Shown here: positions 1-39,875 of the stretch, in pieces
How the letters are laid out: each line of letters begins with the position of its first letter
Position numbering within the stretch: position 1 is the stretch's first letter
Assembly (NCBI GenBank): GCA_015486235.1
Contig: WFSD01000163.1
Span: 1-39,875 of the forward strand
Source: Anaerolineae bacterium
Lineage (GTDB): Bacteria > Chloroflexota > Anaerolineae > S016-19
Direction of reading: 5' to 3'
Length of the DNA stretch: 39,875 bases
The notes under the pieces: generated by a model
Database searches by the model: none
Told to the model about the DNA's origin: nothing
What the model saw: only the letters and a program-made list of their open reading frames with translations
Translations under genes and position numbers: made by a program

Positions 1-99
1 CAGCAGGCCATAAACCTGGCACTTTTCCAGCGCTTCGCCGAGGAGGGGATTGAATTTGCGTACCCGACCCAGACAGTTTTTCTGGCAAACAACGGATAG
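1..99 (+). CDS. Partial CDS, C-terminus of an MscS-family mechanosensitive channel
   Basis: Frame 1 reads QQAINLALFQRFAEEGIEFAYPTQTVFLANNG*, typical of MscS C-termini (F..eGIe.a.PtqTv.l). 5' end lies outside the window. Confidence 0.65.
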   Translation, partial: QQAINLALFQRFAEEGIEFAYPTQTVFLANNG

Positions 100-103
100 T
101 CCG

Positions 104-122
104 GGCAGGCACAAGACCTGCC
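104..122. repeat. Dispersed palindrome, copy 1
   Basis: GGCAGG-CACAAGA-CCTGCC, directly after the MscS-type stop codon. Confidence 0.75.
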
Positions 123-218
123 TTTACCCAGTACATCGAAAAAGGGCGTCTCGTCAATGGATCATACGGTAGCGCCGATGAGCTTCCCCAGAGAGACATC
201 GACCAGTAGAATGCAATC

Positions 219-1808
219 ATGAAACGAAAGCACTACTTTTGGGTTGCGGTACTGACACTGGTACTGTTGGCCTGCGTGGGCGTTGCGGTGTGCCGGGAGC
301 GCCTTGCTATCTCCCATACCCTGTTCCTCTGGACAGGCGAAACCGAATTCCCGCAGCAGATCAAGGGCATGACGGACCTGACCGCCGATATGCTCCGCCC
401 GAAGCCGAAAACAGAGGATTTGACCCCGGTGCGCTACGCCGACGTGAACCCTTTCGGCGTGAACACGTTCCTGGAACAGGAAGCTGATCCTGCCAAGCGT
501 GAGCGGACGGTCAGGATGATTGCCGATGCCGGGTTCCGCTGGATCCGCCAGGAGTTTCCCTGGGAAGACATCGAGATCAGCGGCAAAGGGGATTTCTGGG
601 ATCACAAATGGAACCACTCCGCCTGGGACAAGTACGACCAGATCGTGGATTTAGCACATAAGTATCACCTGGGACTCATCGTACGCCTATCCAACCCGCC
701 TGCATGGAGCAGGGCGGGAGGCAACTCGGTTGGTACTTATGCCCCACCAGATGATTTCGACGATTTCGGCGATTTCGTGGCCACGGTCGTCGCCCGTTAC
801 AAAGGCCGTGTCCGATACTACCAGATCTGGAACGAGCCGAACATCTATCCGGAGTGGGGAAACAGGCCGGTAAGCCCGGAGGAATACACGCGGCTTCTCT
901 GTACGGCCTACCATCGTGCCAAAGAAGTGGATCCAAACGTAGTGATCATTGCCGGAGCCCTGGCCAGCACCATCGAGCTCGGGCCTCGAAACATGAACGA
1001 TTTCATCTTCCTTCAGCGGATGTACGATGCAGGCGCCCGCAAGTGCTTCGATATCATGGCGATGCAGGGGTATGGACTCTGGTCTGGCCCAACCGACCGT
1101 CGGATGTATCCCATGATCACCAATTTCTCCCGTCCCAGGTACATCCGGGACATCATGGTGAAAAATGGTGACGCCAGCAAAGCGATCTGGATATCGGAGA
1201 TGAACTGGGATGCTGTCCCGAACTCAGTGCCGGACAAACGCTTTGGTCAGGTAACTCCGGAGCAGCAAGCCCGCTACGTGCCCATGGCCTACGAGCGCAT
1301 CCAGCGGGATTGGCCCTGGATCGGCGTGGTGAATCTCTGGTATTTCAAGCGTGCCACAGATCAGTGGGAGCGTGAGCAAAAGCCTGAGGCGTATTTCCGC
1401 ATGGTAGCCCCTGATTTCACCCCGCAGCCTGTTTACCGGTCCATGAAAGAGTACATGCACCGACAGCCGGTGGTTTATTACGGCCATCACCAGGAAACCC
1501 ACTGGGCGCTGCGGTGGGAGGGTGACTGGCGCAGGGAGAGCGTGAAAGGCGCCGAATTTGGCAAAGCTCAGGTGGTTGGCAATGCCGGGGGCAGTCTGAA
1601 CTTTGTCTTCGAAGGACACGGGCTGGCTTTTCGCATCCTGAGAGCGAGCCGTGTTTCCGTTACCGTGGACGGGAAAGCGCGGGATTTGCCAGTGCCGGGG
1701 AATGGGTTTTTGCGTGTGACGAATGGGCTCCCCGGCGGAAGGCATCGGGCCGCTCTGAAACTGGCTCAGCCCGGCGCTGCAGTCGACGCTGTGATAGTGT
1801 ATCGGTGA
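219..1808 (+). CDS. Secreted or membrane-anchored glycoside hydrolase, clan GH-A (GH39/GH5-like)
   Basis: N-terminal hydrophobic segment; YYQIWNEPNIYPEW (acid/base NEP motif) and KAIWISEMNWD (candidate nucleophile Glu). Confidence 0.75.
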   Translation: MKRKHYFWVAVLTLVLLACVGVAVCRERLAISHTLFLWTGETEFPQQIKGMTDLTADMLRPKPKTEDLTPVRYADVNPFGVNTFLEQEADPAKRERTVRMIADAGFRWIRQEFPWEDIEISGKGDFWDHKWNHSAWDKYDQIVDLAHKYHLGLIVRLSNPPAWSRAGGNSVGTYAPPDDFDDFGDFVATVVARYKGRVRYYQIWNEPNIYPEWGNRPVSPEEYTRLLCTAYHRAKEVDPNVVIIAGALASTIELGPRNMNDFIFLQRMYDAGARKCFDIMAMQGYGLWSGPTDRRMYPMITNFSRPRYIRDIMVKNGDASKAIWISEMNWDAVPNSVPDKRFGQVTPEQQARYVPMAYERIQRDWPWIGVVNLWYFKRATDQWEREQKPEAYFRMVAPDFTPQPVYRSMKEYMHRQPVVYYGHHQETHWALRWEGDWRRESVKGAEFGKAQVVGNAGGSLNFVFEGHGLAFRILRASRVSVTVDGKARDLPVPGNGFLRVTNGLPGGRHRAALKLAQPGAAVDAVIVYR

Positions 1809-2023
1809 CCTCGTGCAGCTGTTCTAATGACCAAAGGGATCACGTCTGTCTGCAGAACTTGCTCGCAGGGGATGTGCTCTTCAACCGCCCCGCCGGATAA
1901 ACCCGGCTCTGTGGGCGGGCGCGGCACGTTGCCGCCAGCTACCCGCCAGCCGAACCGATAAGAATGCTCTCTCGACGAAAGGGTGCTCTGTTGGTTGGCC
2001 CAGAGCCGGTCCGGTTTCTGCCA

Positions 2024-4753
2024 TCACCCTTCCAGCATCCTGAGGTGTTCCCTAAGCTTCCCGGTTTTTTCCTTCAGCGCTGCCAGCTTCTCACGTTCTC
2101 TCTGGACAACTTCCTCTGGAGCGCGTTCCGTGAACCCTTTGTTAGAAAGCAGGCCTTCGGACCGCTGGATTGCTTTCTGCGCCTGTCCCATCTCTTTTGC
2201 CAGGCGTTTCCTCTCGGCCTCCAGATTCACCATGCCGGCCAGCGGCAGGTACGCTACTAGATCGCCTGACACGACAGCCACGGATTTCGCTGGGGGTTCT
2301 GTCTCGGCCACCACCTGAGACACCTCTGTATCGAGTCTGCCGAGAAACGCTATCACCGGCAGCATCTCCTCGACTTCCGATGCCATCTTCCCGGCTGTCA
2401 GGATCGCCTTGGGCCGCTTTGCGGGTTCCACGTGGTACTCTGCTCTGACGTTTCGGATGCCGCGGACGAGTTCGATGACCGATGCCATGGTTGCCTCTGC
2501 CGCCACATCACGTCCACCAGATGCAGGCCACGGGGTGACGATGAGCGCCTCTGCCCAATCGGTCTTGCCAACTGCTTTCTTCAGTATCTGCCAGACCGTC
2601 TCGGTGACGAATGGCATGAATGGATGGAGCAGTCGCAGGCTTCGCTCCAGCACGTATGCAAGCACTTTTCGGACGCTCCTCGCAGCTGCCTCGTCCCTGC
2701 CGTAAATGGCGACTTTGCCGATCTCAAGGTACCAATCGCAGAACTCACCCCAGAAGAAATCGTGGACAAGCCTTCCTGCCTCACTGAACTGGTACGCGTC
2801 TATCAATCCCGTCGCCTCCGAGACGACGGAGTGCAGTCGGCTCACGATCCAGCGCGACGGCACGTCCGGCAGGACAGCAGCGTCCAATGTCTCGTCCCTC
2901 CCAACTGCTTCCACGTCCCTGCCTGTAACATTGGATATCACGAGCCGGGACGCGTTCCAGATTTTGTTGGCAAAATTTCGGCCGTCCGCCAGCCGGGTCT
3001 TGGAAAGCTTCATATCGTTGCCCGGCGTGGATCCAGTTACCAGAGTAAACCGCAGAGCGTCAGTGCCGTATTCCTCGACCAGATCCAGTGGATCCAGAGC
3101 ATTCTTCAACGATTTGCTCATCTTCCTGCCGAGCTCATCACGGATCAGACCATGGAGGTAGATGGTGTGGAACGGTTCTTTGCCGGTCATCTCCAGACCC
3201 ATCATCATCATCCGGGCAACCCAGAAGAAAAGGATGTCATAGCCAGTCTCAAGGACGCTGGTGGGGTAGTACCGCTTGTAGTCCTCCCTCTCCTCCGGCC
3301 AGCCAAGGGTGCTGAAAGGCCAGAGGCCGGAGCTGAACCAGGTATCCAGCACGTCCTCGTCCTGGTGGATGTGGGTGCTGCCGCATTTGGGGCAGACTTT
3401 CAAGTCCTCTTCCGAGGCAATCACTGCCCCACAGTCGTCGCAGTACCAGACTGGAATCCGGTGTCCCCACCAGAGCTGGCGGGAGATGCACCAGTCACGG
3501 ATGTTCTCCATCCAGTGGAAATAGACTTTCTCGAAATGGGAAGGCAGTATCTTCGTCCGCCCTTCCCGGACGGCTGCGATAGCCGGCTCGGCCAGTGGTT
3601 TGGTCTTCACGAACCACTGGGTGGAGATCATCGGCTCGATAATCGTGTGGCAGCGCTGGCAATGCCCCACCGAATGGACATATGGCTCTTCCTTGATGAC
3701 TAGGCCTTCTTTCCGCATATCCTCCCACAGGCGGACGCGGCACTCCTCCCTGGTGAGACCCTGGTATGGACCGGCGTTCTCGTTCATGGTCCCGTCCAGG
3801 TTCATCACATTGATGAACTCCAGCCCGTGCCGCTTGCCGATTTCGTAGTCATCCGGATCGTGGGCGGGCGTGACTTTCAACGCTCCTGTGCCGAACTCTA
3901 CATCCACGTGCTCGTCGGCGATGAGAGGGATTCGCCTGCCGAGGATTGGGACGATGGCATGTTTGCCCACATACTCTTTGTATCGATCGTCGTCAGGGTT
4001 CACGGCGACCGCTGTGTCGCCCAGGATCGTCTCCGGCCGGGTGGTTGCCACTGGGAGATATCCGCCTTCCTGTATGGGATACTTGAAATAGTAGAGGGTT
4101 CCCTGTTCTTCCTCGTGCTCCACCTCCAGATCTGAGATGGCTGTGCCGCATCTGGGGCACCAGTTTACCAGGTAGCTGCCCCTGTAGATGAGCCCTTTGT
4201 CGTAGAGCCGGACGAAAGCGGCACGCACCGCCTTGGAAAGCCCTTCGTCCAGGGTGAAACGCTCCCGTTCCCAATCGCAACTGACGCCCAGCCGCCGGTG
4301 TTGCCGGGTGATCCGATTGCCGTACTCCTCTTTCCACTCCCAGACTTTCTCCACGAATTTCTCCCGGCCCAGGTCTTTTCGGCTGATCCCCTGCTCCGCC
4401 AGCTTGCGCTCCACCACGTTCTGCGTGGCGATGCCAGCATGATCCGTGCCTGGCACCCACAATGTCGGGTCGCCGATCATCCGGTGGTAGCGGATCATCA
4501 GGTCTTCCAGTGACGCTGTCAGCGCGTGGCCCAGGTGAAGTGCCCCGGTGACATTGGGAGGCGGCATGGAGATCACGAAAGGCTTGCGCGATGGGTCGGC
4601 CAGGCCGCTTTCCAGTTGTTGTTCTGGCTTGAAGAATTTCCTGGCGTCCCACCAGTCGTAGATGGCGGCCTCGTACCTGGCAGAATCGTATGCCTTGGGC
4701 ATCCCCCCCGGCTCCGGGAGAGGCAATGCGGGCGTCTTCTCGGATTTCGACAT
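2024..4753 (-). CDS. valS: Valyl-tRNA synthetase
   Basis: PPPNVTGALHLGHAL (HIGH), GRKMSKSLKN (KMSKS), C-terminal coiled-coil arm. ORF opens at 4915, but AGGAGGAGAGG lies just upstream of ATG 4753 (MSKSEKTPALP). Confidence 0.97.
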   Translation of the reverse strand: MSKSEKTPALPLPEPGGMPKAYDSARYEAAIYDWWDARKFFKPEQQLESGLADPSRKPFVISMPPPNVTGALHLGHALTASLEDLMIRYHRMIGDPTLWVPGTDHAGIATQNVVERKLAEQGISRKDLGREKFVEKVWEWKEEYGNRITRQHRRLGVSCDWERERFTLDEGLSKAVRAAFVRLYDKGLIYRGSYLVNWCPRCGTAISDLEVEHEEEQGTLYYFKYPIQEGGYLPVATTRPETILGDTAVAVNPDDDRYKEYVGKHAIVPILGRRIPLIADEHVDVEFGTGALKVTPAHDPDDYEIGKRHGLEFINVMNLDGTMNENAGPYQGLTREECRVRLWEDMRKEGLVIKEEPYVHSVGHCQRCHTIIEPMISTQWFVKTKPLAEPAIAAVREGRTKILPSHFEKVYFHWMENIRDWCISRQLWWGHRIPVWYCDDCGAVIASEEDLKVCPKCGSTHIHQDEDVLDTWFSSGLWPFSTLGWPEEREDYKRYYPTSVLETGYDILFFWVARMMMMGLEMTGKEPFHTIYLHGLIRDELGRKMSKSLKNALDPLDLVEEYGTDALRFTLVTGSTPGNDMKLSKTRLADGRNFANKIWNASRLVISNVTGRDVEAVGRDETLDAAVLPDVPSRWIVSRLHSVVSEATGLIDAYQFSEAGRLVHDFFWGEFCDWYLEIGKVAIYGRDEAAARSVRKVLAYVLERSLRLLHPFMPFVTETVWQILKKAVGKTDWAEALIVTPWPASGGRDVAAEATMASVIELVRGIRNVRAEYHVEPAKRPKAILTAGKMASEVEEMLPVIAFLGRLDTEVSQVVAETEPPAKSVAVVSGDLVAYLPLAGMVNLEAERKRLAKEMGQAQKAIQRSEGLLSNKGFTERAPEEVVQREREKLAALKEKTGKLREHLRMLEG

Positions 4754-5005
4754 GATGAGTCCCTCTCCTCCTGTGATGTGAAAAAGACCTCCATTGGCCG
4801 ATGAAGCAGATAGGTTCGATCGTATGTATTCGGCTGTCTTGGGGTGGATTATAGGGTAGAGGCCGAGGGATGTCAAACGCCGGGCGCGAAATCCCCCCTG
4901 GGGCTTTTGAAGCAAATCGAAAGCCCAAAGCCGTTTCAGGAGCTTTCTCGATGCACATGGGGCAAATCACGACTCGCCATCGGGGTTGATGGAGACCGAC
5001 GACAG

Positions 5006-5066
5006 TTCAGGGGGGAGCCTGGGGGCCCTACGGCCCCCGGGATTTGCTTCGCACTCCCCCCCTGAA
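5006..5066. repeat. Long GC-rich nested hairpin in the valS / glycosyltransferase divergent intergenic region
   Basis: TTCAGGGGGGAG ... CTCCCCCCCTGAA outer stem; inner GGGGGCC-CTAC-GGCCCCC. Confidence 0.8.
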
Positions 5067-5148
5067 ACCACGTTTGCGGTTTCCACCATGGAAATGTAAA
5101 ATATGCAGGCTGGGAATTGTGGGAGGGTATTGTAATCGAGCGGCGGCA

Positions 5149-6255
5149 ATGAAAATAGCATTCATAGGCACCAGGGGAGTACCGGCCAGCTATAGCGGCT
5201 TCGAGACCTGCGTGGAAGAGCTTGGGAGCAGGCTGGCCCGGCGCGGACATGAGGTTACGGCATACTGCCGGCCGCACCATGTTCACTACCCCTTGCCTGC
5301 CTATCGCGGGATGCGACTGGTGAAGCTTCCGACCTTGCAGAACAAATACCTGGATACCATAGTCCATGCAGCCATCTCCTCCCTGCACGCTCTCACCCAA
5401 GGGTACGACATCGCTTTCTACTGCATCGCCGGAAACAGCCCCGTCGCCTGGATTCCCCGGATTGCCGGACAGCGGACAGCCATCAACGTCGATGGGTTGG
5501 ACTGGAAACGGGAGAAATGGCCCAGACTGGCGAAGAAATACCTCCAGTGGACAGAACGGATCGCCGGAAAGACCGCCAATGTGGTGGTGACCGACTCGAG
5601 AGCAGTACAGCGGTTCTACCGGGAGCACTATGGCACGGAGACAACCTACATCGCATACGGTGCCAGCGCCCAGAAGCGCCCGCCGGGGACCGCCCTGCAG
5701 AAATTCGGGCTGGAGCCGCGCCGATACATTCTTTTCGTCGGCAGGCTCGTGCCGGAAAATGCCCCGCACCACCTGATCGATGCATTCGACGATCTGGACA
5801 CAGACATGAAGGTCGTTATTGTCGGGGACGCGCCCTACGCCGAGGAGTACATCGCCAGCATCCGCTCCACCGACGACCCCCGCATCGTATTCACCGGATA
5901 CCAGTTCGGCGAGGCATACCAGGAATTGAGCAGCCACGCGTACGCTTTCGTCGAAACCTCCGGCGTGGGGGGGACGCATCCGGCCCTGGTGGAGCAGATG
6001 GCTTTCGGCAACTGCGTCGTGGTGAACGACACCGAGGAGAATCTGGAGACGATAGGGGATGCCGGCCTGAGCTACCACGGCGCCGATGGGGGCAAGTCCC
6101 TGCGCCAAGTGCTGGCAGATCTCCTGTCCCACCCGGAGAAAGTGGAAGCATACAGGGCGAAAGCCGCCGAGAGGGCCGCCCAGGTGTACGATTGGGAACG
6201 GGTGACGGACGCTTACGAGTCTCTGTTCCTCGATATGCTTGGAGGTGAGGGCTGA
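5149..6255 (+). CDS. Glycosyltransferase with DUF1972-type N-terminus (GT4-like)
   Basis: MKIAFIGTRGVPASYSGFETCVEELGSRLARRGHEVTAYCR; LFVGRLVPENAPHHLIDAF; SSHAYAFVETSGVGGTHPALVEQMAFGN. Confidence 0.88.
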   Translation: MKIAFIGTRGVPASYSGFETCVEELGSRLARRGHEVTAYCRPHHVHYPLPAYRGMRLVKLPTLQNKYLDTIVHAAISSLHALTQGYDIAFYCIAGNSPVAWIPRIAGQRTAINVDGLDWKREKWPRLAKKYLQWTERIAGKTANVVVTDSRAVQRFYREHYGTETTYIAYGASAQKRPPGTALQKFGLEPRRYILFVGRLVPENAPHHLIDAFDDLDTDMKVVIVGDAPYAEEYIASIRSTDDPRIVFTGYQFGEAYQELSSHAYAFVETSGVGGTHPALVEQMAFGNCVVVNDTEENLETIGDAGLSYHGADGGKSLRQVLADLLSHPEKVEAYRAKAAERAAQVYDWERVTDAYESLFLDMLGGEG

Positions 6256-7676
6256 TGTCCAGGAAAGAAGACACCAACCTGGTCCTTTATCTGGTCGTCT
6301 CGGATCTGCTCCTGACCCTGTTGTCCATGTACCTGGCGGTGCACCTGCGGGCGGAGCTTCCGTGGGGGACGAACCTGCCTCCGCACCTGGTTTCGGTACC
6401 TGTAGGGATATATCTGATGGTTGTCATCGTCTGGGGGCTTGTGTTCCAGTTCTTCTCCGTATACGCCCCCACCCGCAGGACGCGTGCCGTGGACGAAGTG
6501 CAGCAGATCGTCGTCGCTGTCGTGACTTCGGTAGTGCTCCTCGCGGGCATCCTCTACCTGTCCTACCGGGAGGTGTCCAGACTTCTCTTCCTCTATTTCG
6601 CCGCGATAGACCTGGTGCTTCTCGTATCCCATCGGCTTCTCTTGCGGCTGTTTCTGAACTACGCCGGAGGCTCCTCCAGTGCCACGAGCAGGGTTCTGAT
6701 AGTCGGAATGGGGCGGGTGGGGCAGGAGCTCGCGCGGCAGATCCATGAGAGGAGCTGGGCGGGACTGGAACTGATCGGCTGTCTGGACGATGCCCCGGAG
6801 AAACAGGGGGATTTCTTCGAAGGAGTGCAAGTCCTGGGAAAGATAAACGACGTGGAAAGGGTGGTACAGGGAAACGAGATAGACGAAGTGATCATAACGC
6901 TGCCTGCGGCGGCCCATAGCAAAATCGAAAGGCTGGTGCTGAAGCTCCTGGGCGCGCCGGTGAGCGTCAGGATGGTGCCGGACATGCTGGACCTGGCTTT
7001 CTCCAGGGCAACCCTGGAGGATTTCGGCGGCATCCCTCTCATCGGGCTGCGGGATCCCGCCATCACCGGATTCCAGCGGCTGGTGAAGCGCTCTTTCGAC
7101 CTGGCGCTGAGCGTCACATTGTTCTTGCTCCTCTGGCCGCTGATGCTGCTCATCGCCATCGTCATCAAAGCCACTTCGCCGGGAGGCCCCGTCATCTTCA
7201 AGCAGGAGCGCGTCGGGGAAAACGGCAAATTCTTCATGATGTACAAATTCAGAACCATGGTGCCGGATGCCGAACAGGTGGCTCTGGAAAAGTTCCAGCG
7301 AGAGGGAGTTGAAAGCTTCGAGTGGCACAAGCGCCCGGACGACCCCCGCGTGACCCCCCTGGGCCGGGTTCTGCGCCACACCAGCCTGGACGAACTGCCA
7401 CAGCTTTTCAACGTCATCAAAGGGGAAATGAGCCTGGTGGGCCCCAGGCCGGAGCTCCCGTACATCGTCGCCCATTACGAGCCGTGGCAGTACAAGCGAT
7501 TTTCTGTGCCTCCCGGCATAACCGGCTGGTGGCAGGTGAACGGCCGTAGCGAGCGGACGATGCACCTGCATACCGAGGACGACCTGTACTACATCCAGAA
7601 CTACTCCCCGTGGCTCGATCTGGTGATCCTCTGGCGCACCATCGGGGCGGTGATCAAAGGTCGCGGGGCGTACTGA
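6255..7676 (+). CDS. Exopolysaccharide biosynthesis polyprenyl glycosylphosphotransferase (WcaJ/WbaP-like sugar transferase)
   Basis: N-terminal TM segments, VLIVGMGRVGQELAR Rossmann segment, C-terminal KRSFDLALSVTLFLLLWPLM...KQERVGENGKFFMMYKFRTM...DELPQLFNVIKGEMSLVGPRPELP. Confidence 0.93.
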   Translation: MSRKEDTNLVLYLVVSDLLLTLLSMYLAVHLRAELPWGTNLPPHLVSVPVGIYLMVVIVWGLVFQFFSVYAPTRRTRAVDEVQQIVVAVVTSVVLLAGILYLSYREVSRLLFLYFAAIDLVLLVSHRLLLRLFLNYAGGSSSATSRVLIVGMGRVGQELARQIHERSWAGLELIGCLDDAPEKQGDFFEGVQVLGKINDVERVVQGNEIDEVIITLPAAAHSKIERLVLKLLGAPVSVRMVPDMLDLAFSRATLEDFGGIPLIGLRDPAITGFQRLVKRSFDLALSVTLFLLLWPLMLLIAIVIKATSPGGPVIFKQERVGENGKFFMMYKFRTMVPDAEQVALEKFQREGVESFEWHKRPDDPRVTPLGRVLRHTSLDELPQLFNVIKGEMSLVGPRPELPYIVAHYEPWQYKRFSVPPGITGWWQVNGRSERTMHLHTEDDLYYIQNYSPWLDLVILWRTIGAVIKGRGAY

Positions 7677-7683
7677 TCAGCAC

Positions 7684-8388
7684 TCAAAATCCCAGCCCGC
7701 GTTCTTTGAGGCTCACCCAGCGCCCGCGTCCGATCACCAGGTGATCCAGGACTTTCACCCCAAGGAGTTCCCCGGCCTCCACCATCTTCCTGGTTATGGC
7801 CACATCCTGGGCCGACGGTGTGGGGTCGCCACTGGGGTGATTATGGACGGCAATCAGAGCGCTGGCGTTGCTCCTGACCGCCTCCCGGAACAAGTCCCCC
7901 ATCCGGACGCCTGCCGTGTTCAGCCCTCCGACTGACACCGTCACGATCTCCAACACCCGGTGCCTGGTGTCCAGCAGGATCGCCCGCAGGTGTTCCTGCT
8001 CCAGGAACGCCATCTCACCAACGACCAGGTTGGCCGCGTCCTGGGGCGAGGTGATCTGGGGACGCACGTCTTCCCCTTCCAGCGTAAGCCGCCTGCTGAG
8101 CTCCATGGATGCCTTTATCTGAGCGACTTTCGCCTCGCCAAGCCCTTTCTCCTGCATAAGCTGATTTACGCCGGAGCGCGCCAGTCCTCCCAGCCCGCCG
8201 TAGGATGCCAGCAACCGTTCCGCCAGCCTGACCGCGTTTTCCCCGCCCACCCCCGTGCGCAGCACGATGGCCAGCAGCTCCGCGGTGTTCAACGCCTGCG
8301 GCCCCACCAGCAATAGCCGCTCCCTGGGGCGGTCGGAGGCAGGCAGCTCCTTTATCGTGGGCCGGTATTCGTCTTCTTCTTCCCTCAC
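7684..8388 (-). CDS. radC: RadC/UPF0758 JAB-domain protein
   Basis: [15 protein letters not shown]...[20 protein letters not shown] (JAMM motif). GTG start at 8388 overlaps the sir2 stop (GTGA), with AGGAGGGG upstream. Confidence 0.92.
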
Positions 8389-9155
8389 CGTCGGGCCCCT
8401 CCTTTCAACACCAGGTCGGCTATGGCCGGGAGCGCTTTCGCCACGTCCTCCCGGATCACCAGGTCCGCTTTGCCGTCCACAGTGGTCCATTGAAGGTTAA
8501 CCAGGATGAGCTTGCTGCCACGCTTCTTGGCCAGCAGCGGCAGGTCCGCGGCGGGCATCACCATGAGGGACGAACCTGCCACCAGCATCAGGTCGCACAG
8601 GAGCGCTTCCTGCTGCGCCGCTTTCAGCTCCTCGTAGGGGAGCAATTCCCCAAAGAGAACCACATCCGGCTTGAGGAGACCACCGCATTTCGGACACCGG
8701 GGAATCTCGCCCCGCTTGACCATCTCCCAGAGCTCCTCGCCGATGGGATATTTTGCGCCGCAGTCCAGACATGTAGCGGTCTCCACATGCCCGTGGACAG
8801 GGATAACCCTTCTTGCTCCGGCTTTCTGGTGCAGGGAATCGATATTCTGGGTGATGATGGCGTAGAGGTAACCCGCTTCTTCCAATCGCGCCAGGGCTAT
8901 GTGGGCCGGATTCGGGCGTGCATTCCGCACGGTGTCGATGAGCGATCTGGACCAGTCGTAGAACCTCTCCGGATGTTCCCGGAACCCCCACAGGGATGCA
9001 ACCTCGAAAGGGTCGTACCTGGCCCAGAGCCCGTAGCTGGGACTGCGGAAATCCGGTATTCCGGAAGGCGTGCTGATGCCGGCCCCTGTCAGGGCGATGG
9101 CGTGTTTCGACTCCAGGATCATCCTGGCAGCCTCTCGGATGGCTTTTCTGTTCAT
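8385..9155 (-). CDS. cobB: NAD-dependent protein deacylase, Sir2 family
   Basis: [41 protein letters not shown], zinc cysteines [23 protein letters not shown]. Confidence 0.93.
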
Positions 9156-9212
9156 AATCAGCGATTAGCCTGGATATGCCCCAAGTCCACGAACACCGAA
9201 TGAATACGGCAC

Positions 9213-9301
9213 AAGGGATTAGGGGACAGGGGTTAGGGGGTAAGTACTGCCTTTTGCTCCCAGGAGCCCTTTCGCGCCTAACCCCTGTTCCCTAGCCCCT
9301 G
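9213..9301. repeat. Heptad palindrome, G-rich variant
   Basis: GGGATTA GGGGACA GGGGTTA GGGGGTA ... CCTAACC CCTGTTC CCTAGCC CCT, opposed and self-complementary. Confidence 0.82.
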
Positions 9302-10051
9302 CCTTTCCCGCCACAGCGACGCCAGATTTCGGTACATCACCCAGTTGTAGTACGCCATCAGCAGGCTCAGGCGCAGGCCGTGGAACCCGTCCTTCCACCC
9401 TTCCAGCGTGAAATAGCGCCTCCGGAACTCCCGCAGCGGCTGCAGGACGAAATTGTGCGGCTTCGGGCGTATCCCTTGTTTGAACATGATCCCGGCCTCG
9501 TAAGACATGTAGATCCGCTGCTTGGCGTGAAACTGCTCCCAGGTGTCATAGTTGTAGTGCTCCAGCGGCGTTCGCAGGTGTCCCGCCGGGCCGTCCAACA
9601 GCACGATCTCGTGCACCTCGCGGGAGGGATCGTACATTGCCCTGCCCCTACGCAGCAAGCGGAGCTGGTAGTCGGGGTACCAGCCTGCGTGCATCACCAC
9701 TTTGCCCACGATATGGTTGTGCCGCGGCACCCACCACCCCGCTTTCTCCCGATCCTCGGCTGCTTCACGGATTTCTCGGACCAGAGCTTCCGGTATCCGC
9801 TCGTCGGCGTCCAGGAAGAACACCCACGGGGTGTCCACGGCGTCCATGGCGGAGTTCCGCTGGGCGGCGTAGTTGTCGAAAGGCCGCTGCAACACCCGCG
9901 CCCCCGCGTCCCTCGCCAGGGGTACGGTGTCGTCATCGCTGAAAGAATCGAACACCAGCACGTCGTCCGCCCAGCGGGCGGTAGAGATGCAATCGACAAT
10001 GTTCCGGGATTCGTCGTGGGTCAGGATGACGACGGTGACCTCGTTCGGCAT
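9278..10051 (-). CDS. Glycosyltransferase family 2 (WaaE/KdtX-like)
   Basis: VTVVILTHDESRNIVDCISTARWADDVLVFDSFSDDDT...WVFFLDADERIP. Confidence 0.9.
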   Translation of the reverse strand: MPNEVTVVILTHDESRNIVDCISTARWADDVLVFDSFSDDDTVPLARDAGARVLQRPFDNYAAQRNSAMDAVDTPWVFFLDADERIPEALVREIREAAEDREKAGWWVPRHNHIVGKVVMHAGWYPDYQLRLLRRGRAMYDPSREVHEIVLLDGPAGHLRTPLEHYNYDTWEQFHAKQRIYMSYEAGIMFKQGIRPKPHNFVLQPLREFRRRYFTLEGWKDGFHGLRLSLLMAYYNWVMYRNLASLWRERQGLGNRG

Positions 10052-11022
10052 CAGGCGCCTGCCTCCGCCAGCCCCATCACCTGCTCGTACGCCCGCAGGC
10101 GCGCCTCCAGTTCATCCCGAGGCATCTCGCCTTTGGCAGCTCTCGCTTTCGCCCGCTGGCCCTGGTAACCCATCCCCAGGAGCAGGATACCCCGGATCAG
10201 CTGATTGTACAGCCTGCCGTGGTACTTCCGGAAATAGCGGAGCCTGCTCCGCCAGAGGGCCACGTACATTTCCGCAGGAAACTGGGAGGTGCTTCGGCTG
10301 CTGAAATGCAATGTTCCGGCCCTCGGCTCCAGGTATATCTCCCATCCGGCGTCACGCATCCTCCGGCACCAATCCACCTCCTCGACGTACATGTAGTACC
10401 CCTCGTCCAACAGCCCTACCTGCCGGATCGCCTCCGGCCGCACCATCATCACGGCCCCCAGGATGAAATCCACGGGGAATGGCTTCATGGCAGCGTAGAG
10501 AGACCTCGGGTATCGCCCGTTTAGCCTGGATTCCTGCACCCGCCAGTGGATCGGAAAGAGATCGAGGAACACCTGTTTCCAGTCGGGGAAGCGGAAAGCG
10601 GAATGCTGGAAGACACCGTCTTTGTAGTAAAGGCGCGGCCCCACCATCGCCGCCTCCGGATGGTCATCCATGAACGTGGAGAGGGCGGTCATGGTTCCGA
10701 AATTCAGCAGCGCATCCGGGTTGAGCAGGAGGACGTAGTCCACATCCGTCTCTCCGTCGGGGAAACCCATCTGCCGCAAGGCGAGGTTGTTCCCCGCGGC
10801 GAACCCCAGGTTCTCCCCCGGCTCCAGCAGGTGCACCGATGGGAATTTCTCCCGCACCATCTCCGGTGTGCCGTCGGCGGAGGCGTTGTCCACGACCCAC
10901 ACCTCGGCTTCCACATCCTTTTCCTTGGCAATCCGCTTCATCACTGCCGTGAGCGTCTGGCTGAGGTAGTTTTTGACGTTATAGCTGACGATCACGACGC
11001 CTAGGCTGTTGACTTTGCCCAT
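10051..11022 (-). CDS. Glycosyltransferase family 2 (rhamnosyltransferase/WbbL-like)
   Basis: LGVVIVSYNVKNYLSQTL...WVVDNASADGTPEMV...GFAAGNNLALRQ...LLLNPDALL...VEEVDWCRRMRDAGW. Confidence 0.92.
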   Translation of the reverse strand: MGKVNSLGVVIVSYNVKNYLSQTLTAVMKRIAKEKDVEAEVWVVDNASADGTPEMVREKFPSVHLLEPGENLGFAAGNNLALRQMGFPDGETDVDYVLLLNPDALLNFGTMTALSTFMDDHPEAAMVGPRLYYKDGVFQHSAFRFPDWKQVFLDLFPIHWRVQESRLNGRYPRSLYAAMKPFPVDFILGAVMMVRPEAIRQVGLLDEGYYMYVEEVDWCRRMRDAGWEIYLEPRAGTLHFSSRSTSQFPAEMYVALWRSRLRYFRKYHGRLYNQLIRGILLLGMGYQGQRAKARAAKGEMPRDELEARLRAYEQVMGLAEAGA

Positions 11023-11024
11023 CG

Positions 11025-12323
11025 TTATGGCACTCCTATGGAAATGGAGTGGGCATCAACGTAGTTGTTGAAGCTTTCGATGCCCACGTCCTCGTGTATC
11101 AGCCCGCCCCAGAAATAAACCGGGTTTCTGGGCTGTTTCTCGTCGATGATTATGGTTCCGGTGACCAGACCGCGGTGACCTGGCAGGAGGTAATAGTATG
11201 TCTTGCCGTCTATCACCCTTTTCTCCAGGTCTTGCTCCCTGCCCACGGCAAACCGGAAGGGATACGGTATGCCAGCATTGGTCTCGAAATTGATCCCGAA
11301 CCGCCATACGCCCGGCTGCTCGTACCACGACGTGTCGCCGCTACGCTTCGCCAGGGTATTGAAGTTCTCTCCGATGTGGTACACCGTCCCGGGCGGCGGG
11401 CCAGATGTGCGGATGGGCACCTTCCCGATATTCTCCACCGTGGATGTGAAAACCAGCTTCCCGCCCAGAGGCACCACTTTCGCCGAGAAATCCACCACGC
11501 CGTTCAAGATGTCTGCTCTGGGCACGCCGCCTTCTGTGATGGTGAGGGTGCGGGTGATCATGGTGTGGTTCCCCACCAAATCCGTCACCTCGCCGACAAC
11601 CGTGTACGTGCCGTCGGGGGGCGGCTCGGCACGCTTGTCAATGCCAGCGTCGTAGTCGTAGTAGTGGATGCCGGGCTCGCCCGATGGGATGTTGCGTTCT
11701 TTCTCCTCGATGGGGTATTCGGTGCCGTCGGGCCCCAAGAGGTAGACCCGCACGCGCGAAGCTTTTTTGTTCAGGTAGTAGGTTATGCCAACGCGGTCGT
11801 CTATGCCATCCTGGTTGGGGGAGAAAATCTTCTGGGAGAGGGTGAATTCCCGCAGTTCCGGCAGGACGGTGTCCGCGTTCCTGATCTCGATCTGCCCCTG
11901 GACGACCCCTCGGTGTCCTCCGTCGTCCACCGCCTCGAAAGTGTAAGTGTAAACACCGTCGGGAAGCACTTTGTCCAACGCCAGACCGTCGAAGTATTTT
12001 GTGGTAAAGCGCTCGTGGGTGGGGATGACACCACCCCAGAAGAAGTCATATTTTCCGGCGGAGCGTCGTCGGTTCTTCCGAAGGTAGAAACGCTGGCCTT
12101 TCCGATCGGTGAAGTACGCCGTAAAATCCGCATTGCGGGAGAGGCGGTAGAAAATGTGGGTCACGTCGTCTTTCCCGTCCGCGTTCGGAGATATCGTTGT
12201 CGGGACGAACTCCACATCGGTAATGAGAGGCCTGAAAGAACTGCATCCCGTCATCATCCACACGGCCATCAGAAGCACCCCCAGGGCTCCCACTAGCGAC
12301 AGCTTTTTAGTTCTCCTGTTCAT
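11025..12323 (-). CDS. Lipoprotein with tandem FlgD-Ig-like SPNxDGxDD domains and a C-terminal BsuPI-like segment
   Basis: Signal peptide with lipobox (VWMMTGCSS); two copies of SPN(A/Q)DG(K/I)DD; C-terminal IPYPFRFAVGREQDLEKR...GLVTGTIIID. Confidence 0.65.
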   Translation of the reverse strand: MNRRTKKLSLVGALGVLLMAVWMMTGCSSFRPLITDVEFVPTTISPNADGKDDVTHIFYRLSRNADFTAYFTDRKGQRFYLRKNRRRSAGKYDFFWGGVIPTHERFTTKYFDGLALDKVLPDGVYTYTFEAVDDGGHRGVVQGQIEIRNADTVLPELREFTLSQKIFSPNQDGIDDRVGITYYLNKKASRVRVYLLGPDGTEYPIEEKERNIPSGEPGIHYYDYDAGIDKRAEPPPDGTYTVVGEVTDLVGNHTMITRTLTITEGGVPRADILNGVVDFSAKVVPLGGKLVFTSTVENIGKVPIRTSGPPPGTVYHIGENFNTLAKRSGDTSWYEQPGVWRFGINFETNAGIPYPFRFAVGREQDLEKRVIDGKTYYYLLPGHRGLVTGTIIIDEKQPRNPVYFWGGLIHEDVGIESFNNYVDAHSISIGVP

Positions 12324-12888
12324 GGTCTCCCTCGACGACCCGCTCGAAGAAAATCAGCAGGGTGCTTCCGTATTTGCGTCTGTCCACCTCTCGGAAATTC
12401 TCCAGGGGGACGTCTTCCCATTCTTTCGGGTAGATCTGGACGATTACCCAGCCATACTCCTCCACCAGCTCGGGGTGCTCGTCCAGGAGCCTCAGCGTGT
12501 CTAGCCACACCCCCTGGTACTGCGGCGGGGCAACATATACAAAGTCAAATGGACCGGAATCCTTCGCGCAGCACTTCAGGAACTCGAAAACATCCCCGTG
12601 ATGAATGTAGGCGCCGGCTTCCAGGTGCGTGTGTGCCAGGTTATCCTTGATCACCCGTATCGCTTTCCGGCTCCGTTCCACGAAGTGGACTTCGTCCGCG
12701 CCGCGGCTTAGCGCCTCGATTCCCACGGCTCCCGTGCCGCCGAACAGATCGAGCCAGCGGCTTCCGGCCACACTTTCGCCGAGTATGTCGAAAAGGGAGC
12801 GCTTCACCCGATCGGTTATTGGCCGGGTGGTGCCTCCCGGAACGCTTTTCAGATTTGCTTTTTTTGCCTTCCCAGCGACTACCCGCAT
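12307..12888 (-). CDS. rsmD: 16S rRNA (guanine966-N2)-methyltransferase
   Basis: MRVVAGKAKKANLKSVPGGTTRPITDRVKRSLFDIL...WLDLFGGTGAVGIEALSRGA. The expected DPPY motif reads VAPPQY. Confidence 0.9.
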   Translation of the reverse strand: MRVVAGKAKKANLKSVPGGTTRPITDRVKRSLFDILGESVAGSRWLDLFGGTGAVGIEALSRGADEVHFVERSRKAIRVIKDNLAHTHLEAGAYIHHGDVFEFLKCCAKDSGPFDFVYVAPPQYQGVWLDTLRLLDEHPELVEEYGWVIVQIYPKEWEDVPLENFREVDRRKYGSTLLIFFERVVEGDHEQEN

Positions 12889-12957
12889 GGTTTTTCACTC
12901 CTTGGAGTTTTGACAATCGGGCTGCCCTGCCAGGCTGAGCTTTTCGCCTTGAAGGCA

Positions 12958-13010
12958 GAAAAAAAGGGGTGCTACATCTTGTGGAAGCCCGACCACAAGA
13001 TGTACCCTTT
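12958..13010 (-). terminator. Rho-independent terminator
   Basis: Minus strand: AAAGGG-TACATCTTGTGG-TCGGGCTT-CCACAAGATGTA-GCA-CCCC-TTTTTTT. Perfect 12-bp upper stem, 8-nt loop, 7-T tract. Confidence 0.8.
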
Positions 13011-13230
13011 CTTCCCAGTCATGTGCCAGGCGTGAAGCCCCGGAAAGCTCCGTTTCCGCTTTGTCAAAAGTCCAATACTCCAAAAAACGGTGGATTACAC
13101 GGATTCCATGCCCCCTGCCAGGCGCGTTCGAGTGCTGGAGACATACCAGCGTCCTACGCGCCAGCATGCCCAGAGATGAGATCGGCTGGCTGCAGTCAGA
13201 CCGATGCCTGTCAGGGAAGCAGCCCACCAG

Positions 13231-13258
13231 TGCCAAGGGTTCATGAACCTTCTTGGCA
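13231..13258 (-). terminator. Hairpin just downstream of the YqeC-MocA gene (possible terminator or processing site)
   Basis: TGCCAAG-GGTTCATGAACC-TT-CTTGGCA; 13-bp stem with 2-nt bulge, no U tract. Confidence 0.4.
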
Positions 13259-13279
13259 TTTCGGCCCTGTTGGCGGCGC

Positions 13280-14656
13280 TTACCGCTTGACCGAGTAGAA
13301 TGGGTGGGTCAGCATCCAGCGGGAGTAGTCCTCGGCGGTATCTATGTCCTCCCCACGCCACGCCTCTATGATCGGCACCGACAGGGATACATAAGCATAC
13401 TTCCGGACCACTTTCTTGCCCCCCTCGGTATATCGCAGAGCCAGCAGGTCAGGGAAGAGCTTCTTGTCGAAGAGCACTGGCAGCCCCTGCTCGCCGTAGT
13501 AGGATGCGTAGACCACTGGTCTATCGGTGGATTCGTACCGCCAGCGTATCCGGTTCATGATGTCCGACGTCAGACCGGGTTGGTCGCTGTGGATGAACAT
13601 GGCGGCGTCCACGTCTTCCGGCAGCGCCCTGACAGCGGCTTTGATGGATGTGCTGATCCCGACCTCCCAGTCCGGATTGACGACGATTCTCACCGGCTCG
13701 TCCGCCAGCGTTTTCCGCACCTCGTCGGCCCTGTGCCCCAGCACTACGATGATGTCGGTAAAATTGACCCCTTTCACCTGATCCAGGACGTGCTGGATAA
13801 GGGTCTTGTCACCCCAGGGGAGAAGTTGCTTTGGCCTGCCGCCCATGCGGCGGCTTCCTCCTGCCGCCAGGATCACCGCAGCTACCCGTCTCCGGGTGGC
13901 AAGCACGGGCTCTCGCCTCCCGGTGTCTGTCAGCGCCACTCTCTTCACTTCCTTACTCTTCAGGAGCTCGTTGGCCAGATCGACAGCTTTCTCCAACCTC
14001 TCGTCTGAGTCGCATTTGTCCACCATGGGGATGAACCGAGCGCCCTCCGGCACACCTTTGAGTCCGCCGTCTTTGTGTGTCAGAACCCTGGCTATCGTTT
14101 CCACCGTGATAGGGGTGAAGATCGGCTGTTTGGCCAGAGCTGCTATGGTGTCCGCGTTGTACACGATGATCTCGTTGACCGGCTTCCCCATCACCGGAGC
14201 GTTGAGCAACGAAACCACCGTGGTGGTGGTCCCCGGTATCACGGGTTCGCCCTCCGATGGAGCTTTGAAATCTTTCCTGTGAGACAGGTCTGCCTCCACC
14301 AGGACGTAGTCCACGTCTTCTATCTGGCTCACCCGGTCGATCACTTCCACCGGCACGCCACCCATCCTGCCGTCGCTGGCGGCCGGGCCTGTGAGTGTAA
14401 TGTGTGGGTGATCCAACAGCGCACCGCGAACCATCTCTTCCGCCGCATCGGGGTCCTGCGCGAAAATCAGGTAATCGCCCCAGCCCGGCCACATGGGAAT
14501 CCCCGGAACCGTAGCGGCGGTGACCACCCGCTTGCCCAGCATTTGCAGCTCGTCGGCAGTGCGGAACATGACCCTGGTCTTGCCCTGACCGCCAATGAAC
14601 GAAATCACCTCTTTCTCCCTGAGTTGTAGTGCTTCCGTAATTCTCATCTGCGTCAT
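13280..14656 (-). CDS. Fusion: YqeC-like selenium-dependent hydroxylase accessory domain plus MobA/MocA-like molybdenum cofactor nucleotidyltransferase
   Basis: N-terminal half has FIGGQGKTRVMFRTADEL (P-loop) and YVLVEADLSHRKDFKAP; C-terminal half has AAVILAAGGSRRMGGRPKQLLPWGDKTLIQHVL and HSDQPGL. Confidence 0.82.
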   Translation of the reverse strand: MTQMRITEALQLREKEVISFIGGQGKTRVMFRTADELQMLGKRVVTAATVPGIPMWPGWGDYLIFAQDPDAAEEMVRGALLDHPHITLTGPAASDGRMGGVPVEVIDRVSQIEDVDYVLVEADLSHRKDFKAPSEGEPVIPGTTTTVVSLLNAPVMGKPVNEIIVYNADTIAALAKQPIFTPITVETIARVLTHKDGGLKGVPEGARFIPMVDKCDSDERLEKAVDLANELLKSKEVKRVALTDTGRREPVLATRRRVAAVILAAGGSRRMGGRPKQLLPWGDKTLIQHVLDQVKGVNFTDIIVVLGHRADEVRKTLADEPVRIVVNPDWEVGISTSIKAAVRALPEDVDAAMFIHSDQPGLTSDIMNRIRWRYESTDRPVVYASYYGEQGLPVLFDKKLFPDLLALRYTEGGKKVVRKYAYVSLSVPIIEAWRGEDIDTAEDYSRWMLTHPFYSVKR

Positions 14657-14713
14657 CTCCTTCTTGACCTGACTCGAGGGCAGCGTTGCATGTTGGCCCT
14701 CTTTTCCAAAACC

Positions 14714-15907
14714 TCACCCCTCGGACGCCAGTGCCACCGGCATGACTAGGGCGTCCGTCGGACAACGTACCGCGCACAATCCACACCCGAAGCAAAGGTT
14801 CGGGTCGAACACAGCTTTCTCTCCCTCCATCCAGATAGCGTGATAATGGCAACTCAGCTCGCAGAGAGTGCAGCCGATGCACTCGCTCGGGTCGTAGATT
14901 AGCGGGATGGTGTGGGTGTGCGGCTCCAGCCTCTGCCAGTTCCGAACGCCCAGCCCCACCACGTCGCGGACTCCCGCGTAGTCGTGGGAGACCAGCCATT
15001 TGTCGAGTTTGCGAGCGAGACTGCCATAGAATTCAGGGCCACGTGTGGAAGCTTCCGTGGCGATCTGCACCGCTGACGCTCCGCTCATCAAGAACTCCAC
15101 CGCATCCGCTGCGGATGCCACGCCTCCGGCACCGATGACCGGTATCCCGACGGCTCGCGCTATGTCGAAGACGTTCCGCAGCGCCAGTGCTCGTATCGCC
15201 GTCCCTCCGATCCACGCGTGGCCATCGTCGCTGGCGAAAGACGGCCGCGCCCGTTCGATATCGATGGTCATCACAGGGCCAAACGAATGGGTGGCAACTA
15301 TCCCGTCGGCCCCCGCGGCCTCGGCAGCCCTCGCCACATCCGCAATTTCCGGGCCCATGGGAGGCAGTTTCACCAGCACCGGGCCGGAGAACGCCCCTTT
15401 GGCCGCCTGCACCGCATCCCTGAGAGGCGTCGGGTCCTTCGCGATCGGGTTGCCATGGCGGGATGCGACCTCCCGGATCACCGCAGCGGCGTCGGACATA
15501 GCCCCGCCGCCGGGGCGAAGGAACTGACTCGACAGCTCCAGGCCGTCGGCAAAAGGCACCACTTTCGGGACTACCTGGTCCACTTCCTCGGCATTGAAGC
15601 CCACGCTGACCACCAGGGGTATTCCCGCTATGTCGGCCGCCGCTCTGGCCTGGGGCAGAAATTCGGACACCCACCGCCCTATCGGGTACCGGGACCACGT
15701 GGGCAGGTGGAGCATCCCACCGCGGATCTTGACCGGCGTTGGGGGGTTGGGCGCGGGCAGGAGCGAGATCGTATGGGTCACCAGCCCACCAGCACCGTTC
15801 TTAGCCACGGCCGCCAGCCGATCGCCCGTGCCCACCGCCGGGCTGGACGCTGGCAGCACCGGGCTCTTGAAATCGAGGCCTGCCACGGAAATCCTCAAAT
15901 CAGCCAT
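14714..15907 (-). CDS. Dihydroorotate dehydrogenase-like flavoprotein with C-terminal 2x[4Fe-4S] domain (PreA-like)
   Basis: TIM-barrel FMN protein (VLVKLPP, IPVIGAGGVASAADAVEFLMSGASAVQIAT); ferredoxin motifs CIGCTLCELSCHYHAI and CFGCGLCAVRCPTDA. Confidence 0.85.
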   Translation of the reverse strand: MADLRISVAGLDFKSPVLPASSPAVGTGDRLAAVAKNGAGGLVTHTISLLPAPNPPTPVKIRGGMLHLPTWSRYPIGRWVSEFLPQARAAADIAGIPLVVSVGFNAEEVDQVVPKVVPFADGLELSSQFLRPGGGAMSDAAAVIREVASRHGNPIAKDPTPLRDAVQAAKGAFSGPVLVKLPPMGPEIADVARAAEAAGADGIVATHSFGPVMTIDIERARPSFASDDGHAWIGGTAIRALALRNVFDIARAVGIPVIGAGGVASAADAVEFLMSGASAVQIATEASTRGPEFYGSLARKLDKWLVSHDYAGVRDVVGLGVRNWQRLEPHTHTIPLIYDPSECIGCTLCELSCHYHAIWMEGEKAVFDPNLCFGCGLCAVRCPTDALVMPVALASEG

Positions 15908-16823
15908 GGCGCGCCTCCCCCGCAGCTTCCGGCAGCGCTAAGGCTCGTATTTCCTCCACGCTGGGGTAGCCGTGGTCGTCCAGCCACTTCTCCATCTCCC
16001 TCGCAATGATCCCGTAGATGCCGCTTCCCCGCATGATAGCCGCCGTGCAGACCCCCACCAGGCTCGCTCCGGCCATGATGTACTCGATGGCGTCCTTGCC
16101 GTTGCTGATCCCGCCGACGCCGATGATGGGCAGGTCGACGGCCTGTGCAATGTCGTACACACACCGCAATGATAGCGGCTTCAGCGCCGGGCCGGAGAGC
16201 CAGCCGTATGAATTCTTGCCCCCGAGCCACGGATAGCCGGTCTCCACGTTCAACCCAAAGGCGGGGCCGAAAGAGTTGGTGGCACTGATGCCGTCGGCAC
16301 CAGCCTCTTTTGCCGCCTGGGCTGCGGCCTTCATCTCCCGCCCCAGGGGGCTCATTTTCACCAGCACCGGGACATCCAGGGCGCTCTTCGCCGCGTCTAT
16401 CGCCTCGATCATAGGGCGTGGGTCCTCCCCCAGGTAGTGCGTGGAAAGCTCCAGGGCGTCGGCCCAGGGTTTGAGCTTCGGGGCAAGCTGGGCGATCTCC
16501 TGGGCGGTGTAGCCCAGGCTGATGATGAGAGGGATGCCTGCTTCGTCTGCGGCGCTCCTGGCGATGCTGTACTCCTTGCCGAGCCACCGTTCCGGCGGCA
16601 GTTCCGACCACAATTCTGTGTTGATGAACCCTCCGCGGATCGCCGCCATGTGCGGCATGGGCACCGGCGCGGCGTCCACCGAGATTGTCTTGCTCAGGAG
16701 GCCGCCCGCACCGCCCTCCGCTGCCTCCAGCAGATGCTCACCATCCCGGACGTTGGGCCCAGCAGCGGGAAGCACCGGATTGCGGAACCGCATGCCGAGG
16801 AACTCGACCGTCATGTCAGCCAT
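15900..16823 (-). CDS. Dihydroorotate dehydrogenase-like flavoprotein (divergent)
   Basis: NPVLPAAGPNVRDGE, VLVKMSPLG, LPIIGVGGISNGKDAIEYIMAGASLVGVCT; overlaps the start of the 14714-15907 gene. Confidence 0.82.
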   Translation of the reverse strand: MADMTVEFLGMRFRNPVLPAAGPNVRDGEHLLEAAEGGAGGLLSKTISVDAAPVPMPHMAAIRGGFINTELWSELPPERWLGKEYSIARSAADEAGIPLIISLGYTAQEIAQLAPKLKPWADALELSTHYLGEDPRPMIEAIDAAKSALDVPVLVKMSPLGREMKAAAQAAKEAGADGISATNSFGPAFGLNVETGYPWLGGKNSYGWLSGPALKPLSLRCVYDIAQAVDLPIIGVGGISNGKDAIEYIMAGASLVGVCTAAIMRGSGIYGIIAREMEKWLDDHGYPSVEEIRALALPEAAGEARHG

Positions 16824-17115
16824 GTACTACCCCTTTTCTGCTCAGTTCCCCCACTCCGACGAAAAGGATTGGGTGCTCGTCGTCCGCCAGGAACTCCGAC
16901 AGGTATACGGCGATCTCTCCCTCACGTCCATCGTCCAGCAGGAAATGGTAGTCCTGCTCGCCTTTGGAGAGACGCTCCCTTATTTCTCTTTCTCCCTCTT
17001 GGAGCTCCAGAACGCCGCCCCATTTCGGCGGATCGAACCACGTCAGGGCTATCACATCCCAGGCACTCCCATCAGTCCCGACGATCTTTCCTTTGTGACG
17101 AGTGGTAAGCGTCAT
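16816..17115 (-). CDS. Hypothetical protein, about 99 aa
   Basis: ATG 17115 preceded by GGAAAGGAGAATGC; stop overlaps the downstream DHOD-like start. No family recognised. Confidence 0.6.
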   Translation of the reverse strand: MTLTTRHKGKIVGTDGSAWDVIALTWFDPPKWGGVLELQEGEREIRERLSKGEQDYHFLLDDGREGEIAVYLSEFLADDEHPILFVGVGELSRKGVVHG

Positions 17116-17144
17116 GCATTCTCCTTTCCCGACCGACGACTCTT

Positions 17145-17272
17145 TCACCGCAAAGCTCGCGGAGTTCGCAGAGAACATTGAAAAGCCGTTAGCAGTTAGC
17201 CGATAGCCGGTAGCGGCCCTTGCCTCTTCAGCATTTTTCATGCTGACAGCTATCGGCTGCCGGCCATCGGCT
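17145..17272. repeat. Composite repeat F: TCACCGC-like 9-mer unit plus heptad palindrome
   Basis: TTCACCGCAAAGCTCGCGGAGTTCGCAGAGAAC followed by hairpin 17184-17272 (GTTAGCA GTTAGCC GATAGCC GGTAGCG ... GCTATCG GCTGCCG GCCATCG GCT); internal perfect hairpin TCAGCAT-TTTTC-ATGCTGA. Confidence 0.8.
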
Positions 17273-17274
17273 CT

Positions 17275-18609
17275 TCACATCTCCGCCACGCGCTGCCACA
17301 CTGCCGGGGCGATCTCCAGGCCGCGGGCGGCGATTCTTTCCTCGTCCAGGGTCAGGAGCTTCCTCCCACGCATCAGCACTTTCCCGCCGACGATGGTGGT
17401 ATCCACGTGGGAACCGGAAACACCGAAAACGATGTGCCACGGGAAGTTCCCGTCGGTCACGGGCGTGTACGGGCGGTAGTCCAGCAGGATGATGTCCGCC
17501 GCAGCCCCCGGCTCCAGTTTCCCCACGGGGAAGCCGAAAGCCTCCGACGCCAGCCTGGCGTTGTTCTCCACCGCCATGCGGATGACCTGGTCGGCGCCCA
17601 TCAGTCTAGGGTCGCCCCGCCACACTTTCGGCAGGAGGTAGGCGAACTTCATCTCCATGAACATGTCATTGCTGAAGCCATCGTTTCCCAGCACCACTTT
17701 CATGCCCCCCCGGAGCATGGAAGGGACGTCGGCCACGCCGACGGCGTTGTTCATGTTCGAACGCGGCTGGTGCGAGACCCACGTGCCGGAACTCCGCAGC
17801 GCCTCGATCTCCCACGGGTCCACGTGCACGGCGTGGGCAGCGATGCTCCTCGGGCCGAGTATCCCAAGGTCGAGGAGGCGATGAACCACCCGCTTGCCGG
17901 ACTTCCGGAGGCTGTCGTCCACGTCCTCCCGACCCTCCGCCACGTGGATGTGGAACCCGGCGCCCAGGGGCTCCGCCTCGGCGCGGCAGCGCTCCAGGGT
18001 CTCGTCGGAGAGGGTCAGGGAAGCGTGGAGGCCGAAAGTGCCGGCGAGGCGCGGCGATGGGTTCGACCGGAGTCGCCTCAGGAACCGGACGTTCTCCCGT
18101 ATCCCCGCCAGGGCGCCCTCAGGTCCGTTCCGGTCGGTGACCTCGTAGGCCAGGGACGCCCGCACGCCCGCCTCCTCCACCACGTCGGCGATCACGTCCA
18201 GGGAACCGTCGATGAAGTTCGGGCTGGCGTGGTGGTCGAAAAGGGTAGTAGTCCCGTGGCGTATGGCGTCGGACAGGGCGACCTGTGCGCTTATCCGCAC
18301 TGATTCCTCATCCAGCGCCCGATCCAGCTTCCACCAGAGCCGTTCCAGAATCTGGACGAAAGTCCGGGGAGGCTCTCCCGGCACCGCCATTCCGCGAGCA
18401 AAGGCGCCGTAGAAATGGGTGTGGGCGCAGATGAGGCCGGGCATGACCAGCATCCCATCGGCATCCAAAACCTCGTCTTCAGGGAAGCATTTCGTCACCT
18501 CCGCCGTGGAACCGACGGCATCTATGACGCCATCGGAAATCCGAACGGCGCCGTCTTCCAACACCCCGCCCTCGGACATGGTGAGCACCAAGCCATGAAC
18601 AATGAGCAT
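17275..18609 (-). CDS. Amidohydrolase family protein (SsnA/cytosine deaminase-like, TrzN/AtzA-type)
   Basis: MLIVHGLVLTMSEGGVLEDGAVRI...MPGLICAHTHFYGAFARGM...GFHIHVAEG...AAHAVHVDPWEIE...LGNDGFSNDMFMEMKFA. Confidence 0.85.
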   Translation of the reverse strand: MLIVHGLVLTMSEGGVLEDGAVRISDGVIDAVGSTAEVTKCFPEDEVLDADGMLVMPGLICAHTHFYGAFARGMAVPGEPPRTFVQILERLWWKLDRALDEESVRISAQVALSDAIRHGTTTLFDHHASPNFIDGSLDVIADVVEEAGVRASLAYEVTDRNGPEGALAGIRENVRFLRRLRSNPSPRLAGTFGLHASLTLSDETLERCRAEAEPLGAGFHIHVAEGREDVDDSLRKSGKRVVHRLLDLGILGPRSIAAHAVHVDPWEIEALRSSGTWVSHQPRSNMNNAVGVADVPSMLRGGMKVVLGNDGFSNDMFMEMKFAYLLPKVWRGDPRLMGADQVIRMAVENNARLASEAFGFPVGKLEPGAAADIILLDYRPYTPVTDGNFPWHIVFGVSGSHVDTTIVGGKVLMRGRKLLTLDEERIAARGLEIAPAVWQRVAEM

Positions 18610-18866
18610 TTTTCCGCCTCTTCCCTTCTCCCCGAAATGCATAAAACGTTTCTTACAGCTCAACTACATTTTAACACACCTTTTGCAATTCTCCAAATTC
18701 GCACCTGTACTAAGCGCGCAGGCGAAATATTTTGTAATGATAGGTATTTCATCTCCAGTGGCTTCATGGTGGAACGCAGCGGAGTCTCCGCTCAAAAAGC
18801 AGCCCCTTCGGGTCGCCCAGCTCAGGGCACACCCAATCCACCCGTAATTCGCACTCCGGGGATTGG

Positions 18867-19490
18867 CTATTCAGTCATCAATACGACTCTGGCGGGAGCT
18901 CCGTCACTGCCAGCGATTTTCAGAGGAAGACACGCGAGGTTGTAATTTCCTGGTTCCACGCTATCGAGCGCGAGCCCTTCGACGATAATGACGCCCGTAT
19001 CGAGGAGTATCCGGTGAACCGAGCCATCGCCGTCGGTAGCCTCGATCGAGAGGGCGTCGATCCCTACCAGACGAATCCCACGCGAGAGCACCCATTCGGC
19101 GGCGTCGGGTGTCAACGCTACGAAATCCTCCCGGAACGCATCACTGCTCCCGATCCAGGAACTGTTATCGGTCTTCAGGAGCAAGCGTGACGTGCCCGGA
19201 GGTATTCCGGCATTCTGGAGCGATGCGGCATCCACCGCTTTCACACCCTTGAGATCGGCCACGTAACACGGGCCTGCGAGCACTTCCAGCGGAAGAGCAT
19301 CTGCGCCTGCACCACTCCGGGAAATGTGGCGCGGCGGGTCGACATGTGTACCGGTGTGGGTACCCATGCACAGCCGAGAAACGTAGAATCCTTCTTCAGC
19401 AATCTCCGGGATCCCTTCCAATTCCACAGTCGGGTCGCCGGGCCACACCACCATGCCAGGGCGTATCGTCAACGTTATGTCCAGGATCAT
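18867..19490 (-). CDS. Cyclase family protein (kynurenine formamidase-like)
   Basis: MILDITLTIRPGMVVWPGDPTV...MGTHTGTHVDPPRHISRSGAGAD. ATG 19490 has GGAGG seven nt upstream. Confidence 0.88.
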   Translation of the reverse strand: MILDITLTIRPGMVVWPGDPTVELEGIPEIAEEGFYVSRLCMGTHTGTHVDPPRHISRSGAGADALPLEVLAGPCYVADLKGVKAVDAASLQNAGIPPGTSRLLLKTDNSSWIGSSDAFREDFVALTPDAAEWVLSRGIRLVGIDALSIEATDGDGSVHRILLDTGVIIVEGLALDSVEPGNYNLACLPLKIAGSDGAPARVVLMTE

Positions 19491-19491
19491 G

Positions 19492-20403
19492 CTATGACCT
19501 CCATTCACGCCGACTTTCCAGCAGGTACATGCCGCGTGGTGGATTGCCCCGACGGAAAATATAATCCACCACTTCGTACCCCGTGCTGAAAGCCGCTTTC
19601 ATGATCTCCCTCGTGTGTAACCGCCACGCCAGGGCAAGCTCCATGTCCTGCTCTTTCAATGCCTGGAAATCGGGCGGAATTTCCACCAATGCTGGCTCGT
19701 CCGGAGCGTTTTGTGGAAGACTCCAGGATTCGGCCGGGCGCGGTGCCCCATCTTTCCAGGAAGCCGGGTTGATTAGCGCGGCGCCAGAGCCCAGAGCTTC
19801 CTCCCAGGTAGGTGGCTGCTCCTCGCCAGACACTCTCCGGGCGACCCGCTCGCTGGCAATCCACCAATCCACCTGGAATCTGTCCGTTGGCAGGCCTGCG
19901 TATATTCCGGGCATGTCACCATACGCGTCCTCGATGTACATGTGGCTGACTGCCCCAAGCCGGGCGATGTTCAGATGGGCATTCTTGCTGAAAAGCGGGT
20001 CATAAGTCCAGACGACCCAGTCGAGCCCCAGGTTCAGGACGAATTCCCGTTGCGCAAGCTTCAGCCGGTAGCCAATCCTTTTGCTCTGGTATCTCGGCAG
20101 GACTCCCATCATGTCGGAGTAAAATCGGAAGGCCAGCTTGCCGCCTGCTTCTCCGGGCGGGACGATGACGGGATATCCAAAAAGCCATCCAACAAGGGTC
20201 TTCCCGTCGAGAGAGGTAGGCCCATCTTCCACTCCCTCGAGGAATGCCCCATAGTTCATGGCGTTTCCTTCGTTCTGGATGCTGAGGAGAAAGTGAGTTG
20301 GCATCACCTCTCGATCGGTAAAGCGCCAGACCATTTTCTGCAATTCTTCACAGGCGTAGAATTCTTCATAGCTTTCGAGTTGCTTGAGTGTCAGGCTTGC
20401 CAC
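19492..20403 (-). CDS. GNAT-like predicted acetyltransferase (COG3375-type)
   Basis: FYACEELQKMVWRFTDREVMPTHFLLSIQNEG...FRFYSDMMGVLPRYQSKRIGYRLKLAQREFVLNLGLDWVVWTYDPL. Confidence 0.65.
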   Translation of the reverse strand: MASLTLKQLESYEEFYACEELQKMVWRFTDREVMPTHFLLSIQNEGNAMNYGAFLEGVEDGPTSLDGKTLVGWLFGYPVIVPPGEAGGKLAFRFYSDMMGVLPRYQSKRIGYRLKLAQREFVLNLGLDWVVWTYDPLFSKNAHLNIARLGAVSHMYIEDAYGDMPGIYAGLPTDRFQVDWWIASERVARRVSGEEQPPTWEEALGSGAALINPASWKDGAPRPAESWSLPQNAPDEPALVEIPPDFQALKEQDMELALAWRLHTREIMKAAFSTGYEVVDYIFRRGNPPRGMYLLESRREWRS

Positions 20404-20469
20404 TGAGTACGCTCCTTAGATGCTCACAGTGTTGACATCGGGAAAATGCATTTCCAATATCCTGAGTAG

Positions 20470-20490
20470 GGGCAGGACTTGTGCCTGCCC
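20470..20490. repeat. Dispersed palindrome, copy 2
   Basis: GGGCAGG-ACTTGTG-CCTGCCC; core 20471-20489 is the reverse complement of 104-122 with one mismatch. Confidence 0.75.
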
Positions 20491-20517
20491 AGAGATGCAA
20501 CATCTGTTCGGCGGGTC

Positions 20518-21072
20518 TCAGGCCGCTCCCGGCCCAACGATTTCATCCGGGGTCGTGCTTGCCCCTCGCATCAGGTGACCTTCCTCAGCGTGGGGCGAAT
20601 CCTGCAGAAGCTCCACCGCATGAGGCAATGCAGGTAAAATCACCTCCAGGTTCTCCCGAACCGCCTTGGGGCTGCCAGGCAGATTCACGATGAGAGTACG
20701 TCCGCGAATGCCGGAAACGCCCCTGCTGAGCATGGCATGGGGACTAACCCGTAGGCTGGCCGCACGCATCGCTTCGGACAAGCCTGGCGCTTCCTTCTCG
20801 ATCACATCGCGCGTCGCCTCCGGCGTAACATCCCTGGAGGCAAAGCCAGTGCCGCCAGTGGTGACCACCAGGTCGAGATGATCGTCGTCGGCCCAGCGCC
20901 GCAGAACCGCAGCGATCTCGTCACGCTCGTCCGGCACCACGGCAAACCGAACCACCTCCGCCCCCAGCCTTTCACGAAGCATCTCCACCACCAGCGGCCC
21001 GGACCGGTCCTCCCGCTCCCCGCGAGAAGACCTGTCGCTTACCGTCAACACGCCTGCTCTCACTTCGATCAT
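20518..21072 (-). CDS. Molybdenum cofactor biosynthesis protein, MogA/MoaB family
   Basis: RAGVLTVSDRSSRGEREDRSGP...DLVVTTGGTGFASRDVTPEATRDVI...SRGVSGIRGRTLIVNLPGSPKAVRENL. ATG 21072 with GAGAGGTGG upstream. Confidence 0.9.
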   Translation of the reverse strand: MIEVRAGVLTVSDRSSRGEREDRSGPLVVEMLRERLGAEVVRFAVVPDERDEIAAVLRRWADDDHLDLVVTTGGTGFASRDVTPEATRDVIEKEAPGLSEAMRAASLRVSPHAMLSRGVSGIRGRTLIVNLPGSPKAVRENLEVILPALPHAVELLQDSPHAEEGHLMRGASTTPDEIVGPGAA

Positions 21073-21351
21073 CGTTCCACCTCTCGCCGATGTCCCGACG
21101 GCATCCCAGGTGCAGACAGGGAATCCGACGTTAAAAATGTCAGTAGGCCACACGAAATAAGGGCGTTCGAAAACTCCATTTATCATAAGTGCCGAATGAA
21201 TTGGTGACGCTCAAAACCGGTGGGATGGCGCTGCTTTTGGCCCTCACCTACCCCAACCCCTCCCTCTCCCGCTGGCGCAGGCGAGGGAAGGGCTGACAGC
21301 GGCTGCTTGCGAGCGCTTGCTCTTTCCAAACGGAGAAAGAGCTGCATAGGC

Positions 21352-21404
21352 TTGTAGGGCGGACTGTTAGTCCGCCCTTGCGAGCCAGACGGCTCGCCCT
21401 ACAA
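21352..21404. repeat. Three-way-junction palindromic repeat
   Basis: Outer TTGTAGG...CCTACAA; inner hairpins GGGCGGACT-GTT-AGTCCGCCC and GCGAGCC-AGAC-GGCTCGC. Confidence 0.8.
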
Positions 21405-21428
21405 TTCCTGCTGACCCCAAATCAAATA

Positions 21429-21452
21429 GGCACCACGTCGTACCGTGGTGCC
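21429..21452. repeat. Palindrome GGCACCACG-TCGTAC-CGTGGTGCC
   Basis: Perfect 9-bp stem with 6-nt loop. Confidence 0.75.
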
Positions 21453-21470
21453 CATTGGAAAGCTACCGCC

Positions 21471-21597
21471 TCACCGCAGAGCCCGCATAGCAAATCAACG
21501 AACGAATCAGCAAAACGAATTGCTCCGGGAGAATCTTATCGTTGATTCGCTTGATCGCCCATTCGCTGGTTTTGAACCTCCTCGTTCTCGGCGGTGA
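21471..21597. repeat. Composite element A (outer TCACCGC/GCGGTGA arms, inner octad arms)
   Basis: TCACCGCAGAGCCCGCATAGCAAATCAACGAACGAATCAGC ... GTTGATTCGCTTGATCGCCCATTCGCTGG...CTCGGCGGTGA. Confidence 0.85.
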
Positions 21598-21625
21598 ACC
21601 CTTTCAATCAGATCTGCCCCAGAAA

Positions 21626-22018
21626 TTACCGCTTGGTGTACTGTGGCGCCTTGCGGGCCCGCTTGAGACCGTATTTCTTCCGCTCTTTCATGCGGGCATC
21701 CCTTGTGAGGAAGCCACCTGCCCGCATCACAGACCGCAGATCCTCGTCCATTTCGACGAGGGCTCTGGCAAACCCATGAGCAACAGCACCTGCCTGGCCG
21801 GTGATACCACCCCCCTTGACCACCACAGTTACGTTGAGCTTGTCCTCCATGCCAGCGGCTTTCAGAGGAGCCATCACGGTGATCAGGTCCACCGAACGGG
21901 TAAAATACTCCTCCACCGGCTTGTTGTTGACCACGATTCTCCCCTCGCCGGGGTACAGCCTCACCTGAGCGTTAGCGGTCTTCCGCCTGCCAACCGCATA
22001 GTTGTAACGAACTGACAT
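21626..22018 (-). CDS. rpsI: 30S ribosomal protein S9
   Basis: YNYAVGRRKTANAQVRLYPGEGRIVVN...KYGLKRARKAPQYTKR. Confidence 0.98.
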   Translation of the reverse strand: MSVRYNYAVGRRKTANAQVRLYPGEGRIVVNNKPVEEYFTRSVDLITVMAPLKAAGMEDKLNVTVVVKGGGITGQAGAVAHGFARALVEMDEDLRSVMRAGGFLTRDARMKERKKYGLKRARKAPQYTKR

Positions 22019-22030
22019 CAACTCCTCCCT

Positions 22031-22459
22031 TTATAAGTCCAAAGGTTCAGGCCTCTGCGCTTTATGCGGATGATCCGGCCCCGCATATACTTTCAGCTTC
22101 TTCGACATCTCCCGCCCGAGGCGATTCTTGGGCAACATTCCCCGCACGGCGAACTCCACGGCCCGCTCCGGGTGCCTCTGCAGCAGGTCCCGAAGGCTGA
22201 CCGCCTTGAGACCGCCCGGATAGCCGGAATGCCTGTAGTAGATTTTCTGCGTAAGCTTTCTGCCCGTCACGTGAATCTTCTCCGCGTTTACGACGATCAC
22301 ATAATCCCCGGTGTCCACATGTGGGGAGAAAATCGGTTTGTTCTTGCCGCGCAAAATCCTGGCGATCTCGCTGGCAAGGCGGCCAAGCGTCTTCCCCTGA
22401 GCATCCACCACGTACCACTTACGCTTTATGTCCCCCGGCTTAGGTGTGTATGTACGCAC
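22031..22459 (-). CDS. rplM: 50S ribosomal protein L13
   Basis: [29 protein letters not shown]...[18 protein letters not shown]. Confidence 0.98.
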
Positions 22460-23231
22460 TCCTATTTCCCTCCTTCAACCCCGGAACCGTAAACTCCAGC
22501 TCCGGCGGATATTCAACTCTCACAAGGCAAAGCCCCCGGGACGGCGCTGGTGGCCCCGAGCGAGAAATATCCGGCCTGTCCAGCAGTTCAGCCATTTCCT
22601 CCGGAGCCCGCATGCCCTGCCCGACTTCCAGCATCGTCCCTACCAGACGACGCACCATCTTTCGTAGAAAAGCGTTCGCCGTTATCCAGAACTCCACTTC
22701 GTTTCCCCGAGTCGCCCATTCCGCCCGATGGATGGTGCGGATTCGATTCTCTCCCTGGGGCGGGTGCCCGAACCCACCGAAATCATGGGTACCCTGGATC
22801 GCCTCTGCCGCCCTCGACATCTTGTCCACATCCAGCGGATGCTCAAGATAAGCCGAGAATCTCCTGCGCAACGGCGACCGCCACGGAGCGTTCCAAATGC
22901 GATAGACGTAAGTCCTGCTCACGGCGCTGAACCGTGGGTGAAACCCTTCCGGTGCCTCTGCCAAAGCCAAAACAGATATGTCCTTCGGAAGAATCGCATT
23001 CAATGCCCGCTGCAGCCTTTGGCCATCCTCTTTCCACCTCAATGGGAAGGAGATTACCTGACCACAGGCATGGACCCCGGCATCGGTACGTCCTGCCCCA
23101 ACCACCCTGACATGACTCCCTGCCAGCCTGGTCAAAGCCGCTTCCAGCGCGCCCTGCACCGTAGGCACATCCGCCTGCACCTGGAATCCAAAGTACTCGG
23201 TGCCGTCATATTCCACTACCGCCCGCCACAT
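22440..23231 (-). CDS. truA: tRNA pseudouridine(38-40) synthase
   Basis: [19 protein letters not shown]...[17 protein letters not shown]. Confidence 0.96.
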
Positions 23232-23251
23232 AGCGGGCCCTGCAACACCCA

Positions 23252-23632
23252 TCACTCCTCGGACACCAACTCGAGCAAGACCATTTCCGCCGCATCCCCT
23301 TGCCTGCGGCCCACTTTCACGATCCTGGTGTAACCGCCAGGCCTGGAGATGTAGCGTGGAGCGATCTCGCCAAACAGTTTCTTGACGGCCGCTTTGTTCC
23401 CAAGGCGGGAGTACGCCAGCCTTCTGGCGTGAACGCCATAGGCATCTCCCTTGCTCAAACTGCGCTTCGCAAGAGTAATCAGCTTCTCGGCATTTCCACG
23501 AACCGCTTTGGCCTTGGCTTCTGTAGTATTTATCCTCTCATGTTCGAAAAGCTGGATAATCAAATTCCGGAACAGCGACTTGCGATGTCCCATGTCCCGA
23601 TTCAGCTTCCTACTGGCTATACGATGCCTCAC
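23252..23632 (-). CDS. rplQ: 50S ribosomal protein L17
   Basis: GTG start VRHRIASRKLNRDMGHRKSLFRNLIIQLFEHERI. Confidence 0.97.
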   Translation of the reverse strand: MRHRIASRKLNRDMGHRKSLFRNLIIQLFEHERINTTEAKAKAVRGNAEKLITLAKRSLSKGDAYGVHARRLAYSRLGNKAAVKKLFGEIAPRYISRPGGYTRIVKVGRRQGDAAEMVLLELVSEE

Positions 23633-23807
23633 CTTACAAACCTCCGATAACATCTCAAGGGTCTGAGAGCAGATAGTGGAGAACCGCCACAAAGGGCCAG
23701 TCCCTCATCGCCTCTATTCTCCCGTTCCATCTCCATGTACCCCTTTGTGAGCACCATCCGCTAACCGGGTCTCGTCCTTCTGGGGCTCTGCAAAAGTCCA
23801 GAACGGA

Positions 23808-24812
23808 TCACACTTTCTTTTCTTCCTCCACCACAATGCCCATGTCGTCCAAGGCATCGCGGGGCACGTACTTCAGGTAGTCCTTTTCTTTCAACTGATT
23901 TACCAGCTCTTCCAGCGACTTGTCCCCGAAGTTCCGGATGGAGGTCATAGCCTTGCGCCCCTCTGCCATGCGCTCCAGAACAGGCCCGACCGCCAGCAGG
24001 TTGCTCCGCTTCAAAGCATTGAAAGCCCTCATGCTGAGGCCCAGGTGCTCCACCGGTTCGTTATAGACGCTATCCGGTATGCGAGAAGGAACACTCGGCT
24101 TCGCTTCTGCCTCCTCCTCGACATGGACGGCCGCCTCACCCCCTATGAGTACCAGGTGACGGATTAGAATGGCCGCGGATTCCTTCAGCGCCGCATGAGG
24201 CTTCATGGTACCGTCGGTCCAGATTTCCAGGCTCAACTCGTCGTAGTTTGTCATGCGTCCAATGCGTGTTGGAGTAACCTTATACTCCACCTTCCGCACA
24301 GGGCTAAAAATGGCATCCACCGGTATCTCCCCGATGGATGTCTTCCGCTCCTGAGCCGGAGAATACCCGCGCCCTTCCTCAACGATAAACTCCAGATCGA
24401 AATCCGCCTCCGGAGAATCCACCGTCAGGATTTCCTGTTCCGGGTTCACTATGGTGATCTCCGGCGGGGTTCTGAGGTCGCCAGCAGTCAGCACACCCTC
24501 ACCTCTGACCTCGGCATAGATACGGAAAGGACCTTCAGTCTCAGGGGCTACTCTCATCCTGACCTGTTTCACGTTCAGGATGAGCCCCATGACATCCTCG
24601 CGAGCGTAAGGGATTGTCGTGAACTCGTGATGCACGCCTTCGATGCGCATCCGGGTTATAGCCGCGCCGGGCAGGGACGAAAGCAACACCCTGCGGAGGG
24701 CATTCCCCAAAGTCACCCCATATCCCCGCTCCAGGGGCGAGATCAGGAAACGCCCATGCTTTTGCGTGGCGACATCTGTTTCGATTTTCGGCAAGACCAC
24801 ATTTATAGCCAC
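23808..24812 (-). CDS. rpoA: DNA-directed RNA polymerase subunit alpha
   Basis: GRFLISPLERGYGVTLGNALRRVLLSSLPGAAIT...VEHLGLSMRAFNALKRSNLLAVGPVL. Confidence 0.98.
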   Translation of the reverse strand: MAINVVLPKIETDVATQKHGRFLISPLERGYGVTLGNALRRVLLSSLPGAAITRMRIEGVHHEFTTIPYAREDVMGLILNVKQVRMRVAPETEGPFRIYAEVRGEGVLTAGDLRTPPEITIVNPEQEILTVDSPEADFDLEFIVEEGRGYSPAQERKTSIGEIPVDAIFSPVRKVEYKVTPTRIGRMTNYDELSLEIWTDGTMKPHAALKESAAILIRHLVLIGGEAAVHVEEEAEAKPSVPSRIPDSVYNEPVEHLGLSMRAFNALKRSNLLAVGPVLERMAEGRKAMTSIRNFGDKSLEELVNQLKEKDYLKYVPRDALDDMGIVVEEEKKV

Positions 24813-24906
24813 CAGATACCTCCTGGCCTGATGCTACTGACACCACCCACCAAAGCCAGTTGGAAGTCATAATTCCAACCCCCACCTCGGTGCGCCAAGC
24901 GTAACA

Positions 24907-25542
24907 TCAGCGGCTGTAGTATTCCACAATCAACTGCTCGTTGACGGGTACATCTATTTGCTCCCGAGAAGGATAATCCAGCACCTTTCCGCTCATAGAC
25001 TCGGCATCCAGGGAAAGCCATTCGGGCACGCCGCGCTCCCCAAGTTTCTCAGCCAGGGATTTGAAATGAGTTTTCTTCCGGCTGGAAGGGAGAACGGTGA
25101 CCACGTCGCCCGCTTTCACCAGATAGGATGGGATATTCACCTTGCGACCGTTGACGGCAATATGGCCATGCCTTACGATCTGCCTGCCCTCGGATCGAGA
25201 TCTCGCCAGGCCGAGACGATATACCACGTTGTCCAGGCGCCGCTCCAGCAAGATCAAAAGCATAGCGCCGGTCATGCCTTTCTTCTTCTGTGCCTGCCGG
25301 AAATACCGGCGGAACTGCCGCTCCAGGACGCCGTAAATCCGGCGAGCTTTCTGCTTCTCACGGAGCTGGCGGCCGAAGTCGGAGATTTTCCTACGCCTGC
25401 CTGCCCCTCTCTTGCCGTGCTCCCCAGGCGGGTAGTTGCGCTTGTCCAACGGGCAGTTGGTGAAGCACTTCTCGCCTTTCAAAAATAATTTCTCGCCCTC
25501 GCGACGGCACAGCTTGCACACTGCTCCGGTATAACGCGCCAT
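24907..25542 (-). CDS. rpsD: 30S ribosomal protein S4
   Basis: [23 protein letters not shown]...[35 protein letters not shown]. Confidence 0.98.
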
Positions 25543-25619
25543 CTTCTCTCCTCGTCAAACTCCAGGTAGCACCACACACCACCGCGGTGCTGACTCCTCT
25601 TCTTCAATAACTGTTCAGG

Positions 25620-25759
25620 GGTAATTTATCACCGCAGAGCCCGCATAGCGAATCAACGAATGAACAAATCAGCGAGACGAACTGCTCCGGGGGAATCTTA
25701 TCGCTGATTCGCCCATTCGCTGGTTTTGAACCTTCGCTTCCTCGGCGGTGAGAATTACC
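25620..25759. repeat. Composite element B
   Basis: GGTAATT-TA-TCACCGC ... GCGGTGA-G-AATTACC outer arms; inner arms 25655-25675 and 25701-25721. Confidence 0.88.
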
Positions 25760-25790
25760 TCGTCCTCGCTGCTGGCATACTTTCCAACGA

Positions 25791-26192
25791 TCAAACACGC
25801 CGCTTCTTGGGTGGCCTGCAGCCGTTATGGGGGATGGGGGTCACATCCGTGATAGACCGAACCGACATCCCCGCGGCCTGCATAGCCCGTATAGCAGCCT
25901 CACGCCCCGGGCCAGGGCCCTTGACGTACACATCCACTTCCTGCACACCAAAGGACCCTGCATCTTTCACGATCCGCTGGGCGGCCAACTGAGCCGCGTA
26001 GGGTGTACTCTTGCGGGCCCCTTTGAACCCCACCGACCCAGCACTGACCCATGTCAGCGCATCCCCTTCCTGGTCGGTCAGCGTTATGATCGTATTGTTG
26101 AAAGTCGCCTGGATGTGCGCTTGAGCTCGAGGCACCAGCCTTTTCTCTCGACGCTTTCCACGACGAGAAGCCCCCCTTTTTTGTCTGGCCAT
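25791..26192 (-). CDS. rpsK: 30S ribosomal protein S11
   Basis: [47 protein letters not shown]...[16 protein letters not shown]. Confidence 0.98.
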
Positions 26193-26273
26193 AATACCTC
26201 CTGATGATCTACATTTCTCCGTCGGTTTCCGTAACCGTTCAGCCTGATAGCATCTTTTCTAAGATGGGCTTTC

Positions 26274-26389
26274 TCACCGCAGAGTCCGCCACAACGAATC
26301 AACGAATGAGCGGATCGGTGGAACGGACCGCTCAAGGGAAGTTTCACCGCTGATTCGCCGGTTTTGACTCTCCGCTCTCTCGGCGGTGA
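26274..26389. repeat. Composite element C
   Basis: TCACCGCAGAGTCCGCCACAACGAATCAACGAATGAGCGG ... CCGCTGATTCGCCGGTTTTGACTC...CTCGGCGGTGA. Confidence 0.82.
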
Positions 26390-26402
26390 ATATCCTTCGA
26401 GA

Positions 26403-26786
26403 TCATTTCTTCCCGCGAGCCCTCTTCCGCCCAGGCACTGTCTTGCGCGGGCCGCGACGCGTGCGGGCATTGGTACGGGTTCGCTGCCCACGCACCGGCA
26501 GGTCGTGGCGATGACGCACCCCTCGGTAGCTTCCAATCTCGATCAACCGCTTGATGTTCATAGTGATCTCACGCCTCAGATCACCCTCGACCCTGTAATT
26601 CCGGTCGATAAACTCCCTCAGGCGGGCAATTTCCGACTCGGCGAGGTCCTTCACCCGGGTATCGGGGCTGATTCCCGTCCCTTGCAGGATCTCTCGGCTA
26701 CGAGAAGATCCAATACCGTAGATGTACGTGAGAGCTGCCTCTACCCGCTTGTCGCGAGGCAGATCAACGCCAGCTATACGAGCCAT
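26403..26786 (-). CDS. rpsM: 30S ribosomal protein S13
   Basis: [26 protein letters not shown]...[29 protein letters not shown]. Confidence 0.98.
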
Positions 26787-26807
26787 AAACCGACCTCCTC
26801 TTTGTCG

Positions 26808-26921
26808 TTACCCCTGCCGCTGCTTGTGCTTGGGATTCTCACATATCACGTATACCTTCCCATGCCTGCGGACGATTTTACATTTATCACACATCTTCTT
26901 CACAGAAGGTCGCACCTTCAT
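26808..26921 (-). CDS. rpmJ: 50S ribosomal protein L36
   Basis: [37 protein letters not shown], 37 aa. Confidence 0.97.
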
Positions 26922-26979
26922 GATAACCTCCTCTTTTGATAATTGTTTAAGCGATGGCAGCCATTCCGGCAGAGCCTCC

Positions 26980-27112
26980 TCACCGCAGAGCCCGCCGCAA
27001 CGAATCAACGAACGAGCGAATCAGCGAAACGAACCGCCCCAGGGAAGTCCCACCGATGATTCGCTTGATTCGCCGATTCGCTGATTTCGACTCCCTGCAT
27101 GCTCAGCGGTGA
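26980..27112. repeat. Composite element D
   Basis: TCACCGCAGAGCCCGCCGCAACGAATCAACGAACGAGCGAATCAGCGAA ... GATTCGCTTGATTCGCCGATTCGCTGATTTCG...CTCAGCGGTGA. Confidence 0.87.
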
Positions 27113-27142
27113 ATCCTTCTCCCCGTCCGCGCTGCCTGAACG

Positions 27143-27889
27143 CTACTTCGTAAAAATCTCCGGCCCGTTCTCGGTGATGGCGATGGTATGCTCGAAATGG
27201 GCAGAAAGGCTGCCATCGGCGATGACCACCGTCCAGCCATCTTCGAGAACGCGGGTTTCGTAGGAACCGGCAGAAACCATAGGCTCTATGGCTATGGTCA
27301 TCCCCGGCCGCAGCCGCACCCCCGTTCCTGGACGACCGTAGTTCAGCACCTGAGGATCCTCATGCAATTTACGGCCTATCCCGTGCCCGGTGTACTCGCG
27401 GATCACGGCAAACCCGTTGGACTCCACGTAGTTCTGAACGGCCGCAGAGATGTCTCCCAGATGCCCTCCAGCGACGGCGTTCGCTATACCAGCCTCCAGG
27501 CTACCTTTGGTAACGTCCAAGAGACGCTGCGCATCCGGCGAGATCTTCCCCACCGGCAGCGTGATGGCGGCGTCGCCATACCAGCCCTTGTAAATCGAAC
27601 CGACGTCCACCGAGACGATGTCGCTCTCCTTGAGCACCCTCTTGCGAGAGGGTATCCCATGCACCATCTCGGTGTTGATCGAAGCGCATATGGTCGCCGG
27701 GAACCCGGCGTATCCCTTGAAAGCGGGCTTTGCCCCTTCTCTGGCGATAATCTTCTCCGCCAAATCGTTGAGCTCCGCCGTGCTCACCCCTGGTTTGACG
27801 GCATCCCGCATGGCGTCCAGCACCATGCCCACGATGTGCCCTGCATGGCGCATCAATTCCAGCTCATACTTAGCTTTAAGGACAATCAT
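27143..27889 (-). CDS. map: Methionine aminopeptidase type I
   Basis: IVLKAKYELELMRHAGHIVGMVLDAM...MVHGIPSRKRVLKESDIVSVDVG...EYTGHGIGRKLHEDPQVLNYG. Confidence 0.97.
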   Translation of the reverse strand: MIVLKAKYELELMRHAGHIVGMVLDAMRDAVKPGVSTAELNDLAEKIIAREGAKPAFKGYAGFPATICASINTEMVHGIPSRKRVLKESDIVSVDVGSIYKGWYGDAAITLPVGKISPDAQRLLDVTKGSLEAGIANAVAGGHLGDISAAVQNYVESNGFAVIREYTGHGIGRKLHEDPQVLNYGRPGTGVRLRPGMTIAIEPMVSAGSYETRVLEDGWTVVIADGSLSAHFEHTIAITENGPEIFTK

Positions 27890-28586
27890 GCGATTTTATG
27901 GCCGCCTCCAAGGCCACCTGAACCCCCTCGATTTCCTGCTCTCCATCTATCTCAACCAGCAAACCGCGCTGGCGATAGTACTCGATCAACGGCGCGGTTT
28001 GCTCAAAATACACCTTGAGGCGATTTTTTGCAACTTCCGGCCTGTCATCCGGACGCTGGTAAAGCTCGCCGCCGCAGATATCACATTTACCCGGCACTTT
28101 CGGCGGGTTGTACAACATATGGTAAACAGCACCACACTGTCGGCATATCCACCGCCCGGAAAGCCTGGCCAAAAGGACTTCATCCGACACCTTGATGTAC
28201 GGCACGAACCGCAGGGAGGTGCCTTTTTCCTTCAAGATATCGTCCAGAGCCCTTGCCTGCGGTATATTCCTGGGGAAACCATCCAGAATCGCCCCTCTGG
28301 CACAATCTGAATGGGAAAGCCGCTCCTGCACCATGCCTATGGTCACCTCATCCGGGACCAACTCCCCTTTCTCCATGTACTGCTTCGCCAGCAGGCCAAG
28401 CTCAGTCTCGCTCTCAAGGTTCCCGCGAAAGATATCCCCGGTGGATACCTGTGGTATCCCCCATTTCTCGCTCAGCATCCGGGCCTGGGTGCCTTTCCCG
28501 GCTCCCGGAGCACCCAACAAAACAAGGAAAAGAGGACTGCCGTCGTCCATTGTTTTCCCCCTGATCTGTCCCAAGACACCCGACAC
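27876..28586 (-). CDS. adk: Adenylate kinase (zinc-lid type)
   Basis: LVLLGAPGAGKGTQARML...ILDGFPRNIPQARALD...CRQCGAVYHMLYNPPKVPGKCDICGGELYQRPDD. Confidence 0.97.
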   Translation of the reverse strand: MSGVLGQIRGKTMDDGSPLFLVLLGAPGAGKGTQARMLSEKWGIPQVSTGDIFRGNLESETELGLLAKQYMEKGELVPDEVTIGMVQERLSHSDCARGAILDGFPRNIPQARALDDILKEKGTSLRFVPYIKVSDEVLLARLSGRWICRQCGAVYHMLYNPPKVPGKCDICGGELYQRPDDRPEVAKNRLKVYFEQTAPLIEYYRQRGLLVEIDGEQEIEGVQVALEAAIKSHDCP

Positions 28587-28590
28587 CTGC

Positions 28591-29889
28591 TTATCTCAAG
28601 AATCCCTCGTACTGACGCATCAGAAGCTGGGCCTCCAATTGCCTCATCGTATCGAGGACCACACCGACGACGATCAGCAAGCCAGCGCTGGTCATCAGCA
28701 TGATAGGAGCATTGACCACCCCACGAACGAACCACGGGAGGATTGCCACAAGGCCCAGGTAAACAGCGCCTACCAAAGTGACTCGGCTGAGCACTCTGTT
28801 CAGATAATCCTCTGTTTTCCTTCCGGGACGGATACCCGGTATGAATCCGCCCTGCTTTTGCAAAGTCTCCGGCAGGTTCTGCTCACGGAAGATCACGTCG
28901 GTGTAGAAGTAAGTAAACCCGACCACCAACAAGAAATATGATATCCAGTAGAAAGCACTGCCCACGTTGAAAAGGCTCACCGTCCCGTTGGCAATATCGG
29001 CAAGCCACTTAGCCGAAGAGTACTGGAAGTAGCTCGCCACCGTGCCAGGGAAGATCAAAATGCTTTGGGCGAAGATCAGCGGGATCATGCCTGCGGAATT
29101 CACCCGCAACGGCACATGCGTGCTTTGCCCGCCGACCATCATCAACCGGTTGCCTCTGATGGTCCGAACCCGTTTCCCATACTGAACCGGGATTCTGCGC
29201 TCTCCCTGCTCCACCACTACGATGGCCACCACCGTGATAACGGTGATCAGCACGATCACAACGAGTGCCCATGGGTTCTGAACCACGAGCTGCCCCAGAC
29301 GCTGTGGGACTCTCGCCACGATGCCGCCGAAGATGATAATGGAGACGCCGTTTCCGATTCCTTCCTGGGTGATCAGTTCGCCGAGCCACATGGCGAAAGC
29401 GGTTCCAGCGGTCAAGACTGTGATGGTCGTGAATGTTTCCAGCGGATAGCTGGTGAGGCTGAACCTGGTCAGCACGCCCTGCTGCGCCAGCAGCGCCGAC
29501 TGCCCAAAACCCTGCAGGACTGCCAGCGGGATCGTCAGGTAGTTGGTGTACATGTTGATCTTTTCCCTGCCAGACTCACCCTCCTTGGAGAGCGCCTCCA
29601 GTTGCGGAATAATGGGCATCAACAACTGCATGATGATGGAGGATGTGATGTACGGATACACCCCCATTGCCATCACCGAGAAACTGGACATAGCGCCGCC
29701 GGAGAACATATCCAGCATTCCCAGCAACTGGCTGTTGGCAAACACCTGAGCCAGCCGGGTGGCATTCACCCCAGGGACGGGGATATGAGCAGCCAGCCGG
29801 TAGATGGCCAGGATGAAGAGGGTGTACAGGATCTTCTTCCGAAGATCCGGCAACCTCATGGCGTTGCGCATAGCATCAAGCATCAGCAA
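28591..29889 (-). CDS. secY: Preprotein translocase subunit SecY
   Basis: Multi-TM protein; LFILAIYRLAAHIPVPGVN...GVYPYITSSIIMQLL...HVPLRVNSAGMIPLIFAQSIL. Confidence 0.98.
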   Translation of the reverse strand: MLMLDAMRNAMRLPDLRKKILYTLFILAIYRLAAHIPVPGVNATRLAQVFANSQLLGMLDMFSGGAMSSFSVMAMGVYPYITSSIIMQLLMPIIPQLEALSKEGESGREKINMYTNYLTIPLAVLQGFGQSALLAQQGVLTRFSLTSYPLETFTTITVLTAGTAFAMWLGELITQEGIGNGVSIIIFGGIVARVPQRLGQLVVQNPWALVVIVLITVITVVAIVVVEQGERRIPVQYGKRVRTIRGNRLMMVGGQSTHVPLRVNSAGMIPLIFAQSILIFPGTVASYFQYSSAKWLADIANGTVSLFNVGSAFYWISYFLLVVGFTYFYTDVIFREQNLPETLQKQGGFIPGIRPGRKTEDYLNRVLSRVTLVGAVYLGLVAILPWFVRGVVNAPIMLMTSAGLLIVVGVVLDTMRQLEAQLLMRQYEGFLR

Positions 29890-29895
29890 CCTCCC

Positions 29896-30360
29896 TCAGG
29901 GCAACGGCAGTTTTTCTACTGATCCGCCTGCAGCGATGATTTTCTCTTTGGCACTCCTGGAAAAACGATGGGCTTTCACCGTGAGTGGATGGATCAGATC
30001 GCCGTTTCCAAGGATTACCACGGGGTACTTCGTGGACTTGATCACACCACGCTCTGCCAGCGCCTCCGGCGTGACTTCGCTTTCAGGTGGGAACAGTTCC
30101 GCCAGTCTTCCCAGGTTCACCTCGGCATATTCCACACGCCAGATATTGGTAAAGCCCCGCCTGAAAGGCAGCCTGCGGACGAAAGGCAACTGTCCGCCCT
30201 CGAAGTAAGGACGCACGCCGCCACCGCTTCGGGCATTCTGGCCTTTGGTGCCCCTGCCAGCAGTCTTCCCCTTTCCTGCAGAGATACCGCGGCCGACCCT
30301 GCTCTTCCGCCGCTTGCTGCCGGGAGCGGGTCTCAGGTCATGCAATTTCATAGCACTCAC
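29896..30360 (-). CDS. rplO: 50S ribosomal protein L15
   Basis: [44 protein letters not shown]. Confidence 0.98.
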
Positions 30361-30554
30361 CCCTCCCCAGAAACCTCTTCGACCTGCAACAGGTGGGCAA
30401 CCTTGTTCACCATCCCCCTTATCACAGGCGTATCTTTCTTCACCACTTCATCTTGCAGGTGCCTCAGCCCGAGGGCCCGCACCGTGGCTTTCTGATCCTT
30501 CTTCCGTCCGATGGGACTCTTCACCAGTTTTATTCGAAGGAACTTCTCAACCAT
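30357..30554 (-). CDS. rpmD: 50S ribosomal protein L30
   Basis: [51 protein letters not shown]. Confidence 0.96.
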
Positions 30555-31089
30555 TTCGCCCCTTCCTCCAGAAAGACGGCGTGACCATCTCCACAGGCTT
30601 GCCGCGGCGTTTTGCCTCGACTTCCATATCCTTCAACTGCCCCAGCGCCTTCATAGTGGCCTGAACCACATTGAGCACGTTGGAACTGCCCAGTGACTTG
30701 GTCAGCACGTCCTTAGCGCCGGCAGCTTCCAGGACAGCGCGGACTCCGCCACCAGCGATAACGCCGGTACCAGGAGAGGCGGGCTTCAGCAACACCTTAG
30801 CCGCCCCGAAGTCGGCGATGACTGGGTGAGGGATAGTTGTGCCCAGAAGGTTGACTTTTTTCATGTTTCTGCGGGCTTGCTCGCTTCCTTTCCGAATTGC
30901 CTCGGGCACCTCACCGGCCTTTCCAATCCCAACGCCCACGCTGCCGTTGTGATCGCCCACGACAACCAGGGCGCGGAAATGAAAGCGACGGCCACCCTTG
31001 AGGACTTTTGCCGTCCGGGCAATGTGAACTACCCGCTCGTCGAGTTCAGCCTGTTCCTCGAATCCAAAACTTTCCTGTTCGTTAGCCAT
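30547..31089 (-). CDS. rpsE: 30S ribosomal protein S5
   Basis: [53 protein letters not shown]. Confidence 0.98.
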
Positions 31090-31104
31090 CTACACTCCCT
31101 CGCC

Positions 31105-31470
31105 TCAGAAATCCAAACCGGCTTCGCGGGCCGCATCGGCCAGGGCTTTCACCCTGCCGTGAAACTTGTAGCCGCCGCGGTCGAAGACCATCTGCTTCAT
31201 CCCCAGGGACAAAGCCCGCTTCGCTACAAGCTTGCCAACCTCTTTAGCCTGCTCTGTTTTCTTCTTCCCTTCCATTGCCCCTCTGATTTCAGGATCAAGC
31301 GTGGATGCAGACACCAGAGTCTTCCCCTCCACGTCATCGATTACCTGAGCATAAATGTGCCTCGAGCTTCGAAACACATTCAGACGTGGGCGCTCAGGGG
31401 TACCGAACACCCGCTTGCGCACACGAAGATGCCGCTTCCTGCGGGCTTCACTTCGGCTCGATCGAGCCAT
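31105..31470 (-). CDS. rplR: 50S ribosomal protein L18
   Basis: [41 protein letters not shown]...[34 protein letters not shown] upstream of ATG 31470. Confidence 0.97.
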
Positions 31471-31543
31471 CGCGCTTCCACCTCCATGAAAATTTCCCAG
31501 GCCAAACCCCCTGGTTAGCCTAAACACCCCTGAAAAGCATTCT

Positions 31544-31689
31544 TCACCGCAGAGCCCCTCAAAAAGCCGTTAGCAGTTAGCAGTTAGCAGTTAGCAGTCA
31601 GCCGTAAGCCGATAGCAACAGGATTTTCGCAAAAGCTAACGGCTGCCGGCTAACGGCTATCGGCTCTCTCCCCGCGTACTCCGCGGTGA
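31544..31689. repeat. Composite element E (outer TCACCGC/GCGGTGA arms with inner heptad array)
   Basis: GTTAGCA x4 then GTCAGCC GTAAGCC GATAGCA at 31569-31617, opposed by GCTAACG GCTGCCG GCTAACG GCTATCG GCT at 31635-31665. Confidence 0.9.
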
Positions 31690-31696
31690 GTCTCTC

Positions 31697-32242
31697 TCAC
31701 TTCTTGCCGGCCTTGCCCGCTTTCATCCGGATGTGCTCGCCAACGTAACGGATCCCCTTCCCTTTGTACGGTTCGGGTGGTCTGATCTTCCGGATCTCAG
31801 CGGCGGTCTGCCCCACCATGGCTTTGTCGTTCCCATCCACAGCGATGACCCGCGCCGACTTGTCAACGCTGAGCTTGATGCCGGGCCTGGGCACCACCCT
31901 CACAGGGCTGGAATAGCCAACGCTGATCACCAAAGTGTCCCCGTCCATCTGGGCGCGGTACCCCACGCCGACGATTTCCAGCTTTTTCTGGAATCCTTTG
32001 CTGACGCCGGCGACCATGTTAGCGATCAGGGCACGGGTAAGGCCGTGCAGGGCCCGGTAAGTTCTGCTGTCGTTTGGCCTGGAAACGACGACCTGATCCC
32101 CCTCCTGCTTGATTGTCAGGCCGGGATCGAAAGTCCAGCGGAGATCTCCCCGTGGCCCTTTCACCACCACCTCATTGCCGGCCCCTACTTTCACCTCCAC
32201 CCCTGGCGGGATGAGCACAGGCGTTTTCCCTATTCGAGACAC
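31697..32242 (-). CDS. rplF: 50S ribosomal protein L6
   Basis: MSRIGKTPVLIPPGVEVKVGAGNEVVVKGPRGDL...IRPPEPYKGKGIRYVGEHIRMKAGKAGKK. Confidence 0.98.
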   Translation of the reverse strand: MSRIGKTPVLIPPGVEVKVGAGNEVVVKGPRGDLRWTFDPGLTIKQEGDQVVVSRPNDSRTYRALHGLTRALIANMVAGVSKGFQKKLEIVGVGYRAQMDGDTLVISVGYSSPVRVVPRPGIKLSVDKSARVIAVDGNDKAMVGQTAAEIRKIRPPEPYKGKGIRYVGEHIRMKAGKAGKK

Positions 32243-32254
32243 TGTAAACCCTCC

Positions 32255-32647
32255 TCACCAGACATAACAGACGACTTCGCCGCCGACGCCAGACTTTCTG
32301 GCCTTCCTGTCGGAAAGGACGCCCTCGGGCGTGGACAGGATGGCTATCCCCATGCCACTCAGCACCCACGGGATCTCATCGTGCTTGACGTAAATGCGTC
32401 GGCCAGGCTTGCTTACCCGCTTCAGGTTCGTGATAACGGGCTGCTTCTCCCGGTCGTACCGCAGCACAATGCGCAACTGTGGCTGCGGTTTCTCGTTCGT
32501 TACGTCGTAGTGCTGGATGAAACCCTCTTCTTTTAATATCCTGGCAATGGCCAGCTTCATCTTCGAACTGGGCATCGAAACCCTTCGCTTGCGGGTCATA
32601 GCCGCGTTGCGAATGCGGGTCAACATGTCCGCAATAGGATCCGTCAT
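32255..32647 (-). CDS. rpsH: 30S ribosomal protein S8
   Basis: [44 protein letters not shown]...[33 protein letters not shown]. Confidence 0.98.
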
Positions 32648-32738
32648 CATAAGCAATCACTCCACTTTTTTCTGGCTCCGCGGGCGGTATCGGATGGCTC
32701 CAGTTTTATGGCACCCGACCTACCCCGGGCAGGCTCAC

Positions 32739-32921
32739 TTACCAACTGGACTTGGTAACGCCAGCGATCTCGCCTTTCAGCGCCGCCTCACGGAAACAAA
32801 TGCGGCACATGCCAAAGCGCCTGATGTAGCCGCGAGACCTGCCACAAACTTTGCAACGGTTTCGCTCCTGCACCTTGTACTTCCGACGTTTCTCTCGGGC
32901 AATCATACTTTTCTTAGCCAC
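32739..32921 (-). CDS. rpsN: 30S ribosomal protein S14 type Z (zinc-binding)
   Basis: 60 aa with [39 protein letters not shown]. Confidence 0.97.
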
Positions 32922-32924
32922 AGA

Positions 32925-33488
32925 TCAACCTCCTAAGCCTCTCCCGAACGGCATGCCCAGGAACCTGAGCAACTCACGTCCTTCTTCATCACTCTCCGCC
33001 GTGGTCACAATAGTGATCTCCAGGCCACGAGCTTTGTCCACTTTGTCGTAGTCGATCTCCGGGAACGCCAGTTGCTCCGGCAAGCCCAGAGTGTAGTTCC
33101 CGCGGCCGTCGAAAGCATCCGGTGATACCCCCCTGAAATCGCGCTGCCGAGGCAATGCGATATTCATCACCCTGTCCAGGAAATCGTACATCCGGTTCCC
33201 ACGCAGCGTCACCTTGACCCCGATAGGGTTTCCTTCCCGCAACTTGAACGCAGCGATAGACTTCCGTGCCCTGGTGACGATCCCTTTCTGCCCCGTGATG
33301 ACCGCCATGTCATTCAAAGCAGCATCCAGGGCTTTGGAATTCTGCAACGCCTCTCCAAGACCGATGTTAACCACCACTTTGGTGATCCGGGGCACCCGCC
33401 ACACGTTCTTGTAACCGAACTCCTCCATCATCGCGGGGACGACTTCCTCACGATATCTGGCTTTCAATCTCGGTAGCACCTCTGCCAT
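32925..33488 (-). CDS. rplE: 50S ribosomal protein L5
   Basis: [40 protein letters not shown]...[23 protein letters not shown]. Confidence 0.98.
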
Positions 33489-33503
33489 CAGCTACACCTC
33501 ACC

Positions 33504-33854
33504 TTAACCAATCACTTCGCCGCACTTCTTGCAATAGCGGACTTTGCTGCCATCGGGCATGAAATGGTATCCAACCCTTGTGGGTCTCCCACAATGGGGG
33601 CAGACCAACGCGACTTTAGAAGCAAACATAGACGCTTCCCGCTCGATGATACCCGCCTGGGTGCTCACATTGCCAGTACGGCGCTGATGCTTCTTTATCA
33701 GATTAATTCCGGCGACGACCACACGATCTTTGCTCCGGGCCTTACCCATGTTCTTCGGGTTAGGGCGACCGGGGATCACCTCTTTCACCTCTCCCCGTTT
33801 TCCTTTCTCGTCACCGCTCAAGATCTCTACTGTATCACCCTTGCGAATCCGCAT
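33504..33854 (-). CDS. rplX: 50S ribosomal protein L24
   Basis: MRIRKGDTVEILSGDEKGKRGEVKEVIPGRPNPKNMGKARSKDRVVVAGINLIKKH. Confidence 0.97.
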   Translation of the reverse strand: MRIRKGDTVEILSGDEKGKRGEVKEVIPGRPNPKNMGKARSKDRVVVAGINLIKKHQRRTGNVSTQAGIIEREASMFASKVALVCPHCGRPTRVGYHFMPDGSKVRYCKKCGEVIG

Positions 33855-33865
33855 CTGAAAACCTC

Positions 33866-34234
33866 CTATAACACCTCTGGAGCCAGCGAGACGATGCGCA
33901 TGAAGCCTTTCTCCCTGAGCTCTCTGGCCACCGGTCCGAAAATGCGGGTACCTCTCGGGTACTTGTAGTTATCTATGATGACAGCTGCACTATCGTCGAA
34001 CCTGATGTAGGAGCCGTCCCTACGACGATACTTATGGGACGTGCGCACGATCACCGCTCGGACGATATCCCCTTTTTTGACAGCAGAGTTGGGTGCGGCC
34101 TGCTTGACAGTCCCCACCACAACATCCCCAATGTACCCGTACCTCCGGGTACTCCCGCCCATCACGCGGATGACCAGGATCTCCTTTGCGCCAGTGTTAT
34201 CCGCAATTTTCAGCCTGCTCTCCTGCTGAATCAT
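33866..34234 (-). CDS. rplN: 50S ribosomal protein L14
   Basis: [49 protein letters not shown]. Confidence 0.98.
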
Positions 34235-34246
34235 CTCTTCACTCCC

Positions 34247-34495
34247 TCACTCGCGGGAAAGGGTCTCCACTACCACCCAGCGCTTTTCCTTGCTGAGGGG
34301 GCGGCTTTCGAGGATGCGGACCACATCCCCTTCCCGGCATTTATTTTCTTCGTCGTGTGCTTTGTAGCGTTTGTGGTGACGCACAACCTTGCCGTAAATA
34401 GGATGAGGCTTTGCCCGCACCACTTCCACTACCACGGTCTTGTCCATCTTGGCGCTTACCACGCGGCCCACCAATGTCTTACGCCCGCCCTTCAT
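34247..34495 (-). CDS. rpsQ: 30S ribosomal protein S17
   Basis: [69 protein letters not shown]. Confidence 0.97.
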
Positions 34496-34707
34496 CTAGC
34501 CTCCTCCTCTTCCCAGCCAATCAGCTCCATCTCCCGCAGGGTGGTTTTCATCCTCGCGATATCCTTGCGCAGAGATCTGGGACGATTGGAATCCTTGAGC
34601 TGCCCAAAGCTTTTCTGGAAGCGAAGGTTCATCAGCTCCTGGTACGCCTCATCCAGGCGGTGAAGGATCTCCTCCCTCGTCATCTGACGGAGTTCACTCG
34701 CTTTCAT
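34492..34707 (-). CDS. rpmC: 50S ribosomal protein L29
   Basis: [59 protein letters not shown]. Confidence 0.96.
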
Positions 34708-35138
34708 TCCTCACCTCCCTCACCCTCCAGTTCAGTTCTGGAGATAAACCGGGTGTGGATAGGGAGCTTGTGCGATGCCAGCCGCATAGCCTCCATAGCT
34801 TGCTCCTCGGTCACGCCGGATATCTCGAAGAGAATCCTACCCGGCTTGACCACTGCAACCCAGTGATCCACGTTCCCCTTGCCACTGCCCATGCGGGTCT
34901 CGGCAGCTTTGGCCGTCACGGGTTTGTCTGGAAAGATACGAATCCAAAGCTTGCCACCGCGACGGACGTACCGGACGATAGCGCGGCGTGCAGCCTCGAT
35001 CTGGCGGCTGGTAATCCAGTAGGGTTCTAGCGCCTGCAGTGCGTATTCGCCAAAAACTATAGTAGAACCCCGATACGCCTTCCCCCTCATCCGCCCGCGA
35101 TGGGCCTTTCGATACTTGACTCTTTTTGGCATCAACAT
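34704..35138 (-). CDS. rplP: 50S ribosomal protein L16
   Basis: [77 protein letters not shown]. Confidence 0.98.
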
Positions 35139-35168
35139 CGTCATCAACTCCTGATTACCGGCCGCTGG

Positions 35169-35840
35169 TCAGGCATAACTGGAAACATTTTCTGTTTCCT
35201 CGGGCGCTTTTTCCTGGAAGACATCGCCTCTGTATATCCAGACCTTGACCCCGATACGACCGTAAGTTGTAAGCGCTTCTGTCTTCGCGTAATCGATGTC
35301 GGCGCGCAGCGTATGTCTGGGCACCCGGCCATCGCGAGCGGTGACGCTGCGGGCCATCTCCGCGCCAGCCAGACGCCCTGAGCAAGTTACCATAATTCCC
35401 TTTGCCCCACCACGCATGGCACGATCGACTGCTTGCTTCATTGCTCGTCGGTAGGAAACACGGCGTTCCATCTGCTCAGCTATACTCTCAGCAACCAGAT
35501 ACGCGTCCAGCTCGGGCCTCTGAATCTCCTTGGCCTCCACCTTGATCCGCTTTCCGGTGAGTTCAGCCAGTTTATCCCTGAGCTTGTTTACGGTTACACC
35601 TTTCTTCCCGATTACGATTCCGGGCCTGGAAGAATGAATGGTAACCTCTATCCGCGTCGGGTAGCGGTCTATCTCGATGCGAGAGACCCCCGCCCCTTTT
35701 AACTCGTCCCTGATCAGTGCTCGGATCTTCCGATCCTCCTCCAGATTCTTGACGTATTCGGTTCCCTCCGCGTACCAGCGGGAATCCCATGTCCTGATGA
35801 CTCCAATGCGGAAGCCAATAGGATGAACTTTTCGCCCCAA
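35169..35840 (-). CDS. rpsC: 30S ribosomal protein S3
   Basis: [40 protein letters not shown]...[19 protein letters not shown]. Confidence 0.98.
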
Positions 35841-35860
35841 AGCATCTCCTCCTTTTCAGC

Positions 35861-36196
35861 TCACAGTCTTTCGTCCAACACCACGGTGATGTGGGAAGAG
35901 CGGCGCAATATCGGCTTGAACCGACCGCGTGCGCCAAACCGACGCCACTTGCGGGTTGGAGCCTCGTCCGCGTATATGCGTTCGATGTACAGGTCCTCCC
36001 GCGACAGTCCGAAATTCTCTTCCGCATTCTTGATAGCGGAGTTAAGCACCTTGGTAATGGGTTTGACGGCGCCCTGAGGCATGAACCGCAACTGTGCCAA
36101 TGCCTCATCCACAGGCAGACCGCGGATCTCGTTTATAACCAGGCGTGCCTTCAAAGGTGAGATGCCCACATACTTGCTCACGGCCCGGACTTCCAT
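35861..36196 (-). CDS. rplV: 50S ribosomal protein L22
   Basis: MEVRAVSKYVGISPLKARLVINEIRGLPVDEALAQLRFMPQGAVKPITKVLNSAIKNAEENF. Confidence 0.98.
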   Translation of the reverse strand: MEVRAVSKYVGISPLKARLVINEIRGLPVDEALAQLRFMPQGAVKPITKVLNSAIKNAEENFGLSREDLYIERIYADEAPTRKWRRFGARGRFKPILRRSSHITVVLDERL

Positions 36197-36198
36197 GT

Positions 36199-36471
36199 CT
36201 ACTCCCTCCTCCCTTTGACTATATGGCCTCTGAAGAAGCGGGTTGGCGCGAACTCACCTAGCTTATGGCCGACCATATTCTCGGTGATGTAAACCGGGAT
36301 GTGGCGGCGTCCGTTATGGACAGCGATCGTATGCCCCACCATCTGCGGGAAAATAGTGGAAGCCCGAGACCATGTGCGGATAACTTTCTTGTTTCCGCTA
36401 CGGTTCATCTCTTCAATTTTTCGCAGCAGTTTGGGATCCACGTATGGCCCCTTTTTCAAAGATCGTGACAT
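36199..36471 (-). CDS. rpsS: 30S ribosomal protein S19
   Basis: [23 protein letters not shown]...[49 protein letters not shown]. Confidence 0.98.
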
Positions 36472-36485
36472 CGCTATCCTCCTCC

Positions 36486-37322
36486 TTACCGGCTCTTCTT
36501 GCTACGGCGCCGTACGATAAACTTATCTGTGGTCTTGCGCCGCCTGGTCTTGTAACCCAAAGCAGGCTTGCCCCAGGGGGTCTTCGGCCCCGGCATGCCA
36601 ATGGGCGAACGCCCTTCACCGCCGCCATGGGGATGCGAAGCAGGGTCCATGGCAGATCCACGGACCTCCGGCCTGCGACCCAGCCACCGCTTCCGGCCAG
36701 CCTTTCCGAGTTTGATGTTGGCATGGTCCGGGTTGGATACCTGCCCGATGGTAGCCATGCAACGACGATCCACCAGACGCACCTCACCGCTTGGCAGGCG
36801 GATGTGGACGTATGGCCCTTCTTTCGCCAAAAGTTGCGCTGCGGTTCCCGCGGAGCGCACCAACTGCCCTCCCCTGCCAGGATAGAGCTCAATGTTGTGA
36901 ATCATGGTGCCCAACGGGATATTGTCCAATGGCAAGGCATTCCCCGGCTTGATCTCGGCTTCCGGTCCGGACATCAATGTGTCCCCCACGCTTACCTCCA
37001 GCGGGGCCAGGATGTAACGTTTCTCGCCATCGACATACGAGAGGAGAGCTATGCGGGCGCTACGATTAGGATCGTACTCAATGGAAGCGACCCTTGCCGG
37101 GACTCCAACTTTATCACGGCGGAAATCGATGATGCGATAGCGTCGCTTGTGCCCGCTGCCCCGCTGCCGGATAGTGATCCGCCCCTGGTTGTTGTGGCCA
37201 GAGCCTCTCTTCGTCGAAATGAGCAAGGAACGCTCAGGCTCGGCTTTTGTGATCTCCTCGAACGTGGAAACGCTCATCCCACGCCGGCCGGGCGACGTTG
37301 GCTTGTAAACTTTGATTCCCAT
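36486..37322 (-). CDS. rplB: 50S ribosomal protein L2
   Basis: [25 protein letters not shown]...[45 protein letters not shown]. Confidence 0.98.
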
Positions 37323-37404
37323 GTCACTTTACTCCGCAAGCTTGATGCCGGCCATCCAGCCGGTCGGCGGGCGATACTCGCTTGCTTTTTGGCCGCCCGC
37401 CCCT

Positions 37405-37634
37405 GCAACCACGAATATTGCAACCACGAATTACACGAATTACACGAATTGCACAAAGCTACACGAGTTACACGAAACTGCACGAATTGCACAAAACTGC
37501 ACGAACTACACAGAGCTACACAAATTGCACAACGCTGCACGAATTGCACAAAGCTACACGAACTGCACAGAGCTACACGAACTGCACAGAGCCACACGAA
37601 TTGCACAAAGCTACACAAATTACGCAAATTACAC
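37405..37634. repeat. Degenerate short tandem array of alternating about 9- and 10-bp units (ACACGAATT / GCACAAAGCT)
   Basis: About 230 bp such as ACACGAACT GCACAGAGCT ACACGAACT GCACAGAGCC ACACGAATT GCACAAAGCT; sits between rplW and rplB and includes the rplW stop codon. Confidence 0.92.
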
Positions 37635-37919
37635 GCCTTCGAATATGGTGATGGACTCATCAGGTTCCAGGGTTATGATCGCTTTCTTCCACCCCGGCTT
37701 CCGCACGGATATCCGCCTCCCATATCGCTTTCGCTTGGAAGGCATGTTGATGACCCGCACATCCACCACATGGACCTCGAAAACTTTCTCTATGGCTTCC
37801 TTCACCATCCTCTTGTTAGCACGCTTGTCAACCTCGAAGACATATTGGTTGTACTCGTCCTGCAGGTGGTCTGCCTTTTCGCCCATTATGGGCCTTTTCA
37901 GGACTTCGTAAACATTCAT
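37629..37919 (-). CDS. rplW: 50S ribosomal protein L23
   Basis: MNVYEVLKRPIMGEKADHLQDEYNQYVFEVDKRANKRMVKEAIEKVFEVHVVDVRVINMPSKRKRYGRRISVRKPGWKKAIITLEPDESITIFEGV. Confidence 0.97.
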   Translation of the reverse strand: MNVYEVLKRPIMGEKADHLQDEYNQYVFEVDKRANKRMVKEAIEKVFEVHVVDVRVINMPSKRKRYGRRISVRKPGWKKAIITLEPDESITIFEGV

Positions 37920-37932
37920 TCTGGCTCCCTCC

Positions 37933-38571
37933 CTACCCCAGGACATCCGTGATTGCCTCGAGGGCATCCAGCGGGATGATCAAAGTGTCGAACTCGAGGA
38001 TATCCCGGACGTTCAGGTATTTTGCGTGCAGGGTCTCGACACCGGGAAGGTTACGCGCCGCCCGATAGACATTCTCGTACGATGCCCTCCCCCCATTGAT
38101 CAACACCAGTGCGCTCCCTTCCACATTCAAGCCGTAGAGGAGAGCGGCCATCTCCCTGGTTTTCGGGGGCACCCGACTCACATCGTCCAGCAAGACAATC
38201 TGCCCTTCTTCGGCTTTCACGGTAAGGGCCGAGCGGAGTGCCAAATGGCGCATCTTCTTCGGCATATCCTTCCTGTACGACCGTGGCTGCGGGCCGAAAA
38301 CTGTGCCGCCGCCCTTCCATTGGGGCGCCCTGATAGACCCCTGGCGGGCCCGACCTGTACCTTTTTGCCGCCACGGTTTCCTGCCTCCGCCTCTGACTTC
38401 GCTTCTACCTTTCGTCTTGTGAGTGCCCAGACGGGCATTGGCAAGCTGTCGGACCAGTGCCTGGTGCATCACAGCCTCGTTCACCGGCGCGCTGAATATG
38501 CTCTCCGGGAGATCGGCTTCGCCGACTTTCTCGCCATCAATGTTGAAAACTGGCATTTGCATCTTCACCAC
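37933..38571 (-). CDS. rplD: 50S ribosomal protein L4
   Basis: [91 protein letters not shown]. Confidence 0.98.
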
Positions 38572-38575
38572 TCTC

Positions 38576-39214
38576 CTACCCTTGCTTCCGAGCTCCCCGG
38601 ATGATCAACAAGCCGTTCCTCGAACCAGGCACGGCACCTTTCACCGCCAGGACGCCTTTCTCGGCGTCGACTTTCACCACCTGCAGGTTCTGCACTGTAA
38701 CGCGTGCGCTTCCCATGTGTCCAGCCATGCGGGTCCCTTTGTAAACCCGGCCCGGCGTGGTACCAGATCCAATGGAACCAGGAGCACGCCAACGGTCGGA
38801 CTGCCCGTGAGTCTTAGGCCCACCGCTAAAACCATGCCGCCTGACGCCACCCTGAAACCCTCGGCCCTTGGAAGTGCCGGAGACATCAACCCGCTCGCCT
38901 TCCTTGAAGATATCCACGGTAATCTGCTGACCGATCTCGAAACTATCGCTCTCAGAATCGCTCAGGCGGAACTCTCGCAGCACTTTCAAAGGAGGCAAAC
39001 CATTTTTCCTCAACCGTATCAGGGCAGGGCGGGTCAGTTTCCATTCCGGGACCTCCTGGAAGCCAAGCTGCACCGCCGCATAACCATCCACACCAGGTTT
39101 GCGCACTTGCGTAACATAGCAAGGCCCAGCCTGAATTATGGTCACGGGGACAACTTCCCCGTTGTCCAGTATCAGCTGGGTCATACCAAGCTTCCTGCCT
39201 AGAATTCCTTTCAT
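38576..39214 (-). CDS. rplC: 50S ribosomal protein L3
   Basis: MKGILGRKLGMTQLILDNGEVVPVTIIQAGPCYVTQVR...TSKGRGFQGGVRRHGFSGGPKTHGQSDRWRAPGSIGSGTTPGRVYKGTRMAGHMGSARVTVQNL. Confidence 0.98.
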   Translation of the reverse strand: MKGILGRKLGMTQLILDNGEVVPVTIIQAGPCYVTQVRKPGVDGYAAVQLGFQEVPEWKLTRPALIRLRKNGLPPLKVLREFRLSDSESDSFEIGQQITVDIFKEGERVDVSGTSKGRGFQGGVRRHGFSGGPKTHGQSDRWRAPGSIGSGTTPGRVYKGTRMAGHMGSARVTVQNLQVVKVDAEKGVLAVKGAVPGSRNGLLIIRGARKQG

Positions 39215-39302
39215 CATTCCTCCTTGGGGGACTGTCGGCCTAGGCCTACCGCATCATCCCTCAGGCGCTTCCGCACCTGTTGCTATGTGATCTCCCAGTC
39301 CC

Positions 39303-39614
39303 TTAGAGTTTGATTTCGATATCCACACCAGCTGGGAGATTAAGCTCCATCAACCTCTCGATGGTCTTCGAGGACGGCTCCCGGACCTCGATGAGACGCT
39401 TGTGAGTCCTGATCTCGAATTGCTCCCGCGAGTCCTTGTCGATGAAAGGCGATCGAGTAACCGTAAATTTCTCGATCCTGGTCGGCAGGGGTACAGGCCC
39501 AACCACTGAAGCGCCCGTTTCCTCGGCCGTCTGCACGATATCCCGCACCGACTTGTCCAGCACCCGATGATCAAAAGCCTTGAGCTTTATCCGAATGCGC
39601 TGCTGTCTGACCAT
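39303..39614 (-). CDS. rpsJ: 30S ribosomal protein S10
   Basis: [73 protein letters not shown]. Confidence 0.98.
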
Positions 39615-39687
39615 GTTCTCCCTCTTTCGGTATCATCCGGGGCCCCAGAGACCATCGAGCCACAGGACCCCCTCGGAAGTTTCACCA

Positions 39688-39875
39688 TCACTCGATGATT
39701 TTGGTGATGACGCCTGCGCCAACTGTGTGTCCACCCTCACGAATTGCAAAACGCTGCCCTTCTTCCAATGCCACCGGCGCTATCAGCTTCACTTTCAGAT
39801 TCACATTGTCACCAGGCATCACCATCTCCACTCCCTCAGGCAACAATATCTCCCCAGTCACATCCATCGTCCGTA
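39688..39875 (-). CDS. tuf: Elongation factor Tu, C-terminal fragment (5' end beyond window)
   Basis: Reverse-strand translation ...[59 protein letters not shown]. Confidence 0.97.

Follow-up and report, generated by a model that had tools for sequence, protein, structure and literature searches.

The spacer between rplW and rplB in the S10 operon of this Anaerolineae bacterium combines a conserved structured RNA, which ends at the rplB start codon and is a candidate for translational control of rplB by L2, with a tandem array of short units that is absent from a congener. The RNA matters more than the array beside it. Should it prove to be an L2 leader, these bacteria would possess a control point within their S10 operon, before rplB; the array alone makes a modest case, that of an intergenic repeat with rapid turnover that an essential ribosomal operon tolerates and whose site is empty in the sister species. 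The operon, encoded on the minus strand, occupies the end of the 39,875-nucleotide stretch of DNA analyzed here (the window). Pfam confirms L4, L23, and L2, and for the r-protein genes flanking them we infer identity from gene order and size. Alignments with many homologues begin at residue 15–17, so that the true rplW start is likely located near 37919. The features of the region are as follows:

37629..37967, minus strand: rplW (L23), Pfam PF00276
37629..37631, minus strand: rplW stop codon TAA, merging with the last array unit; the gene end GAAGGCGTGTAA is also found in L017, L150, and L157
about 37404..37635, no strand assigned: short-unit tandem array, units CACGAATTR (9) and CACARAGCTR (10) alternating, from repeat searches and the insertion relative to the congener
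37320..37405, minus strand: conserved structured RNA ending at the rplB start codon, candidate L2 leader, from a 74.9-bit match to covariance model R1 and from covariation
37393..37401, minus strand: 5′ arm of leader stem P1 (GGCGGGCGG), from the leader alignment
37366..37374, minus strand: 3′ arm of P1, from the leader alignment
37380..37385, minus strand: 5′ strand of the proposed pseudoknot, GCAAGC, in the P1 loop, from strand pairing
37336..37341, minus strand: 3′ strand of the proposed pseudoknot, GCUUGC, directly before GGAG, from strand pairing
37332-37335, minus strand: GGAG, the likely Shine-Dalgarno sequence of rplB
36486..37322, minus strand: rplB (L2), Pfam PF00181 and PF03947

About 85 bp of the spacer, overlooked in the original prediction, correspond to the conserved RNA. 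Covariance model R1, built from seven leader sequences, was run on 249 class genomes and matched 22 times, in 21 of them. Of these matches, 21 immediately precede rplB, distributed over six families (L138–L158); seven of these 21 sequences had served to build the model, and 14 are independent. The consistent position upstream of a ribosomal protein gene, as looked for in a leader, is accompanied by covarying structure. In the P1 stem, 92.6% of the alignment cells are paired and six of the nine pairs are changed on both sides. P1 covariation amounts to 0.443, compared to 0.246 ± 0.024 when shuffled and ≤0.18 when slid, a figure somewhat inflated by an alignment that was fitted to the stem. The P1 stem is supported by these data. 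A pseudoknot probably forms as well: one family has AAGC/GCUU as the pair and another has GGCA(A)/(U)UGCC, and the mean helix length of 5.33 compares with 4.49 in swaps, none of 2000 swaps reaching 5.33. It is less secure than P1 because its strands were picked by eye. The RNA has no match in Rfam 15. A search for the leader beyond the class, in 399 genomes of the phylum, yielded one extra match (L160), which was treated as chance since neither rplB nor rplW is present nearby.

Known r-protein leaders suggest, by analogy, that L2 may control translation of rplB. It is reasonably probable both that this is a new leader RNA (not in Rfam 15 or the literature searched), comprising P1, a hairpin, and a pseudoknot with its 3′ strand next to the rplB Shine-Dalgarno sequence, through which L2 or another ligand would turn off translation of rplB within the S10 operon, and that short-unit repeats recurrently land in the segment from the rplW stop to the leader, the leader being left intact. 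Autogenous control of the S10 operon is established through L4 at the 5′ leader (PMC10931766). The literature searched contained one published L2 leader candidate, an alphaproteobacterial RNA upstream of rplB-rpsS-rplV-rpsC that is rated borderline, its ligand being guessed from the nearest gene (PMC7247131). The RNA described here is likewise a predicted RNA before rplB but belongs to another lineage.

The array, as read, starts with TGCAACCACGAATATTGCAACCACGAATTACACGAATT... at about 37404 and extends to about 37635; its plus strand opens with TGCAACCACGAAT(A)TTGCAACCACGAATTACACGAATT. TRF places the array core at 37425-37621, with a period of 19, 10.4 copies, 81% match, and no indels, and a repeat search recovers nine 90-nt copies, in register, at a spacing of 19. 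Both confirm the original prediction of a tandem array of alternating units of about 9 and 10 bp with a 19-bp higher-order period. The length of 306 bp given there for the L23-L2 spacer, unusual for the class, is also correct, as is the statement that a clear inverted arm is missing: the repeat search found no inverted repeat in the window copy. The best 9-bp self-match of the spacer is 19/20, a value reached by none of 200 shuffles. Because the units alternate between 9 and 10 bp, a scan for autocorrelation at a single period misses the array.

The one congener compared (G001) has an rplW-rplB spacer of 82 bp without the array. This spacer aligns to the window spacer 3′ of the array (GGACGGGCGGCUAAAUGCAAGC... 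versus GGGCGGGCGGCCAAAAAGCAAGC...), and nothing stands in the array's place. Since the downstream sequence is conserved with a congener that has no array, the sequence comparison identifies the array as an insertion. At the junction, the congener spacer is too diverged for a target-site duplication, a feature of MITEs, to be defined. The same-genus genome shares 73% (rplW) and 87% (rplB) amino acid identity with the window and provides the best rplW match among 60 relatives. In a set of 50 class spacers that includes the window's, lengths range from -1 to 306 bp (-1 to 130 bp in 48 other relatives), and none of the others contains the window's array. With a median of 41 bp and frequent values of 40–130 bp, this set does not bear out the earlier assumption that the spacer normally measures a few bases.

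The C-terminus of L23 reads ITIFEGV, and its TAA stop is located where the array begins. The claim that the array carries the rplW stop is therefore literally true; the stop is nevertheless probably native, i.e., rplW's own, because GAAGGCGTGTAA is the exact end of rplW in L017, L150, and L157 as well, all of which lack the window's array. That the stop context resembles an array unit (GTGTAATTC) could be fortuitous or due to microhomology where the array inserted. In L155 and L157, a different short-unit repeat is found at or just behind the rplW stop, its unit resembling the stop context (GTAA) as in the window; microhomology at the birth of such arrays is a possible idea suggested by this likeness, not a result. 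Relatives combining a short spacer with a longer rplW C-terminus, a constellation raised earlier as evidence to the contrary, were encountered in part: the congener spacer is shorter, but no displaced longer rplW end was found, L23 ending in EGV in most relatives.

Short-unit repeats occur in the same gap in other genera. Heptamer repeats lie between the rplW stop and rplB in L150, L151, L154, L155, L014, and L010, and octamers in L157 (each P = 0.005, the floor of 200 shuffles). The units in these genera measure 7–9 bp, their sequences are unrelated to that of the window, and the content of the gap differs even between related species, which suggests a tolerant site that turns over rapidly rather than a conserved array function. 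L150 (316 bp), a member of another family, contains a hairpin of CACTAAG/CACGAAG/CACAAAG nonamer units, in the form CCACTAAGAACACGAAGACACAAAG, together with a heptamer array; its gap repeat is an independent insertion.

The motif of the window array is dispersed. Within the source genome, TGCAACCACGAATTNCACGAATT (≤3 mismatches) is found at about nine other places. The largest of these, on C425 (L073 5555-5770), is an array with a 33-bp higher-order period filling the gap between divergent genes; the other genomic copies are shorter. Short copies precede genes on C152, C53, C386, and C351, and one on C33 lies behind a stop codon. Judged by eye, the divergent genes on C425 are presumably Elp3-like and methyltransferase-like, and we take the genes after the short copies to be ssb (C152), metZ (C53), argH (C386), and an Hdr-like gene (C351). 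The motif is also seen inside a gene fragment that occurs, with shared flanks, on two contigs (C169 and C283; L071 120-190, L072 4640-4715), by eye presumably GDP-mannose 4,6-dehydratase-like. Four other motif sites of the genome could be located in the congener, and the array is absent at all four.

Beyond the source genome, CCACGAATTNCACGAATT is present in 48 of 249 class genomes with up to about 52 copies, whereas a reversed-pattern control gave no matches. Many of these 48 genomes carry the element as a 60–100-bp hairpin, GCCACGAATTNCACGAATT...AATTCGTGNAATTCGTGGC. An exact 32-mer scan of genome contigs produced one Bacteroidales match, and the motif is present in inverted form in the Bacteroidales MAG. 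Among viral sequences, a form with three units occurs on eight contigs. According to a crude gene caller, 65 of 78 copies are outside ORFs. As to the question raised earlier of whether other copies adjoin stop codons, in general they do not: distances are broad, with a median of about 100 bp and ≤10 bp in 12 of 66 measured cases, and a general tie of the motif to stop codons was rejected. Literature searches by unit strings retrieved no papers, and one on a possible link to GxxExxY retrieved no useful paper.

Intergenic simple-sequence repeats with units of 6–9 nt, few of which have been described, include the GGGAATC heptamers of Xanthomonas and the GGGGA(C/T)T repeats of Nostoc (PMC4692102). 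The array fits this class: its short units (9 + 10 bp, 19-bp period) are arranged head to tail, and the same unit recurs at many intergenic loci. Shared with the Xanthomonas and Nostoc repeats are short heterogeneous units in 2–26 copies, many intergenic loci per genome, inversion of some pairs, and the lack of a detected link to mobile elements (PMC4692102). In contrast to them, the CACGAATTR/CACARAGCTR nonamer/decamer is not G-rich and has few copies in the source genome, and the tested sites of the window genome are empty in the congener, while 90% of the Xanthomonas repeats are common to the two species compared (PMC4692102). Chloroflexus aurantiacus contains a prokaryotic satellite with a heptamer unit, (GATAGRA)n, and similarly harbors dispersed short-unit families in one genome; the unit differs, and satellite families are usually species-specific (PMC6749651), whereas the window motif occurs in many genera and in a Bacteroidales MAG. 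The heptanucleotide repeats of Calothrix (cited in PMC4692102) are also tandem short-unit families of cyanobacteria but differ in unit length and sequence. As for MITEs, terminal inverted repeats are missing from the window copy, although many copies in other genomes are hairpins. The combination of a short palindrome with a Y1 transposase that characterizes REP/RAYT systems is not seen in the array either.

The array is quite likely a tolerated non-coding insertion, grown by slippage and a member of a dispersed class of short-unit (7–9 bp) intergenic repeats. It would have begun as a small TGCAACCACGAATT(RCACGAATT)n-type copy inserted between the rplW stop and the leader RNA of rplB; there, replication slippage or unequal recombination would have increased the number of units and made them diverge, giving the 19-bp higher-order period. 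We infer these processes because the tandem units are degenerate and higher-order periods differ between sites. Toleration would follow from its position, with the stop codon ahead of it and the rplB leader RNA and ribosome-binding site after it all intact, and the array would most likely have no function of its own beyond a longer transcript. One observation, a small orientation bias, is not predicted by neutrality: the window copy, like those on C425, C351, and C152, has its GGTTGCA end towards the downstream gene. No mobilizing enzyme was identified, the sole Y1 transposase detected in the genome being surrounded by different repeats. This gene, of the REP-associated type, lies at L112 1501-1842 amid GGCGCAGGCCGACATTGC-type repeats of its own. 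A RAYT-driven REP element was rejected on these grounds and for want of a palindrome in the window copy.

Other explanations are less consistent with these data. A regulatory spacer, with the array slowing or attenuating transcription or keeping rplW translation apart from rplB and thereby leaving the L2 leader to act on rplB alone, would agree with the occurrence of different repeats in the same gap of several genera and with a clear short-unit repeat there in 6 of the 21 leader-bearing genomes. It is unlikely, however, given that the unit sequences are unrelated between genera and that most leader-bearing genomes, the congener included, have no array. No terminator-like site was found in the array, and its RNA is less well folded than the mean of the shuffles (z +1.44); a structured RNA or terminator in the array was rejected on these results. 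Ten 19-bp direct repeats might suggest an iteron-like or protein-binding array, but degenerate units alternating between 9 and 10 bp, the 9- or 33-bp periods of other copies, and the site inside a ribosomal operon make this highly improbable.

That the array encodes a repetitive peptide of the LHELHE or SFVQFVQ type is hardly credible. The reading frames are as first described, with all three plus frames free of stops and one minus frame open (7, 0, and 4 stops in the minus frames). Openness of the plus frames is trivial, as none of them meets a stop triplet within the unit; the ORFs run antisense to rplW and rplB, and those tested have no Pfam family above cut-off, in line with the earlier view that they are spurious. 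An assembly artefact, in which a collapsed or chimeric repeat was joined into the operon, could be suspected in a MAG of 441 contigs with 6.8% contamination, where contig C283 ends close behind a motif copy. Such a mis-assembly is very unlikely because the congener operon is collinear with the contig on either side of the array and the units are degenerate, the longest exact repeat inside the array, 24 nt, being shorter than usual k-mer and read lengths.

Other class genomes (L106, L107, and L108) contain larger arrays, with 37–38-bp and 32-bp units and with a ~115-bp unit, itself containing the hairpin, repeated about five times in tandem. The window itself carries three hairpin elements with arms of 7–8-bp units, at 31565-31658, 17179-17277, and 9214-9300 (AGCAGTT, GATAGCC, and GGGGACA types), which are probably among the elements designated A–E in the original prediction; the one at 31565-31658 lies, by gene order, between r-protein genes.
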